A DNA stretch of 64,000 nucleotides from Blattabacterium cuenoti (lineage in GTDB: Bacteria > Bacteroidota > Bacteroidia > Flavobacteriales > Blattabacteriaceae). The notes beneath the pieces are model-generated. The model did not search any database. It had not been told where the DNA came from and worked only from the letters and a program-made list of their open reading frames with translations. Below, piece by piece: positions 1 to 64,000 of the stretch. The stretch lies in assembly GCF_014252095.1 (NCBI RefSeq), contig NZ_CP059210.1:224392-288391 (forward strand). Direction: 5' to 3'. The translations under genes were made by a program, and so were the position numbers. How positions within the stretch are numbered: position 1 is the first letter of the stretch; each line of letters starts with the position of its first letter.

Positions 1-1
1 A

Positions 2-175
2 AAAAAAAAATTAAGCAAATATTATAAAGAGAAAAAATTTTCTCTTTTTGAAAAGGAACATACCTGGTTATTAGTTAATGGAAATGAGAAAATTATTTGG
101 ATTGTAGGAAATCGTTTAGATGATAGATTTAAAGTAACAGAAAAAACAAAAAGAATATTGGGAGTAAAAATATAA
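2..175 (+). CDS. tilS: tRNA(Ile)-lysidine synthase, C-terminal end (partial)
   Basis: This is the 3' end of a gene that starts before the window. The open frame reads in from the left edge and stops with TAA at 173-175. The last residues, including FSLFEKEHTWLLVNG, IIWIVGNRLDDRFKVTE and the end KRILGVKI, match the small C-terminal domain typical of Bacteroidota TilS. TilS adds lysine to C34 of the AUA-reading tRNA-Ile in the cytoplasm, changing its decoding from AUG to AUA. The catalytic N-terminal PP-loop domain lies outside the window, so activity cannot be judged here. The assignment rests on the tail alone. serC follows 76 bp downstream on the same strand. Confidence 0.75.
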   Translation, partial: KKKLSKYYKEKKFSLFEKEHTWLLVNGNEKIIWIVGNRLDDRFKVTEKTKRILGVKI

Positions 176-221
176 TTGATTTAATACACCTTATTCATGC
201 AAATACCATTAGGATTTTTTT

Positions 222-229
222 TAATTTTG
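222..229 (+). promoter_or_regulatory. Candidate Bacteroidota -7 box upstream of serC
   Basis: TAATTTTG fits the Bacteroidota -7 consensus TAnnTTTG and lies 22 bp before the serC start. I see no TTG at the expected -33 position. In such A+T-rich DNA one box alone is weak evidence. Confidence 0.3.
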
Positions 230-251
230 GGAAGAATTAGTTATTCTATTT

Positions 252-1316
252 ATGAAAATACATAATTTCAATGCAGGTCCTTCTATTTTACCAAAACAAG
301 TGATTAGAAAATCAGCTCAATCTGTCTTGGATTATAATCAATGTGGATTATCTCTACTTGAAATATCTCATAGAAGTAAAGATTTTATAGAGATAATGGA
401 AAAAACCACTGATTTAGTCAAACGTGTGATGAATTTAAATGAGGACTATGCGGTTTTATTTCTTCAAGGAGGAGCTACATTGCAATTTAGTATGGTCCCA
501 TATAATTTAATGAAAAAAGAAGCAGCTTATTTAGACACAGGAATATGGGCTTATAATGCAATTAAAGAAGCGGAAAAATTTGGAAAAGTAAGAATCCTTT
601 TTTCTGGAAAAAAAAAGAACTATATATATATATCAAAAACTTATCAAGTTCCAGATGAAGTAGATTATTTTCATTGTACTTCGAATAACACCATTGTAGG
701 TACACAAATGAAAAAATTTCCTCATCCTACTGTACCAATAGTTTGTGATATGTCCTCCGATATTTTTAGCAGAAAATTAAATTTTTGTCAATTTAGTTTA
801 ATCTATGCTTCTGCTCAAAAAAATGTAAGTTCTGCAGGAATGACTATTGTTATAATCAACAAAGAAATTTTAGGAAAAATAAAAAAAAACATTCCTTCCT
901 ATCTCGATTATAATATTCATATAAAAAATAACAGGATTTTAAATACGCCAAATGTATTTTCTATTTATACTTCTATGTTAACTTTAGAATGGATAGAAAA
1001 TAAAGGAGGTCTTTCTATTTTAGAAAAAGAGAATCAAAAAAAAGCAAAATTATTATATAACGAAATAGATAAGAGTAATTTATTTGAAAATAAAATTCAT
1101 AAAGAAGATCGTTCAAATATGAACGTTTCTTTTTTTTTAAAAAACAAAAATCTAGAACAAGAATTTAATTCCATGTGGAAAAAAGAAAATATTGTAGGAT
1201 TAGATGGTCATAGATCTTTAGGAGGATATCGTGCGAGTATATATAACGCACTTCCATTAGAAAGTGTTCAATTTTTAATTGAGATCATGAAAGAATTTGA
1301 AAAAAAATTTTCTTAA
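252..1316 (+). CDS. serC: Phosphoserine aminotransferase
   Basis: SerC is a cytoplasmic PLP-dependent transaminase that converts 3-phosphohydroxypyruvate and glutamate to phosphoserine, the second step of serine synthesis; it can also act in pyridoxal phosphate synthesis. The 354 residues are full length for the family. The N-terminus HNFNAGPSILP is the family signature, LFLQGGATLQF (about 69-79) contributes to the cofactor site, and the Schiff-base lysine is K190 in SAQKNVSSAG. GLDGHRSLGGYRAS near the C-terminus is the substrate phosphate-binding region. The product feeds serine, glycine (see gcvH) and the serine needed for tryptophan (see trpB). The downstream yggS begins only 10 bp after the stop, so the two are probably cotranscribed. 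serA and serB are not in the window. Confidence 0.95.
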   Translation: MKIHNFNAGPSILPKQVIRKSAQSVLDYNQCGLSLLEISHRSKDFIEIMEKTTDLVKRVMNLNEDYAVLFLQGGATLQFSMVPYNLMKKEAAYLDTGIWAYNAIKEAEKFGKVRILFSGKKKNYIYISKTYQVPDEVDYFHCTSNNTIVGTQMKKFPHPTVPIVCDMSSDIFSRKLNFCQFSLIYASAQKNVSSAGMTIVIINKEILGKIKKNIPSYLDYNIHIKNNRILNTPNVFSIYTSMLTLEWIENKGGLSILEKENQKKAKLLYNEIDKSNLFENKIHKEDRSNMNVSFFLKNKNLEQEFNSMWKKENIVGLDGHRSLGGYRASIYNALPLESVQFLIEIMKEFEKKFS

Positions 1317-1326
1317 AAAAAAAAAA

Positions 1327-1998
1327 ATGAAAGACCTTGAATCTAGATTTTTTTCCATAAAAAAATCCATTCCTAAAAACATTAAAATTTTAGTTGTATC
1401 TAAAAACCAAAGTGTCTCTTCCATAGAAAGACTCTATCAAATAGGACATAGAGATTTTGGAGAAAATTATGTTCAAGAAATGATTCAAAAATATCAAAAA
1501 TTACCAAAAGATATTCGTTGGCATATGATTGGGGTAATTCAAAAAAATAAATTGAAATACATAGTTCCTTTCATTCATCTCATCCAGAGTGTTCAAAAAA
1601 TAGAACATCTTCAAATAATTAATAAAGAAGCGTTTAAGAATAATCGATTGATAAATTGTCTATTACAAATAAAAATTTGTAATGAAAGAAATAAAACAGG
1701 CATCACAAATCAAGAAGCAGATCATATTATGAATCATGATATATATCATCATATGAAAAATGTAAAAATTATTGGATTAATGGGAATGGCCTCTCTTCAT
1801 GCTTCTATTCAAAAAATAAGACAGGAATTTTTTTTTTTAAAAAAATTATATGATGAATATCAAAGAAAATACCAACATTACATCCTATCCATGGGAATGA
1901 GTAATGATTATCCCATAGCTATAGAATATGGGAGTACCTATATTCGGTTAGGAACATCTCTTTTTGGAAAAAGAAAATTAACGACTATCCTAAAATAG
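1327..1998 (+). CDS. YggS/PLPBP family PLP-homeostasis protein
   Basis: This is a single-domain PLP-binding barrel protein of the YggS/PROSC family, which buffers pyridoxal phosphate and has no established catalytic activity. The likely PLP lysine is K26 in ILVVSKNQS. HRDFGENYVQE, WHMIGVIQKNK (WHxIGxxQxNK signature) and LSMGMSNDYPIAIEYGST with RLGTSLFG are all family motifs. I chose the ATG at 1327, giving 223 residues, because it matches the usual family length. An in-frame ATG at 1297 would overlap serC and add a lysine-rich extension. The start codon uses the last A of a 13-A run (1315-1327). The 3' end overlaps the convergent trpA by 14 bp, with no terminator between them. Confidence 0.9.
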   Translation: MKDLESRFFSIKKSIPKNIKILVVSKNQSVSSIERLYQIGHRDFGENYVQEMIQKYQKLPKDIRWHMIGVIQKNKLKYIVPFIHLIQSVQKIEHLQIINKEAFKNNRLINCLLQIKICNERNKTGITNQEADHIMNHDIYHHMKNVKIIGLMGMASLHASIQKIRQEFFFLKKLYDEYQRKYQHYILSMGMSNDYPIAIEYGSTYIRLGTSLFGKRKLTTILK

Positions 1999-2755
1999 AT
2001 TTTATATATTCTCGAATACTAGATTCCAATCTATTTTTATTTAATGATTGAATGAAAGAACTTCCTATTATTCCTCCATCTGCATATTGACATGAAATCT
2101 CAAAGGTTTTTTTATCTCTTATTCCAAATCCAATTAATTTAGATACATGTGGAGAAAATTTTTGTATTCTCTTAAAATAGGAAATTTGCTCTTCTCCAAA
2201 AGAAATCGGCTTTCCAGTTACAGAATTAGAAGAAATTAAATATAAAAAACCATCGGTTATTCCACTTAATAAGGAAATTCTATCTGGATCTGTTTTTGGT
2301 GTAACCAAGAATATCATAGATAAAAAATATTTTTTAAACATTTTTTGATATTTTTCTAAAAAAACATTGACAGGTAAATCTGGAAAAATTAGTCCAGATA
2401 TTCCGGATTCATTACTTTTTTTTAAAAAATTTTCTTCTCCAAATTGATAAAACTGATTGTAATACCCCATAAGAATAATAGGGGTTCTTATAGAATCTTT
2501 AATCTTTTTTATTTGTGAAAATAACAAAGAAATATTCATTCCATTTTTTAACGAAATTTTATTACTAGTTTGAATAACTATTCCATCTGCTAAAGGATCC
2601 GAATAAGGAATCCCTATTTCAATTAAATCTACAGGAAGATCCTGTAAAGTGGTGACTATTTTTTCTGTGCTACTTATGGTTGGATAACCCGCTGTGAAAT
2701 AAATGCACAATATATTTTTCTTTTTTAATTCAAAGAACTTATGTAGTTTGTTCAT
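1985..2755 (-). CDS. trpA: Tryptophan synthase alpha chain
   Basis: TrpA cleaves indole-3-glycerol phosphate to indole and glyceraldehyde 3-phosphate and channels indole to TrpB in the cytoplasmic alpha2-beta2 complex. The catalytic acids are visible as E46 in [12 protein letters not shown] and D57 in PLADG. The N-terminus [12 protein letters not shown] and the C-terminal GFGIRDK and GGIIGSSF segments are typical. The start at 2755 ([10 protein letters not shown]) was chosen because it matches family N-termini. An upstream in-frame ATG at 2830 would add 25 hydrophobic residues inside trpB. With the chosen start the gene overlaps the trpB stop by 17 bp, suggesting translational coupling. It is the last gene of the trp operon and overlaps yggS tail-to-tail. 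Confidence 0.95.
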
Positions 2756-3944
2756 ATTTATTAGAATACTTATCAAAAAATTTATTATAGACATTAATAT
2801 CCTTATCCCCTCTTCCCGATAAATTAACAATAATCACCTCGTTTATTTTAAACGAAATTTTTCTTAAGGCAGCTAATGCGTGAGCACTTTCCAATGCAGG
2901 AATAATTCCTTCTAATCGGATCAATTCATATCCTGCTTGTAAAGCTTCTTCATCTGTAGCATGTAAAAAATTTACACGTTTTTTTAAAAAAAGATTTGCA
3001 TGCATAGGCCCTATTCCTGGATAATCTAAACCAGCTGATATAGAATAAGTAGGAAGAACTTGACCATCTTGATTCTGTAAAATAAAGGTCATACTTCCAT
3101 GTAATATTCCTTTAGTTCCGCAATGGATAGAAGCAGCTGTCTTTTTTGTATGGACTCCTAAACCAGCAGCCTCCACTGCAATGAGATTGACGAAATCATG
3201 ATCTAAAAAATGATAAAAAGATCCCGCTGCGTTACTTCCTCCACCTATACAAGCAACAACATAATTTGGAAATTTACATCCTTCTTTTTCTTCTAATTGG
3301 TTCTTGATTTCTTCACTGATAATCGATTGAAAATCTGAAACCATTTGAGGATACGGATGAGGACCTATTGTGGATCCTATTAAATAATAACATTCTGAAT
3401 GATTGATCCAAAAACGAATAGCTTCATTAACGGCATCTTTAAGTGTCTTATCTCCACTAATAACTGAAATAACTTTAGCTCCAAGAGCTTTCATTCGTAA
3501 AACATTAGAAGATTGACGTTCCATATCTTTTTCTCCCATAAAAATCATACATTCTAAATTCATTAAAGCACAAGTAGTAGCTGTGGCTACTCCATGTTGT
3601 CCGGCACCTGTTTCAGCAATAATCTTTTTTTTCCCTAATGTTTTAGCTAATAAAGTTTGACCTACTGTATTGTTAATTTTATGGGATCCCGTATGATTTA
3701 AATCTTCTCTTTTAAGGTAAATCTTACCTCCATATTTATCGGAATATTTTTTACTAAAAAATAAAGGAGTAGGTCTTCCTACGTAATTCTTTAATATATC
3801 TTTAAATGAATTTTGAAATTCTGAACTTTTAATAATTTCTTTGTAATGAGTTTGTAATTCAATTATTTGTCCCTGCAACATTTCAGGAATAAAAGCCCCA
3901 CCAAATGAGTCGTAATATCCATTTTTATCGGCTAAGTATTTCAT
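2739..3944 (-). CDS. trpB: Tryptophan synthase beta chain
   Basis: TrpB is the PLP enzyme that joins indole and serine to give tryptophan. At 401 residues it is full length. The PLP lysine is K89 in HTGSHKINN. The preceding KREDLNHTG, the [13 protein letters not shown] loop, the phosphate-binding [12 protein letters not shown] and the C-terminal LSGRGDKD are all conserved. The N-terminus [15 protein letters not shown] is that of the TrpB1 type, which works with TrpA. The start at 3944 lies directly against the trpF stop: the trpF stop codon and trpB ATG share a base, giving tight coupling. Serine for this reaction could come from serC in the same window. No degraded motif was seen. Confidence 0.97.
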
Positions 3945-4573
3945 TATTCTCTTATTTTTTTCATAAAACTGTTTACTGCTATATTATTTTTTTTCCCTGG
4001 TTCTATTTCAAATTGACTATTAATATCAATTCCAAACATTTTAGAGTGCGAATGAAAAAAATTTTTAATTTCATCAAAATCATTCGTTCCTAAACCACCA
4101 CTTAAAAAAAATGGAACATCAAAATTATATTCATATAATTTTTCCCATCTAAATTTTTTTCCACTTCCTCCATAGGATTTGGTTTTAGTATCAAATAAAA
4201 AATAATCACATAAGAATATATAATCTTTAACCTTTTTGAAGGAAAAAGATTCTTCTATACTAAAGGTTTTTATTAATTTTAAGCCTTTTTTTAGTAGATC
4301 TTCACAATAAAAAGGACTTTCCTTTCCATGTAATTGAACAAAATCCAATTTATTTTCTTTACTAATTTTTAATACATTGTATTTCGATTCATTGACGAAA
4401 ACCCCCGTTTTCCATATTCCTTTTTTTAATTTAGGAGGAATGAAATTATATCCTACAAATCTAGGAGAACTAGGATAATAAATAAAACCTAAAAAATCTG
4501 GAAACAGATTAGATATTTCTTGTATATGAAATTTCATTCCGCATACTTTTATTTTTAAATGCCTAAATTTCAT
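3944..4573 (-). CDS. trpF: Phosphoribosylanthranilate isomerase
   Basis: TrpF carries out the Amadori rearrangement of N-(5'-phosphoribosyl)anthranilate to the ribulose form (CdRP), a (beta/alpha)8-barrel reaction in the cytoplasm. KVCGM near the N-terminus carries the catalytic cysteine (C11). [16 protein letters not shown] holds the catalytic aspartate and the phosphate-binding glycines. FFLSGGLG and [10 protein letters not shown] near the C-terminus complete the phosphate site. The length of 209 residues is normal. It overlaps trpC by 11 bp at its 5' end and abuts trpB at its 3' end, so it sits in the middle of a translationally coupled run. In many bacteria trpC and trpF are fused; here they are separate genes. 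Confidence 0.95.
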
Positions 4574-5375
4574 TGTGATTTTTATTTTCGTAACTTTTTA
4601 ATGCTTGAATCATGTTTCTACAACTCTTTCCAGGATCTTTATCTTTCATGAAATTTTCTCCAATTAAAAAACCTTTAAATCCTTTTTTTCTTAAATGTAG
4701 AATACTTTCTACATCTGTAATTCCACTTTCTGCTATTTTCATATAATTTTTAGGAACTTTTGAAACTAGTTTTGAACAATTTTTGAAATCTACAAGAAAG
4801 TTTCGCAAATTTCTATTGTTAATTCCTATGATATCTGAATTTTCTGTCAATTTTTCTATTTCTTTTTCACAGTGTATTTCTATAATCACTTCCAAATCTA
4901 TACTCTTTGCTAAAGAAGTAAAATCTTTAATTTTTTTCTTAGAGAGAATTTCTGCTATCAATAAAATAACATCAGATCCTATAGATTTTGATTCTATAAT
5001 TTGATATTCATCAATAATAAAATCCTTTCTTAATAAAGGAATAGAAACAATTGAACGTGTTTTTGTTAAGTTTTCATTTTTTCCATAAAAAAAGGAATAA
5101 TCTGTAAGAATAGATATTCCACTAACACCAGCTTCTTCATAATCTTTGACCACTTTTTCCATAGATACTGTATCATTAATTATACCTTTAGAAGGAGATT
5201 TACGTTTAAATTCGGCAATAATTCCAACGCTACTTTTTTCTTCTATACTTCTAACTAAAGAAAGAGGTTTTCTATTAAATAAAATGCTATTTTCCAATTT
5301 TTGGATGGGATATTGGATCCTATTCTTGGATACTTCTTTTTGCTTTACAGAAATAATTTTATCAAGAAGATTCAT
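4563..5375 (-). CDS. trpC: Indole-3-glycerol-phosphate synthase
   Basis: TrpC closes the indole ring, turning CdRP into indole-3-glycerol phosphate with loss of CO2 and water. The active-site strand reads GIIAEFKRKSPSKG (E55, K57), with PLLRKDFIIDEYQI holding the catalytic lysine further on. IGINNRNLRNF and AESGI are the conserved later-strand motifs, and GFLIGENFM forms the C-terminal phosphate site. It has 270 residues, normal for an unfused enzyme. It overlaps trpD by 4 bp upstream and trpF by 11 bp downstream, as expected for a coupled operon. I see no sign of decay in its motifs. Confidence 0.95.
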   Translation of the reverse strand: MNLLDKIISVKQKEVSKNRIQYPIQKLENSILFNRKPLSLVRSIEEKSSVGIIAEFKRKSPSKGIINDTVSMEKVVKDYEEAGVSGISILTDYSFFYGKNENLTKTRSIVSIPLLRKDFIIDEYQIIESKSIGSDVILLIAEILSKKKIKDFTSLAKSIDLEVIIEIHCEKEIEKLTENSDIIGINNRNLRNFLVDFKNCSKLVSKVPKNYMKIAESGITDVESILHLRKKGFKGFLIGENFMKDKDPGKSCRNMIQALKSYENKNHNEI

Positions 5376-6358
5376 AAATCTAACAACTTTTTGAGAATAT
5401 TTTTAGCTTTTCCACTTTTCAAAGAATATTTCGCTTTATCATAGTTATGTTCCCAACTATCTTGATTTAAAAGACTCAAGGCAAATGTAGCGTTGATCAA
5501 AACAACTTCATTTTGAGCTATACTTCCTTCTCCAGACAATACTCTAATAAATATCCGTGTATTTTCTTCCGTATCTGTTCCACCTTTTAATTCCTCAGGA
5601 TTCACCTTATTTTTTCCTAATTCTTCTAAAGAATAAAATTTTTCTCCATTTGGAGAATAACATTTTATATCTCCAGTAAGTGAAATTTCATCATAACCAT
5701 CTAAGCTGTGAACAATAGCGTAATTATTCTCCGTATTTTGATATATATAATAATACATTCTGGCTAATTCTAGATTGTGAACTCCTAATAATTGATTTTT
5801 TGGTTTTCCAGGATTTAATAATGGTCCAAGTAAATTGAAAAAAGTTCTTATGCCTAGTTCTTTTCTTACAGAAGATAGGATATCTAATGTCGGATGAAAT
5901 ATAGGAGCATGTAAATAACAAAATCCCACTTCTTCTAATTGTTTCCTTAATTTTTCTTCCTTATTCGTAAAATGGTAACCTAACTTTTCCAAAAGATTTG
6001 AAGATCCAGTTCTAGAGGAAAAACCAAAATTTCCATGTTTGATTACTTTTTCTCCTGCCCCTGCAACAATAAAACATGCTAGAGTAGAAATATTGAAAGT
6101 ATTTTTTCCGTCTCCACCTGTTCCAACAATGTCAATAGCATGAAAGTCTGTTAAATTCACTGGAATACATAATTCCATCAAAGCCTGCTGAAATCCTAAT
6201 ATTTCTTCTAAAGAAGGTTTTCTCATGTTATACACTATTGCCATAGCTATGACTTGAGTAGGATTTATTTTTCCTTTTAATAGATCTATAAGAATATTTT
6301 TAGCTTCTTCTTTTGTAAGAGTTTTTTCTAAAAAGAGATGATTCAGTAACTTTATCAT
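5372..6358 (-). CDS. trpD: Anthranilate phosphoribosyltransferase
   Basis: TrpD transfers phosphoribosyl from PRPP to anthranilate. The PRPP-binding glycine-rich loop is IVGTGGDGKNTFN (about 78-89), followed by KHGNFGFSSRTGSS and the anthranilate-site segment HPTLDILSSVRKELGIRTFFN. GVHNLELARMYYY and the acidic SLDGYDEISLTG region complete the family pattern. I chose the ATG at 6358 (MIKLLNHLFLEKTLTKEE) because homologues start in this way and because it lies 2 bp beyond the trpG stop. An in-frame ATG at 6379 would add seven residues overlapping trpG. The 3' end overlaps trpC by 4 bp. Length with this start is 328 residues, normal for the family. Confidence 0.95.
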   Translation of the reverse strand: MIKLLNHLFLEKTLTKEEAKNILIDLLKGKINPTQVIAMAIVYNMRKPSLEEILGFQQALMELCIPVNLTDFHAIDIVGTGGDGKNTFNISTLACFIVAGAGEKVIKHGNFGFSSRTGSSNLLEKLGYHFTNKEEKLRKQLEEVGFCYLHAPIFHPTLDILSSVRKELGIRTFFNLLGPLLNPGKPKNQLLGVHNLELARMYYYIYQNTENNYAIVHSLDGYDEISLTGDIKCYSPNGEKFYSLEELGKNKVNPEELKGGTDTEENTRIFIRVLSGEGSIAQNEVVLINATFALSLLNQDSWEHNYDKAKYSLKSGKAKNILKKLLDL

Positions 6359-6360
6359 AA

Positions 6361-6939
6361 TTAATTTATACTCAGCCAATTATTTATAATTTCTTCTCCA
6401 TATGGAGTTAAAATAGATTCTGGATGAAATTGAACTCCGCGTACATCATAAAATCTATGACGTAAAGCCATAATTTCTCCTTTATCTCCAATAGCTGTAA
6501 TCTTAAGATCCCTAGGAAAATTGTGTGGAGAGATAATCCAGGAATGATAACGTCCAACTTTTATTTTTTTAGGAATTTTTTGAAAAAGAATTTCTTGTGA
6601 ATCAACAATCTTGATTAAACTAGTTATTCCATGATAAACTTCTTTAGTGTTTAGAAGAGTAGCTCCAAATACTTCTCCTATAGCTTGCTGACCTAAACAA
6701 ACTCCCAAAATACTTTTACTAGAAGCATATGTTTTGACTAAAGGTTTTAAAATATGCGCTTCATCAGGAATACCAGGTCCTGGAGAAAGAATTATTTTAC
6801 TGTATTTTTCTATATCAGAAAGTTTAATTTCATTGTTTCTAGATACTTTTACAGGATTTTTTGTAAGTTTTTTTACTGCGTGAACAAGATTGTATGTAAA
6901 AGAATCATAATTATCCAATATTAGTATTTTACTTCTCAT
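6361..6939 (-). CDS. trpG: Anthranilate synthase component II (glutamine amidotransferase)
   Basis: TrpG releases ammonia from glutamine and passes it to TrpE. It is a class I (triad) amidotransferase of 192 residues. The nucleophile is C81 in ILGVCLGQQAIGE, and the His-Glu pair is in VRGVQFHPESIL. The oxyanion-hole region ILSPGPGIPDE is intact. The N-terminus ILILDNYDSFTYNL is typical of TrpG/PabA. Its place between trpE (6 bp apart) and trpD makes TrpG the main role, although the same subunit could also serve a PabB if one exists elsewhere; none is in this window. Confidence 0.95.
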   Translation of the reverse strand: MRSKILILDNYDSFTYNLVHAVKKLTKNPVKVSRNNEIKLSDIEKYSKIILSPGPGIPDEAHILKPLVKTYASSKSILGVCLGQQAIGEVFGATLLNTKEVYHGITSLIKIVDSQEILFQKIPKKIKVGRYHSWIISPHNFPRDLKITAIGDKGEIMALRHRFYDVRGVQFHPESILTPYGEEIINNWLSIN

Positions 6940-6945
6940 ACTTTT

Positions 6946-8355
6946 TCATATATTTTTAGCGAATTCTATAGCCTTAAATAAGGCCATAAGTTTATTATTC
7001 ACTTCTTCCAACTCTTTTTCTTCTTTAGAATCGGAAACTATACCTGCTCCAGCTTGAAAAAAAAGAATATTGTTTTTACTGACAAAAGAACGAATAACAA
7101 TAGCTGTATTCATATAATTATTATCTAATCCAAAAAACCCAATAGCTCCACCATATACTCCCCTATGTTGATTTTCTATTTGATCAATCAATTCCATAGC
7201 TTTGTATTTCGGTGCTCCAGAAAGAGTTCCTGCAGGAAAAGAATCTCCAAATACTTTTATAATGGATATATTTTTTTCTAATTTTCCAGATACTTTGGAG
7301 ACCATATGTAATACATGTGAAAATTCCTGTATTTCCTTAAAATATTCTACTCTTACATTAGAGGAATTTTTACTTAAATCATTTCTTGCTAAATCAACTA
7401 ACATGACATGTTCTGCATTTTCTTTAGGATTCTTAGAAAGATCTTCAGATAATTTTTTGTCTGTATTTTCATTCTCTGATCTTCTGATCGTCCCTGCTAT
7501 CGGATTTATGTAGGCGATTTGATTATGAATCACCAATTGAGATTCTGGAGAACAACCAAATAACTTATAGTTTCCATAATCAAAATAAAATAAATATGGA
7601 GAAGGATTAATAAATCGTAAAGCACGATACACATTAAATTCATCTCCTTTAAATTTTTGTTGAAATTGACGGGATAGAACGATTTGGAACACATCTCCAC
7701 GTAAACAAGCTTTTATTCCTCTATCTACCATTTTTTTGTATTCTTGATCTGTAACGTTAGACGAACGGATTCCTATAGATTTGAAAGAAAAAACTGAAAA
7801 ATTTTTTCTTTTAACTAATTCAACTAGTTGATCTATAGATGTCTTTTCAATATTAGGAAATTTGTGTTCTACTAAATACATTTCATTATAAAATGGATGA
7901 AATATTATTAAATTTCCATAAAATCCAAATCTGATTTTTGGCAAATTATAAGATTCTTTAATAGAAGCATGAAACTGAATATTTTCAAAATATTGAATAC
8001 TATCGTAAGATATATATCCATAAAATCCAGAATAAGAAATTGAAGTGTTTTCGCTTTGAAATTTTTGTAGAAAATCATCAATTAAAATTGGGATATCTAA
8101 TCTATCATTTATGAAAATATGTTTATGAACATAATTTGGATACGATATACGTACTACATTTTTATCTAAAATCCATTCAGAAACTGGATTAATACAAAGA
8201 ATGGAAGAACACCTATTTTTATTAATAGGATCATCGGAAGTTTCTAACAACAAAGTTTTCGGAAAACGATCTCTTAATTTTAAATATAATTCTATTGGTG
8301 TAGTACTATCAGCCAAAATTTTTTTCTGAATAGTTCTAAAACTAAATTTGAACAT
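6946..8355 (-). CDS. trpE: Anthranilate synthase component I
   Basis: TrpE converts chorismate and ammonia to anthranilate, the committed step of tryptophan synthesis. The 469-residue protein has the N-terminal regulatory domain and the chorismate-binding domain with DVFQIVLSRQF, FGCSPESQLV, NPIAGTIRRS, HVMLVDLARNDL, FPAGTLSGAPK and the C-terminal GAGIVSDSKEEKE. The inhibitor-binding segment reads LLLETSDDP, where many feedback-inhibited enzymes have LLES; whether Thr changes feedback by tryptophan cannot be told from sequence. It is the first gene of the operon. A terminator-like hairpin lies 36 bp upstream, so expression is probably controlled in the leader. Confidence 0.95.
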   Translation of the reverse strand: MFKFSFRTIQKKILADSTTPIELYLKLRDRFPKTLLLETSDDPINKNRCSSILCINPVSEWILDKNVVRISYPNYVHKHIFINDRLDIPILIDDFLQKFQSENTSISYSGFYGYISYDSIQYFENIQFHASIKESYNLPKIRFGFYGNLIIFHPFYNEMYLVEHKFPNIEKTSIDQLVELVKRKNFSVFSFKSIGIRSSNVTDQEYKKMVDRGIKACLRGDVFQIVLSRQFQQKFKGDEFNVYRALRFINPSPYLFYFDYGNYKLFGCSPESQLVIHNQIAYINPIAGTIRRSENENTDKKLSEDLSKNPKENAEHVMLVDLARNDLSKNSSNVRVEYFKEIQEFSHVLHMVSKVSGKLEKNISIIKVFGDSFPAGTLSGAPKYKAMELIDQIENQHRGVYGGAIGFFGLDNNYMNTAIVIRSFVSKNNILFFQAGAGIVSDSKEEKELEEVNNKLMALFKAIEFAKNI

Positions 8356-8371
8356 GATTTATAACATTTTG

Positions 8372-8395
8372 ACATGATGAAAAACATGATGAAAA
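8372..8395. repeat. Two tandem 12-bp units in the trp leader
   Basis: ACATGATGAAAA occurs twice back to back (8372-8383 and 8384-8395), between the trpE start and the hairpin. This is consistent with slippage; I see no recognised function. Confidence 0.6.
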
Positions 8396-8419
8396 AAAGG
8401 CCGCCACAAAGACGAGCCT
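8392..8419 (-). terminator. Bulged GC-rich hairpin with T-run before trpE (candidate attenuator)
   Basis: Read on the minus strand, AGGC-T-CGTC, loop TTTGT, then GGCG-GCCT form an 8-bp stem with one bulged T and one G-T wobble, followed at once by a run of Ts. It faces the direction of trpE transcription and ends about 36 bp before the trpE ATG. It has the form of an intrinsic terminator in the operon leader. I found no short reading frame rich in Trp codons ahead of it, so classical ribosome-stalling attenuation is not supported. It could also end an independent small RNA. The GC content of this stem is striking against the A+T-rich surroundings. Confidence 0.6.
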
Positions 8420-8540
8420 CATAAATATTTTTTTGTTTGTTGGATATCCACCCTTTTGCTATGCTATTTCTATGCTATTAGGGATGATTAATACAAATCG
8501 AAGATTATCTATATATTTTTACTTCAGAATTTACCTATCG
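8420..8540 (-). ncRNA. Possible trp leader RNA or small RNA
   Basis: The spacer 8356-8626 holds no gene I can support. A -7-like box at 8541-8548 on the minus strand would start a transcript near 8535, running about 140 nt to the hairpin at 8398-8419 or 180 nt to trpE. The stretch contains the palindrome TGGATATCCA (8441-8450) and an 11-bp tandem repeat (8459-8480). It contains no SRP, tmRNA, RNase P or tRNA signature that I can recognise. The transcript boundaries are inferred. Confidence 0.3.
8459..8480. repeat. Two tandem 11-bp units in the trpE-porin spacer
   Basis: CTATGCTATTT is followed directly by CTATGCTATTA (8459-8469 and 8470-8480). This short imperfect tandem duplication lies within the presumed trp leader. 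Confidence 0.6.
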
Positions 8541-8548
8541 CAAAGATA
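8541..8548 (-). promoter_or_regulatory. Candidate -7 box for the trp operon
   Basis: On the minus strand the bases read TATCTTTG, a full match to the Bacteroidota -7 consensus TAnnTTTG. It lies 186 bp upstream of trpE, ahead of the hairpin. No clear -33 TTG was found at 17-23 bp spacing. Confidence 0.35.
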
Positions 8549-8626
8549 AATAAATTTTTTATATATCTATAGGATATTTATTAAGTAGTAGAATTTGTAA
8601 TTCAATTACAATTATTAATTATATAT

Positions 8627-10432
8627 ATGAAAATATTCATTTTTACTTTCTTATTTATAGGAGTTTATGTCACTTTTTCCATGGAAATAAAAACTTTGGA
8701 TCCAAAAAATTTTTCTATGAATATTTCTCATTCTGTTTTTCCTGTTCCTCAAGATTATCAATACTGGACAGAAGAAAATCCTCAAAAAAAAAATTTAGAT
8801 CTGACATCTCCTTCTAATTATTCTTATAATTTTTTTAGAAAAGATAATTTTGGTTCATTTCAATATCAGGATAAAGAGATCTTCATTCCTTTTTTTGATA
8901 ATAAAAATCCTAACGTTTTTTTTTCTCGTGAAAAAATTCGATTTTTTGACGTAAAGACTCCGCTTTCCGAGATTTTTTATATGAAGATTCCTTATAAAAT
9001 CCTAGGAGGATTTTTTACTCAAAGCCCTAATAAAAGAACCAATTATTCTATAGAGTATAGAAATCTTTTTTTTCAAAAAAGACCAAAAATAGAAAAAAAG
9101 AATAGTTTTTTTTTAATCACATTTACTACCGATCAAAATCATCTCCCCAATCATTATAAATTTTGGGGACATTATCTCTATCAAAATTTTTATAGACAAA
9201 AAGAAAAAAAAAAAATATTTTGGAACACTACGGATAATATGAATTCTTTTCAAGAAAAAAAGAATTTCTTTTATCAAAGAATGGATATAAATTTCCTTCA
9301 AAAAATTTTTCCTTTTTCATCTTGGATAAAATTAGAGAATGGAAAATCATTTTTTTTGAAAAACCATATGGAATACACAAAATATTTTAAAACTCATTTT
9401 TCTTCGAAAAAAGAATTTCCAAACAATATGATCAATATATCCTCATTAAAAAATGAGTGTTTTTTAATTTTCAATCAGGAAAAATCAAATATAGAAATAG
9501 GAGTTTCTTATGATAAGATCCGTTCTCAATTATTTTCAAATCATTTATTCTATAAAATTTTTATGAATTTTCATAAAAAAGAAGATCTAAATCTAAATAG
9601 ATTTACAATGGAAGCAAAAATTCATTATTTGGTTAATAAAATGTTTAAATTTCATTCTAATGGAAAATGGATGATAGAAAATAGAGATAAATTCAAAAAT
9701 CATTTACAAGCAAATATTCAATTGGATACAATTTTCTTTCCAGAATTTTATCTTTTAATGAATTTAAACATGAACAAAAATATTTTTCCTTCTTTTATCA
9801 ATTTTCCCATTTTTCAAAGAGATAATAACTGTTATAATAGAAAAAAAAATAATATCGTATTAAATACAAAATCAATAGACTTATCTATATTTTATAAATA
9901 TATGGATTGTTCTTTGAACATATCTAAAATAAACCATCCTTATCAAAATGAAAATGAAAATAAAAATTTTTTATATTGGAAGTATATATCTTCCTATATT
10001 TTTAAAATAGGAGTCATTCATAATCTATGGAAACTTCAATTCAACCATATGATTTTATGTCAAAAACAGAACTCTGATCAATTAATTTTTTCCATTCCAA
10101 ATTTTATTTCAAGAAATACCATCTCTTACAAAGATTATTATTTTCATCAAGCATTATTAATCCAAACTGGATTTTCTATTCATTATTTTAGTAAATTTCC
10201 CTATCAAAACTTTTCCTATCCATTTGATCTATTTTATTTTTATTTAGAGAACGAATGTTTCCCAAAAAAAATAGGAGGAAGTCCTTTTATAGATTATTTT
10301 TTGAATCTAAAGTTATTTAGAACTAACTTTTATGCGAGTCTAGAAAATCTAGGCTTTCCTGAAGAGAATCAAAAATCTAAAAAACAAAATTTTTTTATTA
10401 AAATAGGTTTAGTATGGAACCTTTTTACTTGA
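8627..10432 (+). CDS. Porin_10-like outer-membrane protein
   Basis: This 601-residue protein has an N-terminal signal peptide (hydrophobic core about residues 3-17). It resembles the Bacteroidota putative porin family (Porin_10). The segments YNFFRKDNFGSFQYQD, RFFDVKTPLSEIFYMKIP and GGFFTQSPNKRTNYSIEYRN correspond to the conserved N-terminal plug-like and first-strand region of that family. The rest alternates hydrophobic and polar residues with many aromatic residues, as in an outer-membrane beta barrel, and is very rich in Phe, Asn and Lys. It probably forms a channel or envelope barrel; the substrate is unknown. It heads the plus-strand run that leads into the cbb3 cluster. The sequence is quite divergent, so the family call is by pattern. 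Confidence 0.65.
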   Translation: MKIFIFTFLFIGVYVTFSMEIKTLDPKNFSMNISHSVFPVPQDYQYWTEENPQKKNLDLTSPSNYSYNFFRKDNFGSFQYQDKEIFIPFFDNKNPNVFFSREKIRFFDVKTPLSEIFYMKIPYKILGGFFTQSPNKRTNYSIEYRNLFFQKRPKIEKKNSFFLITFTTDQNHLPNHYKFWGHYLYQNFYRQKEKKKIFWNTTDNMNSFQEKKNFFYQRMDINFLQKIFPFSSWIKLENGKSFFLKNHMEYTKYFKTHFSSKKEFPNNMINISSLKNECFLIFNQEKSNIEIGVSYDKIRSQLFSNHLFYKIFMNFHKKEDLNLNRFTMEAKIHYLVNKMFKFHSNGKWMIENRDKFKNHLQANIQLDTIFFPEFYLLMNLNMNKNIFPSFINFPIFQRDNNCYNRKKNNIVLNTKSIDLSIFYKYMDCSLNISKINHPYQNENENKNFLYWKYISSYIFKIGVIHNLWKLQFNHMILCQKQNSDQLIFSIPNFISRNTISYKDYYFHQALLIQTGFSIHYFSKFPYQNFSYPFDLFYFYLENECFPKKIGGSPFIDYFLNLKLFRTNFYASLENLGFPEENQKSKKQNFFIKIGLVWNLFT

Positions 10433-10470
10433 GGCAATCAATAGACAAAAAATCCGTAATTTTATTCCTG

Positions 10471-11106
10471 ATGAAAGAATTTTTTTATTTTTTATTCTTC
10501 TTTTCCATAAATTCTCTCTTTTTATCTTCAAAAGAAGAGAAAAAAGAGGAAATGGAAATACAAAATGTTATTGAATATGTTAAAAAATATGCTTTATTTG
10601 CTGTTGAGGAAATGGAAAAGTTTGGAATACCGGCTAGTATTAAATTAGGACAGGGAATGTTAGAGTCATCTTTTGGAAATAGTTCTTTAGCTAAAGCCAC
10701 TAATAATCATTTTGGAATCAAATGTGGAAAAACTTGGAGAGGAGATGTTTATTATCACGATGATGATCTCCCAAAGGAATGTTTTCGTAAATATAATTCT
10801 GTCAGAGAATCTTTTCATGATCATTCAAAATTTTTGAAACAATCACGTTATTCTGAACTTTTTTTTCTTAAAAAAAAAGATTATCAAGGCTGGGCTACAG
10901 GTCTTAAAAAGGCTGGTTATGCTACTTCATTCCAGTATGATGATCGATTGATTGATCAAATAGAAAAGTATCTTTTATGGAAATTAGATCAAGAAACCTC
11001 TCAAGGAATAGAGAAAAGATTAAATAATTATTTAATAAAAATAAGAAATTCACGATCCACTATTTTTGATTCTTTTTTCTATAAAATTTTTCGGTTTTTT
11101 ATGTAA
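10471..11106 (+). CDS. Glucosaminidase-domain peptidoglycan hydrolase
   Basis: The protein carries a mannosyl-glycoprotein endo-beta-N-acetylglucosaminidase (FlgJ/Auto-like) domain that cuts glycan strands of peptidoglycan. The catalytic glutamate is in LGQGMLESSFGNS. NNHFGIKCGKTWRG, CFRKYNSVRESFHDH and YQGWATGLKKAGYAT are the further family motifs. I chose the ATG at 10471 because it gives a signal peptide (MKEFFYFLFFFSINSLFLSS) and no overlap. An in-frame ATG at 10414 would overlap the porin gene by 19 bp. The 211 residues contain no LysM repeat, which many flavobacterial homologues carry at the C-terminus, so cell-wall anchoring may have been lost. It probably acts in the periplasm during wall growth or daughter separation. 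Confidence 0.85.
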   Translation: MKEFFYFLFFFSINSLFLSSKEEKKEEMEIQNVIEYVKKYALFAVEEMEKFGIPASIKLGQGMLESSFGNSSLAKATNNHFGIKCGKTWRGDVYYHDDDLPKECFRKYNSVRESFHDHSKFLKQSRYSELFFLKKKDYQGWATGLKKAGYATSFQYDDRLIDQIEKYLLWKLDQETSQGIEKRLNNYLIKIRNSRSTIFDSFFYKIFRFFM

Positions 11107-11129
11107 GAAAAATAAAATCATTATTAAAA

Positions 11130-11519
11130 ATGAATCCCAATAATTTAAAGTATAGCAAAAATCATGAATGGATAGGGTTCGAGGTTAACAAAGAAAAAGC
11201 CTATATTGGAATTACCCATTTTGCCCAAAAGGAATTAGGAGATATTGTCTACCTAGATATAGATGAGATTGTTATAGGAACAGAAATGAAAGAAGGAAAG
11301 GTTTTTGGAACTATAGAAGCTGTTAAAACAGTGTCAGATTTGTTTATGCCTGTTTCCGGAAAAATACTAGAAATTAATAAAATTTTATTCTCAAAACCAG
11401 AGTATATAAATAAAAATCCTTATGAAGAAGGTTGGATTCTTCAAATAGAAATTTTGGAAAAAAAAGAATATAATCGGTTAATGTCTTTCGAAGAATACAA
11501 AAAATATATAGGAGAATAA
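11130..11519 (+). CDS. gcvH: Glycine cleavage system H protein
   Basis: GcvH carries the lipoyl arm that shuttles the aminomethyl group between the P, T and L proteins of glycine cleavage. The lipoylated lysine is K66 in TIEAVKTVSDLF. The N-terminus LKYSKNHEWIGFE and the ITHFAQKELGDIVYLD segment are typical, and the 129-residue length is normal. The gene stands alone among envelope and respiration genes; gcvP and gcvT are not in the window. Glycine cleavage would supply one-carbon units and ammonia and connects to the serine pathway started by serC. ccoI follows 11 bp downstream, so the gene probably shares a transcript with the oxidase cluster. Confidence 0.97.
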   Translation: MNPNNLKYSKNHEWIGFEVNKEKAYIGITHFAQKELGDIVYLDIDEIVIGTEMKEGKVFGTIEAVKTVSDLFMPVSGKILEINKILFSKPEYINKNPYEEGWILQIEILEKKEYNRLMSFEEYKKYIGE

Positions 11520-11530
11520 ATAATTCCTTA

Positions 11531-13747
11531 ATGAAAAAAACGGAAAATTTTGATTTTCTTGATGATGAAAAAATAGCAGAAAAAATAATTGATTTTAAAG
11601 ATCAAAATCTTACCTTCGTTCGTTTTTTCATCCCTTCCATTTATTGTAGTTCGTGCATTTCTGTTTTAGAAAATCTATCTAATCATCATAAATATATTCT
11701 TGAATCTACTGTAGATTTTTCCAATAAAAAAGTTGGAATAATATTCAAAAATAAAAAATTGAAATTAAGTGAATTAGCTGTTTTTCTTGAAAAAATTGGT
11801 TATAAACCATCTATCAATTCTGAATCTATCGAAGATAACCAGGAAAAAATATTTGATAGAAAATTGATAGGAAAATTAGCTATTTCTTTTTTTTGTTTTG
11901 GAAACATTATGCTTCTAGCTTTTCCAGAATATGTAGGGGCATATGAAGATGCATGGTTTTTAGAAAACCGTAATTTTTTCCGTTATTTAATGGTAATTCT
12001 TTCTCTTCCGGTTGTTTTATTTTCTCTTATGGATCATGTGAAATATGCTCTTTTAGGATTAAAAAAACACATTTTTAATATGGATATCCCTATTACTATA
12101 GGAATAGGAGTTCTTTTTTTATGGAGTTGTTATGAAGTTTTTTTAGATCTAGGATCTGGATATTTTGATAGTCTTGCTGGTTTTTCTTTTTTTTTACTTC
12201 TTAGTAGAATGTTTCAAATTCATACTCATAGAAAAATCCTATCTTTTGACAAAAATTACAAATCTTTTTATCCTATTTACGTATCAAGAATTTTCAATAA
12301 TAATAAAGAAGAAAAAATTTTACTATCCTCTTTAAAAAAAGGGGATATCATTGCCATCAGAAACGAAGAAATTATTCCTGCAGATTCTATTCTAATAAAA
12401 GGAATAGCATCATTAGATAATAGTTTTATTACAGGAGAATCTCATTTAATTAATAAAAAAATTGGAGAACGCATTTATGCTGGATCTAAACAAAAAGGAG
12501 AGATTATTTATTTAAAAATAATTAAAAATATAGATCAGAGTTATTTGAGTTTACTATGGAACAAAAAAAAATTTCCTCATAAAAAATTACTTCATTTAAA
12601 TTCCATATCTAATAGGTTTAGCAAATATTTCACTCCTATTATTTTAATGATTTCTATCATCACAGGAATATATTGGTCTTTTATCAATGTATCAAAAGTT
12701 TTTCAAACTACTTTTTCCGTATTAATTATTACTTGTCCTTGTGCTTTAGTCCTTTCAAGTCCATTAATTTTTGGAAATATTATCCGATTTTTTTCTAAAA
12801 AGGGATTTTATGTAAAAGATATTTTTACCATGGAACGAATTTCTACAATAAATACTTTAATTTTTGACAAAACAGGAACTATTACGGATCCCAATAAAGA
12901 AAAAGTTGTTTTTATCGGAAAAAAGCTTAGACACAAAGAAAAAAAAATTATAGCCTCTTTATTAAGAAATTCCAATCATCCTTTAAGTAAAAAAATTTTT
13001 ACAGAGTTCTTTATGAAAGAATATTACTCTATAAATAATTTTCAGGAAATTATAGGTCAGGGAATGAAAGGGATCATTCAAAATGTTTCAGTAAAAGTTG
13101 GATCTCCAAAATATTTAGGAATCACAATAAAAAATTGTAAAGAAACAACAGTAGCTGTTTCTATAAACGAAAAATTTTTCGGTTATTTTTTATTTAGAAA
13201 TTTTTATCGTAAGGGAATAAAAAAAATATTCAAAAATCTGAAAAAATATGAAATTGTTATTTTATCCGGAGATAATAATGAATTAGAAAAAAAATATTTA
13301 GAATCTATTTTGCCAAAATCTAGTAAAATTCTTTTTAATCAAAGTCCAGAAGAAAAATTTAATTATGTAAAAAAAATCCAAAGAAATGGAAAAAAGGTCA
13401 TGATGATTGGAGATGGAATCAATGATTATGCTGCATTAAATCAAAGTGAAGTGGGCGTTTCTATATCAGAAAATCCAAGCAATTTTTTTCCTAGTTGTGA
13501 TGCTTTTATTCAAGCCAATTATTTGGAGAAAATTTTTTTGTTTTTAAAAATATCCAAAATAGCTACTCAATTAGTAATTGTTAATTTTGTGATTAGTTTG
13601 TTTTACAATGGGATAGGAATCATATTTGCGGTGACAGGTCATTTAAAACCTTTTATAGCTGCTATTTTAATGCCTTTAAGTTCTTTATCAGTTCTTACCT
13701 TTTCTATCTTATCTACTTGGATGGTTTCGCGTAGATTTCTATCTTAG
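11531..13747 (+). CDS. ccoI: Copper-transporting P-type ATPase for cbb3 oxidase assembly
   Basis: This is a P1B-type ATPase of 738 residues. It has one N-terminal heavy-metal-associated domain with CxxC (C39, C42 in YCSSC), eight predicted membrane helices, the actuator motif FITGESHL, the metal-binding CPC (C402-P-C404 in ITCPCALVLSSP), the phosphorylated aspartate D446 in FDKTGTIT, the HP motif NSNHPLSK and the hinge MIGDGINDYAAL. These residues indicate a working Cu(I) pump. Position directly before ccoS and ccoN identifies it as CcoI/FixI, which supplies copper for the CuB centre of the cbb3 oxidase rather than a general detoxification pump. The zinc-ribbon-like N-terminal extension of many flavobacterial homologues is not seen. 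Confidence 0.9.
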   Translation: MKKTENFDFLDDEKIAEKIIDFKDQNLTFVRFFIPSIYCSSCISVLENLSNHHKYILESTVDFSNKKVGIIFKNKKLKLSELAVFLEKIGYKPSINSESIEDNQEKIFDRKLIGKLAISFFCFGNIMLLAFPEYVGAYEDAWFLENRNFFRYLMVILSLPVVLFSLMDHVKYALLGLKKHIFNMDIPITIGIGVLFLWSCYEVFLDLGSGYFDSLAGFSFFLLLSRMFQIHTHRKILSFDKNYKSFYPIYVSRIFNNNKEEKILLSSLKKGDIIAIRNEEIIPADSILIKGIASLDNSFITGESHLINKKIGERIYAGSKQKGEIIYLKIIKNIDQSYLSLLWNKKKFPHKKLLHLNSISNRFSKYFTPIILMISIITGIYWSFINVSKVFQTTFSVLIITCPCALVLSSPLIFGNIIRFFSKKGFYVKDIFTMERISTINTLIFDKTGTITDPNKEKVVFIGKKLRHKEKKIIASLLRNSNHPLSKKIFTEFFMKEYYSINNFQEIIGQGMKGIIQNVSVKVGSPKYLGITIKNCKETTVAVSINEKFFGYFLFRNFYRKGIKKIFKNLKKYEIVILSGDNNELEKKYLESILPKSSKILFNQSPEEKFNYVKKIQRNGKKVMMIGDGINDYAALNQSEVGVSISENPSNFFPSCDAFIQANYLEKIFLFLKISKIATQLVIVNFVISLFYNGIGIIFAVTGHLKPFIAAILMPLSSLSVLTFSILSTWMVSRRFLS

Positions 13748-13781
13748 ATGAGATAAAACAAAACTTTTTTATTTGTGTTAT

Positions 13782-13934
13782 ATGGATATAATAATTATTA
13801 TGATATTGTCTAGTCTTTCTTTAGGAGGAATTTTTCTTATAATTTTTTTAATAAGTCTTTATTCTGGTCAGTTTGATGATTGTGAATCTCCTAGAATTAG
13901 AATTCTAATAGATGAGACTTATAAAAAAAAATAA
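13782..13934 (+). CDS. ccoS: Cbb3 oxidase assembly protein CcoS
   Basis: This 50-residue frame, too short for most gene callers, reads as CcoS: one membrane helix (about residues 3-28) followed by the signature GQFDDCESPRIRIL, close to the family pattern GQFDDLESPAxRIL. CcoS is an inner-membrane factor needed to load cofactors into the cbb3 oxidase. It lies 34 bp after ccoI and 15 bp before ccoNO, its usual place in Bacteroidota operons. The motif Leu is replaced by Cys, which I regard as neutral. The combination of position, helix and motif makes this call firm despite the length. Confidence 0.9.
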   Translation: MDIIIIMILSSLSLGGIFLIIFLISLYSGQFDDCESPRIRILIDETYKKK

Positions 13935-13949
13935 TAATTCTATATTATT

Positions 13950-16145
13950 ATGATCATGAAAATAGAAACGAACTATTACAACAATCGTATTGTAAAAGCA
14001 TTCCTGTATGCTACAGTATTTTGGGCGGTTTTTGGATTTTTGGCAGGTTTGTTTATTGCACTTCTCTTATTTTATCCGGAACTTCCCGAATTTTTATTGG
14101 GGAGCAAATTAAGACATTCTCAGGGAGTCATCGGTTTTGGTCGTTGGAGAATGTTACATACTAATACTGCTGTATTTGCTTTTGTAGGAAATGTGATTTT
14201 TACAGGTTCTTATTATTCTTTACAACGTCTACTGAAAACAAGAATTTTCAGTGACATTCTTAGTTGGATTCATTTTTGGGGATGGCAACTCTTCATTTTT
14301 TTTACTTGGATTACTTTTTTGTTTGGAATAAATACGAGTAAAGAATATGCTGAACATGAATGGCCTATAGATATATGGATTTTTTGTGTTTGGGGTATTT
14401 ATGGAATCAATATGATTGGAAGTATTTTAAAAAGAAAAATCCAGCATCTATATGTAAGCATTTGGTTTTTTTTGGGGACATGGGTAGCTGTAGCTATGTT
14501 ACACCTATTTAATAATCTTGAATTACCTATTGATCTTCTTTCTTTCAAAAGTTATTCTATATATGCAGGAGTTCAGGATGCTTTAATGCAATGGTGGTAT
14601 GGACATAATGCTGTTGCATTTATTTTAACTACCCCTATACTTGGATTAATGTATTATTTTGTTCCAAAAGCTTCTAATCAACCTATTTTTTCCTACAAAC
14701 TTTCTATTATTCATTTTTGGTCCTTAATATTTATCTATATATGGGCTGGACCACATCATCTCATGTATACATCTCTTCCTAATTGGGCACAAATGTTGGG
14801 GACTATTTTTTCTATTATGCTCATTGCTCCTTCTTGGGGTGGAATGTTAAATGGGTTACTCACTTTAAGAGGAGATTGGAAAAAAGTGAAAAAAGATCCT
14901 GTTTTAAAATTTTTTTTAGTAGGCATTATTTGTTATGGAATGGCTACTTTTGAAGGTCCCATGTTGGCTACTAAGACCTTAAATTCCATTGGACATTTTA
15001 CAGACTGGATCATTGCTCATGTTCATTTAGGAACTTTAGGTTGGAATGGATTCATGGCTTTTGGAATAATTTATTGGTTAACACAAAAATTATGGAATAC
15101 AAAACTATATTCTATATCATTAGCTAATCTTCATTTTTGGTTAGGAATGTTGGGGATCATATTATATATATTCCCCCTGTATTTTGGATCCGTGATACAA
15201 GCTGAAATGTGGAAAAAATTTAATCCTGATGGAACTTTAGCATATAAAAACTTTTTGGATACAGTTATATCAATTATTCCTTTTTATAAAATAAGATTTA
15301 TCGGTGGGGTCATCTATTTTATAGGTTTTATTATGATGATTTATAATCTATACAAAACGATAAAAAAAGGATATTTTGTTAATGATGAGGCTTTTCAAGG
15401 GATTCCTTTTTCAGATAAAAAAATAGAAAAAAAAGAAAAATTTCATAGTTGGTTAGAACGAAAACCCATAAAATTCACTATTTTTTCTTTCATTGCAGTT
15501 GCTATTGGAGGAGTTATAGAAATAATTCCTACTTTAGTGATAAAATCGAACGTTCCTACTATTTCTAGTGTTAAACCTTATAAAGCTCTTGAATTAGAAG
15601 GGAGAGATTTATTTGTAAGAGAAGGTTGTAATGCTTGTCATAGTGCGCAAGTTCGTCCTTTTAGAGATGAAGTCGTTCGTTATGGAGAGTATTCAAAAGC
15701 TGGAGAATTTGTATACGATCATCCATTTTTATGGGGCTCTAAACGTACTGGACCTGATCTAGCTAGAGAGGGGGGGAAAAATCCTAATTCTTGGCATTAT
15801 AACCATATAGAAAATCCTCGTTCTACATCTCCAGGGTCTATTATGCCTAGATATCCTTGGCTTATTTATAACAAATTAGACCGATCTAATACAGAAAAAA
15901 AAATAAAAGCTATGGTTAAGTTAGGTGTTCCATATACTATGGAATACATAAAAAGTATGCATAAAGATATGGATATTCAAGCTAATAAAATTGTATCTGA
16001 TATTTATCAGGAATACCCAAGTTTAAAAAAAGAAATAGAAAGACAGAAAGAAAAAGAAAAAGATAAATTTATTCCTTTGGAAAAAAGAGAGATTATAGCA
16101 CTTATTGCTTATTTACAACGTTTAGGTACAGATATTAAATCTTGA
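13950..16145 (+). CDS. ccoN: Fused cbb3-type cytochrome c oxidase subunits I and II
   Basis: The N-terminal part (to about residue 500) is CcoN, the haem-copper subunit that reduces oxygen to water. Conserved histidines appear in WRMLHTNTAVFAF, MQWWYGHNAVAF (CuB/haem ligand region), GPHHLMYTSLPNWAQ and HVHLGTLGWNG. The C-terminal part is CcoO, anchored by one helix (about 505-525), with a single c-haem site C560-NA-C563-H564 in EGCNACHSAQVRPF. The axial methionine is probably the one in STSPGSIMPRYPWL. Fusion of CcoN and CcoO in one 731-residue chain is usual in Bacteroidota. The start could be the ATG at 13950 or 13956. ccoQ follows after 7 bp. This oxidase suits respiration at low oxygen inside host cells. 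Confidence 0.95.
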   Translation: MIMKIETNYYNNRIVKAFLYATVFWAVFGFLAGLFIALLLFYPELPEFLLGSKLRHSQGVIGFGRWRMLHTNTAVFAFVGNVIFTGSYYSLQRLLKTRIFSDILSWIHFWGWQLFIFFTWITFLFGINTSKEYAEHEWPIDIWIFCVWGIYGINMIGSILKRKIQHLYVSIWFFLGTWVAVAMLHLFNNLELPIDLLSFKSYSIYAGVQDALMQWWYGHNAVAFILTTPILGLMYYFVPKASNQPIFSYKLSIIHFWSLIFIYIWAGPHHLMYTSLPNWAQMLGTIFSIMLIAPSWGGMLNGLLTLRGDWKKVKKDPVLKFFLVGIICYGMATFEGPMLATKTLNSIGHFTDWIIAHVHLGTLGWNGFMAFGIIYWLTQKLWNTKLYSISLANLHFWLGMLGIILYIFPLYFGSVIQAEMWKKFNPDGTLAYKNFLDTVISIIPFYKIRFIGGVIYFIGFIMMIYNLYKTIKKGYFVNDEAFQGIPFSDKKIEKKEKFHSWLERKPIKFTIFSFIAVAIGGVIEIIPTLVIKSNVPTISSVKPYKALELEGRDLFVREGCNACHSAQVRPFRDEVVRYGEYSKAGEFVYDHPFLWGSKRTGPDLAREGGKNPNSWHYNHIENPRSTSPGSIMPRYPWLIYNKLDRSNTEKKIKAMVKLGVPYTMEYIKSMHKDMDIQANKIVSDIYQEYPSLKKEIERQKEKEKDKFIPLEKREIIALIAYLQRLGTDIKS

Positions 16146-16152
16146 AAAATTA

Positions 16153-16344
16153 ATGATAAACTTTTTAAAAAAATATTTTTCAACAGAAAAATCTATTGGA
16201 ATATTTCAATCCATTATGTTAATTTTATTCTTATTTTATTTTTTTTTCATTTTATTCTTTGTTTTTTCAAAATCTAAAAAATATTATCAAAAAATAAGTC
16301 TACTTCCTTTAGAAAATAAAAAAAAGAAACAGGAATCTATATGA
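16153..16344 (+). CDS. ccoQ: Cbb3 oxidase subunit CcoQ
   Basis: This 63-residue protein has one membrane helix (about residues 17-40, rich in Phe and Leu) and a short Lys-rich cytoplasmic tail. Sequence conservation in CcoQ/FixQ is low. The call rests mainly on size, single helix and position between the ccoNO fusion and ccoP. Its last codons overlap the ccoP start by 4 bp (ATGA), a sign of translational coupling. CcoQ stabilises the assembled oxidase and is not catalytic. Confidence 0.8.
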   Translation: MINFLKKYFSTEKSIGIFQSIMLILFLFYFFFILFFVFSKSKKYYQKISLLPLENKKKKQESI

Positions 16345-17219
16345 GATCAAAAATTCCTTTTTTTATTATGATTCCTTCGGTTTTGTCCGTTATAATGTTT
16401 ATGTTCTATGTTTTTTTAGGTTTTAATAATCGAACTTACATAGTTCATCCAGTTACTATATCCTTTTTTGTTGTTATAACGATATTGTTGTTCATTTTAG
16501 ATTCTATTGATAATATAATCTATCGTAGAAAACTAAAATTTCTTACAGAAGAAGAAAGACGAAAAATTTTTGAAGAAAATGAAGGAAATTATTTTTATAG
16601 ACTCTATAAATTTATATTTCATGATCCTAAAAAAAAGAGTCAAGAGGTAAAAAAAATAGATCATGGATTTGATGGAATTTTGGAATTAGATAATCAATTA
16701 CCGATGTGGTGGGTCCATCTTTTTTATCTGACGATCGTTTTTTCTACAATTTATTTTTTTTCTTTTTTATTCACGGATTTTTCTAATCCTTATAAAGAAT
16801 ATGAAGCCGCTTATCATAAGCAACTGAAAGAAATAGAAATTTTTGAAAAAAATACGCCACAAGTAACTGTAGAAAATGCTTTTTTTGATCCAAAATTTGT
16901 TGATAGTGGGAAAACTCTTTTTGAAGAAAATTGTGCGACTTGTCATCAATCGGATGGAAGTGGAAACATAGGTCCTAATTTAACAGATGATTACTGGATA
17001 AACAGAATGGAAAAAAATTTATTTAAGAATATATTTTCTATTATATGGTATGGAAGCAAGAATAATCCTACTATGCGTGCTTTTGGTCAATCAGGTGAAA
17101 TTAAAGGAAATGATATTCAGAAAATATCTAGTTATGTTTATTTCATAAATAAAAAACTAAAAAAACCTATAAAAAATAAAGCTCCTCAAGGAAAAAAAAT
17201 TATAGATTGGGATAAATGA
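16341..17219 (+). CDS. ccoP: Cbb3 oxidase subunit III, c-type cytochrome
   Basis: CcoP passes electrons from cytochrome c or the bc1-like complex to CcoO. The 292 residues hold two N-terminal membrane helices (about 6-27 and 34-52), a cytoplasmic stretch, the FixP N-terminal segment with DGILELDNQLPMWWVHLFY and a third helix, then a periplasmic cytochrome c domain. One haem site is present, C198-AT-C201-H202 in FEENCATCHQSDGSG, with the likely methionine ligand in NNPTMRAFGQ. Proteobacterial CcoP usually binds two haems; a one-haem form is what I would expect in flavobacteria, but I cannot check this here. It overlaps ccoQ by 4 bp. Confidence 0.92.
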   Translation: MRSKIPFFIMIPSVLSVIMFMFYVFLGFNNRTYIVHPVTISFFVVITILLFILDSIDNIIYRRKLKFLTEEERRKIFEENEGNYFYRLYKFIFHDPKKKSQEVKKIDHGFDGILELDNQLPMWWVHLFYLTIVFSTIYFFSFLFTDFSNPYKEYEAAYHKQLKEIEIFEKNTPQVTVENAFFDPKFVDSGKTLFEENCATCHQSDGSGNIGPNLTDDYWINRMEKNLFKNIFSIIWYGSKNNPTMRAFGQSGEIKGNDIQKISSYVYFINKKLKKPIKNKAPQGKKIIDWDK

Positions 17220-17279
17220 ATTGATGAAAAATTGGTTTTCAATTTAAATATTCTTATGTATTTTTTATAAGTTTGGATT

Positions 17280-17732
17280 ATGAAAATAAAATTCAGTTGG
17301 GAAACAGGAATTGTATTATCTTTGGTTACTTTTATAATTTTCATCACTTATATTGCGTTTTTTTTTCCTCATATAGGAAGTCAACTTGTATCAGATAAGT
17401 ATTATGAAGAAGAAATGAAATATCAAGAAATTATCAATGAAAAGAAAAATGTATTAAAACTTCCTAAAAAAATTCAAATATTCATCTTATCTTCTGGAAT
17501 TAAAATTATATTTCCACCAATTTTAGATAATATTCATGGTTTTTTTACTTTATTCCGATCTTCATCTAAAGATTTAGATGTTACCAGGTCTTTTAAGATA
17601 TTAAGATCTTCAAGTAAGATATTATTTATCCCAAAAACCCTTTTGAAAAAAGGATATTATAAACTTATAATTAGATGGAAATTGGGTGAAAAAAAATTCT
17701 TTTTTGAGGAAGATTTATTTTGGTCATCATAA
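17280..17732 (+). CDS. ccoH: FixH/CcoH family protein
   Basis: A 150-residue protein with one N-terminal helix (about residues 9-31) and a periplasmic domain. The segments FSWETGIVLSLVTFIIFI and SQLVSDKYYEEEMKYQEII, where the conserved DxYY follows the helix, are hallmarks of FixH/CcoH. CcoH contacts CcoN and helps assemble the cbb3 oxidase. In free-living flavobacteria ccoG normally stands between ccoP and ccoH. Here only 60 bp separate them and no ccoG is present. The C-terminal half is more divergent than the helix region. Confidence 0.82.
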   Translation: MKIKFSWETGIVLSLVTFIIFITYIAFFFPHIGSQLVSDKYYEEEMKYQEIINEKKNVLKLPKKIQIFILSSGIKIIFPPILDNIHGFFTLFRSSSKDLDVTRSFKILRSSSKILFIPKTLLKKGYYKLIIRWKLGEKKFFFEEDLFWSS

Positions 17733-17806
17733 TGTTGACTTATATCACTCCCTTTTTTTTTATATCTGTTGTCAGAATTATTAATATTATTTAGATATTT
17801 AGCATA

Positions 17807-20086
17807 ATGAGAAAAAACATAAATAGTCTTCGTGAAGAATCTTTAAACTATCATAGTCAATTTCCTTCTGGAAAAATTAAAATTTCTCCCACAAAAAAAT
17901 ATAGTAGTCAAAGAGATTTATCCCTAGCGTATTCACCAGGAGTTGCGGAACCTTGCAAAGAAATAGCTCGTTCATCTATAGATGTCTATAAATACACCTC
18001 CAAAGGAAATCTTGTAGCTGTTATTACTAATGGAAGCGCTGTTCTAGGTCTTGGAAATATAGGAGCTTTAGCTTCTAAACCTGTGATGGAAGGAAAAGCA
18101 CTTTTATTTAAAATATTTTCTGGAATTGATGTATTTGACATAGAAATCGATGAATCTGATCCAGAGAAATTCATCAACGTGGTCAAAGCTATAGCTCCAA
18201 CTTTTGGAGGAATCAATTTAGAAGATATAAAAGCTCCAGAAGCATTTGAAATTGAACGAAAATTAAAATATGAACTAAATATTCCAGTTATGCATGATGA
18301 TCAACATGGAACGGCTATTATTTCAGGAGCTGCATTACTTAATGCAATCACTTATGTTAGAAAAAATATTCAAGATATAAAAATGGTAGTTAGTGGAGCA
18401 GGGGCAGCAGCTATTTCGTGCACAAGGACTTATAAACAACTTGGAGTAAAACCTGAAAATATTCTTATGTTTGATAGCAAAGGATTGTTACATGTTTCAC
18501 GAACAGACTTGAATCCAGAAAAGAAAGAATTTGTTGTAAACACTTCTTTGATTCATAATTTAGAAGAAGCTATTAAAAATGCCGATGTTTTTATAGGTTT
18601 ATCCATAGGGGGAATATTAACTCCAGAAATGTTAAAAAGTATGGCTAAAGATCCGATTGTATTTGCTATGGCAAATCCTGATCCAGAAATTGATTATAAC
18701 TTAGCTGTAAAAATCCGTCCAGATGTTATTGTAGCTACTGGAAGAAGTGATTATCCCAATCAAGTAAATAATGTACTAGGATTTCCTTATATTTTTAGAG
18801 GAGCTTTGGATGTACAAGCTAGTATGATCAACGATGAAATGAAATTAGCAGCTGTTCATGCTATTGCTGCATTGGCAAAGGAACCTGTTCCAGAACAAGT
18901 AAATATTGTTTATAATAAAAAAAATATTTTTTTTGGAAAAGAATATATTATTCCCAAACCTTTTGACAATCGTCTGATTACTCGTGTAGCGCCAGCAGTC
19001 GCTAAAGCAGCTATGGATTCTGGAGTAGCGAGAAATCCTATTTTAAATTGGAAAATCTATAAAGAAAAGTTACTCGACAGAATGGGGTACGAAAGTAAAA
19101 TGCTTAGAATGATTCAAAATAGAGCACGTACCAATCCGAAAAAGGTAGTTTTTTGCAATGGAGAAGAATATGACGTTCTGAAATCCGTTCAGATTTTAAG
19201 TGAAGAAGGAATAGTTTCTATTCCCATTGTTTTAGGAAACGAAGATCGTATAAAATGTTTAATGCATGAAAATAATTTGGATGTAGAATTAATTATTATA
19301 GATCCTGAAAAAGAAAAAAATAGAGAAAAATTAGAATACTACGCTAACATTCTTTGGAAAAGAAGAAATAGAAAAGGATTAACTCTATACGATGCAAAAA
19401 TTCGCATGCGAACCAATGATCACTTTGGAGCCATGATGGTTGATCAAGGGGAAGCAGATGCAGTAATTACAGGATATTCTAGGAGTTTTTCATTAAGTTT
19501 ACGACCTATGTTAGAAGTTATTGGAAGAGCTGAGTCAGTTCATAAAACAGCAGGAATGATGATTTTGTTAACAAAACGTGGTCCTTTATTTTTAGCAGAT
19601 ACGGCGGTCATTCCAAATCCAAATAGTGAAGAACTAGCTAGAATTGCTCTAATGGCGTCTCAGGTTGTTCAAGGTTTTGATATAGAACCCCATATAGCGA
19701 TGTTATCCTTTCAAAATTTTTCATCGAATTCTAAAACTTCTTCTAAAGTCTCTCAAACTGTTGCTTTTCTACATAAAAAATATCCAGACCTAATAGTAGA
19801 TGGAGAGTTACAACCTGATTTTGCTTTGAACGAATTTTTATTAGCCAGTAAATTTCCTTTTTCAAAACTTGTTAAAAAAAGAGCAAATATTTTTATTTTT
19901 CCAAATCTAGAATCAGGAAATCTAACTTATAAATTTATTAGAGGGTTAGGAAACATTCAAACCATTGGTCCTGTGATGCTAGGAATGCGAAAACCAGCAC
20001 ACGTTATGCAAATGCAATCCAACATAGAAGAAATAGTGAATCTATCCACTTTATCCGTAATAGATGCGCAAATTAGAAAAAATTAA
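17807..20086 (+). CDS. maeB: NADP-dependent malic enzyme with phosphotransacetylase-like domain
   Basis: The 759-residue protein has an N-terminal malic enzyme part (about 1-430), converting malate to pyruvate with CO2 and reduced NADP, and a C-terminal phosphate acetyltransferase-like part (about 430-759). Malic enzyme motifs include YSPGVAEPCKEI, TNGSAVLGLGNIGA, the metal-binding DIEIDESD, MHDDQHGTAIISGAA and the dinucleotide-binding VVSGAGAAAISC. Later segments ITGYSRSFSLSLRP, LADTAVIPNPN and GPVMLGMRKPAHVMQ belong to the PTA-like domain, which is thought to be regulatory in such fusions. It could supply pyruvate and NADPH for the biosynthesis encoded around it. The 3' end overlaps murI tail-to-tail by 14 bp. 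Confidence 0.95.
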   Translation: MRKNINSLREESLNYHSQFPSGKIKISPTKKYSSQRDLSLAYSPGVAEPCKEIARSSIDVYKYTSKGNLVAVITNGSAVLGLGNIGALASKPVMEGKALLFKIFSGIDVFDIEIDESDPEKFINVVKAIAPTFGGINLEDIKAPEAFEIERKLKYELNIPVMHDDQHGTAIISGAALLNAITYVRKNIQDIKMVVSGAGAAAISCTRTYKQLGVKPENILMFDSKGLLHVSRTDLNPEKKEFVVNTSLIHNLEEAIKNADVFIGLSIGGILTPEMLKSMAKDPIVFAMANPDPEIDYNLAVKIRPDVIVATGRSDYPNQVNNVLGFPYIFRGALDVQASMINDEMKLAAVHAIAALAKEPVPEQVNIVYNKKNIFFGKEYIIPKPFDNRLITRVAPAVAKAAMDSGVARNPILNWKIYKEKLLDRMGYESKMLRMIQNRARTNPKKVVFCNGEEYDVLKSVQILSEEGIVSIPIVLGNEDRIKCLMHENNLDVELIIIDPEKEKNREKLEYYANILWKRRNRKGLTLYDAKIRMRTNDHFGAMMVDQGEADAVITGYSRSFSLSLRPMLEVIGRAESVHKTAGMMILLTKRGPLFLADTAVIPNPNSEELARIALMASQVVQGFDIEPHIAMLSFQNFSSNSKTSSKVSQTVAFLHKKYPDLIVDGELQPDFALNEFLLASKFPFSKLVKKRANIFIFPNLESGNLTYKFIRGLGNIQTIGPVMLGMRKPAHVMQMQSNIEEIVNLSTLSVIDAQIRKN

Positions 20087-20876
20087 AAATATGTCTCTTC
20101 ACAAGTTTTCCAAAAAGAATTTTAATTTGTTCGTTAAAAAACGGAGAAATAGAACTAGATGTATAAAAAATTGAATGATTATTCCCTTTTGAATGAAGGC
20201 ACAATAAATTATTTTCATATAATTTTTTTTTGATTTCCTGAACTACAATTTTTTGAATATCAATTAAACGAACTTTTCCATGGAAAAAATTATCTATTTC
20301 TTTTTTCAAAAATAGATAATGTGTACATGCCAATAATAACGTATCTATTTCTATTGATTGAAAATAGTTTCTTATAAGAAAATTTATCTTTTTTTTTTCA
20401 AATCCATTTTCAATAATTGTAGCTAATAAAGGCGTAGATATTTGAACAATATCTAAATGTGGACAATATTTTTTAATGTTTCTTTGATAAAAGTTAGAAT
20501 GAATTGTAGCAGGAGTAGCCATAATTCCTATTTTTTTAGAAGAAATTAACACTTTATTTTTGACTATAGGTTCTATCACATTGAATATTAATATTTTTTT
20601 CAAAAATTTTTCTTGTATGACATCTAAAGCATTAGAAACTATAGAATTACAAGCTATTACTATAGCTTTACATTTTTTTTCATAAAGAAAAGATGCTATT
20701 TTCATAGAATGATTTCTAATAAAGTCTTTAGACTTATTTCCGTAAGGCATGTTTTTAGTATCTCCAAAATAAATTATACATTCATTAGGCATATAATTTT
20801 TAATTTCTTTTGCTATAAGGAGTCCACCGATTCCAGAATCAAATATTCCTATCGGAGAACATGAACTTATTCCCAT
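20073..20876 (-). CDS. murI: Glutamate racemase
   Basis: MurI makes the D-glutamate used by MurD for peptidoglycan. The N-terminus PIGIFDSGIGGLLIAKEI contains the catalytic aspartate region, IVIACNSIVSNAL the first catalytic cysteine and LLACTHYLFLK the second, with GDTKNMPYGNKS and IEPIVKN as further family motifs. Length is 267 residues, typical. In most family members the first motif is CNTA; here it is CNSI, a mild change. The gene supplies the mur cluster 15 kb further on. It converges on maeB and overlaps it by 14 bp. Confidence 0.95.
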   Translation of the reverse strand: MGISSCSPIGIFDSGIGGLLIAKEIKNYMPNECIIYFGDTKNMPYGNKSKDFIRNHSMKIASFLYEKKCKAIVIACNSIVSNALDVIQEKFLKKILIFNVIEPIVKNKVLISSKKIGIMATPATIHSNFYQRNIKKYCPHLDIVQISTPLLATIIENGFEKKKINFLIRNYFQSIEIDTLLLACTHYLFLKKEIDNFFHGKVRLIDIQKIVVQEIKKKLYENNLLCLHSKGNNHSIFYTSSSISPFFNEQIKILFGKLVKRHIFNFF

Positions 20877-20889
20877 TTTTTTAGGATTA

Positions 20890-21318
20890 TTAAATCAATA
20901 AATGAAACGGAAAACGAATAAAAATAATAAATAGAGATAAAAAAAATAACCATGCGGATTTTTTAGTAATTTTTCCTTTTTTCTTAAATTCTATATAAGA
21001 TAAAATAAATAAAAAAAAACCAATCATCATCATTATCGGATGTTCGATAAGTTGATATCGTTGATTTTTTTGTTTCAGGATTTCTAGAACTGAAATATTC
21101 TTTAAAAAAAATGAACTTATCAACAAAAAACCTATAAAAATTTGAACAGACATGATGATGGCCATAAAAAAAAAAATTTTATCTAAAAAAAAAGAATTTC
21201 CTTTTATTTTTACATACAGTATATATATAGATCCTATGATAAAAAAAAGAATCACTAAAAAAGCTATATAAAAATGAAATTTCAAAAAACATTCTATCTT
21301 TTTATTAGACAAAAACAT
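20890..21318 (-). CDS. Conserved flavobacterial small membrane protein
   Basis: I recognise this only as a small integral-membrane protein seen in flavobacteria, often annotated vaguely as cytochrome b-like. It has 142 residues with four predicted helices (about 11-33, 45-67, 92-108 and 121-141). The conserved patch LIEHPIMMMIGFFLF places a histidine at the start of the third helix, the feature I remember from homologues. No haem or enzyme function can be supported. It lies between rpsT (10 bp) and murI (13 bp) on the same strand and is probably cotranscribed with them. Confidence 0.65.
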   Translation of the reverse strand: MFLSNKKIECFLKFHFYIAFLVILFFIIGSIYILYVKIKGNSFFLDKIFFFMAIIMSVQIFIGFLLISSFFLKNISVLEILKQKNQRYQLIEHPIMMMIGFFLFILSYIEFKKKGKITKKSAWLFFLSLFIIFIRFPFHLLI

Positions 21319-21328
21319 ACATATTAAT

Positions 21329-21562
21329 CTAATCCTTAAATGTTTTTAATTTATTTTTTAATCTTGCTGCTTTATTCATATGTATAATGTTTTTTTTGGC
21401 TAATTTATCTATCATAGAAATCACCTTGGGGTATTGTTCCTTTTTTTTTTCTTTCATGAATTTTTTGATAGCTGTTCTTGTACTCTTATATACATATTTA
21501 TTACGAAAACGCCTGGTATGATTTTGTCTAATTCTTTTTAAAGCTGATAAATGATTTGCCAT
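21329..21562 (-). CDS. rpsT: 30S ribosomal protein S20
   Basis: S20 binds 16S rRNA early in assembly of the small subunit. The 77-residue protein begins MANHLSALKRIRQNHTRRFRN, is strongly basic and has the KSTRTAIKKFM segment and the C-terminal NIIHMNKAARLKNKL helix typical of S20. It is slightly shorter than proteobacterial S20, as is usual in Bacteroidota. It follows the tRNA-Glu gene by 22 bp on the same strand, so a shared transcript with processing is plausible. Confidence 0.95.
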   Translation of the reverse strand: MANHLSALKRIRQNHTRRFRNKYVYKSTRTAIKKFMKEKKKEQYPKVISMIDKLAKKNIIHMNKAARLKNKLKTFKD

Positions 21563-21584
21563 AAAATAATCTCGTTATTCGTTA

Positions 21585-21656
21585 TAGCCCATAGGGGAAT
21601 CGAACCCCTCTTTCCAGGATGAAAACCTGACGTCCTAACCAATAGACGAATGGGCC
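21585..21656 (-). tRNA. tRNA-Glu (anticodon TTC)
   Basis: On the minus strand the gene begins GGCCCATTCG. It has a 7-bp acceptor stem (GGCCCAT with ATGGGCT, last pair G-T), a D-arm with GGTTAG, the anticodon stem CAGG/CCTG around loop TTTTCAT giving anticodon TTC, and a T-arm GAGGGGTTCGATTCCCCT. CCA is not encoded. The product also charges glutamate for tetrapyrrole synthesis where that pathway is present. Confidence 0.95.
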
Positions 21657-21755
21657 TTAAAAAAATACTTATACGAATACAAATTAAATTTTTTTTATAT
21701 TTAATACAAGTATTTTACTTACATTTAATCATCTCTTAATTTATTAGAATTTCTT

Positions 21756-22337
21756 TTGAAAAAGGAAAAAAAAACAAAAATTCTCCTGATCATAAATTCT
21801 AAAATTCTTTTATTTATTATATTTTATTCTCATTTTTTTTCTATTCCATTACTATATGGAGATATGAAATACAAAAAAAAATATGAAAGAATTTTCTTCA
21901 GAAAGAAGAGAAATCACTCATACAATAAAAAAAATTCTCTTCAAATGATTAATAATTCTATTATTGAAAAAGCGAAAGATTATATGTATACTCCGTACAA
22001 ATATGGGGGAAATACTCAATATGGAATCGATTGTTCTGCTTTCATCAAAAAGGTTTTCGCTACTCATAAGATTTCATTACCACGTATAACTTCTAATCAA
22101 GCTAAAAAAGGTTACTTCGTTCCAAAAAAATCCATAGAAAAAGGAGATCTATTATTTTTTGCTACAGGTACTTCTAAAAGAAAAATTAATCATGTAGGAA
22201 TGGTTATACATGTAGATACTCATAACATATTCTTTATTCATGCATCTACATCAAATGGAGTGACCATTTCCCCATTTTATCAAAAATATTGGAATAATCG
22301 ATTTATTACAGCAAGGAGAATTCTTTATTCCTCATAA
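21756..22337 (+). CDS. NlpC/P60 family cell-wall peptidase
   Basis: This 193-residue protein has a hydrophobic N-terminal segment (about 9-35) serving as a signal peptide or anchor and a C-terminal NlpC/P60 papain-like domain (about 70-193). The catalytic cysteine is in YGIDCSAFIKKVF and the histidine in INHVGMVIHVD, with the third polar residue in FFIHASTSNGV. Such enzymes cut peptide stems of peptidoglycan, usually the D-Glu to diaminopimelate bond. The frame begins with TTG at 21756; the next ATG (21867) would remove the hydrophobic segment, so I favour the TTG start. It converges with aroA and overlaps it by 13 bp. Confidence 0.87.
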   Translation: MKKEKKTKILLIINSKILLFIIFYSHFFSIPLLYGDMKYKKKYERIFFRKKRNHSYNKKNSLQMINNSIIEKAKDYMYTPYKYGGNTQYGIDCSAFIKKVFATHKISLPRITSNQAKKGYFVPKKSIEKGDLLFFATGTSKRKINHVGMVIHVDTHNIFFIHASTSNGVTISPFYQKYWNNRFITARRILYSS

Positions 22338-23575
22338 TAATCAATTGAAAAACCTAAATACTTTAAATCTTTCCAAAAATCAGGATATGATTTTTCTACT
22401 ACATTTGGATCCTCTATTTGTATAGGATACAATAATCCAAACGGAGAAAAAGACATCGCCATTCTGTGGTCTTGATAAGTTTTTATAATCTTTGAATTGA
22501 TTTTTTTCTGAAAAAAATCTGTTATTTCTAAACAGGAATTGGTAATTTTTATTTTTATCCCAAATTTGAATAATTCATTTTTTAATGCTCGCAACCGATC
22601 CGTTTCTTTAATTTTTAAGGTTTCTAAACCTTTTAAGTGGCATTTTATCCCAAGAGCGGAACAAGTTACCACAATGGTTTGCACTAGATCTGGAGTTTTA
22701 TTTAAATCTAAATGGATGATCCTTGGTGGAATAAAATTAAACCTTTTATTCAGTGTAATTCTATTTTTTTTGTCAAAAATTGTAGATATTCCAAAATATT
22801 TTTCATATATAGATGATACTTCTCTATCTCCTTGTAAACTTTCATTTTTATAGGAGCTCAAAGTAATATGACTTTTTTTCGCGATGGTCACCATAGAGTA
22901 ATAGTAAGAAGCAGAACTCCAGTCGGATTCTATAGAAAAATATTTTTTTCCTGTTTCTTTTCCTGGATAAATATGAATAATTTTATCTTTCCAAAAAGCT
23001 TTTATTCCTGCTAAAATTAACAAATCAAAGGTCATTTTTATATATGGAATAGATGTGATTTTTTCTTTTAAATATATTTTAAGCCCCATTTGAAATGTAC
23101 TAGCTATTAACATCAAAGAACTAATATATTGGCTACTAATTTTCGCATTAATATCTATTTCTCCTCCAAAAATTTTCTTTCCAAAAATTTTTATTGGTGG
23201 ATACCCTACTTTTTCCAAATAGATAATTTCCGATCCTAATTTTTTCAAAGCTTCTACAAGTACGGAAATAGGCCTTTCTTTCATTCTATTGGATCCGGTC
23301 AATATAACTTCTTTTCCTTCCTGTACAGATAAATAGGAAGTTAAAAAACGCATGGCAGTTCCAGCATGGTGAATATCCATAATGTTAGAAGCACTATTTA
23401 AATTTTTTTTTAAAATTTGAGTATCTTCACTATTGGAAAGATTTTCAATCTGAATATCATCCGTATAAATGGCCTTTAAAATTAAAAGACGATTAGATAC
23501 ACTTTTCGATCCCGTTATTGAGACAGAACCATATAGAGAGTTCTGTTTTTTATGAATATTAATGTAAGAAGACAT
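22325..23575 (-). CDS. aroA: 3-phosphoshikimate 1-carboxyvinyltransferase (EPSP synthase)
   Basis: AroA transfers enolpyruvate from PEP to shikimate 3-phosphate, the penultimate step to chorismate, which feeds trpE. The 416-residue protein shows the signature SITGSKSVSNRLLIL with the substrate-binding Lys and Ser, HHAGTAMRFLTSYLS, the IESDWSSASYYYS segment, the catalytic acid region LDLNKTPDLVQT, KETDRLRALKNEL and TYQDHRMAMSF near the C-terminus. GTAMRF resembles the GTAxRF form of Bacteroidota and Firmicutes rather than the enterobacterial GTAMRP. A MazG-like gene lies 1 bp upstream on the same strand. Confidence 0.95.
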   Translation of the reverse strand: MSSYINIHKKQNSLYGSVSITGSKSVSNRLLILKAIYTDDIQIENLSNSEDTQILKKNLNSASNIMDIHHAGTAMRFLTSYLSVQEGKEVILTGSNRMKERPISVLVEALKKLGSEIIYLEKVGYPPIKIFGKKIFGGEIDINAKISSQYISSLMLIASTFQMGLKIYLKEKITSIPYIKMTFDLLILAGIKAFWKDKIIHIYPGKETGKKYFSIESDWSSASYYYSMVTIAKKSHITLSSYKNESLQGDREVSSIYEKYFGISTIFDKKNRITLNKRFNFIPPRIIHLDLNKTPDLVQTIVVTCSALGIKCHLKGLETLKIKETDRLRALKNELFKFGIKIKITNSCLEITDFFQKKINSKIIKTYQDHRMAMSFSPFGLLYPIQIEDPNVVEKSYPDFWKDLKYLGFSIDYYEE

Positions 23576-23576
23576 A

Positions 23577-23903
23577 TTATTTTAGTTTTTCATTATTCTG
23601 GTGTCTTTCATGATCTCTTATTTTCTTTTTTTTTAATTTATTGTTAAAAGATTTTTCCAAGTCAATTCCAGTTTGATTAGCTAGACAAAATAAAACAAAC
23701 AATACATCTGCTAATTCTTCTCCAAGATCCTCTTTTTTTGAATATTTCTTGTAGGATTGTTCTCCATAATTTCTAGCAATAATTCTAGAAACTTCCCCCA
23801 CCTCTTCGGATAAAAGAATAGTGTTAGTTAATACGTCAAAATAACGTATGCCATGATTTTTTATCCAATTATGAACTAATTTTTGCAGATTTTTTATTTC
23901 CAA
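23577..23903 (-). CDS. MazG-like nucleotide pyrophosphohydrolase
   Basis: A 108-residue all-alpha NTP pyrophosphohydrolase of the MazG/dUTPase superfamily. The magnesium-binding pattern is visible as SEEVGEVSRII, then LGEELADVLFVLFCLA, matching ExxE and ExxD. Single-domain proteins of this sort clean up non-canonical or excess nucleoside triphosphates. The natural substrate is not known from sequence. It sits between tktB-type transketolase (1 bp) and aroA (1 bp), in a tightly packed minus-strand run, but no functional link with them is evident. Its survival in a reduced genome suggests a housekeeping role. Confidence 0.88.
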   Translation of the reverse strand: MEIKNLQKLVHNWIKNHGIRYFDVLTNTILLSEEVGEVSRIIARNYGEQSYKKYSKKEDLGEELADVLFVLFCLANQTGIDLEKSFNNKLKKKKIRDHERHQNNEKLK

Positions 23904-23904
23904 A

Positions 23905-24882
23905 TTATTTCTTTTCTTGATTACTTTTTTTTTTCAGTAAAATTTTAACATGATCTATGATAGAATCACGATCTATTTTATATTTCTTTAATAACTCTAT
24001 TGGTTTTCCACTCTCTCCAAAAGTGTCATTCACTGCAACTATATTTTGAGGGATAGAAAGCCTTTTAGTAGTCAAAATTCTAGCAATACTCTCTCCTAGC
24101 CCTCCCCAATAATTATGTTCTTCTGCAGTCACAATACATTTTGTTTTATCTACAGAATTTAAAATGGTTTTTTCATCTAATGGTTTTATAGTGTGAACAT
24201 TAATTACTTCACAAGAAATTCTTTTTTTTTCATGTAAAATTCTAGCCGCTTCCAAGGATTCCCATACTAGATGACCTGTACTAACAATAGTCACATCTTT
24301 TCCTTCCGTTAAAAGAAGGGCTTTTCCTATTTGAAATATTTGATTTTCATTTGTGAAATTTGGCACAGAAGGTCTACCAAAACGGAGATATACCGGTCCT
24401 AAATAATTGGCTATAGCTAAAGTAGCTGCATAAGTTTGATTATAATCACAAGTATTAATTACAGTCATTCCAGGCAACATTTTCATCATTCCAATATCTT
24501 CCAAACTTTGATGTGTCGCTCCATCTTCTCCCAAAGTTAAACCAGAGTGAGAAGCGCATATTTTTACATTTTTATAGGAATAAGCAATAGATTGACGTAT
24601 CTGATCATATACACGGGAAGTTGCAAAATTAGCGAAAGTTCCAGCAAAAGGAATATAATTTCCAATGCTAAGTCCAGCAGCAATGTTGATCATATTAGCT
24701 TCAGCAATTCCTATTTGGAAAAATCGTTCTGGAAATTCTTTAGAAAATTGATCCATAAATAGAGAACTAGTAAGATCAGCACATAAGGCTACTATTTTAG
24801 TATTTGTTCTTCCTAAAAACGTTAAAGCATCTCCAAATCCAGCTCTAGTTTCTTTCAATCCTTTATTTTCATATATTTTCAT
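23905..24882 (-). CDS. Transketolase, C-terminal subunit
   Basis: This 325-residue protein holds the pyrimidine-binding and C-terminal domains of transketolase. VALCADLTSS, RFFQIGIAEANMINIAAGLS (with the catalytic glutamate), FAGTFANFATSRVYDQIRQ and GATHQSLEDIGMMK are characteristic. The C-terminal domain starts around DVTIVSTGHLVWESLEAA. With the neighbouring N-terminal subunit (24 bp upstream) it would form an active split enzyme of the non-oxidative pentose phosphate pathway, supplying ribose 5-phosphate and erythrose 4-phosphate. The latter is the starting point of the shikimate pathway that aroA and the trp genes use. Split transketolases are common in many bacteria, so this is not a broken gene. 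Confidence 0.93.
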   Translation of the reverse strand: MKIYENKGLKETRAGFGDALTFLGRTNTKIVALCADLTSSLFMDQFSKEFPERFFQIGIAEANMINIAAGLSIGNYIPFAGTFANFATSRVYDQIRQSIAYSYKNVKICASHSGLTLGEDGATHQSLEDIGMMKMLPGMTVINTCDYNQTYAATLAIANYLGPVYLRFGRPSVPNFTNENQIFQIGKALLLTEGKDVTIVSTGHLVWESLEAARILHEKKRISCEVINVHTIKPLDEKTILNSVDKTKCIVTAEEHNYWGGLGESIARILTTKRLSIPQNIVAVNDTFGESGKPIELLKKYKIDRDSIIDHVKILLKKKSNQEKK

Positions 24883-24906
24883 AATTTCTTTACATTCGTT
24901 TATATT

Positions 24907-25773
24907 TTATTGTCTTATTGGAAAATCTCCTAAAGTTTCAGGAAGTTGAGATAGCGCTTTTTCTAATTCTTTTTCATTAGGGGATTTTCCATGCCATGCA
25001 TTACTTCCTTCCATAAAATCTACCCCATATCCCATTTGAGTGTACAGGATAATTAAAACTGGTTTTCCTTTTCGCGTCTCATTTTTTGCTTTTTTTAAAA
25101 TATTAATCACTTTATCAAGATTATTTCCTTCTAATTCTTCTAAAACTTTCCAATCAAAAGATTGAAATTTTTCTTTCAAATTCCCAAGGGATAAAACTTC
25201 CTCGGTCGTTCCATCTATTTGTTGTCCATTATAATCTACAGTAGCTATATAATTATCAATATGTTTAGACCCCGCGTATAAAACGGCTTCCCATATCTGT
25301 CCTTCGTTTAATTCTCCATCTCCATGTAAGCTGTAAATATCACAATTATTGTCTTTACTAATTTTTTTGGATAGAGCAGCTCCAATGGCGACTGACATCC
25401 CTTGACCTAAAGATCCTGAAGAAATTCGTATTCCTGGAAGTTTTCCATGTGTAGAAGGATGACCTTGTAAACGAGAATTTAATTTTCTAAAAGTAGATAA
25501 TTCGTTTATGGAAAAAAAACCAGAACGAGCTAATATACTGTAATAAACAGGAGATATATGTCCATTGGATAGAAAAAAAAGATCTTCATTTAAGCCTTCC
25601 ATCGTAAACTTTTTAGGATCATAATGCATGATTTCTTGATACAAAGCGACAAAGTATTCTGTACATCCTAAAGATCCACCAGGATGTCCAGAATTTGCGT
25701 TATTTACCATGCGTAAGATGTCTCTTCTCACTTGAGAACATAAGTCCTTTAAATAACGTCTGCGTACATTCAT
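24907..25773 (-). CDS. Transketolase, N-terminal subunit
   Basis: This 288-residue protein is the thiamine diphosphate-binding half of a split transketolase. NNANSGHPGGSLGCTEYF, FFLSNGHISPVYYS, GHPSTHGKLPGIRISSGSLGQG and the ThDP signature YSLHGDGELNEGQIWEA followed by VDYNGQQIDG are intact. MGYGVDFMEGSNAWHGKSPN near the end matches the domain boundary in one-piece enzymes. It is the first gene of a minus-strand run with the C-terminal subunit, mazG-like and aroA. A -7-like promoter box lies 44 bp upstream. It diverges from smpB with 61 bp between start codons. Confidence 0.93.
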   Translation of the reverse strand: MNVRRRYLKDLCSQVRRDILRMVNNANSGHPGGSLGCTEYFVALYQEIMHYDPKKFTMEGLNEDLFFLSNGHISPVYYSILARSGFFSINELSTFRKLNSRLQGHPSTHGKLPGIRISSGSLGQGMSVAIGAALSKKISKDNNCDIYSLHGDGELNEGQIWEAVLYAGSKHIDNYIATVDYNGQQIDGTTEEVLSLGNLKEKFQSFDWKVLEELEGNNLDKVINILKKAKNETRKGKPVLIILYTQMGYGVDFMEGSNAWHGKSPNEKELEKALSQLPETLGDFPIRQ

Positions 25774-25816
25774 ACTGTTTATTTTTTTCTTAGTTTTATA
25801 AAATTTTATTTTTTCA

Positions 25817-25824
25817 CAAAAGTA
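25817..25824 (-). promoter_or_regulatory. Candidate -7 box upstream of the transketolase run
   Basis: The minus strand reads TACTTTTG, a full match to TAnnTTTG, 43 bp upstream of the N-terminal transketolase gene. The -33 element is not convincing. Confidence 0.35.
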
Positions 25825-25834
25825 ATAATTAATT

Positions 25835-26266
25835 ATGAGTATTATAAACAGAAAAGCTAGATTTCAGTATAGATATATAGAAGAATATATAGCTGGAATT
25901 CAATTATTTGGAACAGAAGTAAAATCTATAAAACTCAATAAAGCCAATATTACGGATAGTTTTTGTCAAATAAAAAATGGAGAATTATATTCCATTAACA
26001 TGTATATAGCTGAATATAAATTTGGAACCAATTGGAATCACGAAAGCAAAAGAGATAGAAAATTATTATTAACCAAAAAAGAATTAATCAGAATAGAAAA
26101 AAAACTGAAAGAACCTGGATTGACCCTGATTCCTACTAAATTATTTTTTAGTAAAAAAGGATATATAAAAGTACAAATTTTTTTGGCAAAGGGAAAAAAA
26201 ATATATGATAAACGTGAATCCATTCGAAATAGAGATATTCTTCGTGAGCTACAACGATCCTTATAA
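25835..26266 (+). CDS. smpB: SsrA-binding protein
   Basis: SmpB binds tmRNA and takes it into stalled ribosomes for trans-translation. The 143-residue protein has the conserved INRKARFQYRYIEEYIAGI, LFGTEVKSIKLNKANITDSF and the RDRKLLLTKKELIRI segment. The basic C-terminal tail with KKIYDKRESIRNRDI inserts into the decoding centre. Length and motifs are normal, although flavobacterial homologues commonly end with a few more lysines. The tmRNA gene itself is not in this window. smpB is transcribed away from the transketolase genes. Confidence 0.95.
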   Translation: MSIINRKARFQYRYIEEYIAGIQLFGTEVKSIKLNKANITDSFCQIKNGELYSINMYIAEYKFGTNWNHESKRDRKLLLTKKELIRIEKKLKEPGLTLIPTKLFFSKKGYIKVQIFLAKGKKIYDKRESIRNRDILRELQRSL

Positions 26267-26308
26267 AAGATTCTGTTTAAAATCATATCATCATATTACA
26301 TAATAATA

Positions 26309-26316
26309 TATATTTG
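26309..26316 (+). promoter_or_regulatory. Candidate -7 box upstream of ompA
   Basis: TATATTTG matches TAnnTTTG and lies 26 bp before the ompA-like start. The expected -33 region has no TTG. Confidence 0.35.
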
Positions 26317-26342
26317 TTTAATTTCAAAGAAATTATAGTTTT

Positions 26343-27584
26343 ATGAAAAACGTCAATTTTTTTATTATTGCTTTATTTGCTTTATTTTCATCTGGGTTTT
26401 CTCAACATTCTCAAAAAAAATGGTTTATTCGTATAGGAGCGAATGATATTAACTATTATTCCATAAATTCTCCTTTCAAAGATTTTTTTCAGAAAAAAAA
26501 TAATAGTATAAATCCTCCGTTTTCTAATATAGAATTAGGACATAATCTAACTAAAAAAATAGGGGGATATTTGAACGTTTCATTGGGGATGGTCGACAAT
26601 CATAGATGGAAAATAATAGATAATTTTTTTGTAAAATTAAATCCCGGAATAAAATTCTATTTTTTTCCTCATTACTGGCTGGACCCCTATTTAAAATTAG
26701 GAGCAGGTTATCATCAGTTTGACTATCGAGATAGAAAGTTAAGAATATCAGAATCAAAAATTTATAAATTGAATAAGAAAGATTTTTTTCTATTCGATGG
26801 TGGATTTGGAATGAATTTTTGGATCGTATCTAATTTTGGGGTCAACGTTCAAAGCAATTACAATCAAGTCATAGTTTCTTCTCATTCAAAAGATTATTTG
26901 AATTTTTGGGAACATTCTATAGGGGTCGTTTATCGTTTTGGAGGAGAAGATAACCCTGATCCGGATAAAGATAAAAAGGAATCTAAAAAAAGAGTGAAAA
27001 TCAAAGAACAAGAAAATTCTTATTTGCCTTCTATCATAGAAAAAAAAGAGGAAAAAAATATTGAGGAAAATTCTGAGAATAAAATTTGCTGCAAAGAAGA
27101 CGACTTAGACAACGATGGAATTTTAGATAGAGAGGATTTATGTCCTAACAAATTTGGGTTAAAAAAATTTAAAGGATGTCCGGATACAGATTCCGATAAT
27201 ATTCCAGACCATGAAGATGTATGTCCGAAAAAATATGGAAAAAAAGAAAACAAAGGATGTCCTAATGGTGTTTTTTTTCCTCCTATTTTATTTGATTTAG
27301 GAAAATTTACCTTATCTCCTAAATCATTAGAAATTATTGATGAAATATATGAAATTATGACAAAAAAACTTCCTCATTCAAAATTTTATATAAATGGGTA
27401 TACAGATTCTTATGGAAAACATTCTTACAATAAAATTTTATCCATAAAAAGAGCAAATTCTGTATTTGAAGCTTTAGTTTCTAAAGGGATCAATCCATCT
27501 AGGATGGAAATAAGAAAACTAGGAAAATCTGTTAAAAGAAATAAAGGAAGACTTGTAGAAATAACTATACGAAAATCTTCGTAA
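26343..27584 (+). CDS. OmpA-family outer-membrane protein with TSP3 repeats
   Basis: The 413-residue protein has a signal peptide (cleavage probably near FSSGFSQ), an N-terminal eight-strand-like barrel (about 25-200), a lysine- and glutamate-rich linker, two calcium-binding thrombospondin type 3-like repeats (DLDNDGILDREDLCP and DTDSDNIPDHEDVCP, about 258-300) and a C-terminal OmpA peptidoglycan-binding domain. In the last, YTDSYG and IKRANSVFEALVSKGI carry the Asp and Arg that hold diaminopimelate. It anchors the outer membrane to the wall. Free-living flavobacterial homologues usually have more TSP3 repeats. It ends at the only clear bidirectional terminator seen in the window. Confidence 0.92.
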   Translation: MKNVNFFIIALFALFSSGFSQHSQKKWFIRIGANDINYYSINSPFKDFFQKKNNSINPPFSNIELGHNLTKKIGGYLNVSLGMVDNHRWKIIDNFFVKLNPGIKFYFFPHYWLDPYLKLGAGYHQFDYRDRKLRISESKIYKLNKKDFFLFDGGFGMNFWIVSNFGVNVQSNYNQVIVSSHSKDYLNFWEHSIGVVYRFGGEDNPDPDKDKKESKKRVKIKEQENSYLPSIIEKKEEKNIEENSENKICCKEDDLDNDGILDREDLCPNKFGLKKFKGCPDTDSDNIPDHEDVCPKKYGKKENKGCPNGVFFPPILFDLGKFTLSPKSLEIIDEIYEIMTKKLPHSKFYINGYTDSYGKHSYNKILSIKRANSVFEALVSKGINPSRMEIRKLGKSVKRNKGRLVEITIRKSS

Positions 27585-27607
27585 AAAACCTCTTCAAGAG
27601 GTTTTTT
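27583..27607. terminator. Bidirectional hairpin terminator between ompA-like gene and tatC
   Basis: AAAAAACCTCT, loop TCA, AGAGGTTTTTT form an 11-bp stem with A-rich and T-rich flanks, so it works in both directions. It starts within the stop codon of the OmpA gene and ends within the stop codon of tatC. Confidence 0.85.
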
Positions 27608-28406
27608 ATTTCTTTTTAGAAACATAAAAAGAAATATAGATACTAAATTGATAAAGAATCATTAAAGGAATCAAAACCACTATGGTGCTAAAAATATCTC
27701 CAGGAGTAATTGCTGAAGCTAGAATTAATAAGATCAAAAAAGCATGTTTTCTATATTTTTTTAAAAAAGGATAGGAGATCAATTCTATTTTAGTAAGAAA
27801 GTATATAAAAATTGGAAACAAAAAAGTGATTCCCATAGATAATATAGAATGCATGATCAAAGATATGTAATCCGATAAATCAAATATATTTCTTGGAAAA
27901 GAACTAATCCTAAAAGTATAACCAAAATGAATTAAAAATGGACATAAAATGAAATAACCGAAAAGAATTCCTAATATAAATAAAAATGTCACCATCATAA
28001 TGATCCCTCTAGAATATTTTCTTTCTTCATCCGAAAGGGCGGGTTTGATGAATTTCCAAAATTCATAAAATATATAAGGAAAAGATAAGATAAATCCTCC
28101 AATCAAACAGGTCCATATATACATATTAAATTGTCCAAATATTTGTCTGTTTTGTATTTCCAAATTGTGAGAAAAAAAATAAAAGGAATGATGACTCCGG
28201 TGAAATATTTTTCCTAATTTATGGAAGAATCGATAAGTAATAAAATCCGTTTTTGCTGGACCAAAAAGAATATAATCAAATATAACATTCTTATTATTCA
28301 TTAAAATAATCGTCGCAATTATCATTGCACACACACTATGAATTAAATGTTTTCTTATCTCTTCAATATGTTCCCAAAACGGCATCTCCTTTTTTTCATT
28401 TTTCAT
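27606..28406 (-). CDS. tatC: Sec-independent protein translocase TatC
   Basis: TatC is the inner-membrane receptor that recognises twin-arginine signal peptides and exports folded proteins. The 266-residue protein has six predicted helices. The N-terminal KKEMPFWEHIEEIRKHLIHS matches the FxxHLxELRxR cytoplasmic signature, and FILSFPYIFYEFWKFIKPALSDEER is the highly conserved first cytoplasmic loop. The end LASAITPGDIFSTIVVLIPLMILYQFSI is also typical (ITPxD). tatA is not in this window. Likely Tat substrates in Bacteroidota include cofactor-containing respiratory proteins, but none can be named from this window. Confidence 0.95.
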   Translation of the reverse strand: MKNEKKEMPFWEHIEEIRKHLIHSVCAMIIATIILMNNKNVIFDYILFGPAKTDFITYRFFHKLGKIFHRSHHSFYFFSHNLEIQNRQIFGQFNMYIWTCLIGGFILSFPYIFYEFWKFIKPALSDEERKYSRGIIMMVTFLFILGILFGYFILCPFLIHFGYTFRISSFPRNIFDLSDYISLIMHSILSMGITFLFPIFIYFLTKIELISYPFLKKYRKHAFLILLILASAITPGDIFSTIVVLIPLMILYQFSIYISFYVSKKK

Positions 28407-28487
28407 ATCTAAGAATAAAAATTTTTAATTTTTGAAAAAAATTAGTAATATTTTTTTGCTATATAAAAAAACAAAAATCAATATACA

Positions 28488-29537
28488 ATGAAATGTGGAA
28501 TTATTGGTCTTCCAAATATAGGAAAATCAACTCTATTTAACCTTATTTCCAATTCTAAAGTTTTATCAGAAAACTTCCCTTTTTGTACTATAGAACCTAA
28601 TTATGGAATCACAAACGTTCCAGATAAAAGATTGTATGAATTAAAAACATTCATTAACCCTATGAAAATAGTTCCATCAAAAATCCAAATAGTGGATATT
28701 GCTGGATTAATTAAAGGTTCACATAAGGGTGAAGGATTAGGAAATAAATTCCTATCTCATATTCGTGAAACAAATGTTATTATTCATATGATACGTTGTT
28801 TCAGAGATATTAAAGTCCTTCACGTAGAAGGATCCATCAACCCTATTAGGGATAAAGAAATTATTGATATAGAATTACAGTTTAAAGATCTAGAGACCCT
28901 AGAAAATAAATTAAATAAAATTAATAAAAAACCAAAAAAAAATCATAAATGTTTGATAAAAACACTAAAAAAAATAATTGATCATCTAAAAAAAGGAAAA
29001 AATATAAGAAGGTGTCCACTAAAAGAAAATGAAAAAAAGTACATAGAAGATTTACATCTATTAACCATTAAACCTGTTCTTTATGTATGCAATATAGATG
29101 AAAAAGATTCCAATAATCCTCTCTATTTAAAAAATATAAAAAAAATAGTGGAAGAAGAAAAATCTCCTATGATAGTTTTATCGTTAAAAAACGAATCTAA
29201 GAATCAAAAAGAACAAAAAAGTATTTTTTTTAAATCAGAAATTAATAAGCTCATCTTAGATGCTTATAAATTATTAAACTTACAAAGTTTTTTTACAGTA
29301 GGAAAAGAAGAAATCCGTGCTTGGTCTATTCCTAATCATTGGACTGCTTATCAAGCTTCTTCTGTCATTCATACAGATTTTAAAAAAGGATTTATATGCG
29401 CAGAAGTGTTTCATTATAAAGACTTTATAAAATCCGGATCAGAAGAAGAAGCAAAAAAAGCTGGAAAAAGGCTTTTGGTAGGAAAAAATTATCTTGTTCA
29501 AGATGGAGATATTATCCATTTTAGATTCAATCGATAA
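28488..29537 (+). CDS. ychF: Ribosome-binding ATPase YchF
   Basis: YchF belongs to the Obg-related P-loop NTPases but binds ATP and associates with ribosomes. The P-loop is GLPNIGKSTLFN at the N-terminus. The switch region has FCTIEPNYGI and DIAGLIKGSHKGEGLGNKFL. The C-terminal TGS domain has FFTVGKEEIRAWSIPNHWTAYQ and ends with LVQDGDIIHFRFN. Length 349 is slightly below the usual 363, with a lysine-rich shortened helical region in the middle. The gene overlaps the convergent M42 peptidase by 11 bp. Confidence 0.94.
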   Translation: MKCGIIGLPNIGKSTLFNLISNSKVLSENFPFCTIEPNYGITNVPDKRLYELKTFINPMKIVPSKIQIVDIAGLIKGSHKGEGLGNKFLSHIRETNVIIHMIRCFRDIKVLHVEGSINPIRDKEIIDIELQFKDLETLENKLNKINKKPKKNHKCLIKTLKKIIDHLKKGKNIRRCPLKENEKKYIEDLHLLTIKPVLYVCNIDEKDSNNPLYLKNIKKIVEEEKSPMIVLSLKNESKNQKEQKSIFFKSEINKLILDAYKLLNLQSFFTVGKEEIRAWSIPNHWTAYQASSVIHTDFKKGFICAEVFHYKDFIKSGSEEEAKKAGKRLLVGKNYLVQDGDIIHFRFNR

Positions 29538-30624
29538 AAAATCTTTCTTTTGAAGAATTAATTCCTTTTAAAGTTTCAAAAATTAATTGAACAGCTTGTT
29601 CTACATCTTTTTTATGAACCATTTCTACTGTAGTATGCATATATTTAAGAGGAATAGATATCAAAGCAGACGATACTCCTTTATTAGAATAGGCAAAAGC
29701 ATCCGTATCTGTTCCGGTATATCTAGATGAAACTAAACGTTGAAAAGGAATTTTCCTATTTTTAGCAGTATGAAAAATAAATTCTCTAATATTTTTCTGT
29801 ATAGAAGGAGCATATCCCACAACAGGACCTAAACCACATCTAATATCTCCTTGTGTTTTTTTATCCATCATAGGGGTAGAAGTATCATGGGTTACATCAG
29901 TAACGATAGCCATATGAGGTTTTATAGCCTGAGAAATCATTTTAGCCCCTCTTAATCCTACTTCTTCCTGAACAGAATTCACCACATATAATCCAAATTT
30001 TAAATTTTGGCCACATTCTCTTATTTTTTTTACTACTTCTGCAATTATAAATCCTCCTATTTTATTATCTAACGATCTGCATACAAAATAGTTATGATTC
30101 ATAATTAAAAATTCATCAGGATAAGTGATGACACAACCTACATGAACCCCCATTCTCTCTACTTCTTTTCTATCAAAAGCTCCAATATCTACAAATATAT
30201 TATCCACATTAGGAGTTTTCTCCTCTGAAGATTTTCTTGTATGAATGGCAGGCCAACCAAAAACTCCATGTACTAACCCTTTTTCTGTATGGATCACCAC
30301 TCTTTTTGATGGAGCTATTTGAGGATCTGATCCTCCATTACGGGAAACATAGATAATTCCATCTTCTGTTATATGATTTACATACCAAGAAATTTCATCG
30401 GCATGAGCTTCAATAATTAATTTGTATGGAGAATTATTAGGATTTAATATTCCTACAACTGTCCCATATAAATCCGTTTCTATTTTTTCTACATAAGGAT
30501 TTATATAACTTTTCCATATTTCTTGTCCTTCAGTTTCGTCTCCTGTTGGAGAAAAACTATTTAAATATTTTCCAAGAAATTTTATAGAATCTTCGTTGAT
30601 TGAATAATGATTTTTATTTTTCAT
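29527..30624 (-). CDS. M42 family metallo-aminopeptidase
   Basis: This is a 365-residue dinuclear-zinc peptidase of the M42 (glutamyl/deblocking aminopeptidase) family, which trims short peptides in the cytoplasm. The metal ligands are visible in the expected order: EAHADEISWYV (His, Asp), RSLDNKIGG (bridging Asp), QEEVGLRGA (general base Glu and ligand Glu), VTDVTHDT (Asp) and KYMHTTVEMV (last His). It forms large oligomers in known members. It probably recycles amino acids from peptides. dapF follows 13 bp upstream in the same direction. Older annotations may name it endoglucanase or cellulase M, which I would not use. Confidence 0.92.
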   Translation of the reverse strand: MKNKNHYSINEDSIKFLGKYLNSFSPTGDETEGQEIWKSYINPYVEKIETDLYGTVVGILNPNNSPYKLIIEAHADEISWYVNHITEDGIIYVSRNGGSDPQIAPSKRVVIHTEKGLVHGVFGWPAIHTRKSSEEKTPNVDNIFVDIGAFDRKEVERMGVHVGCVITYPDEFLIMNHNYFVCRSLDNKIGGFIIAEVVKKIRECGQNLKFGLYVVNSVQEEVGLRGAKMISQAIKPHMAIVTDVTHDTSTPMMDKKTQGDIRCGLGPVVGYAPSIQKNIREFIFHTAKNRKIPFQRLVSSRYTGTDTDAFAYSNKGVSSALISIPLKYMHTTVEMVHKKDVEQAVQLIFETLKGINSSKERFFID

Positions 30625-30636
30625 GATTTTTTTCCA

Positions 30637-31419
30637 TTAAATATGGATCCATCCTTTAAATATAAACTGAACAGAACCAGTTAAATATATTTCTTTATAT
30701 AGATTATTTTTTTTTTCAAATGATACCCACAATTTTCCTCCTAAGGTGGAGATTGACACATTTTTTTCCTTATCGAGAGATATCTTTTCCGTTTCATATG
30801 CAGCAAGAACAGAAGCCGTAATTCCTGTTCCACAGGATAAAGTTTCATTTTCAACACCTCTTTCATAAGTGCGTACTTGAAGTGTATTCTTTCCAGATAT
30901 TTCTACAAAATTTACATTTACACCTCCTTTACTAATTTTTCTTCCCTGTTTGCAAACGTCTATTTCTTTTATGTTCTTTACGAAAAGAACATGATGTGGA
31001 GATCCAGTATTCAAAAAGACGTATTTTTGGGATATTTTTATCATATCTATTTCTAGATCAATAAGATTTAAAGAAATTAATCCATGATCCTGAATAATTC
31101 CACAATGATCTCCATCTATAGCTCTAAAATAGATTTTATTTTTTTTTGTAATTCCTAGTTTTTTTGAAAAGGCAATAGCACAACGTCCTCCATTTCCACA
31201 CATAGTACTTTCTTTTCCATCAGAATTATAATATTTCATGTAAAAATCACGAGAAGGATCATTTTTAATCAAAATAATCCCATCTGCTCCAATCCCAAAA
31301 TGTCTATCACATAATCTTGTAAAGAGAGAATGATCCTCTTCCGGGATTTTTTTTTTCCGATTATCTAGTATAATAAAATCATTTCCTGTCCCCTGGTACT
31401 TAAAAAAATCCATTTTCAT
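30637..31419 (-). CDS. dapF: Diaminopimelate epimerase
   Basis: DapF converts LL- to meso-diaminopimelate, used in peptidoglycan by MurE and as the lysine precursor. FFKYQGTGNDFIILDNR is the N-terminal signature. The first catalytic cysteine is in STMCGNGGRCAIAF and the second in ETLSCGTGITASVLA, with the preceding ERGVENET. I took the ATG at 31419 (MKMDFFKYQ). A further in-frame ATG at 31452 would add eleven residues rich in Phe and Tyr, which homologues lack; 31413 is also possible. The 261-residue product is complete. It diverges from htrA with about 95 bp between starts. Confidence 0.94.
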   Translation of the reverse strand: MKMDFFKYQGTGNDFIILDNRKKKIPEEDHSLFTRLCDRHFGIGADGIILIKNDPSRDFYMKYYNSDGKESTMCGNGGRCAIAFSKKLGITKKNKIYFRAIDGDHCGIIQDHGLISLNLIDLEIDMIKISQKYVFLNTGSPHHVLFVKNIKEIDVCKQGRKISKGGVNVNFVEISGKNTLQVRTYERGVENETLSCGTGITASVLAAYETEKISLDKEKNVSISTLGGKLWVSFEKKNNLYKEIYLTGSVQFIFKGWIHI

Positions 31420-31457
31420 ACATACAAAAAAAAAATAAGACGAATTTAGCATTATTT

Positions 31458-31492
31458 TTGGAATAAAATTTACTTTTTACTATATATATTTG
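31458..31492 (+). promoter_or_regulatory. Candidate Bacteroidota promoter for htrA
   Basis: TTG at 31458-31460 and TATATTTG at 31485-31492 resemble the -33 and -7 elements, with a 24-bp spacer that is 1 bp above the usual range. The -7 box lies 22 bp before the htrA start. Confidence 0.4.
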
Positions 31493-31514
31493 TATAAGAA
31501 TAGTTTAACTCAAA

Positions 31515-33020
31515 ATGAATAAAATAGTTATTTATATTATTGCCAGTAGTATTTTTAGTTCAGTAATAACTATTGCAGCATACAAGAAATATGCTCAAGA
31601 AGAAGCCTTTCCATTTCCGTTGTATGGAATAGAAAAAACAAAACCCCCCTCTTCTAATCCATCCTCATTAGTTAGTTCTTCTGGATTACCAGATTTTACC
31701 AGAGTTGTAGAAAAGACCATCCATGCGGTAGTCAATATCAAAAATTATTCTAAAAAATATAGCAAAAAATTACATTTTGATCCATTTGACTTTTTTTTCG
31801 GATTTCCTGATGATTTTGGAGAAAGAGGAAAATTTCCTCAAAAAAATGATATTCCAGGACTTCATGGATCTGGAGTTTTAGTATCTCCTGATGGATACAT
31901 TGTCACTAATAATCATGTCATAAAAGATGCAGATAAAATAGAAGTGACACTTAGTGATCAAAGAACTTATAGGGCAAAATTAATTGGAACAGATACAAGT
32001 ACGGATATAGCCTTATTAAAAATCAATGAAAAAAATTTACCTTTTATTTATTTTTCTGATTCTAATAAAGTACAAGTAGGAGAATGGGTTTTAGCAATCG
32101 GAAATCCTTTTGATTTGAACTCCACTGTGACCGCAGGTATCATAAGTGCTAAAAATAGAAGTTTAGGCATATTGAGAGGAGAAACTCAAGCAGCTATAGA
32201 ATCTTTTTTTCAAACAGATGCAGCTGTTAATCCGGGAAATAGTGGAGGGGCCTTAGTCAACACAAATGGAGAATTAATTGGAATTAATACGGCAATCTCT
32301 TCAAATTCAGGAAATTTTATAGGATATAGTTTTGCGGCTCCTTCTAATTTAGTGGCAAAAGTCATTCAGGACATCAAAAAATACGGTACCGTACAAAGAG
32401 CCTATTTAGGAGTTAGAGGAATGGATCTTTCTAAAGCTGAATATTTGAAAGCTTATAATAATGAAATGCATAAAAATATCAAACCACAACAGGGTTTTTT
32501 AATCGGGGAAGTTTTTGAAAAAAGTGGAGCTTATGATGCAGGTCTTAAAAAAGGAGACATTATTAAAAGTATAGACGGAAGACCCATTCAAAATGTGGCA
32601 GATTTGTCTGTTATTGTCGGAACAAAATATCCGGGAGAAAAAGTAAAAGTGAAGATTATACGAAACGGAAAAATGAAATCTTTTAATGTGACTTTAAAAG
32701 ATTCACAAGGAAGGACAAAAATTAGAAAAAAAGAGGAAATTACTCCATCAGAATTACTAGGTGCCACTTTTTCGACTCTTGGAAAAGAGTCGAAAAAAGA
32801 TTTTGGGATTGATTATGGAATTAGAATCCAAGAAATCCGAACAGGTAGATTGAGTGCTATAGGAATGGAAGAAGGAGACATTATTTTATCTATTAATGGA
32901 GAAAAAATGAGAAAACCTAATGATGTAGACCGTGTTTTAAAACAATACTCCGGAGATGTGACAATAAAATCTATTAAACAAAATGGTCAAGTATATATAG
33001 CAGGATTTGAAATGAATTAA
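31515..33020 (+). CDS. degP: Periplasmic serine protease DegP/HtrA
   Basis: This 501-residue envelope protease and chaperone has an N-terminal membrane segment (about 4-22), a trypsin-like domain with the triad H134 (TNNHVIKD), D164 (STDIALLK) and S243 (NPGNSGGALVN), and two PDZ domains (about 290-390 and 405-500). GLHGSGVLVSPDGYIVTNNHV and AIGNPFDLNSTVTAGIISA are hallmark segments. It degrades misfolded periplasmic and outer-membrane proteins, so it should act on the porin and OmpA proteins encoded nearby. All catalytic residues are intact. The stop codon lies 1 bp from the convergent permease gene. Confidence 0.94.
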   Translation: MNKIVIYIIASSIFSSVITIAAYKKYAQEEAFPFPLYGIEKTKPPSSNPSSLVSSSGLPDFTRVVEKTIHAVVNIKNYSKKYSKKLHFDPFDFFFGFPDDFGERGKFPQKNDIPGLHGSGVLVSPDGYIVTNNHVIKDADKIEVTLSDQRTYRAKLIGTDTSTDIALLKINEKNLPFIYFSDSNKVQVGEWVLAIGNPFDLNSTVTAGIISAKNRSLGILRGETQAAIESFFQTDAAVNPGNSGGALVNTNGELIGINTAISSNSGNFIGYSFAAPSNLVAKVIQDIKKYGTVQRAYLGVRGMDLSKAEYLKAYNNEMHKNIKPQQGFLIGEVFEKSGAYDAGLKKGDIIKSIDGRPIQNVADLSVIVGTKYPGEKVKVKIIRNGKMKSFNVTLKDSQGRTKIRKKEEITPSELLGATFSTLGKESKKDFGIDYGIRIQEIRTGRLSAIGMEEGDIILSINGEKMRKPNDVDRVLKQYSGDVTIKSIKQNGQVYIAGFEMN

Positions 33021-33021
33021 T

Positions 33022-34107
33022 TTAATTACGATTTCTATTCCAATAAAGAAAAAGTGTAATCATTCCGAAAATTCCATTTGGAAGCCAAACAGATAAATAA
33101 GAAGGAAGATAATCTTTTGTAGAGTATACTTTGGATATTTCTGTAAAAAAAATATATGTAAATGCCAATATTATTCCAATGATGAAATTATGGGCTGTCC
33201 CCCCCCTTTTTGATGAGATAGATAATCCTAAAAGAGTCAATATAAAATTAGAAAAAGGATAACTCGTTCTTTGATAATATTCATTTAAGTGCGTATTGAT
33301 GTTACTATTTCCTCTCTTTTTTTCTCTATCAATAAACTTTTTCAGTTCAGAAATGGTCATTGTTTCTGCTATATATTCTTCTGGTAAAAGTTCTTCCGGA
33401 GTCATAGAAAAATTTTGAATTTTATAAATTCCTTTGAAAAAAATATCCTTATTCTTATTTAGATAGGTTTCGCTATAATTAGATAGGATATATATACGAT
33501 GTTTTTTGTACCAAAATATGTTTTTAGCCTTCAGAAGATATATCAATTTATTTCCATGGAACTTTTGATATATACAATCTTTTCCTATATTCTTCTTTCT
33601 GGAAAAATTTCGAATAAATAAATATTCATTATTTGAAATTTGGGTACTTATGGTCTGATTGTTTTCGTATTGATTTTTGTATCTTGAACTTAATAGATAT
33701 TGGTAATGAAATTTGTTTTTCATTTTATTAGCTAGGGGTAAAAAAGAATAATTAATTATTAAGGCTCCCATTCCTATAATGGAAGCTGAAATTAAATAAG
33801 GGATCGTTATCCTTTTAAAACTAATCCCACTTGCTAGAATAGCATTTATTTCTGAATATTTATTTAATCTAGATGTAAAAAAAATAATTGATAAAAAAAC
33901 GGAAATCGGGGAAAATGTATAGGCTAACCATATGGACCAAAAAGGATAATAATATATTAAAGCATCTTTGATGGATCCTTGATTGTTTTCCAATCTATGC
34001 ATTCTTTGAGAAAGATCTATAATAACAGAGATGATCTGTAATAGAATAGTAATCAATATAAAGGTAAAAAGAATATTACGAATGATATAACGGTCTAGTA
34101 TTTTCAT
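33022..34107 (-). CDS. LptF/LptG (YjgP/YjgQ) family permease
   Basis: A 361-residue inner-membrane permease of the family that, with LptB and LptC, extracts lipopolysaccharide from the inner membrane. ILDRYIIRNILFTFILITILLQ is the typical start. Three N-terminal helices, a periplasmic beta-rich domain (about 125-265) and three C-terminal helices fit the fold. SEINAILASGISFKRI is the conserved coupling helix. YPFSNFILTLLGLSISSKRGG matches the C-terminal signature. Whether it is LptG or LptF cannot be decided. Its partners are not in the window, and whether this organism makes full lipid A is not shown here. tgt lies 1 bp upstream. Confidence 0.87.
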   Translation of the reverse strand: MKILDRYIIRNILFTFILITILLQIISVIIDLSQRMHRLENNQGSIKDALIYYYPFWSIWLAYTFSPISVFLSIIFFTSRLNKYSEINAILASGISFKRITIPYLISASIIGMGALIINYSFLPLANKMKNKFHYQYLLSSRYKNQYENNQTISTQISNNEYLFIRNFSRKKNIGKDCIYQKFHGNKLIYLLKAKNIFWYKKHRIYILSNYSETYLNKNKDIFFKGIYKIQNFSMTPEELLPEEYIAETMTISELKKFIDREKKRGNSNINTHLNEYYQRTSYPFSNFILTLLGLSISSKRGGTAHNFIIGIILAFTYIFFTEISKVYSTKDYLPSYLSVWLPNGIFGMITLFLYWNRNRN

Positions 34108-34108
34108 T

Positions 34109-35236
34109 TTATAAACGTTCTTTTAGTAAAGAAATTACTGATTTCTTCCAAGAAGAAAAGGTTTCTTGTAGAAGATTGGTTCTGGCTTTTTTCATGAGAT
34201 TGAAGTAAAAAGAAAGATTGTGTAAAGAAGCAATTTGTTTTGCTAAATTTTCTTTAGCAAAAAAAAGATGTCTTACATAAGATTTGCTATAGGATCTATC
34301 TACATAAGAATTTCCATATTCATCCAAACAGGAAAAATCTTTTTCCCACTTTTTATTTTTGATATTCATAACCCCTTTCCAGGTAAATAACATTCCATGA
34401 CGTCCATTTCGTGTAGGAAGTACGCAATCGAACATGTCAATCCCAAGCGCTATTCCTTCTAAAAGATCTATAGGATTTCCTACTCCCATTAAATATCTAG
34501 GTTTTTCTTTAGGCAAAATATCCGTGACTATATCAGTAATAGATTGTGTTTGTTCTTTAGTTTCTCCTAAACTTAATCCACCTATAGCATTTCCTTCAGC
34601 TTCCAATAAGGCAATCTTTTCTGCAGAACATCTTCTCAAATCTGGATAAATACTTCCTTGAACGATAGGAAAAAAACTTTGCTTATAATCATATTTTTCT
34701 GGATTTTCTTTTAAATAAGAATAACATCTTCTTAACCAAATATGTGTCTTTTCTAGAGAATATTCTGCTTCTTTATAACTACAGGGATAAGGAGGAAAAT
34801 CATCAAAAGCCATAATCATATCACCACCTATCAAACGTTGAATTTCCATAGATTTTTCAGGAGAGAAAAAATGGTAAGAACCATTTATCAGAGATTTAAA
34901 TAAGACTCCATTTTCTGTGATTTTATTAGATTTTCTCATAGAATAAACTTGAAAACCTCCACTATCTGTTAAGATAGACTCTTTCCAATTCATAAACGAG
35001 TGAAGTCCTCCTGCATGATGCAATACTTTTATTCCAGGACGGAAATACAAATGATAAGTATTTCCAAGGAGAATCTTCGATCCTATATCATATAGTTCAT
35101 GTGTTGGAATAGATTTTACACTTCCTTTTGAAGCTACTGGCATAAAAATAGGGGTTTCTATTTTTCCATGATCTGTTTCCAATACGCCTGCTCTCGCTTT
35201 AGAAAAACGATCAGTTTTTATTAAATTAAATTTCAT
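34109..35236 (-). CDS. tgt: tRNA-guanine transglycosylase
   Basis: Tgt exchanges G34 of tRNA-Asp, -Asn, -His and -Tyr for the queuosine precursor preQ1. The 375 residues include VLETDHGKIETPIFMPVAS, LTDSGGFQVYSMR (catalytic aspartate), GGLSLGETKEQT and FDCVLPTRNGRHG with the second aspartate. The usual zinc-binding CxCxxC triad is not visible. The corresponding stretch reads KDFSCLDEYGNSYVDRSYSK, with a single cysteine, then YVRHLFFAKE where the histidine ligand would be. The barrel is otherwise intact. I think this loss may be general in flavobacteria, but cannot confirm it. It is transcribed with the LptF/G-type gene. Confidence 0.93.
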   Translation of the reverse strand: MKFNLIKTDRFSKARAGVLETDHGKIETPIFMPVASKGSVKSIPTHELYDIGSKILLGNTYHLYFRPGIKVLHHAGGLHSFMNWKESILTDSGGFQVYSMRKSNKITENGVLFKSLINGSYHFFSPEKSMEIQRLIGGDMIMAFDDFPPYPCSYKEAEYSLEKTHIWLRRCYSYLKENPEKYDYKQSFFPIVQGSIYPDLRRCSAEKIALLEAEGNAIGGLSLGETKEQTQSITDIVTDILPKEKPRYLMGVGNPIDLLEGIALGIDMFDCVLPTRNGRHGMLFTWKGVMNIKNKKWEKDFSCLDEYGNSYVDRSYSKSYVRHLFFAKENLAKQIASLHNLSFYFNLMKKARTNLLQETFSSWKKSVISLLKERL

Positions 35237-35345
35237 TTTGAATAAAAAATTTTTTTTTTAAAAATTAAATATTTCTAAGAATTCTATGTGAAACATATGG
35301 GGATAAAGCATAATTTCGTTTTCTATGGGAAAAAAAATATAAAAA

Positions 35346-36239
35346 ATGAATTATTACCATGAACCAGTTCTTTTAAAAGAAAGTATAGATAATTTGGTTA
35401 CGGACAAAAATGGCATTTATGTAGATGTAACATTTGGTGGTGGAGGACATTCTTCTGCTATTCTAAAAAAATTAAATGAAAATGCATCTTTAATAGCTTT
35501 CGATCAGGACAAAGAAGCCATAAAAAATAATCCCATACGAGATAGACGTTTTCATTTATTTCACAAGAATTTTATACACATAAAACCAATATTGAAAAAA
35601 CTGCGTATCGAAAAAGTGTCAGGTATATTAGCCGATTTAGGCCTATCTTCTTCTCAAGTAGACAACCCCATTAGGGGTTTTTCTCATCAGTTGAATTGTA
35701 TTTTGGATATGAGAATGAATCAAGAATCCACTCATTCTGCTATAGATATTATTAATCGATATTCGAAAGAGGAATTATTTCATATATTTTCTAAATATGG
35801 AGAATTCAAAAATGCAATAATAATTGCTGAAAAAATATTACAAGAACGCTTAAAAAAACCTATTACCACTACATGGGATTTAGTGAAGATTTTTTTTAGA
35901 AAAAAAACATCTTTTAAAAAAAGGAAAAGATTTTTTTCTAGACTTTTCCAATCTATACGAATAGAAGTCAATAATGAAATCCATGTTTTACAAAATCTTT
36001 TGTTAGAATCTTCTACGATTATTCTACAAAGAGGTAGAATTGCCATTATTTCATATCATTCCATAGAAGATCGGATCACAAAATCTTTTTTTAAAAAAGG
36101 AGTTGTTCATAAGAACAAAATGAATAATATACTTCCATTTAAAATGATCCATAAAAAAGTTATTCAACCAAGGTATCAAGATATTATCAATAATCCAAGA
36201 TCCAGAAGTGCTCGATTAAGAATTGCAGAAAAACTATAA
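35346..36239 (+). CDS. rsmH: 16S rRNA (cytosine(1402)-N4)-methyltransferase
   Basis: RsmH (MraW) methylates C1402 of 16S rRNA using S-adenosylmethionine. YYHEPVLLKESIDNLV is the family start. The SAM-binding region is VDVTFGGGGHSSAIL. GILADLGLSSSQVDNPIRGFSHQ and LDMRMNQ form the catalytic area, and IISYHSIEDRITKSFFK near the C-terminus is conserved. The 297 residues are normal. It opens the division and cell-wall cluster. mraZ, usually the gene before it, is not present; tgt lies there on the other strand, with 109 bp between the two starts. Confidence 0.95.
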   Translation: MNYYHEPVLLKESIDNLVTDKNGIYVDVTFGGGGHSSAILKKLNENASLIAFDQDKEAIKNNPIRDRRFHLFHKNFIHIKPILKKLRIEKVSGILADLGLSSSQVDNPIRGFSHQLNCILDMRMNQESTHSAIDIINRYSKEELFHIFSKYGEFKNAIIIAEKILQERLKKPITTTWDLVKIFFRKKTSFKKRKRFFSRLFQSIRIEVNNEIHVLQNLLLESSTIILQRGRIAIISYHSIEDRITKSFFKKGVVHKNKMNNILPFKMIHKKVIQPRYQDIINNPRSRSARLRIAEKL

Positions 36240-36256
36240 AATAAATCATCTATCAA

Positions 36257-36601
36257 ATGAAAACCAATTTTTCTATCAAAGACATCCTGAAAGGAAAATT
36301 TTTAGTGAAAAAAGATGCATATCGTAGTTGGAATTTTATTGTTTTTATTACTATTCTATCTTTAATCAGCATTACTAGTTCACACATGATGGATAGAAAA
36401 ATTAGAAAAATAACGAAAATTAGTGAAGAAATAAAGGAATTGAAATCTGAATATGCAGATATACACAGTAAATATATGCAAATGCAATTAGCATCTGTTT
36501 TAAATAAACTAGTAAATATTAATGGGTTAAAATATTTAGATGAACCCCCATACGAATTAATTTTAGAAGAAAAAAAAGAGATGGATACAAGAAAAAAATG
36601 A
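36257..36601 (+). CDS. ftsL: FtsL-like cell-division protein
   Basis: A 114-residue single-pass membrane protein with a cytoplasmic N-terminus, one helix (about 25-42) and a short periplasmic coiled coil (RKITKISEEIKELKSEYADIH). Sequence conservation in FtsL is poor. The call rests on topology, the coiled coil and the position between rsmH and ftsI, where Bacteroidota encode the FtsL-like protein. It would work with FtsQ to activate FtsW and FtsI at the septum. It ends in a 4-bp overlap with ftsI (ATGA). Confidence 0.8.
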   Translation: MKTNFSIKDILKGKFLVKKDAYRSWNFIVFITILSLISITSSHMMDRKIRKITKISEEIKELKSEYADIHSKYMQMQLASVLNKLVNINGLKYLDEPPYELILEEKKEMDTRKK

Positions 36602-38583
36602 TGAAAAGAAAAAGATATATTTTATTATATAAATCTTACTTGATTGGTTTTTTTTTCATCTCTATTGCAGCACTAATTATTTTTAATTTATTTCATATTC
36701 AAAATTCTTCAGAAGGATACCAAAAATCTGTTATAGAAAAAACAATTAGAACTAATTTAATTAAGGCGAAACGTGGAAATATTTATGCTGCAGATAACAG
36801 TCTTTTAGCTATGTCTATCATTAGGTATGATATTCATATTGATTTTAGATCTATCTCAGATAAATTATTTCAAGAAAATATTTCTTTGTTGTGCAATTCT
36901 TTGGAGTCTTTTTTCAAAAAACCAAGATCTTTTTTTTATAAAAAGTTTCAATACGAAAAAAAAAAGGGAAATAGATATTTCTTATTAGCCAAAAATTTAG
37001 ATTATCCTCATTTAAAAGCATTACGAAATTTTCCCATTTTTAATAAAGGACAAATAAAAGGAGGTTTTATCGTAGAAAAGAAAACATGCAGAGTTCATAT
37101 ACTAGAAAATATTGGAAAAAGAACATTAGGATACGATGATCATAGAGGAAAAGCTGGATTAGAAGGAGCTTATAGTAAATTTCTTAAAGGAAAAGATGGA
37201 AAACGATTAGAACAACGTATTAGCTCTAAAATATGGAAACCCTTAAATTCAGGAAATGAAATTGATCCAGAAGATGGAAAAGATGTCTATTCGACTATTG
37301 ATATCTATTTACAAGATATAGCTTATCATGCTCTACTTCAAGAGTTATCCATTTCTCATGCAGATCACGGATGTGTCATTCTCATGGAGGTCAAAAGTGG
37401 AGAAATTTTGGCGATGATCAATCTGGAAAAAACAAAAAAAAATACTTATGAAGATTTAAGAAATTTCTCTGTATGGGAAGGAAGTGAACCTGGATCTACT
37501 TTCAAAACCATGGCGATTCTTGCAGCTTTAGAAGACAAAAAAATAGACATCAACATGATTGTGAATACTAAAGGTGGAGTTCTTAAATTGAGAGGAAAAA
37601 AAATCCGCGATAGTCATTACAAAGGATATGGAGAAATGAATCCAAAACAGATTTTGGAACTTTCTTCAAACGTAGGAATAGCAAAAATTATTTATGATAA
37701 TTACAAAGAAAATCCAAAAAAATTCGTAGAACACTTGTGCAAATGGAAATTAGATAAAAAAATAGGGATAGACATTCCAGGTGAAAGCCAGCCATTCATC
37801 CCAAAACCTGGAAAAGAAAATTGGAGTAGTATTACGTTGCCATGGATGACTTTTGGATATAATATAAAACTAACTCCTTTACAAATTCTCACTTTTTATA
37901 ACGCTATTGCCAACCAAGGAAAAATGATTAAACCTATTTTCATTAGAGAAATGAAATTCCATGGAAGAAGTATCAAAAAATATACAACTCCTATTGTTAT
38001 GAATCCTTCTATAGCTGCAAAAGAATCTCTAAAAAAAATTCAGAATATGTTAGAAGGAGTCGTAAAAAATGGAACCGCAAAAAAATATTATCATCCAGAA
38101 TATCCTTATGCAGGAAAAACAGGAACTACACAATTAGATTATTGGATAAAAGGAAAACCTTTATCTTACAATAGTTCTTTTGTAGGATATTTTCCTGCTA
38201 ATAATCCAAAATATTCTTGTATTGTGGTCATTTCAAGACCAGAAAAAGGATATTACGGAATAGAAGTAGCCGTTCCTGTGTTTGATCAAATAGCTAGATC
38301 TATCTATCCAAGAATAGGAAAGAAAACACTTTGTAAAAAAAAAGTGGATATTGATTGGATTAAAAAAATTAAAGAATCCACCAACTATTCTTTCAACTAT
38401 TTTTTTGATAAAGGGATTATGCCAAATATTATTTCTGTTCCGGGAAAAGACATTATTCCTATTTTGGAAAATAGAGGTTTAAATATACAATATCAAGGGA
38501 TAGGAAAAGTTATTACTCAATCCGTAAAACCAGGAAATAAGTTGAAAAAAAATCAAATTATATTTCTGAAACTAGAAGAATGA
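36598..38583 (+). CDS. ftsI: Penicillin-binding protein, septal transpeptidase
   Basis: The 661-residue class B penicillin-binding protein crosslinks septal peptidoglycan. After one N-terminal helix (about 10-30) comes the dimerisation domain with KAKRGNIYAADNSLLA, then the transpeptidase domain. Its active-site motifs are S300-T-F-K303 in EPGSTFKTM, SSNVGIAK (SxN) and AGKTGTT (KTG). A C-terminal PASTA-like domain (about 605-661) begins at MPNIISVPGKDI. All catalytic motifs are intact. It overlaps ftsL by 4 bp and murE by 4 bp, so the three are likely to be translationally coupled. Confidence 0.95.
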   Translation: MMKRKRYILLYKSYLIGFFFISIAALIIFNLFHIQNSSEGYQKSVIEKTIRTNLIKAKRGNIYAADNSLLAMSIIRYDIHIDFRSISDKLFQENISLLCNSLESFFKKPRSFFYKKFQYEKKKGNRYFLLAKNLDYPHLKALRNFPIFNKGQIKGGFIVEKKTCRVHILENIGKRTLGYDDHRGKAGLEGAYSKFLKGKDGKRLEQRISSKIWKPLNSGNEIDPEDGKDVYSTIDIYLQDIAYHALLQELSISHADHGCVILMEVKSGEILAMINLEKTKKNTYEDLRNFSVWEGSEPGSTFKTMAILAALEDKKIDINMIVNTKGGVLKLRGKKIRDSHYKGYGEMNPKQILELSSNVGIAKIIYDNYKENPKKFVEHLCKWKLDKKIGIDIPGESQPFIPKPGKENWSSITLPWMTFGYNIKLTPLQILTFYNAIANQGKMIKPIFIREMKFHGRSIKKYTTPIVMNPSIAAKESLKKIQNMLEGVVKNGTAKKYYHPEYPYAGKTGTTQLDYWIKGKPLSYNSSFVGYFPANNPKYSCIVVISRPEKGYYGIEVAVPVFDQIARSIYPRIGKKTLCKKKVDIDWIKKIKESTNYSFNYFFDKGIMPNIISVPGKDIIPILENRGLNIQYQGIGKVITQSVKPGNKLKKNQIIFLKLEE

Positions 38584-40052
38584 AAAAAATATTAAAATAT
38601 CTTCTAAAAAAAGTACATGTATTAGAAATTATAGGAAATCTTAAAAAATGGATAAAAGGGATTTCTATATGTTCTCAATTGGTAGAAATAGATACGATAT
38701 TTTTTGCTAAAAAAGGAAAAAAAACAGATGGACATCAATTTATTACGGAGGCTATACAAAAAGGAGCTAATACGGTAGTTTGTGAAAAAAAACCTGTTCT
38801 CCTTCATAAAGAGATCACCTATGTAATTGTAAAAAATTCGATGGATGCTTTAGGAACTATTTCTTCTAACTTTTATGATCATCCTACAAAAAAAATAAAA
38901 TTAGTAGGCATTACAGGAACGAATGGAAAAACATCTGTGGCCACTATGCTTCACCATTTATTTTATAAAATGGGAGAAAAAAGTATTCTTATTTCTACCA
39001 TGGGAATTCAAATTCTATCTCAGGAATTTCCTACAAAACATACTACCCCAAGTATTGTTGATATTAATAAATATTTAAATTTATCAATACAAAAAGGATG
39101 TAAATATGCATTTATGGAAGTGAGTTCACATGGAATTCATCAAAAAAGAATTGCAGGGTTATTATTTACAGGGGGTATATTGACTAATATTACCCATGAT
39201 CATTTAGATTATCATAAATCTTTTGAAGATTATCTATCAACTAAAAAATCTTTTTTTGAAAATTTTTTGCCTAAAAATGCTTTTGCCTTAATTAATTCTG
39301 ATGATCCAAATTCACACAAAATCATAAGACATGTTTCGGCTAAAACTTATTTTTATGGGTTGAAAAAAAAAGCAGATTACAGGATAAAAATCCTGAAAAA
39401 ACATCTCCATGGAAACCAATTGCTAATTGATGGGTACAAATTTTTCACTTTTTTAATTGGAGAATTTAATGTTTCCAATCTTTTGGCTTGCTACGCTACA
39501 GCTATATTATTGGGAAAAAAAAAAGAGGAAATCTTGAAAACAATAAATACTATTCAACCTATAAAAGGACGTTTTGAACAATTTATATCCTATTCAGGAA
39601 TTCGGATAATTGTAGATTACGCTCACAATCCAGATGGAATTAAGAACCTTTTAAAAGCCATTCAGGAAATAAAAAAACAGGAGGGAAGATTAATTTGTAT
39701 AATAGGTTGTGGAGGAAATAGAGATAAAGAAAAACGTTCTTTAATGGGAAAAATAGTTTATGAAACATGTGATTTATCTATTTTTACCTCAGATAATCCT
39801 AGAGAAGAGGATCCAGAAAAAATATTAATAGATATGAAGAATTTTAGATCCTATCTAAATAAAGAGAAAGAGGATATTTTAACTATCGTTAACAGAAAAG
39901 AAGCTATTCGAACAGCCATTAGAATGGCCAGAGAAAAAGATATTATTGTCATAGCAGGAAAAGGACACGAAAATTATCAAGAAATTCGAGGAAAACGTTA
40001 TCCTTTTGACGATATAAAAATTGCTAAAACCTTATTTTCTGAATTTTCTTAG
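38580..40052 (+). CDS. murE: UDP-N-acetylmuramoyl-tripeptide synthetase
   Basis: MurE adds the third amino acid, here expected to be meso-diaminopimelate made through DapF, to UDP-MurNAc-L-Ala-D-Glu. The ATP loop is LVGITGTNGKTSVATM. FMEVSSHGIHQKRI, ITHDHLDYHKSFEDY, VDYAHNPDGIKN and IIGCGGNRDKEKR are Mur-ligase motifs. The substrate-selecting region is FTSDNPREEDPEKI, where DNPR is the pattern that goes with diaminopimelate. It has 490 residues, full length. It overlaps ftsI by 4 bp and precedes mraY by 12 bp. murF, often next in other bacteria, is absent from this cluster. Confidence 0.95.
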   Translation: MKKILKYLLKKVHVLEIIGNLKKWIKGISICSQLVEIDTIFFAKKGKKTDGHQFITEAIQKGANTVVCEKKPVLLHKEITYVIVKNSMDALGTISSNFYDHPTKKIKLVGITGTNGKTSVATMLHHLFYKMGEKSILISTMGIQILSQEFPTKHTTPSIVDINKYLNLSIQKGCKYAFMEVSSHGIHQKRIAGLLFTGGILTNITHDHLDYHKSFEDYLSTKKSFFENFLPKNAFALINSDDPNSHKIIRHVSAKTYFYGLKKKADYRIKILKKHLHGNQLLIDGYKFFTFLIGEFNVSNLLACYATAILLGKKKEEILKTINTIQPIKGRFEQFISYSGIRIIVDYAHNPDGIKNLLKAIQEIKKQEGRLICIIGCGGNRDKEKRSLMGKIVYETCDLSIFTSDNPREEDPEKILIDMKNFRSYLNKEKEDILTIVNRKEAIRTAIRMAREKDIIVIAGKGHENYQEIRGKRYPFDDIKIAKTLFSEFS

Positions 40053-40064
40053 ATATATGATCAT

Positions 40065-41228
40065 ATGGTTTTTTTAAATAATTCCAGTCTTTCTTTTCCG
40101 CTATTTTTTAGAGCTGGAGTATCTTTCATTTTATCTATTTGTATAGCCTTGTTTTTTTATAAAGTCATTATCTTATGGAATCAAAAAAAAAACAGGATAG
40201 GAGAACAGGTCAGAGATCTTGGACTTACTGGACAAAAAGAAAAAGAAGGAACTCCAACAATGGGAGGAGTTATTATTATAGTTTCCACATTAATTCCTAC
40301 GATTTTTTTTTCTACATTGAGTAATGTATATGTAATTATTCTTATCATCACCACATTATGGATGGGGGGGCTTGGATTTATCGATGATTACATCAAAATC
40401 AAATATAATAAACATGGACTTAGTGCCATTTGGAAAATATCATGTCAAATAATCTTAGGCATTTTTATCGGAAGTACAATGTATTTTCATAAAAATATCA
40501 CGACCATTTCGTGCAAAAATTTATATGTCAAACCACCTGATTCCGTAACAGTAGAAAAACATGGTTTTAAAACGACCTTACCTATTATTAGAAATGAATT
40601 TGATTACGCTAATATTTTACATAATGAGAAATGGAAAAAATATGCCTGGATTATTTTTATTCCTATCGTCATTCTTTTTATTACTTCATTGTCCAATGGC
40701 GCTAATCTTACAGATGGAATTGATGGTTTAACAGCTGGAGTTTCTTCTATCATTTTGGGAACCTTGTCTTTGTTCTCTTTAATTTCTAGTAATAAAATTT
40801 TCTCTTCTTATCTTCACTTTATCTATATTCCTGATCTAGGAGAGATTGTGATATTCTCTTTTTCTTTTTTAGGATCCTTAATGGGATTTCTATGGTTTAA
40901 TAGCTATCCAGCGCAAATTTTTATGGGAGACACCGGGAGTTTAACTATAGGGGGAATAATAGCTACATTAGCTATTATAACTAGAAAAGAATTAATCCTA
41001 CCCATTCTATGTGGTATTTTTTTTATAGAAAATATTTCTGTCATAGTACAAGTTTTTTATTTTAGATTCTCCAAAAAAAAATATGGAATAGGAAAAAGAA
41101 TCTTTCTGATGGCTCCTTTACACCATCATTTTCAAAAAATAGGTTATCATGAAAGTAAGATCGTTAATCGTTTTTTTATCATACAAATGATGCTTTCTAT
41201 GGTGGTCTTGATTTTGTTAATTCTATAA
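40065..41228 (+). CDS. mraY: Phospho-N-acetylmuramoyl-pentapeptide transferase
   Basis: MraY moves phospho-MurNAc-pentapeptide to undecaprenyl phosphate to form lipid I on the inner membrane. The 387-residue protein has about ten helices. EGTPTMGGVIII and LGFIDDYIKIKYNKHGLSAIWK carry the first catalytic aspartates. GANLTDGIDGLTAGVS and the magnesium-binding FMGDTGSLTIGG follow, and APLHHHFQKIGYHESKIVNRFF is the C-terminal HHH motif. An insertion of about 40 residues around 150-190, with CKNLYVKPPDS and NEFDYANILH, is characteristic of Bacteroidota enzymes. murD starts 13 bp downstream. Confidence 0.95.
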   Translation: MVFLNNSSLSFPLFFRAGVSFILSICIALFFYKVIILWNQKKNRIGEQVRDLGLTGQKEKEGTPTMGGVIIIVSTLIPTIFFSTLSNVYVIILIITTLWMGGLGFIDDYIKIKYNKHGLSAIWKISCQIILGIFIGSTMYFHKNITTISCKNLYVKPPDSVTVEKHGFKTTLPIIRNEFDYANILHNEKWKKYAWIIFIPIVILFITSLSNGANLTDGIDGLTAGVSSIILGTLSLFSLISSNKIFSSYLHFIYIPDLGEIVIFSFSFLGSLMGFLWFNSYPAQIFMGDTGSLTIGGIIATLAIITRKELILPILCGIFFIENISVIVQVFYFRFSKKKYGIGKRIFLMAPLHHHFQKIGYHESKIVNRFFIIQMMLSMVVLILLIL

Positions 41229-41241
41229 TTAATTTCTTAAT

Positions 41242-42645
41242 ATGGAAAAGAATAAAAATTTAATAGTGGTATTGGGTGGAGGAGAAAGCGGAGTCGGAGC
41301 CGCTTTATTAGCTAAGAAAATGGGGTTAAAAATTTTTTTATCTGATTCTGGAATTATTCCAAATAAATACAAGAAAATTTTGTCAAAAAATAGAATTCCT
41401 TTTGAGGAAAAAGGACATACAGAAAGTCTCATCTTTCAAAAAGCTATTAAAGTGATCAAAAGTCCTGGAATTTCTAGACAAGATCCATTAATCAAGAAAA
41501 TTAATTTTTTGAATATTCCCATGGTTTCTGAATTAGAATTCGGAAAAAATTATTTGAAAAACCCCTATATTATTTCCATTACAGGAAGTAATGGAAAAAC
41601 CACTACAAGTTACATAGTATATAAAATACTTCAAGAAGAAGGATTTCATGTAGAGATAGCAGGAAATATAGGTCGTAGTTTTTCACGAGAAGTTTTAAAA
41701 AAAAAAGAGGTTTATGTATTAGAAGTGAGTAGCTTTCAACTGGATGATTGCTTCAATTTTCGTTCAAATATAGCCGTTTTATTAAACATCACAAGAGACC
41801 ATTTAGATAGATATCATAATGATATTGAAAGTTACATATCTTCTAAATTTAGAATTGGTACTCAGCAGAATAAGGAAGATATTTTTATTTATAATCATGA
41901 TGATCCTCTCATCAGAACAGGATTTCAAAAATATCCCATTTTGTCCAATTGTATTCCTTTTTCTATTCAGGAAGAATTATGCGTAGGCGCATATCTGAAA
42001 GAGAAGAAGATATTTATTCGTAATAAATTTAATCAAGAAAGATGTCTTTTACATGTAGACAAAATTCCTTTAAAAGGAGATCATAATCTCTATAATATAT
42101 TGGCTTCATTACTCGTTTCCGTAACATTAAATGTTCGAAATTCATCTATGATCCATCCTATATTAGGATTGAAACCTATAGAGCATAGGATGGAAAAAGT
42201 ACTAAATATTAATGGAGTCCAATTTATTAATGATTCTAAAGCCACTAATGTGAATGCGGTCTTTTATGCATTGAAAAGTATGAAAGCTCCTACAATATGG
42301 ATTGCAGGAGGAAAGGATAAAGGGAATGATTATAGAGAGATCCTCCCCTTGGTTAAAGAAAAAGTCAAAGCCATAATTTTTTTAGGAAAAAAGAATAAGA
42401 ACTTTATAAGTTTTTTTCGAAATGTCATTGATATTATTTTGGAAACGAACTGCCTTAAAAAGGCAGTTCGTTTGGCTTACATTTTATCTATTCATGGAGA
42501 TAACATTTTGTTATCTCCTGCATGTTCTAGTTTTGATCTTTTCCAAGATTATAAGGAAAGAGGTCTTAGATTTAAACAAGAAGTCAGAAAACTTTTCTAT
42601 GAATATGAAAAAAATAGATATTTTGAGATATCTAAAAGGAGATAA
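41242..42645 (+). CDS. murD: UDP-N-acetylmuramoylalanine--D-glutamate ligase
   Basis: MurD joins D-glutamate (from MurI) to UDP-MurNAc-L-Ala. The N-terminal nucleotide-sugar site is VVLGGGESGVGAALLA. The ATP loop is ISITGSNGKTTTSYI. VLEVSSFQLDDCFNF, LNITRDHLDRYHN, the linker FINDSKATNVNAVFYAL and the C-terminal IAGGKDKGNDYREI and LLSPACSSFDLFQDY are all family motifs. Its 467 residues are complete. The 3' end overlaps the start of ftsW by about 40 bp. That is a long overlap for this cluster and could couple translation. Confidence 0.95.
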   Translation: MEKNKNLIVVLGGGESGVGAALLAKKMGLKIFLSDSGIIPNKYKKILSKNRIPFEEKGHTESLIFQKAIKVIKSPGISRQDPLIKKINFLNIPMVSELEFGKNYLKNPYIISITGSNGKTTTSYIVYKILQEEGFHVEIAGNIGRSFSREVLKKKEVYVLEVSSFQLDDCFNFRSNIAVLLNITRDHLDRYHNDIESYISSKFRIGTQQNKEDIFIYNHDDPLIRTGFQKYPILSNCIPFSIQEELCVGAYLKEKKIFIRNKFNQERCLLHVDKIPLKGDHNLYNILASLLVSVTLNVRNSSMIHPILGLKPIEHRMEKVLNINGVQFINDSKATNVNAVFYALKSMKAPTIWIAGGKDKGNDYREILPLVKEKVKAIIFLGKKNKNFISFFRNVIDIILETNCLKKAVRLAYILSIHGDNILLSPACSSFDLFQDYKERGLRFKQEVRKLFYEYEKNRYFEISKRR

Positions 42646-43783
42646 ATATTTATGGGCTTTCATTACTTTATTAGCTCTATTTTCTTTTTTACCTGTATAC
42701 TCAGCGAGTACTAATTTAGTTAGTACATATGGAGAAACGAATACCGTATTCGGTTATTTATTCAAACATGCCCTTTTTTTGTTAGTGGGTTTTTGTATTC
42801 TTTTTTTTACTCAGTTTATAGACTATAAATATTTTTATCGTATGTCTATACTTTCAATCCCTATAGTCTCTATTTTACTTATTTTCACAATTATTCAGGG
42901 AAAAGAACTAGATGGAGTTAATGCTTCTCGTTGGTTACATATCCCTATTATTAATATATCTTTTCAAACTTCCAGTATTGCTGGATTAGTTTTGTTTATT
43001 TACTGTGCTAGATATTTAGCTCAAAAAAAGAAAGAACGCATGAACTTGATTCACTCATTTTTTCCCTTAATTTTTCCCATATTTTTGATTATTGGACTTA
43101 TATTTCCCGCTAATGGTTCTACCGCGGTTCTTGTTTTTATTTCAGTTTTAATTATTCTTTTTATAGGAGGATATCCATTTACTGGAGTAATAGGAATTTT
43201 ATTTATGGGAATCCTAGCAGCAGGAATATACATTTATTCTGTCATAAAATGGGGAGATAAAAATCCCATGAATAGGGTTTATACATGGAAAAGTCGTATC
43301 GAAAATTTTTTGGATCATGATTCTGAAGAAAGTTATCAAATGAAACAATCTAAAACAGCTATTTTTTTAGGAAAAAAGTTTGGTCGTGGACCTGGAAAAA
43401 GCGTTCTGAAAGCTTTTCTTCCACAATCTTCTTCAGACTTTATTTATGCAATTATTATAGAAGAATATGGATCTATTGGAGGGATTTTACTCCTGTTTAT
43501 TTATATTCTTATTTTGTTGAGAATTATGGTTATTTCTACGAAAATACAAAATTATTTTTGTTCTTTGTTGGTTCTTTCTGTTGGTTTTCCTATTATTAAT
43601 CAAGCACTTATTAATATGGGAATAGCTGTTGGTTTATTTCCTGTGACAGGACAAACTTTACCATTAATTAGCGCTGGAGGAACTTCTATGTGGGTGACTT
43701 TTTTTAGTTTTGGGATCATCTTAAGTGTTAGCAGAATCATATATGATACTCCTGATTACATGGAAAAAAGAAATTCATCATGA
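42605..43783 (+). CDS. ftsW: Septal peptidoglycan polymerase FtsW
   Basis: FtsW is a SEDS-family glycosyltransferase that polymerises lipid II at the septum together with FtsI. About ten membrane helices are predicted. ALFSFLPVYSAST, NASRWLHIPIINISFQTS, AIIIEEYGSIGGI and QALINMGIAVGLFPVTGQTLPLISAGGTS are the classical SEDS motifs. I chose the start at 42605 (MKKIDILRYLKGDKYLW); the ATG at 42599 is an alternative. The long frame upstream inside murD is out-of-frame read-through without family similarity. The gene overlaps murG by 4 bp (ATGA). Confidence 0.94.
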   Translation: MKKIDILRYLKGDKYLWAFITLLALFSFLPVYSASTNLVSTYGETNTVFGYLFKHALFLLVGFCILFFTQFIDYKYFYRMSILSIPIVSILLIFTIIQGKELDGVNASRWLHIPIINISFQTSSIAGLVLFIYCARYLAQKKKERMNLIHSFFPLIFPIFLIIGLIFPANGSTAVLVFISVLIILFIGGYPFTGVIGILFMGILAAGIYIYSVIKWGDKNPMNRVYTWKSRIENFLDHDSEESYQMKQSKTAIFLGKKFGRGPGKSVLKAFLPQSSSDFIYAIIIEEYGSIGGILLLFIYILILLRIMVISTKIQNYFCSLLVLSVGFPIINQALINMGIAVGLFPVTGQTLPLISAGGTSMWVTFFSFGIILSVSRIIYDTPDYMEKRNSS

Positions 43784-44880
43784 AAAAACCTAGAATAATT
43801 ATTGGTAGTGGAGGCACTGGAGGGCATATTTATCCAGGTATAGCTATAGCCGATGAATTGAGAAACCAGATTCCAGAAGTGAATATTTTATTTATTGGAT
43901 CCAGGAAGCACATGGAAATGCAAGAAATCCCGAAATTTGGATATCCAATTGAAGGAATTTATATTTCAGGAGGAAAAGATAAATTGTTTTCTATAGCAGG
44001 ATTTTTTTTATCTATGGAACTGATATATAGCTTTTTTTTAGTAAAGAAAATTTTAGAAAAATTTTCTCCGGATATAGTTATTGGAACAGGAGGATACGTT
44101 AGTTTTCCAACTTTATATGCTGCAGAAAAAAAGAAAATTCCTATTCTACTTCAAGAACAAAATTCTTTTCCTGGATTTACCAATAGAATATTTTCTCGTT
44201 ATGCTAAAAAAATATGTATTGCTTATGAAGAAGCTAAAAAATATTTTCCAAAAGAAAAAACTATCATCACTGGAAATCCCGTTAGATCCGGAATATTACA
44301 AAAATTACCCAGTAGAGATCAGGCTTGTATTCATTTAGGATTGAAAGTGAATCGACCTATTATTTTATCTATAGGAGGAAGTCAAGGATCTAATAGTATT
44401 AATAAAGCTTGGATAGAAGGGTTAAAAAAAATGATTCATTTAGATCTACAACTGATTTGGCAAATAGGAAAAGCAGATATTCATAATATCAAGAAAAATA
44501 GGATTTCTCATCATCATAATTTCCTTTTAATGGAGTTTATTGAAAATCTTCCGATATGTTATGCAGCAGCAGATATCATTGTATCTAGAGCTGGGGCCTT
44601 AACTATATCAGAAATATGTTTAATAGGAAAACCTTATATTTTAATTCCTTTTCCTTGGTCCTCAGATGACCATCAAAATAAAAATGCTAAAATATTAGCT
44701 GATAAAGAAGCTGCTTTGATCATTAAAAATGAGGAAGTAGAGAAAAAATTAGTGAATTCTATTATAGAACTACTTAATGATTGTAGAAGAAAAAAAAAAA
44801 TGAGTAGGAATATTTTAAAATTAGGAAAACCTAAAGCAACGAACGATATTGTCAACGAAATTTTAAAGATTATTAATTAG
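43780..44880 (+). CDS. murG: UDP-GlcNAc:lipid I N-acetylglucosaminyltransferase
   Basis: MurG adds GlcNAc to lipid I to give lipid II on the cytoplasmic face of the membrane. It is a GT-B fold enzyme of 366 residues. IIIGSGGTGGHIYPGIAIADEL is the N-terminal glycine-rich membrane and substrate loop. GTGGYVSFPTLYAA, LLQEQNSFPGFTNR, ILSIGGSQGSNSIN, and the donor-binding VSRAGALTISEI with PFPWSSDDHQNKNA are all present. It overlaps ftsW by 4 bp and is followed after 6 bp by murC. Confidence 0.95.
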   Translation: MKKPRIIIGSGGTGGHIYPGIAIADELRNQIPEVNILFIGSRKHMEMQEIPKFGYPIEGIYISGGKDKLFSIAGFFLSMELIYSFFLVKKILEKFSPDIVIGTGGYVSFPTLYAAEKKKIPILLQEQNSFPGFTNRIFSRYAKKICIAYEEAKKYFPKEKTIITGNPVRSGILQKLPSRDQACIHLGLKVNRPIILSIGGSQGSNSINKAWIEGLKKMIHLDLQLIWQIGKADIHNIKKNRISHHHNFLLMEFIENLPICYAAADIIVSRAGALTISEICLIGKPYILIPFPWSSDDHQNKNAKILADKEAALIIKNEEVEKKLVNSIIELLNDCRRKKKMSRNILKLGKPKATNDIVNEILKIIN

Positions 44881-44886
44881 ATTATT

Positions 44887-46269
44887 ATGAATCTAAATCA
44901 AATTGAGTCTTTTTATTTTCTAGGAATAGGAGGAATTGGAATGAGTTCCTTAGCTCTATATTTTCATTACATGGGAAAAAAAGTTTCTGGATATGATAGA
45001 TCTAGAACCATGATCACAAAAAAATTAGAAAACGAGGGCGTATTGATCAACTATCATGATAAAACAGAATTTTTGCCTGAATGGATCCATTCTACACGAT
45101 GTTTAATTGTTTATACCCCGGCTATTCCAGATAATCATAAACAATGGAGGTTTTTGAAAAAATATGGAAAAAATATAAAAAAACGTTCTCAGGTATTAGC
45201 TTTAATTACAGAAAATAAAATTTGTATAGCTATAGGAGGAACACATGGAAAAACCACTACTGGTATTTTCCTAGGACATATCTTACATAGTACTGGAAAA
45301 AAGGTTACGGCTTTTTTAGGAGGGATCTCTGAAAATTATCAATCTAATCTTATTTTGAATCATGGTACGGAAATCTTCTTGGTAGAAGCAGATGAATTTG
45401 ACCACTCTTTTTTACATTTATCTCCGAATATAGCATGTATTACGTGTTTAGATCAAGATCATGTAGATACTTATCCAAAAAAAGAAGCCTTGATACAGGC
45501 TTATATAGATTTTTCAAAGAAAATCAAAAGTCCATATAAAAAACTATTCCTTAGTAGGAAAAAGAAAGGAGAATCTTTTCTGTCTAAAAATGCTATCTAT
45601 TTTTCGGTAGAAAAAGAAGAAAATTATTATTCCAATCATCTTTTGATCAAAGAAAATCAATGGTTTTTTGATTTTCATACTCCGAAAGAAACCTGGAAAT
45701 CTCTTCCATTACCTATTCCAGGTTTACATAATTTAAAAAATGTCACTGCGGCTTTAGCTATATCTGACTATTTGAAGATAAAAGAGAAAGATATTCGAAA
45801 ATCCTTATTTTTATTTAAAGGAATTAAAAGAAGGTACTCCATCCATTATAAATCTATAAAAAAAATATATATAGATGATTATGCTCATCATCCTACAGAA
45901 ATTAACGCCTTAATTAGCACTATAAGAACATGTTTTCCGGATAAAAAAATATTAGGAATATTTCAACCCCATTTATTTAGTAGGACAAAATTCTTTGAAG
46001 AAGATTTTGCAAAAAGTTTAGAAAAATTGGACCTTCTAATTTTATTAAATATTTATCCAGCTAGGGAATTCCCAATTAAGGGAGTTAGTTCTAATAGTTT
46101 ATTAGATAAAATAAAAATGAATTCTAAAAATAAAGAATTGGTCCCTTTATCCAAAGTTTTAGAAAAAATTAAAAAAAAAAATTTTGACATTCTCCTGACA
46201 ATAGGAGCGGGAAATATTGATACCTTGATCCTTCCTATCAAAAAATGGTTATATAAACGATATGGATAA
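44887..46269 (+). CDS. murC: UDP-N-acetylmuramate--L-alanine ligase
   Basis: MurC adds L-alanine to UDP-MurNAc, the first Mur-ligase step. The N-terminal site reads FLGIGGIGMSSLALYFH. The ATP loop IAIGGTHGKTTTGIFL, LVEADEFDHSFLHL, CLDQDHVDTYP, IDDYAHHPTEINALI and IFQPHLFSRT are the MurC-type motifs. With 460 residues it is complete. Gene order murG-murC-ftsQ follows the common arrangement; ddl, which elsewhere comes between murC and ftsQ, is not in this cluster. It abuts ftsQ with no spacer: the ftsQ ATG follows the stop codon directly. Confidence 0.95.
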   Translation: MNLNQIESFYFLGIGGIGMSSLALYFHYMGKKVSGYDRSRTMITKKLENEGVLINYHDKTEFLPEWIHSTRCLIVYTPAIPDNHKQWRFLKKYGKNIKKRSQVLALITENKICIAIGGTHGKTTTGIFLGHILHSTGKKVTAFLGGISENYQSNLILNHGTEIFLVEADEFDHSFLHLSPNIACITCLDQDHVDTYPKKEALIQAYIDFSKKIKSPYKKLFLSRKKKGESFLSKNAIYFSVEKEENYYSNHLLIKENQWFFDFHTPKETWKSLPLPIPGLHNLKNVTAALAISDYLKIKEKDIRKSLFLFKGIKRRYSIHYKSIKKIYIDDYAHHPTEINALISTIRTCFPDKKILGIFQPHLFSRTKFFEEDFAKSLEKLDLLILLNIYPAREFPIKGVSSNSLLDKIKMNSKNKELVPLSKVLEKIKKKNFDILLTIGAGNIDTLILPIKKWLYKRYG

Positions 46270-46992
46270 ATGAGAAAAAAGAAAATAGTCTTTATTTCTA
46301 TTTTATTATTATATATGATTTTTATGATATTCTTTTTTTATTTTTCTCAAAAAACACATAAAAATAGGAACTTTGAAAAGCTCAATATCATCATGGATCC
46401 CTTATCTAAGGATCATTTTGTCAATGAAGAAATTATTAATCAACTTCTAAAAATAGAAAAAATTGAAAAAACAATCGGTCAATTATGTATATTCACAATG
46501 GAAAAAAAATTAAACAATTACCCTTTTATAAAAAAATCGGAAGTATTTCTTAGTGTAGATGGGACTCTAAATATTAAAATTTGGCAAAAAGAACCTATTT
46601 TAAGAATAAAAAATGGAAATAAAGAATATTACCTGACTAAAGAAGGGGAAAATTTAGAACTTTCTTCTATTTATTCTTCAAAAGTTCTTTTAGCAAAAGG
46701 ATTCTTTTCAAAGGAAGAAAAAAAACATTTAGCTGATTTAGTCCAAACCATAAATTCTGATGAATTCTTCAAAAATCAAATTATTAGTATAAAAAAAACG
46801 GTTCCTAACTTATTTATTTTGATTTCTAAAATAGGAAATCATCATATTATATTAGGAAATATCAAAGATTTTAAAAGTAAATTGAATAAATTAAAAGCTT
46901 TTTATAAGCAGTATCTAAATAAAATCGATATGAATCAATATCAAAGTATTGATTTACAATATAAGGACCAAGTAGTCGCAAAAAAAAGATAA
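46270..46992 (+). CDS. ftsQ: FtsQ-like cell-division protein
   Basis: This 240-residue protein has a short basic cytoplasmic N-terminus, one helix (about 7-26) and a periplasmic part resembling the POTRA and beta domains of FtsQ/DivIB, with KKLNNYPFIKKSEVFLSVDGTLNI and KEPILRIKNGNKEYYLTKEG. The motif WQKEPILRI fits the QxxPIxRI pattern of Bacteroidota FtsQ. It would link FtsI, FtsW and FtsL in the divisome. It lies between murC and ftsA, the usual position. Sequence conservation is low but context makes the assignment safe. Confidence 0.87.
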   Translation: MRKKKIVFISILLLYMIFMIFFFYFSQKTHKNRNFEKLNIIMDPLSKDHFVNEEIINQLLKIEKIEKTIGQLCIFTMEKKLNNYPFIKKSEVFLSVDGTLNIKIWQKEPILRIKNGNKEYYLTKEGENLELSSIYSSKVLLAKGFFSKEEKKHLADLVQTINSDEFFKNQIISIKKTVPNLFILISKIGNHHIILGNIKDFKSKLNKLKAFYKQYLNKIDMNQYQSIDLQYKDQVVAKKR

Positions 46993-46996
46993 GTCT

Positions 46997-48373
46997 ATGG
47001 AATATCAAGATATAGCTATTGGTCTTGATGTGGGGACCACGAAGATTGTAGCTATGGTAGGAAGGAGAAATGAATATAATAAAATTGAGATTTTAGGCAT
47101 AGGGAAATCTAAAAGTACTGGTGTACATAGAGGGGTGGTCAACAATATTACTCAGACTATTGAATCTATTCGAGAAGCCGTATCTGAGGCTGAACGAAGT
47201 TCAGGATTAAAAATCAAAGAAGTTATTGTTGGTATTGCTGGACAACATATTAGAAGTCTACAACATAATGATTATATTACTCGATTAGATTTCGAAAATG
47301 TGATTAATCAGAAAGATATACAAAAATTAATAGATCAAGTCCATAAACTAGTTATGCTTCCAGGAGAAGAAATCATTCATGTTCTTCCACAGGAATATAA
47401 GGTGGATAGTCAATCAGAAATAGGAGAACCTATAGGAATGTATGGAAGTCGTTTAGAAGCTAATTTTCATGTAGTTGTAGGACAAATTTCTTCTATTAGA
47501 AATATTGGAAGATGTGTAAAAGCTGCAGGATTGAATTTATCGGGAATGACATTAGAACCTTTAGCCTCTGCAGAGGCTGTATTAAATACGGAAGAAAGGG
47601 AAGCCGGGGTCGCCTTAGTAGACATAGGAGGAGGGACTACGGATATTGCTATATTTAAAGACAATATTATTCGTCACACTGCCGTCATTCCTTTTGGAGG
47701 AAATGTAATCACGGAAAATATTAAAACGGATTGTTTAATTATTGAACGACAAGCAGAATTACTTAAATTAAAATTTGGATCTGCATGGCCTGGAGAAAAT
47801 AAAGAAACAGAAATTGTTTGCATTCCTGGATTAAGAGGTCGTGACCCTAAGGAAATTTCCTTGAAACGTCTTTCTCAAATTATTCATACTAGGGTATGTG
47901 AAATTTTAGAACAAGTCAATATAGAAATAAAACATTATGGAAATGAAGAACAAAAAAAAAGACTTATAGCAGGAATAGTGATGACAGGAGGCGGATCTCA
48001 ACTAAAACACATTCGTCCTTTAACAGAATATATCACTGGAATGGATGTACGTATAGGTTATTCTAATGAACATATTTCTGGAGGAGAAAATGGCGTGATC
48101 AGTAATCCAGAATACGCAACGTCTATAGGTTTAGTTATAAAGGGAATTGAGGATCAGAAAAAATATTTTTTTACAGAAATGGGGTCTAGATATGAGGAAA
48201 AAAATACTTCCGAATTATTCTCAACCCAATTATACAATAAAAATCGTAGATTCAATAAGGAAATATATTATGAGAATGAGGATTCTTTAAAAAAGAAGAA
48301 AAAAACTAAATCTAAATCTTTTTTTGAAATTTGGGCAGATAAGTTTCGTCAAATACTGAATGATACAGAATAA
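46997..48373 (+). CDS. ftsA: Cell-division protein FtsA
   Basis: FtsA is an actin-like ATPase that tethers FtsZ to the inner membrane. The phosphate-1 motif IGLDVGTTKIVAMVG, the FtsA-specific 1C domain with EEIIHVLPQEYKVD, the phosphate-2 motif VALVDIGGGTTDIAIF and the adenosine motif IVMTGGGSQLKHI are all intact. The C-terminus (about 440-458) KSFFEIWADKFRQIL fits an amphipathic membrane-targeting helix, preceded by a Lys-rich linker. Length is 458 residues. ftsZ follows 6 bp downstream. Confidence 0.95.
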   Translation: MEYQDIAIGLDVGTTKIVAMVGRRNEYNKIEILGIGKSKSTGVHRGVVNNITQTIESIREAVSEAERSSGLKIKEVIVGIAGQHIRSLQHNDYITRLDFENVINQKDIQKLIDQVHKLVMLPGEEIIHVLPQEYKVDSQSEIGEPIGMYGSRLEANFHVVVGQISSIRNIGRCVKAAGLNLSGMTLEPLASAEAVLNTEEREAGVALVDIGGGTTDIAIFKDNIIRHTAVIPFGGNVITENIKTDCLIIERQAELLKLKFGSAWPGENKETEIVCIPGLRGRDPKEISLKRLSQIIHTRVCEILEQVNIEIKHYGNEEQKKRLIAGIVMTGGGSQLKHIRPLTEYITGMDVRIGYSNEHISGGENGVISNPEYATSIGLVIKGIEDQKKYFFTEMGSRYEEKNTSELFSTQLYNKNRRFNKEIYYENEDSLKKKKKTKSKSFFEIWADKFRQILNDTE

Positions 48374-48379
48374 TAAACA

Positions 48380-49756
48380 ATGAAAAAAGAAAATTTTATA
48401 ATGCAAAAAAAAGAGAACGTCCCATTTGGATTTTCTAAAAATCGTTCAGCTGCTATCAAAGTTATTGGTGTAGGAGGTGGTGGAAGTAATGCTTTAAGTT
48501 ATATGTTTGAACAAGGGATTACGGGCGTAGACTTTATAGCGTGTAATACAGATGCACAAGCCTTAAATAATAATCCAGTTCCAGTAAAAATTCAATTAGG
48601 AGCTTCTATTACAGAAGGACTAGGTGCTGGAGCGGATCCAGAAATAGGAGAAAAAGCGGCCTTAGAAAGTCTAGAAGAAATTAAAAGTATTTTAGATTCT
48701 AATACAAAAATGACCTTTATTACGGCAGGCATGGGAGGAGGAACGGGAACCGGAGCCGCTCCAATTATTGCAGGTATTTCTAAAGAAAAAGGAATTCTTA
48801 CTGTAGGAATTGTCACTATTCCATTTCATTTTGAAGGAAAAATGAGATTACAACAAGCTCAAAAAGGAATAGAAGCATTAAGGAAAAATGTGGATTCTCT
48901 CATTGTTATTAATAATGATAAATTAAGAGAATTGTATGGAAATCTTGGATTTAAAGCTGGATTTGCGAAAGCAGATGAAGTTCTTACTACTGCAGCTAAG
49001 GGAATTGCAGAAGTCATTACTCACCATTATAAACAAAATATAGATTTGAGAGACACAAGAACAGTTCTTAAAGAAAGCGGAACAGCGGTTATGGGATCCG
49101 CTATTTCTGTAGGAGAAAATAGAGCTAAAGATGCAGTTGGACAAGCCTTAGATTCTCCATTATTGAATGATAACAAGATAACAGGGGCTAAAAATGTTCT
49201 TTTACTTATTGTTTCAGGAAGAATCGAAATTACCATAGATGAAATCGGTATCATCAGTGATTATATACAAGCAGAGGCAGGAAATAATGCTAATATTATA
49301 ATGGGGATAGGGGAAGACGAAAGTTTGGAAGAAAGTATTTCAGTGACTATAGTAGCAACTGGATTTCCAACAGAAGTTCAAAGGGCTATTAATCATGAAG
49401 AAAAAAAAATATTTCATAGGTTAGAAGAACCTTATAAACAAAAATTAACGAAAATAGAGGGAATTCATTCTTATTCAAGACGAATTGAACCTCTTTCTTC
49501 TAAAGAAGAAAAGACTTATAAAAGTAGTTTAAGAAGAACTCCTCCTCCTAAGGGAAATTTATTCTTCAATCAAAGAAAAAATATTTTTAATCAAGCTATT
49601 AATCATCCTAAAAATCCTACAGTAGAAAAAAAATATATGTTAGAAGATAATTTTGATCTTCCTCTTTCTTCCGAAGAAAAAAATAAAATAGATAAGATGA
49701 AACATTCTCATATGCTGAAAAAAGAAAATCATAAAAATGAGGACATTAATAATTAA
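48380..49756 (+). CDS. ftsZ: Cell-division protein FtsZ
   Basis: FtsZ is the tubulin-like GTPase that forms the division ring. IKVIGVGGGGSNALSYM, FIACNTDAQAL, TAGMGGGTGTGAAPIIAG (GTP-binding signature) and GFAKADEVLTTAAKGI are intact; the polymerisation (T7) loop follows near NIDLRDTRTVLKE. The globular part ends about residue 325. The C-terminal tail is charged and low-complexity; at 458 residues the protein seems shorter than free-living flavobacterial FtsZ, whose tails are often longer. An alternative start at residue 8 (MQKKEN) is possible. The stop codon at 49754-49756 is followed 7 bp later by the duplicated hisS segment. Confidence 0.95.
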   Translation: MKKENFIMQKKENVPFGFSKNRSAAIKVIGVGGGGSNALSYMFEQGITGVDFIACNTDAQALNNNPVPVKIQLGASITEGLGAGADPEIGEKAALESLEEIKSILDSNTKMTFITAGMGGGTGTGAAPIIAGISKEKGILTVGIVTIPFHFEGKMRLQQAQKGIEALRKNVDSLIVINNDKLRELYGNLGFKAGFAKADEVLTTAAKGIAEVITHHYKQNIDLRDTRTVLKESGTAVMGSAISVGENRAKDAVGQALDSPLLNDNKITGAKNVLLLIVSGRIEITIDEIGIISDYIQAEAGNNANIIMGIGEDESLEESISVTIVATGFPTEVQRAINHEEKKIFHRLEEPYKQKLTKIEGIHSYSRRIEPLSSKEEKTYKSSLRRTPPPKGNLFFNQRKNIFNQAINHPKNPTVEKKYMLEDNFDLPLSSEEKNKIDKMKHSHMLKKENHKNEDINN

Positions 49757-49763
49757 TTATAAA

Positions 49764-49903
49764 CCATGGAGATGAATAAAAGAAACTATTTAATTCAAAT
49801 TATTCGAAATAAATTTAAACTTTTTGGTTTCTCTCCCATAGAAACTCCTTCTTTTGAAAAAATTTCTACTCTTATGGGAAAATATGGAGAAGAAGGTGAC
49901 TAC
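49764..49903 (+). repeat. Upstream copy of a 140-bp hisS segment
   Basis: These 140 bases match 49960-50099 inside hisS with one difference (A at 49817, G at 50013), as a direct repeat 196 bp apart. The copy fills most of the ftsZ-hisS spacer. Neither flank continues the match. Confidence 0.97.
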
Positions 49904-49930
49904 AGTTTAGTTAGATATGGAATCTCCTAG
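49766..49930 (+). pseudogene. Truncated duplicate of hisS 5' coding region (54 codons)
   Basis: From ATG at 49766 the duplicated segment reads 46 codons in the same frame as hisS codons 16-61, with one substitution (Lys for Glu, FKLFGF against FELFGF). It then runs through 8 unrelated codons (SLVRYGIS) to TAG at 49928-49930. It lacks the class II motifs needed for histidyl-tRNA synthetase and cannot be an active enzyme. Its stop lies 11 bp inside the true hisS gene in another frame, so if translated it would overlap the hisS start. I regard it as a gene fragment, possibly acting as an upstream reading frame. Confidence 0.8.
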
Positions 49931-51311
49931 TATTCCCAAAGGGACCAGAGATTTTTCATCCATGGAGATGAATAAAAGAAACTATTTAATTCAAATTATT
50001 CGAAATAAATTTGAACTTTTTGGTTTCTCTCCCATAGAAACTCCTTCTTTTGAAAAAATTTCTACTCTTATGGGAAAATATGGAGAAGAAGGTGACTACT
50101 TAATGTTTAAGTTGCTTCATTCAGGAGATTTTATGAGAAAAAAAAAAGAAAATTCTGATTGTAATAATCAGAATTTTATGAAAAGCCTATCCAATAAAGC
50201 TCTTAGATATGATTTAACGATTCCTTTTGTTCGCTATGTAGTTATGCATAGGAATGAAATTCTTTTTCCTTTTAAAAGATATCAAATACAACCAGTATGG
50301 CGTGCAGATAAACCACAAAAAGAAAGATTTAGAGAATTTTATCAGTGTGACGCGGATATGATTGGAACCCAATCATTATCTTCTTTATGGCAAGAAGTTG
50401 AGTTCATCCAACTTTGTGATGAAATATTTACAGAATTAAATTTTCCTATAATTATCAATATTAATCATCGAGATATTTTGGGAGGATTAGTAGAAATTTC
50501 TGGAATAGAAAATCATTTATGGAAAGATTTTACGACCTCTTTAGATAAATGGGAGAAGAAAGGAAGAAATCTAGTAAAAAAAGAAATGCTTCGTAAAGGA
50601 ATTTCCTCGAATTCTTTTGAAAGAATAGCATGTTTTTTTGATATGAAAGAAAATTTTTCAAAAAAAATAGAATCTTTCACTGTCGCTTTCCAATCCTCTG
50701 AAAGAGGAAAAAAAGGAATAAAAGATCTCAGTTTTATCTTTCAAAAGATAAAAAATATTTCTTTAAAAAAGACAAAATTGAAATGGAATGTCTCTTTAGC
50801 TAGAGGAATGAATTATTATACAGGTCCCATATTTGAAATATTTCCAGATAATAAGGGATCCTGTATGAAAAATTCTATTGGAGGAGGAGGAAGATATGAT
50901 CAATTATCTAGCTTTTTTGGAATGAAAAATCTTTCTGGCGTAGGAGTATCTTTGGGTTTAGATAGAATATATCTAGCCATGGAAAAAGAAAATTTATTTT
51001 CAACTATTTCTAGTAATCCTTCAAAAGTATTGTTTATTAATTTCGGAGATGAAGAGGTTTTATATGCATATAACATGATAAATTTTTTGAGAAAAAAAGG
51101 AATTTCCACTCAATTGTATCCTAATGCCGTAAAAATAAGTAAACAATTCAGATATGCAAACGATAATCACATTCCATTTACTATTAGTATAGGAAAAAAT
51201 GAAGTAGAAAAAAAGAAAATACGAGTCAAAAATCTAAAAAACAGAATAGAAACCGAATATGATAATATCCAAGAAGTAGCTCATCAATTAATAAAAAAAA
51301 CCCCTAATTAA
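49917..51311 (+). CDS. hisS: Histidyl-tRNA synthetase
   Basis: HisRS charges tRNA-His. The 464-residue class II synthetase begins [14 protein letters not shown], the usual N-terminus, which supports the ATG at 49917. Motifs present are [13 protein letters not shown] (histidine site), [29 protein letters not shown] (motif 2), [14 protein letters not shown] (HisA motif, with MN in place of the usual LD) and [11 protein letters not shown] (motif 3), followed by the anticodon-binding domain. Codons 15-61 are duplicated just upstream (49764-49903). The 3' end overlaps pnuC by 4 bp in convergent orientation. Confidence 0.96.
49960..50099 (+). repeat. hisS: Internal (functional) copy of the 140-bp hisS repeat
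   Basis: This is codons 15-61 of hisS, the source copy of the direct repeat at 49764-49903, with 139 of 140 bases identical. Confidence 0.97.
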
Positions 51312-51943
51312 AAATTTTTCTTCAGTGCTTTTTGATTCCAAATAATATAACCTTCTATAGCCAATAAGGAAAGAAAAATAAATAAAAAACCTGTTAATAT
51401 GAAACCTTTCAAAAAATAAATAGGTACGGAAATAAGGTTGCCCACCATCCAAAAAATCCAATTTTCTACTTTTTTCATAGCCATCTGATACATTCCAGAA
51501 AAAAAAATCCCTGTGGTGAATACATCCATCCAATCAGAAATGGTTTGAAGTTTTCCATTGAAAAAAAAATAAACCGTTATACTGAAAATACAAGTGAATA
51601 AAAACCATAAAATCGTATAGAAATAATCTTTTTTATCGGAAAAAGTTATATTTTTATTTTTTGGATCCTTTCTATATAGCCAAACATACCATCCATAGCC
51701 ACTCATTCCTGTATAATATATGTTAATAATAAAATCTCCATAAAGAGAAGTCACGAAAGTCAAATAACTGTATATAATAGTACTCACTATTCCTATTGGA
51801 TATAACCAGATGTTGTTTTTTTGTGCAAATATCACACTGAATATACTAAATGTCACAGCCGTAAATTCCAAAAAAATATGAATCCAACTACTATGATGAT
51901 AAGATAGTAATAAAAGGATATTAATCCATTCCTTCATCATCAT
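51308..51943 (-). CDS. pnuC: PnuC-type nicotinamide riboside transporter
   Basis: A 211-residue inner-membrane protein with about seven helices. The patterns TFSIFSVIFAQKNNIWLYPIGI, YSYLTFVTSLYGDFIINIYYTGMSGYGWYVW (with the conserved W-x-x-W substrate region) and WMVGNLISVPIYFLKG are typical of PnuC. These proteins let nicotinamide riboside cross the membrane by facilitated diffusion; a kinase then traps it. This suggests the symbiont imports an NAD precursor. Three adjacent ATGs (51943, 51940, 51937) are possible starts. The 5' end overlaps the upstream PPTase gene by about 20 bp. Confidence 0.9.
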   Translation of the reverse strand: MMMKEWINILLLLSYHHSSWIHIFLEFTAVTFSIFSVIFAQKNNIWLYPIGIVSTIIYSYLTFVTSLYGDFIINIYYTGMSGYGWYVWLYRKDPKNKNITFSDKKDYFYTILWFLFTCIFSITVYFFFNGKLQTISDWMDVFTTGIFFSGMYQMAMKKVENWIFWMVGNLISVPIYFLKGFILTGFLFIFLSLLAIEGYIIWNQKALKKNF

Positions 51944-52559
51944 CCATATCTATAATATAAACCAGGTAGTGATCGTCTATTTTTCTGTAAAAAGCAGAAA
52001 ACCTCTTACTATAGGAATCTTTCATAATCCAACAGGATATGCAAAAATCCTTTTTTATGCAAAAAGGAGAAACTTTATAGCGATCTAAAAAACTGGGAAA
52101 AATCCCTCCCTCTAATTTGTATAAACTTTCTTTAATCCCCCATATGATATGTAGATAATCTATTTCGTAGTTTGGATGGATAAAAATAGATTCATCCTTT
52201 CTAATAAATTTATTCTTTATTCTAATTATTTTTTTTCGTAATTTTTCTATATCTATACCTATATGATAGGAGCTAATGGCTATAGCTATTTTTTCAAAAG
52301 AATGACTGAATGAAATATACTTTTCTTGAGGAAAAAGAAAAGGTTTTCTTTTTTCATTGTAAAGAATATTCCTATTTATTCCTATATATCTTAGAGCGTA
52401 GCGTACTCCTAAAAATTCTTTTTTTCGTTTTTCGGATAAAGAAAGAAAGTTTTTTTTATCTTTCTCCGAAACAATTAATAATTTTTCCAAAAATCTATTT
52501 TTTAAATGATCCCATGTAAAAACGATAATTTTCGTATGAAAATGAGGAATTTTTAACAT
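51921..52559 (-). CDS. 4'-phosphopantetheinyl transferase superfamily protein
   Basis: The 212-residue protein has the two magnesium-binding signatures of the Sfp-type transferase superfamily: HIGIDIEKLRKK and IIWGIKESLYKLEGG. The middle segment RKPFLFPQEKYISFSHSFEKIAIAIS matches the KPxxx...HxISHS region that precedes the first signature. Such enzymes attach phosphopantetheine from CoA to carrier proteins, here most likely acyl carrier protein of fatty-acid synthesis. No carrier protein is in the window. The gene overlaps pnuC by about 20 bp and diverges from mrp with 81 bp between starts. Confidence 0.85.
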   Translation of the reverse strand: MLKIPHFHTKIIVFTWDHLKNRFLEKLLIVSEKDKKNFLSLSEKRKKEFLGVRYALRYIGINRNILYNEKRKPFLFPQEKYISFSHSFEKIAIAISSYHIGIDIEKLRKKIIRIKNKFIRKDESIFIHPNYEIDYLHIIWGIKESLYKLEGGIFPSFLDRYKVSPFCIKKDFCISCWIMKDSYSKRFSAFYRKIDDHYLVYIIDMDDDEGMD

Positions 52560-52640
52560 AGATATTTTATTTGTACTCTAATAATAGAATAAATTAGAAA
52601 AATAAAATTAGATATTTCTGAAAAAAGAAGGACTGGAACA

Positions 52641-53672
52641 ATGAAAAAAAAAATAACGAAAGCATTAGAAAATATATTTCTTAATAAAAGAAATATTATG
52701 GAATCTGGAATCATTAAAAAAATAGATGTATTTCAGGAGAAAATACGAATATATATAAGCTTATCCAATCCGACTATGCATATGAAAAAAAAATTAGAAA
52801 GAGATATCCACCAGGCTATAAAATATCAAAATGTAGATAAAAAAATACAAATAGAAATGAAATTAGATACTTCTGAAAAAAAAAAAACTGAAATAAAAAA
52901 TATTATAGCTATAGCTTCAGGAAAAGGAGGTGTGGGAAAATCCACAATAGCAACTAACATCGCGATTTCTTTAGTAGAAATGGGATTTCATGTAGGTTTA
53001 TTAGATGCAGATATTTATGGTCCTTCTATTCCATTAATGTTCAATTTAGAAGAAAATAAAACATCTTCCTGTATTGTCCAGAAGAATGGAACTTCTATCA
53101 TGAATCCTATCATTAGTTATGGAGTCAAAATTCTATCTTTAGGTTTTTTTTCAAAATCTGGACAGGCTATTGTTTGGAGGGGACCTATGGCGACTAAAGC
53201 CTTAAGACAATTTATTCATGAAACAGATTGGGGGTTATTAGATTTTCTAATTGTAGATTTACCGCCAGGAACAGGAGACATACATTTATCACTTGTGCAG
53301 GAAATACCATTAAAAGGAATTGTTATTGTTAGCACTCCTCAGAAAATTTCTTTATCGGATGTGCATAGATCTGTAGGAATGTTTCGTCTGAAATCCATTC
53401 ATGTCCCCATACTTGGAATCATAGAAAATATGTCTTTTTTTATTCCAAAAGATTCCAAAGAAAAATACTACTTATTTGGAAAAAATGGAGTAAAAAATTT
53501 TTCCAAAAAAATGAATATTTTTTTTCTTGGAGAGATTCCTCTGTTACCAGATATACGAGTCTCTTCCGATTTAGGGATTCCTGTCGTTTTACAAAACGAA
53601 TCTATAAGAAAAATTTTTATAAAAATTACGAAAAATATGGTAGATAATTTATCAATCGTCCCCCTTTCCTAG
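52641..53672 (+). CDS. Mrp/ApbC-family P-loop ATPase, Fe-S cluster carrier
   Basis: A 343-residue protein with an N-terminal MIP18-like (DUF59) domain (about 1-75) and a C-terminal MinD-type ATPase. The deviant Walker A is IASGKGGVGKSTIATNIA. LLDADIYGPSIPLMF, VWRGPMATKALRQF and DFLIVDLPPGTGDIHLSL are Mrp signatures. Family members carry iron-sulphur clusters to target proteins, which here could serve respiration. The CxxC that binds a cluster in E. coli-type Mrp, expected after GIIENMSFF, is absent: the sequence continues IPKDSKEKYYLFG. This may be normal in flavobacteria. It converges on the phosphorylase gene with a 30-bp spacer. Confidence 0.88.
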   Translation: MKKKITKALENIFLNKRNIMESGIIKKIDVFQEKIRIYISLSNPTMHMKKKLERDIHQAIKYQNVDKKIQIEMKLDTSEKKKTEIKNIIAIASGKGGVGKSTIATNIAISLVEMGFHVGLLDADIYGPSIPLMFNLEENKTSSCIVQKNGTSIMNPIISYGVKILSLGFFSKSGQAIVWRGPMATKALRQFIHETDWGLLDFLIVDLPPGTGDIHLSLVQEIPLKGIVIVSTPQKISLSDVHRSVGMFRLKSIHVPILGIIENMSFFIPKDSKEKYYLFGKNGVKNFSKKMNIFFLGEIPLLPDIRVSSDLGIPVVLQNESIRKIFIKITKNMVDNLSIVPLS

Positions 53673-53702
53673 AAAAGAGATTCTAAATTGGTTTAATAGA
53701 TC

Positions 53703-54509
53703 TTAAAAACAAAGTTTGATAAATTCTTTGACAATCAATATTAAAAGAGGGATGGATTTTTCTGTTTCTTGAAAAAATGATTTCATCAAATGGATAGATT
53801 CAGAAGATTCCTTTTGTTCAGATAACCCCATCATAATGGATATAGCAAAAACTCGTAAATCCATACACCTAGCTGTAATTACGGATGAAACAATATTACT
53901 CATTCCAACACTATCCCCACCCATGGATCGTATCATCGCATATTCTGCATGGGTTTTATAATGAGGATAAGGATAAGCCACGTAGACCCCTTTTTGTATG
54001 ATAATATTATGATTCATGGCTATATTCTCTGCCATTTCAAGCATTTTTTGATCATATGGTTCTGTTATTCCCAAAAAATTATTCTTCATAAATTTTTTCA
54101 TATTAGGACTTTCTGGGAAAAGATTAATATGATCTTTTACGAACATTACATCCCCTGTTTTGTAGTTTGGATTCACTCCTCCAGAAATATTAATTAATAT
54201 CAATTTATCTATCCCCATATTTTTACACATTACTAGAGGAAAAGGAGTATATTCCTCTTCATCCTCATAATAAGAGGAAAAAGGTTCTATTAGAAATAGA
54301 ACCTTTTTCCCTTCTATATCTCCAGATATAAATTTTCCATATACTTTTGTAAAATTTGGAATTTCCTCGTAAGGAATGCATATAGGATTTTTTATTTCCT
54401 GGACCAATGGATGAAACTGATTTCCTAATAATATTATTCCAAATTCAGGTTTTTCTTTGATTTTTTTTTGTATATATTTTGTGGATTTTTCTTCTAAAGT
54501 CATTGACAT
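53703..54509 (-). CDS. Purine nucleoside phosphorylase homologue with altered active site
   Basis: The 268-residue protein aligns along its length with trimeric purine nucleoside phosphorylase: MGIDKLILINISGGVNPNY, TGDVMFVKDHINLF, HAEYAMIRSMGGDSVGMS and ITARCMDLRVFAIS. The active-site positions differ from the family. The GSGLG phosphate loop is GNQFH (29-33), GRFHxYEG is replaced around EPFSSYYED (75-83), NAAGG is NISGG (107-111), the FETPAE purine-binding loop is YKTHAE (184-189, Glu to Lys) and the SxxTN strand ends MMG (226-228). The frame is open, so the fold is probably made, but normal phosphorolysis of inosine or guanosine is doubtful. A 33-bp piece of the gene is repeated upstream of its start. 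Confidence 0.8.
   Translation of the reverse strand: MSMTLEEKSTKYIQKKIKEKPEFGIILLGNQFHPLVQEIKNPICIPYEEIPNFTKVYGKFISGDIEGKKVLFLIEPFSSYYEDEEEYTPFPLVMCKNMGIDKLILINISGGVNPNYKTGDVMFVKDHINLFPESPNMKKFMKNNFLGITEPYDQKMLEMAENIAMNHNIIIQKGVYVAYPYPHYKTHAEYAMIRSMGGDSVGMSNIVSSVITARCMDLRVFAISIMMGLSEQKESSESIHLMKSFFQETEKSIPLLILIVKEFIKLCF
54345..54377 (-). repeat. Source copy of a 33-bp repeat inside the phosphorylase gene
   Basis: This segment encodes residues about 45-55 (IPYEEIPNFTK) of the phosphorylase homologue. It recurs with one mismatch at 54538-54570, 193 bp away in the same orientation. Confidence 0.85.
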
Positions 54510-54537
54510 AAAAATTTTTTTTCTTTTCTATTTACAA

Positions 54538-54570
54538 TTTTGTAAAATTTTGAATTTCCTCGTAAGGAAT
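54538..54570 (-). repeat. Duplicated 33-bp phosphorylase fragment in the 5' spacer
   Basis: One mismatch from 54345-54377. Beyond an extra three bases the match goes on for about five more (GCATA). Read in the matching frame it gives CIIPYEEIQNFTK. It lies in the 176-bp spacer between murB and the phosphorylase gene (54510-54685), which holds no gene I can support. Confidence 0.85.
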
Positions 54571-54602
54571 AATGCATAAAAAGAAAAGTAAATAAAATAA
54601 AA

Positions 54603-54610
54603 CAAAGGTA
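54603..54610 (-). promoter_or_regulatory. Candidate -7 box upstream of the phosphorylase gene
   Basis: The minus strand reads TACCTTTG, matching TAnnTTTG, about 94 bp before the gene. A transcript from here would carry the 33-bp repeat copy in its leader. No -33 element was found. Confidence 0.3.
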
Positions 54611-54685
54611 AATGCTTTCCTTTAGATAGTGAAGTTTTACTTTTTTTCCATAAATTTTTTCATTATTGAGTGTTTTTTTCACGAA

Positions 54686-55711
54686 CTATCGTATGAGATT
54701 CACTTCCCTTGATAAAACAAGGCCCAACTTATTTTTTATATTTTGAGTTATTTTTTCTGAAAAAGAATATATATCCATTCCACTAGCTCTTCCATAGTTT
54801 ACCAAAACTATAGGTTGTTTTTCATATACACCTACATCCCCCTGTTTTTTTCCTTTCCATCCTATAGTTTCAATCAATGAACTAGCAGATAGTTTCACTT
54901 GATTAGTAGAAATAGAATATCCTGTAATAGTTGGATATTTAGATTTTAATTTTTTAAAATCTAATATCCCTATTATTGGATTCATAAAAAAACTACCAGC
55001 ATTTCCTATTTTTTTTGGGTTTGGAAGTTTTCTATTTCTAATGTAAAGAATAGCCTTACTTAAATCATACATAGTTGGTTTTTTAATATTTCTTTTTTTT
55101 AATTCTTCTTGAATTTCAATGGAATAAATGTTCAATTTGTGATTTTTTTTTCTTAATAGAAAGGTAACAGATAAAACCAAAAATTTATTCTTGGAATGTG
55201 ACTGCTTAAAAAAAGAATGACGATATTCTAGTTGACATTCTTCTCGTGTGAAAATTCGTATTTTTCCCTTATTCGTTTCATATACTTGAACTTCCAATAA
55301 AGTATCCTTTATTTCTGCTCCATAGGCTCCAATATTTTGAATTGGAGCGGCTCCAACCGTACCAGGAATAAACGATAAATTCTCTAATCCACTGAAACCT
55401 TTTTTTATAGTCCAACCTACAAATTCATTCCAATTTTCTCCAGCAAAAGCTTGAACAACTGCTTGATTCTCGTTTTCATTCATCACTTTCTTTCCTTTGA
55501 TCCCAATTTTAATTACCATTCCTTGATAATAATTCTTTAAAAAAAGAATATTACTTCCATTTCCCAAAAAAAGTTTTGGAATGGATGGGTACTTACAAAA
55601 AATTTCTTGTATATCTTCTATACTTTTCACATTGACAAAATAATGTGCATAAACATTTATTCCAAATGTATTAAAATTTTTGAGAGAAAAATTTTTTTTA
55701 ATATCTAACAT
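54686..55711 (-). CDS. murB: UDP-N-acetylenolpyruvoylglucosamine reductase
   Basis: MurB reduces enolpyruvyl-UDP-GlcNAc to UDP-MurNAc with NADPH and FAD, feeding murC. The 341-residue protein has the FAD-binding segments NTFGINVYAHYFVNV, KLFLGNGSNILFLKN, GFSGLENLSFIPGTVGAAPIQNIGAYG and the substrate loop EYRHSFFKQ. KIGNAGSFFMNPII carries the catalytic Ser, and SASSLIETIGWKGKKQGDVGVYEKQPIVLVN the C-terminal domain. It is of the longer type I form, as in E. coli. Although a cell-wall gene, it is 5 kb outside the main mur cluster. Confidence 0.95.
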   Translation of the reverse strand: MLDIKKNFSLKNFNTFGINVYAHYFVNVKSIEDIQEIFCKYPSIPKLFLGNGSNILFLKNYYQGMVIKIGIKGKKVMNENENQAVVQAFAGENWNEFVGWTIKKGFSGLENLSFIPGTVGAAPIQNIGAYGAEIKDTLLEVQVYETNKGKIRIFTREECQLEYRHSFFKQSHSKNKFLVLSVTFLLRKKNHKLNIYSIEIQEELKKRNIKKPTMYDLSKAILYIRNRKLPNPKKIGNAGSFFMNPIIGILDFKKLKSKYPTITGYSISTNQVKLSASSLIETIGWKGKKQGDVGVYEKQPIVLVNYGRASGMDIYSFSEKITQNIKNKLGLVLSREVNLIR

Positions 55712-55746
55712 AGAGAAAAATATTTTTCTAAAAAAACAAAGACAAT

Positions 55747-55777
55747 TTTGTGCGTAAATATTGTATGATTAAATTTA
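55747..55777 (+). promoter_or_regulatory. Likely Bacteroidota promoter for the ytxH-like gene
   Basis: TTTG (55747-55750), a 19-bp spacer and TAAATTTA (55770-55777, one base off TAnnTTTG) give the best two-part promoter match that I found. It ends 22 bp before the start codon. Confidence 0.5.
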
Positions 55778-55799
55778 TTATAAATATAAAATTGTTATT

Positions 55800-56063
55800 A
55801 TGAAAAAAGGAGGAAGTTTTTTTTGGGGAGTGATTCTGGGAACAATGGCAGGTTTAATAGTAGGAATTTTGTTAGCTCCAAGAAAAGAGGATAAAATTAG
55901 AAATATACTAGGAAAAAAAACAGAAGAACTGAGAGATAATTTACAAGAAATAAGTAAAAAAATAGGAAAAAAAGTACATAAAATTAAATCTAACCTTGAG
56001 GAAAAATGGAAAAAAAATAAAAAAGATAAAATGGACAAAGTCGAAGAGGAATTGGGGACTTAA
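55800..56063 (+). CDS. YtxH domain-containing protein
   Basis: An 87-residue protein with one N-terminal glycine-rich membrane helix (GVILGTMAGLIVGILLAP, about 10-27) followed by PRKEDKIRNIL and a long charged, lysine-rich helical tail. This arrangement defines the YtxH family, small envelope-associated proteins of unknown biochemical function that are common in Bacteroidota. It lies 16 bp before a holin-like membrane gene, an arrangement I associate with flavobacteria. The two probably work in the same membrane process. A divergent promoter region lies before it, shared with murB. Confidence 0.82.
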   Translation: MKKGGSFFWGVILGTMAGLIVGILLAPRKEDKIRNILGKKTEELRDNLQEISKKIGKKVHKIKSNLEEKWKKNKKDKMDKVEEELGT

Positions 56064-56079
56064 TTTTTTGATCTAAAAA

Positions 56080-56391
56080 ATGTTTTTTTTTATTAAAAAT
56101 TTCATCAAAAGAAAATTGGAACGTTTTCAAAATGAAGCGCTTAAAATGATCATATCCATCATGACAGAAATTTTTCTGAATTTTTTTTTTCTTTTACTTG
56201 GCGTCATGATCTTTTTTGCTGGAAGTCTTGCCTTATCTTTTTTTCTATCCTATTATTTTGGAAATTATGTAGTGGGATTTGGGATTATTACTATCTTATA
56301 TCTTTTTCTTTTCTTTTTTATATTTTTTTTCTGTAAAGACTTTATACGATTTTTCATTAAAAATTCTTTTTTTAAAGTTTTTAAAAAATAA
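56080..56391 (+). CDS. Small membrane protein, phage-holin superfamily III-like
   Basis: The 103-residue protein has a short amphipathic N-terminus (KNFIKRKLERFQNEALKM) and two closely spaced membrane helices (about 28-56 and 62-88) rich in Phe and Leu, ending with a basic tail. Bacteroidota proteins of this shape after a YtxH gene are usually placed in the holin superfamily III. The name comes from topology; there is no phage nearby and no reason to infer lysis. The function is unknown. rlmB starts 14 bp downstream on the same strand. Confidence 0.65.
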   Translation: MFFFIKNFIKRKLERFQNEALKMIISIMTEIFLNFFFLLLGVMIFFAGSLALSFFLSYYFGNYVVGFGIITILYLFLFFFIFFFCKDFIRFFIKNSFFKVFKK

Positions 56392-56405
56392 AATTATGTA
56401 CTCTC

Positions 56406-57155
56406 ATGAGTAAATTAGAAATTATTTATGGAATACATCCCTTAATAGAAGCTATTCAATCCAAAAGGAGTATTAGTAAGCTATTTTTCCAAATAGGATG
56501 GAAAAAAAAATGTAGTCCTTATTACAAAAAGTTAATTTCTCTCTCCAAGAGAGAAAATATTCCCATTCAGATCGTTCCTAAAAATAAATTTCATCAGTTT
56601 AACAATAAAAATCATCAAGGAGTTTTTGCTCTTCTCCCTCCAATAGAAACTTATTTCATAGAAGATTTACTTCCTATATTTTATGAAAAAGGAAAAAACC
56701 CACTTTTACTCATTTTAGATCGTATTACGGATGTAAGAAATTTTGGATCTATCATTCGTACTGCTGCGTGTTCTGGTGTAGATGCTATCATTATTCCAAA
56801 AAAATATACAGCCATGATTGGCTCTGATTCTATCAAAACTTCTTCAGGAGCTTTATTTAAAGTTCCAATATGTCAAGAAAAAAATATTAAGAAAACTATA
56901 GAGTATTTGATGAAATCCGGTTTAAAGATTGTTTCCGCTACAGAAAAATCTAATATCTATTGGTATAAAATAGATTTTTCAGGTCCTACGGCTATCATTT
57001 TTGGAAATGAATCTAATGGAATTTTTCCTAAATATTTAGAAATAACCTCCGAAAAGGCAAAAATACCAGCTATACACGGAATATCCTCTTTAAATGTTTC
57101 TGTAGCTTGTGGGATTATTTTATATGAAGTATTTCGACAAAGAGAGTTTAAATAA
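56406..57155 (+). CDS. rlmB: 23S rRNA (guanosine-2'-O-)-methyltransferase, RlmB/TrmH family
   Basis: A SPOUT-class (knotted) methyltransferase of 249 residues. The N-terminal substrate-binding domain begins IYGIHPLIEAIQS, typical of RlmB. LLILDRITDVRNFGSIIRTAACSGVDAII is motif 1, with the catalytic Arg and Asn. AIIFGNESNGI is motif 2 and IPAIHGISSLNVSVACGIILYEVFRQ is motif 3, which forms the SAM-binding knot. It probably methylates G2251 of 23S rRNA, although the TrmH family has several substrates. It ends 5 bp from the convergent pheS. Confidence 0.9.
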   Translation: MSKLEIIYGIHPLIEAIQSKRSISKLFFQIGWKKKCSPYYKKLISLSKRENIPIQIVPKNKFHQFNNKNHQGVFALLPPIETYFIEDLLPIFYEKGKNPLLLILDRITDVRNFGSIIRTAACSGVDAIIIPKKYTAMIGSDSIKTSSGALFKVPICQEKNIKKTIEYLMKSGLKIVSATEKSNIYWYKIDFSGPTAIIFGNESNGIFPKYLEITSEKAKIPAIHGISSLNVSVACGIILYEVFRQREFK

Positions 57156-57160
57156 AACTA

Positions 57161-58144
57161 TTAAAAATCACTCTGAAATTGTCTTAAAAAACGAATATCA
57201 TTATCAAAATAAATTCTAATGTCATCCATTTGATAAATCAGTAATGCAAGACGTTCTATCCCTATACCAAAAGCAAATCCAGAATAAATTTCTGAATCAA
57301 TATTTACGTTTTTCAATACTTGTGGATCTATCATCCCACATCCCATAATCTCTAACCATCCTGTATGATTATTATATATATCCACTTCTGCACTAGGTTC
57401 TGTAAATGGAAAATACGAAGGACGAAATCTAATTTTTACTTTTCCAAAAAGAGAGGTGATCAAATAATGAATAGTTTGTTTTAGGTCTGAAAAGGACACT
57501 TTTTTATCGATATAAAAACCTTCTGCTTGGTGAAACATAAAATAGGAACGAGAGGAAATCGTTTCATTTCTATATACTTTTCCGATAGATAAAATACGAG
57601 AAGGTGGACTGTTCTTTTTCATATATCGTATTTGTACAGAGGAAGTATGTGTGCGCAATACAATATCTGGATTTTTGCATAAAAAAAAGGTATCCTGCAT
57701 ATCCCTAGATGGGTGATCGATAGGGATATTTAAAGCCGTAAAGTTATGCCAATCATCTTCAATTTCAGGTCCTTCTACATAAAGAAATCCAATTTTTTTA
57801 AAGACGTCTATAATCCTATTTTTTATAATAGATATGGGATGTATAGATCCTATTTCTACAGATTTTCCTGGAATTGTAGGATCAAAATTTTCATCTTCAT
57901 CTTTGATAAAATTTTTAAAATGATTTATTTGTATTTTTTTTTGAACCTCCTTTTTTAAATCATTGATGATTTTACCCAAAATTTTTCTTTCCTGAATAGG
58001 AATTTTTTTTAATTTTTTAAATAAAACCGTCAAAATTCCCTTTTTTTTACCCAAAAATTTAATTCTGAAGGCTTCTGAATCTTCAGAATTTTTAGCCTGA
58101 AAACAGTTTATCTCCTTTTTTATTTGATCCACTTTTTGATACAT
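57161..58144 (-). CDS. pheS: Phenylalanyl-tRNA synthetase alpha subunit
   Basis: PheS is the catalytic subunit of the (alpha-beta)2 enzyme that charges tRNA-Phe. The N-terminal coiled coil (about 1-75) is followed by class II motifs: HPISIIKNRIIDVFKKIGF, LNIPIDHPSRDMQDTFF, RTHTSSVQIRYM, YRNETISSRSYFMFHQAEGFYID, RFRPSYFPFTEPSAEVDI and FAFGIGIERLALLIYQMDDIR. I chose the start at 58144 (MYQKVDQIKKEINCF), 13 bp after the upstream gene's stop; an in-frame ATG at 58195 would overlap that gene. The length is 327 residues. pheT is not in the window. Confidence 0.95.
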   Translation of the reverse strand: MYQKVDQIKKEINCFQAKNSEDSEAFRIKFLGKKKGILTVLFKKLKKIPIQERKILGKIINDLKKEVQKKIQINHFKNFIKDEDENFDPTIPGKSVEIGSIHPISIIKNRIIDVFKKIGFLYVEGPEIEDDWHNFTALNIPIDHPSRDMQDTFFLCKNPDIVLRTHTSSVQIRYMKKNSPPSRILSIGKVYRNETISSRSYFMFHQAEGFYIDKKVSFSDLKQTIHYLITSLFGKVKIRFRPSYFPFTEPSAEVDIYNNHTGWLEIMGCGMIDPQVLKNVNIDSEIYSGFAFGIGIERLALLIYQMDDIRIYFDNDIRFLRQFQSDF

Positions 58145-58157
58145 AAAACATAAAATC

Positions 58158-58538
58158 TTATGATTTCTGAATGTCCTCCAGAATATTTTCTTCATTCATA
58201 TAACGAATGATCGCTTTTTGAATTAAAAACGATTGTTCTTCTTTGTTTAAAAGGGGAAGATTCTTTTTTAAAAGATAATGAGGCCATCCTTCTCTGTCTC
58301 TTCCAATAAACCTATAATATCCAAAAGGTTCTAATATTCTACATATGGAAATATGTAAAATATTAATTTTATCTTCTCTATTCAAAAAAAGATTTTTTCC
58401 CTTTCCAAGTTCTTGAATCCCTATCAGGTAAATAATCCCAATGAGATCAATTTCTCCTTCTATGCAAAAATGATTTCGTATATATAAAATGACTTTATTC
58501 CAATTTATATGAAATTTTTGTATAAATTTTTTTTTCAT
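58158..58538 (-). CDS. Conserved flavobacterial protein of unknown function
   Basis: I do not know a function for this 126-residue soluble protein. It is a type found just upstream of pheS in flavobacteria. The stretch INWNKVILYIRNHF, then EIDLIGIIYLIGIQELGKG, then ICRILEPFGYYRFIGRDREGWPHY looks strongly conserved, with a dense run of aromatic and charged residues at GYYRFIGRDREGWPHY that could be a binding surface. No signal peptide, helix bundle or catalytic motif is recognisable. It is not ScpB. It lies 13 bp before pheS and diverges from cvpA with only 18 bp between start codons. Confidence 0.75.
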   Translation of the reverse strand: MKKKFIQKFHINWNKVILYIRNHFCIEGEIDLIGIIYLIGIQELGKGKNLFLNREDKINILHISICRILEPFGYYRFIGRDREGWPHYLLKKNLPLLNKEEQSFLIQKAIIRYMNEENILEDIQKS

Positions 58539-58556
58539 TTTTTAGTAAAAAAAGTT

Positions 58557-59084
58557 ATGGTTGGCACAGATATCATCATTCTAATTATCGTTTTATATGG
58601 TGCATGTAAAGGGTACAGAAAAGGATTACTCTCCCAATTATTTGTATTCATAATATGTTTTTTTTTCCTATACAAAGGAATCAATGTTTTTCACTTTGTT
58701 TCAGAAAAATTACTAAAAAAATACAGTAAGGAAGAACCCTTTTTTACAGGTTTTTCTCTAATAATTTCATTTTTTTTTATAATATTTATAGCTTTTTTAA
58801 CTAAAAACATCATAGAAATAATTTTTAAAATCACATGGATAAAACCTTTTGATCAAGGATTTGGCGGTCTTTTAGGTCTGATAAAATATTTTTTTTATCT
58901 ATCAATATGGATTTTTTTTCTTAAAGAAGCAAATAAAAAAATAAATTTAATTCCTTATAATTTTTTTTCAAATTCCTTTGAAAAAGAGTTTCAATATATT
59001 TTTGATATATCTAGGAAAGAATTTTTGTTTTTTTTTAAAAAATTAGAAGAATTATACTTTCTATTTTCAAATATCATCCAATGA
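58557..59084 (+). CDS. CvpA family membrane protein
   Basis: A 175-residue inner-membrane protein with about four helices and the N-terminal pattern TDIIILIIVLYGACKGYRKGLLSQL, the hallmark of CvpA/colicin V production proteins (GxxKGxRKGL). PFDQGFGGLLGLIKYF in the middle is a second conserved patch. The function is not firmly known; in other bacteria CvpA affects envelope stability. I chose the ATG at 58557 because it aligns with family starts; an in-frame ATG at 58509 would overlap the divergent gene. It overlaps the LuxE-like gene by 4 bp (ATGA), so their translation is likely to be coupled. Confidence 0.83.
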   Translation: MVGTDIIILIIVLYGACKGYRKGLLSQLFVFIICFFFLYKGINVFHFVSEKLLKKYSKEEPFFTGFSLIISFFFIIFIAFLTKNIIEIIFKITWIKPFDQGFGGLLGLIKYFFYLSIWIFFLKEANKKINLIPYNFFSNSFEKEFQYIFDISRKEFLFFFKKLEELYFLFSNIIQ

Positions 59085-60058
59085 ACTTTCAAAAAAAGAT
59101 TTTTTCTATAGAATCCAAAAAAGAATTTGAAGCTTTAACTTTAGAAATATTCAATTATCAAGTAAGAAATAACCAGATTTACAGAAATTATCTTCAATTA
59201 TTAAAAATTGATCCATTTCGGATTAACAATATTTCTGAAATTCCATTTTTTCCTATTTCCTTTTTTAAAACTCATTGTGTTTGTAGTCCATCAAAAATGA
59301 TTCCAGAAATTATTTTTACCAGTACTGGAACGACAGGAATAAAAAGTAAACATTATGTAGCTGATTTACTGATTTATAGAAATAGCATTTGTAAAGGATT
59401 TGAATATTTTTATGGTCCCATAGAAAAATTCCAATTTTTAGCTTTAGTTCCTTTCTATAGAGAGGATTCTTCTTTAATTTATATGATGAAATACTTTATC
59501 AAAAAAACATATAAAAATGGAAGTAATTTTATTTCTTTTCAAAAAAAACCTCCTCTTCATTATGAAAAAAATATTTTAATTTTTGGGATTAGTCTTTATT
59601 TATTAGACTTTTTAGAGTCTCATAGAAATAGGGATCCTATTCTAGATGGATATAATAAAGATCATGTGATTCTCATGGAAACAGGAGGAATGAAGGGGAA
59701 AAGAAAAGAAATCATACGAAAAGAATTACATTATCTTTTAAAGAAAGGTTTTGGGGTAAAAAATATTCACTCTGAATATGGAATGACCGAATTGCTTTCT
59801 CAAGCATATGCAAAAAAAAACGGAATTTTTAGATGTCCTCCTTGGATGAAAGTATACATCAGAGATCCGGAAGATCCTTTTATCCATATAGAGAACCATA
59901 AAATAGGTGGAATTGATATTATTGATTTATCTAATTATTTATCTTGTCCTTTTATTTCTACCAATGATTTAGGAAAAAAAATAAACGATGAGGAATTCGA
60001 AGTATTAGGAAGGATGGATTTATCAGACGTACGGGGATGCAGTCTGATGACATTTTAA
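59081..60058 (+). CDS. LuxE-like acyl-protein synthetase/acyltransferase
   Basis: The 325-residue protein belongs to the LuxE-type adenylating family related to acyl-CoA ligases. IIFTSTGTTGIKSKHYV is the adenylate-binding P-loop-like motif. NIHSEYGMTELLSQAYA is the second adenylate motif, with YGMTE. GGIDIIDLSNYLSCPFISTNDLGKK and VLGRMDLSDVRGCS close the domain, with a conserved Asp. In flavobacteria such genes, outside any lux operon, are common but of unknown substrate. Carboxylate activation followed by transfer to a protein or lipid is the likely chemistry. No light-emission genes are present. It is coupled to cvpA and overlaps pit by 4 bp in convergent orientation. Confidence 0.82.
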   Translation: MNFQKKIFSIESKKEFEALTLEIFNYQVRNNQIYRNYLQLLKIDPFRINNISEIPFFPISFFKTHCVCSPSKMIPEIIFTSTGTTGIKSKHYVADLLIYRNSICKGFEYFYGPIEKFQFLALVPFYREDSSLIYMMKYFIKKTYKNGSNFISFQKKPPLHYEKNILIFGISLYLLDFLESHRNRDPILDGYNKDHVILMETGGMKGKRKEIIRKELHYLLKKGFGVKNIHSEYGMTELLSQAYAKKNGIFRCPPWMKVYIRDPEDPFIHIENHKIGGIDIIDLSNYLSCPFISTNDLGKKINDEEFEVLGRMDLSDVRGCSLMTF

Positions 60059-62352
60059 ATAATTTTAAAAAAAGAAGCGTCTTTTTTTGACGAAATATGG
60101 GATAACCCATCGTTATGCAAAAGACAGATCTCTTCTATATTTTCTGAAATTTTTTTGGATGGGAGAAGGAGGTCCAACATCAATATAGTGTTCTTTTTTC
60201 CATATTTTTTATGGATGATCCCCATCACCTGTTGATCCATTTGTTCCTCAATTTCTTTGAGAATTTGAATTTTTATTGTACAATTTACTTGTTGAAAAGT
60301 TCTAGTCTTGGTGATTTTTTTGATTCTATGGAAGTGTTCCATCATCAAATTTTCAAGTATCAATAAATTTTTTTTTTGCTTGTATTTTAAAGGTTTATGA
60401 CTATTACTCACATGAAATAAAGTTCGATTAGTAATCACATCGGAAGATTCAATGATTTCTTTAATTTTGTTATATATTCGTATATAAAGTCCCCCAGAAA
60501 TCGGTTCACTGTTTTTCGTTTTTCTAATCACTAGAATTAAAGAATTCTGTATGCTCGTAAAACTTTCTTTTACTTTTAAAAAGTGCTTCCTATTATCTTG
60601 AAGTTTTTTTAAATTTTCTTTAGTTATTCCTTTTATACTATTTTTATAAATATTTTCGATGGATTCTAGGATAGGTTCTAAAATATCCATCATTTTGTTT
60701 AAAGTCTTCTCTAAAGTCAGCTCATCGGTTTCAAAAATCGTTTTTTGATCTTCAAATTTTTTAGATATCCCTTTCTGATAGTTTTTATAACTCTTGGAAA
60801 AAACAAAACCAATTAAGAACATAAAAAATATCAGGGCCCATTCTTTTACAAAAAACAAAAAAGATGCTGTAATTCCTGCCATTGTAAATGCGATTAAACC
60901 TGTTAAAAACCAACCTCTTATAACTTTTAAGACTCCTGAAACTCTGTAAACAGCACTTTCTCGATCCCAGGCTCTATCTGAAAGAGAAGTCCCCATAGAA
61001 ACCATAAAAGTTACAAAAGTAGTTGATAGTGGGAGTTTCTGAACGGTAGCTATAGATATCAATATACTAGATATGGTTAAATTGGAAGAAGCTCTAACTA
61101 AGTCAAAAGCAACGTTTTCATTTTGAATTTTTTGCTTAAAATTTTTTTCTATCTTGACTAAGAATCTTTTTGGAAATAATTTGAAAAATTTTTTTCCAAA
61201 ATATAAAAAAAATCGAACAATTCCTCTTGCTAAAGAATTAGACAAAAATTTTTCTGTCCCTTCATTTTGTCTACTTAAATTAATTTCTGTACTGATGATG
61301 GTTTTTGTTTTTTTAGAAAACCAAAGTGTCAATATCATAATTAGACCTGAAAAAATTAAAACTATAGATGGGACCTGGACATTTCCAGATAAATTTTTCA
61401 TATTAAATCTTTCGGCATGAGGACTTCCTGCTTCTTTCCATATATTATAAGATTGTATACTAGCTATAGGAATTCCTATAAAATTGACCAAATCATTTCC
61501 TGCAAATGCCATTGCTAAAGAGAAGGTTCCATACAATACAACAAATTTTAAGATATTATATCCTAAAGAAACAAATATCTTTGCCACAAGAGTCCATGTG
61601 GAAAATAACACCAGTACAAAGAAAAAAAAATGATGATGGATCCACTTGATAAAATGTTTAATCCATAAAGAGAATCCTGTCAAATTTTCTTCCATGATAC
61701 CTTGAAAAGTACTATGTAGACCTTTTACAATCAAAAAATAAGTCATACTACTCAATGAAATAGCCGCCCAGATTACTCCTACATATTTTAATCTACTTTG
61801 ATATTCAAAACTTAATAAAAATCGTATGAAATAATGAATGAAAGCTCCGGAAAAAAAAGAAATTAGAATAGATAAAAAAATTCCTATACCAATGGTTAAT
61901 GTTTTTTCCGCTTTAATGTATTGACTTAAATGATGAAGTGGTTCATTACTTAATGGGGAAGCTATTTTTATCATGGCTATACTAAAAGCTCCACCTAATA
62001 AGCAAAAAACCATAGATACTGTAGTAGAAGTAGGTAATCCTAAAGTGTTAAAAACATTCAATAAAATAATATCGGATATCATAACAGCTAAGAAAATAAA
62101 GGTGAGATCGGAAAAATAAAAATAAGACGGATCAAAAACCCCTTTTCTTGCTACTTCCATCATTCCACTGGATAAAAAAGCACCCAATAAAATACCTAAA
62201 CTAGCAAAAATCATAATGATTTTACGAGAAGCCACTTTGGATCCAATAGCAGAATTGAGAAAATTAACTGCGTCATTAATTAAACCTACAATAAGATCAA
62301 AAATAGATAAGACGAAAAGAATCACTATAATTGAGGGATAAAAAAGTTTCAT
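60055..62352 (-). CDS. Inorganic phosphate transporter, Pit family, with PhoU-like tail
   Basis: A 765-residue inner-membrane phosphate transporter. The two repeated Pit signatures are visible: FDLIVGLINDAVNFLNSAIGSKV near the N-terminus and LAMAFAGNDLVNFIGIPIASIQ later. TLGLPTSTTVSMVFCLLGGAF and KLPLSTTFVTFMVSMGTSL are the paired TSTT-type motifs. About ten to twelve helices precede a cytoplasmic helical tail (about 530-765) that looks like a PhoU/DUF47 domain fused in cis, as usual in Bacteroidota. It probably moves phosphate with protons or sodium. A -7-like box lies 35 bp upstream. Confidence 0.92.
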   Translation of the reverse strand: MKLFYPSIIVILFVLSIFDLIVGLINDAVNFLNSAIGSKVASRKIIMIFASLGILLGAFLSSGMMEVARKGVFDPSYFYFSDLTFIFLAVMISDIILLNVFNTLGLPTSTTVSMVFCLLGGAFSIAMIKIASPLSNEPLHHLSQYIKAEKTLTIGIGIFLSILISFFSGAFIHYFIRFLLSFEYQSRLKYVGVIWAAISLSSMTYFLIVKGLHSTFQGIMEENLTGFSLWIKHFIKWIHHHFFFFVLVLFSTWTLVAKIFVSLGYNILKFVVLYGTFSLAMAFAGNDLVNFIGIPIASIQSYNIWKEAGSPHAERFNMKNLSGNVQVPSIVLIFSGLIMILTLWFSKKTKTIISTEINLSRQNEGTEKFLSNSLARGIVRFFLYFGKKFFKLFPKRFLVKIEKNFKQKIQNENVAFDLVRASSNLTISSILISIATVQKLPLSTTFVTFMVSMGTSLSDRAWDRESAVYRVSGVLKVIRGWFLTGLIAFTMAGITASFLFFVKEWALIFFMFLIGFVFSKSYKNYQKGISKKFEDQKTIFETDELTLEKTLNKMMDILEPILESIENIYKNSIKGITKENLKKLQDNRKHFLKVKESFTSIQNSLILVIRKTKNSEPISGGLYIRIYNKIKEIIESSDVITNRTLFHVSNSHKPLKYKQKKNLLILENLMMEHFHRIKKITKTRTFQQVNCTIKIQILKEIEEQMDQQVMGIIHKKYGKKNTILMLDLLLPSKKISENIEEICLLHNDGLSHISSKKDASFFKII

Positions 62353-62386
62353 AATAAAGAGGTAAGTATTAATTTTACGACAAAAA

Positions 62387-62394
62387 CAAAAGTA
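62387..62394 (-). promoter_or_regulatory. Candidate -7 box upstream of the Pit transporter gene
   Basis: The minus strand reads TACTTTTG, matching TAnnTTTG, 35 bp from the start codon. The -33 element is unclear. Confidence 0.35.
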
Positions 62395-62440
62395 TATTAT
62401 TTTTGGGGTTTGTTTTTTTTAGAAATTGAAAATACCTATT

Positions 62441-63049
62441 TTACAATTTTTTTAAAGATTCTTTGATAAGATTTTCTACAGTCAATTCAGGGTTTTTATC
62501 CAAAATATTCTCTAAAACTTTTTTAGATTCTTTAGGAGAAAAGCCTAGTACAATCAAAGCACTTAAAGCTTCTTTTTTTATGAAAGTAGGGGTTTTATCA
62601 AAAAAGTTAACGTTTTTTCCTTTTTTAAGGATAATAGAAGGAATACTAGAAATTTTATCTTTCAGTTCTATGATAATTCTCTGAGCAGTTTTTCTTCCGA
62701 TTCCCTTCACCTGATTGAATACTTCTAGATCTTCTTTATATATAGATTCTTCGATTTCATGTGGGGTTAAGGAAGATAATAGAGTTATAGCAGAACTTGG
62801 ACCTATCCCATTTACGGATATCAAATGAGAAAATATTTTTCTTTCTACTCTTTCAAAAAAACCATACAATACATGTTGATTTTCCTTGATAAAAAGATAA
62901 GTATATATCGAAATTTCTTTTCCTTCTTCTTCTAATAAAAAAGAATAGGTATACGAAGATATATGAAGGTAATATCCGACACCATTACAATCTATTATTA
63001 AAGAAGATGGATTTTTTTCTATTAACTTTCCTCTTAAATGTGTGATCAC
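62441..63049 (-). CDS. ruvA: Holliday junction branch-migration protein RuvA
   Basis: RuvA binds four-way DNA junctions and loads the RuvB motor. The 202-residue protein has the N-terminal OB domain (MITHLRGKLIEKNPSSLIIDCNGVGYYLHIS), two helix-hairpin-helix motifs (LISVNGIGPSSAITLLSSL and FNQVKGIGRKTAQRIIIELKDK) and a C-terminal three-helix domain (about 150-202, ALSALIVLGFSPKESKKVL) that contacts RuvB. All domains are complete. ruvB and ruvC are not in the window. Its retention indicates that some homologous recombination remains possible, which bears on how the small duplications elsewhere in the window could arise or be removed. Confidence 0.95.
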   Translation of the reverse strand: MITHLRGKLIEKNPSSLIIDCNGVGYYLHISSYTYSFLLEEEGKEISIYTYLFIKENQHVLYGFFERVERKIFSHLISVNGIGPSSAITLLSSLTPHEIEESIYKEDLEVFNQVKGIGRKTAQRIIIELKDKISSIPSIILKKGKNVNFFDKTPTFIKKEALSALIVLGFSPKESKKVLENILDKNPELTVENLIKESLKKL

Positions 63050-63076
63050 CGTTTTATTAATACAAAAGATGAACCA

Positions 63077-64000
63077 TTATTTTTTTTTCCGAAAAAAAAT
63101 TTGTATGGGGACTCCTCTAAAATCGAAGTGATCACGAATTTTATTTTCAATAAATCTTTTATAAGATTCTTTTATATAATGAGGAAAATTAGAGAAAAAA
63201 ATAAACTTTGGTGTAGATGTCGGTAACTGAGTACAATATTTAATAGTAATCAACTTTTTTTTTACAGATGGAGGAGGGGTTTTTTGAAAAATGGGTAACA
63301 TAACTCTATTTAATAAATTCGTTTTTAATCTTTTTTTACGTATTTTGAAAACCTGATCAGCTATGGGGAGAATGTTATAGATTCCATCTTGATTTTTTGC
63401 AGAGATAAAAAGGATGGGGACATTATCAAATGGAGAAATTTTTTTTCGAATGAAAATTTCGAAATTTTTCTGCAGAGAACAATTTTTTCCAGGATTTAAT
63501 AAATCCCATTTGTTAATCAGAATGATTATTCCTTTCTGATTTCTTTCAACTAATCTAAAAATATTTCTATCCTGTGCCTCCCATCCACGAACCGCATCGA
63601 CCATTAAAAGACAGATATCTGTGTATTCAATGCTTCTTACTGTTCTCATAGTAGAATAAAATTCAAGACTTTCACTTATTTTTGATTTTTTTCTTACTCC
63701 AGGTGTATCCACTAAAATACATTTATATCCAAATTTTTTGCAGAAAACATCAAGACTATCTCTCGTTGTCCCAGAAATGTTTGTGACAATATGATGGTTT
63801 TTTTCTAAAAAAGAGTTAATCAATGTAGATTTTCCAACGTTTGGACGTCCTATGACAGAAAAACGGGGAAGAACTTCTTTTTCCACTATTTCTTTTGTTC
63901 CTAATGCTTTCAAGATTTCTATTAATCTATCCAGTAATTCCCCAGTCCCACTTCCATTTATAGCGGATATGTAGTAATATTCTCTAAATCCTAAACAAAA
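63077..64000 (-). CDS. der: Ribosome assembly GTPase Der (partial)
   Basis: Der (EngA) has two GTPase domains in tandem and helps assemble the 50S subunit. The window holds the end of the first domain (YYYISAINGSGTGELLDRL, its G5 region), the whole second domain with SVIGRPNVGKSTLINSF (G1), ISGTTRDS (G2), LVDTPGVRKK (G3) and ILINKWDL (G4), and the C-terminal KH-like domain with KRFIENKIRDHFDFRGVPIQIFFR. The frame stays open to the right edge, so the 5' part lies beyond it. It ends 27 bp before the ruvA start. Confidence 0.94.
   Translation of the reverse strand, partial: FCLGFREYYYISAINGSGTGELLDRLIEILKALGTKEIVEKEVLPRFSVIGRPNVGKSTLINSFLEKNHHIVTNISGTTRDSLDVFCKKFGYKCILVDTPGVRKKSKISESLEFYSTMRTVRSIEYTDICLLMVDAVRGWEAQDRNIFRLVERNQKGIIILINKWDLLNPGKNCSLQKNFEIFIRKKISPFDNVPILFISAKNQDGIYNILPIADQVFKIRKKRLKTNLLNRVMLPIFQKTPPPSVKKKLITIKYCTQLPTSTPKFIFFSNFPHYIKESYKRFIENKIRDHFDFRGVPIQIFFRKKK

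Follow-up and report, generated by a model that had tools for sequence, protein, structure and literature searches.

In reduced symbiont genomes an enzyme is expected to be deleted once its reaction has become useless. Our analysis suggests that in the fat-body symbionts of cockroaches an old purine-salvage enzyme was turned into something else. The closest described system is the trimeric purine nucleoside phosphorylase (PNP; PunA), where Glu201 and Asn243 are crucial for catalysis (PMC9916683). The nucleoside-phosphorylase family has other uses than nucleoside salvage, as in the bark storage and WIN4 proteins of Populus (PMC3751785), and dead homologues of enzymes serve as scaffolds or regulators in pseudoenzymes at large. 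For Blattabacterium, a model of the Blattella germanica symbiont linked BLBBGE_377 with seven EC 2.4.2.1 reactions, each of which was blocked, and left the gene out as unresolved (PMC3819652). We take BLBBGE_377 of strain Bge as the orthologue of the gene described here, being the sole PF01048 match in that genome (G069); it was published as an EC 2.4.2.1 enzyme and not as a dead one. A search of the open-access literature for a purine nucleoside phosphorylase or pseudoenzyme of Blattabacterium gave no match, PMC3819652 treating the gene under other wording.

The window, a stretch of 64,000 nucleotides from the 630,985-bp genome of Blattabacterium cuenoti, contains an open reading frame of 268 codons at 53703-54509 on the minus strand with no internal stops. 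This pnp-like ORF lies between mrp, encoding a NUBPL/ApbC-like P-loop NTPase (52641-53672, plus strand, convergent to it), and murB (54686-55711, minus strand, upstream); both neighbours served as control genes. A 38-nt direct repeat of 92% identity occurs at 54340-54377 in the 5' part of the ORF and at 54533-54570 just upstream of the start codon. The ORF matched PF01048 (phosphorylase superfamily) above the cut-off with an E-value of 1.4e-24, and phmmer paired it over the full length with the solved PNP 4lna (E 3e-37). It reached none of the curated NCBIfam cut-offs for PNPs: the score was 180.7 bits for PRK08202 (E 4e-53, cut-off 218), 161.7 for TIGR01697 (cut-off 197.1) and 160.1 for TIGR01700 (cut-off 293). 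The top structural matches of an AF2 model built on four sequences (pLDDT 70.6, pTM 0.75) were exclusively trimeric PNPs with Foldseek and VIA-align, 4lna being the best with a Z of 29.3 and an rmsd of 2.5 over 250 residues. As a control, a real PNP was modelled with the same four sequences and showed low confidence mostly in the same loops. Therefore the model backs the fold only, loop confidence adds nothing, and disorder of the old catalytic loops was dropped as an interpretation. The ORF thus has the fold and the descent of trimeric PNPs. The first-pass annotation had recognized a PNP homologue from fold-level motifs along the full length; the PF01048 match and the end-to-end alignment with 4lna bear this out, and the predicted structure agrees.

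The active site was compared in 41 symbiont and 48 free-living Flavobacteriales copies with the residue list of PMC9916683. S33, R84, E201 and other active-site residues carry the numbering of calf/human PNP; K185, Y181, Q31 and segments such as 153-174 follow the ORF of the window. The six catalytic patterns G[ST]GL[GA], R[FIYLM]H, YEG, N[AS][AS][GA], [FYLS]ETxAE and GMST were each present in 45 to 48 of the 48 free-living copies and in none of the 41 symbiont copies. The former phosphate loop (residues 29-33; 54411-54425, minus strand) reads GNQFH where working PNPs have G[ST]GLG, with G34Q in 38 and L35F in 40 of the 41 copies. In the former phosphate/ribose loop (residues 75-83; 54261-54287, minus strand) EPFSSYYED stands for GRFHYYEG; this loop evolves fast and is shortened in the majority of copies. 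R84 was replaced by proline in most copies and H86 by serine or a gap, both residues being retained in none or almost none of the 41. NISGG (residues 107-111; 54177-54191, minus strand) retains N115 in all copies and has A116I in 35, while YPHYKTHAE (residues 181-189; 53943-53969, minus strand) shows G197Y and F200Y in all copies and E201K in 39, with T202 and the trimer-interface residue E205 retained in every one. H64 is deleted, S220 is changed to N or D, and the N/D243 position, where free-living Flavobacteriales have D, is G, M or a gap. The position of H257 is random among the symbionts, and the region that once held N243, H257 and E259 (residues 227-244; 53778-53831, minus strand) is unconserved and rich in indels. 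The symbiont copies thus have neither the phosphate site S/T33-R84-H86-S220 nor the purine-reading E201 and N243. REPLACEMENTS fixed in the symbionts at columns that are fixed for another residue in free-living copies are G34Q, L35F, G83E, S114I, G197Y and E201K.

All five replacements that had been read from the window alone, i.e. GNQFH, the lost GRFHxYEG, NISGG, YKTHAE and IMMG, are real. In NISGG, however, A116I is the change and the serine is not, since free-living Flavobacteriales have NASGG. The claim that nearly all active-site residues are lost holds for the decisive contacts but goes slightly too far for the others: N115 and G218 are retained in 41 of 41 copies, Y192 in 40, E89 in 37, F159 in 35 and M219 mostly (32). 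Misalignment, which would hide catalytic residues and had been named as a ground for dismissal, was excluded, as motif searches of all frame-correct copies turned up none in any of the 41. On the trimer-interface list of PMC9916683, N137 and E205 are present in 41 of 41 copies and F159 in 35, while divergence is seen in segment 87-91 and over much of 141-165. Around the old pocket most side chains became bigger (A116I, G197Y, G34Q, G36D, T221I), the volume changes adding up to +526 A^3, a sum over side chains and not a measure of the cavity. The bulkier side chains may thus partly fill the old cavity. A perfect 16-bp inverted repeat with a 3-nt loop (54276-54310) lies inside the ORF and encodes GKKVLFLIEPFSS in the former phosphate loop. 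It is private to the sublineage of the window (L001, L002 and L061), other copies having short imperfect versions at most, and looks like a quasi-palindrome-templated mutation.

Could the protein still be an ordinary active PNP with an active site remade from unusual residues? The fold, the full-length family match and the mostly retained N115, F159, Y192, M219 and E89 would speak for it. Yet R84, H86, E201, H64, H257 and N/D243 are missing in essentially all copies with no substitutes, among them the Glu and Asn held crucial in PMC9916683, and no genome encodes a base-salvage PRT, so that we consider an active PNP very unlikely. The PRT-domain proteins of the window's genome are three, named by sequence reading as Prs, PurF and a PyrE-PyrF fusion, and three were counted in each of the 49 genomes of the genus. 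A hypoxanthine, guanine or adenine PRT that would use the product of PNP was found in none of the 49. Hidden salvage enzymes or a second PNP were dismissed, with one PF01048 protein per gene-bearing genome and no PRT of the salvage type. A loss of catalysis fits a cell with de novo purines and no PRT to use the released base. The genomic setting has changed as well. In free-living Flavobacteriales punA overlaps lpxK (L129 4134-5958, L130 4537-6373; named by sequence reading), a linkage whose metabolic sense is not apparent. None of the 49 genomes of the genus contains lpxK, thus the ancestral punA-lpxK operon is broken, and inheritance with the operon was rejected. An LptF/G-type gene (33022-34107) is still present in the window despite the missing lpxK.

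The gene is widespread in the genus. Exactly one PF01048 protein was found in 41 of 49 genomes, without internal stops in any of them; 47 residues are invariant across the 41, and the copy of L061 is 95% identical to that of the window. Because all 41 copies are without the same motifs, the loss predates diversification: the catalytic motifs were gone before the 41 gene-bearing lineages split, and the loss is neither at an early stage nor specific to the window's genome. The lineages of Blattella and Periplaneta are about 140 Myr apart (PMC3287516). In the remaining eight genomes the gene is absent. Seven of these loci were read and in each the gene has been removed, mrp and murB abutting or having a short or featureless spacer. 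In G026 (L050 847-1501) this is an AT-rich non-coding stretch of about 650 bp with no recognisable gene remnant. A tree of mrp and murB resolved the seven losers into at least three independent losses, every one on a long branch and with a sister lineage that has an intact copy. Losses in at least three fast lineages mean that the gene is not essential everywhere. Within the 64-kb window no other gene had exactly the same loss pattern, and a partner did not emerge from this comparison. pnuC for a PnuC-type transporter (PF04973; 51308-51943, minus strand) is present in 39 of the 41 keepers, being absent from G015 and G021 which both retain the pnp-like gene, and in three of the eight losers. 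Its co-loss with the pnp-like gene is suggestive but is confounded by general genome reduction, and it was set aside. A LuxE-like acyl-protein synthetase gene (PF04443; 59081-60058) was lost in several fast lineages regardless of the pnp-like gene. The genomes of about 300 kb of symbionts from the same family have no PNP. The named genome collection yielded three PNPs only, all of them from Gastranaerophilales.

Early decay had been offered beside a changed role as an explanation of the lost residues. A simple codon model (IQ-TREE, MG+F3X4 with kappa fixed at 1 on one species tree) yielded an omega of 0.196 for the pnp-like gene compared with 0.204 for mrp and 0.195 for murB, the only two control genes used. 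Pairwise omega in close sisters was mostly 0.16 to 0.35, with 0.52 in the fast-evolving pair L030/L054. Neutral evolution simulated on the genus tree with the base composition of the genus and a conservative rate predicted a stop in 28 to 30 of 30 tips; none was observed. Purifying selection on the gene matches that on mrp and murB in strength. Taken together, the 41 intact copies, an omega like that of mrp and murB and the simulated stops reject decay, and recent or lineage-specific decay in particular is excluded by the 41 intact orthologues. The features of a pseudogene, i.e. broken frames or an omega near 1, are absent, while two features of a pseudoenzyme are present, missing catalytic residues and selection that acts on the protein. 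A relict under weak constraint, which does nothing important and is lost gradually, would account for the three or more losses, for several drifting loops and for a purine base that is useless in symbiont metabolism. It is strongly disfavoured and in our judgement decidedly improbable, given 41 of 41 intact copies, the same omega as in mrp and murB, stops expected nearly everywhere under neutrality, 47 invariant residues and the constraint gained at residues 153-174 (see below). The first-pass annotation was right in finding the frame open, and its alternative of a changed role is supported by several replacements at or near fixation in the 41 genomes and by rewired constraint. The orthologue comparison it had proposed, with conserved replacements pointing to a new function and scattered ones to decay, was run for omega as given above. 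By position, several replacements are conserved, which by its own criterion argues for a new role, and some positions (84, 86-90 and 243-259) are scattered.

To locate the constraint, site rates of 41 symbionts (LG+G4, likewise a simple model) were compared with those of 30 free-living relatives, mrp and murB of these free-living genomes being tested in the same way. The Spearman rho between symbiont and free-living rates was 0.04 for pnp and 0.56 for both mrp and murB, a difference with a Fisher z of about 6.9. On 220 gapless columns the value for pnp was 0.06, thus the low correlation is not an alignment artefact. Symbionts kept 40% of the free-living-invariant columns in pnp, but 83% and 85% in the controls. 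In rate percentile, active-site positions rose from the 14th among free-living PNPs to the 56th among symbionts. The earlier claim that changes concentrate at catalytic sites is clear by these rates; by counts it is a tendency only, with 11 of 21 free-living-conserved positions changed in the active site and 24 of 71 elsewhere (one-sided Fisher p 0.10). The scatter among symbionts at the ex-catalytic positions 84, 86-90 and 243-259 is what a release from catalysis would lead one to expect.

The strongest shift in the opposite direction was seen in a helix and strand at residues 153-174 (53988-54053, minus strand), which vary in working PNPs but hardly at all in symbionts and are a candidate for a new interface. 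The mean rate of residues 154-173 was 0.26 in symbionts and 1.79 in free-living relatives (permutation p < 0.0002), and their consensus is YDKKMLEIAENIAMNHNIIIQKG. Ten positions of 153-174 evolve fast in working PNPs and slowly in symbionts, their median in the latter being 0.38 compared with 0.84 elsewhere (p 0.008); because they evolve fast in working PNPs they are probably exposed. It might be argued that the conserved entity is DNA or RNA, either an overlapping antisense gene or an RNA element, since an ORF on the plus strand (53949-54197) overlaps the gene and the perfect 16-bp hairpin lies within it. Yet synonymous divergence is high where the protein is most conserved (pS 0.54 and pN 0.05 for residues 166-180), codons vary synonymously at invariant residues (I163 is ATA in 20, ATT in 19 and ATC in 2 copies) and the hairpin is confined to three genomes of the window's own sublineage. 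These codon data show that selection acts on the protein, and constraint on the nucleic acid is an extremely improbable explanation.

Two readings keep a ligand in the old site. A pocket rebuilt for a different small molecule, in a protein that is still an enzyme or ligand-binding, would use K185, Y184, Y181, Q31, F32 and N205 beside the retained N107, D126, H127 and Y176. Where purine and phosphate used to be contacted, replacements are fixed or nearly so, the pocket-side residues N115, Y192 and G218 are retained, and a lysine for the purine-reading glutamate would suit an anionic ligand. However, small residues have turned bulky (A116I, G197Y, G34Q, G36D), many indels and a lack of conservation mark the phosphate loop 73-96 and loop 229-252, and the strongest new constraint, at 153-174, is apart from the active site in sequence. 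On balance a rebuilt pocket is possible, if rather unlikely. Next to the uric-acid stores of the cockroach, one may also think of a sensor or regulatory subunit, where a rebuilt site of K185, Y181, Y184, Q31 and F32 would bind a purine-like or anionic metabolite and the 153-174 face would signal to a partner in nitrogen or purine metabolism; this version is unlikely.

We favor the view that the protein is probably a pseudoenzyme of ancient origin, retained not for phosphorolysis but likely for a binding or scaffold role, and that its gene was later deleted outright in at least three fast lineages. The phosphate-side (S33, R84, H86, S220), purine-side (E201, N243) and ribose-side (H64, H257) residues were lost before the 41 copies diverged; purine nucleoside phosphorolysis presumably ceased, and the old cavity was probably at least partly filled by A116I, G197Y, G34Q, G36D and T221I. 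Since then purifying selection has retained the frame, and the constraint has moved out of the pocket to other parts, chiefly residues 153-174 and several fixed replacements around the mouth of the old pocket. The protein would work by binding, its conserved helix face most likely being shown to another protein of the symbiont, as a scaffold or regulatory subunit that may still form a homotrimer. The most reduced lineages deleted the gene, so that there the role would be dispensable. In this case the single copy of an enzyme probably lost its catalysis, came under constraint elsewhere and was still retained across the genus, and conversion instead of deletion becomes testable with one protein. 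A standing annotation would be corrected as well, since the gene carries EC 2.4.2.1 in databases and in at least one genome-scale model, whose authors were unable to place it.

Compared with trimeric PNPs (PunA; PRK08202/TIGR01697; 4lna, 4ns1 and 8swt of Bacteroidota) the ORF has in common the fold, the family match, the full-length homology and the residues N115, D134-H135-N137, Y166, Y192, T202, E205 and G218. It differs from them in lacking the S/T33-R84-H86-S220 phosphate site, the E201/N(D)243 purine reader, H64 and H257, in scoring below the NCBIfam cut-offs, in a different conserved surface and in the missing linkage to lpxK. The Populus proteins are likewise family members with another use, but they are plant proteins of a multigene family that store nitrogen (PMC3751785), whereas the symbiont gene is single-copy. 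The single copy and the selective site constraint argue for specific binding. Like pseudoenzymes in general, the symbiont protein has the fold of an enzyme without its catalytic residues and is under purifying selection with a shifted constraint. Unlike these, it resides in a genome that has no active paralogue to regulate, the sole copy having been converted in place.
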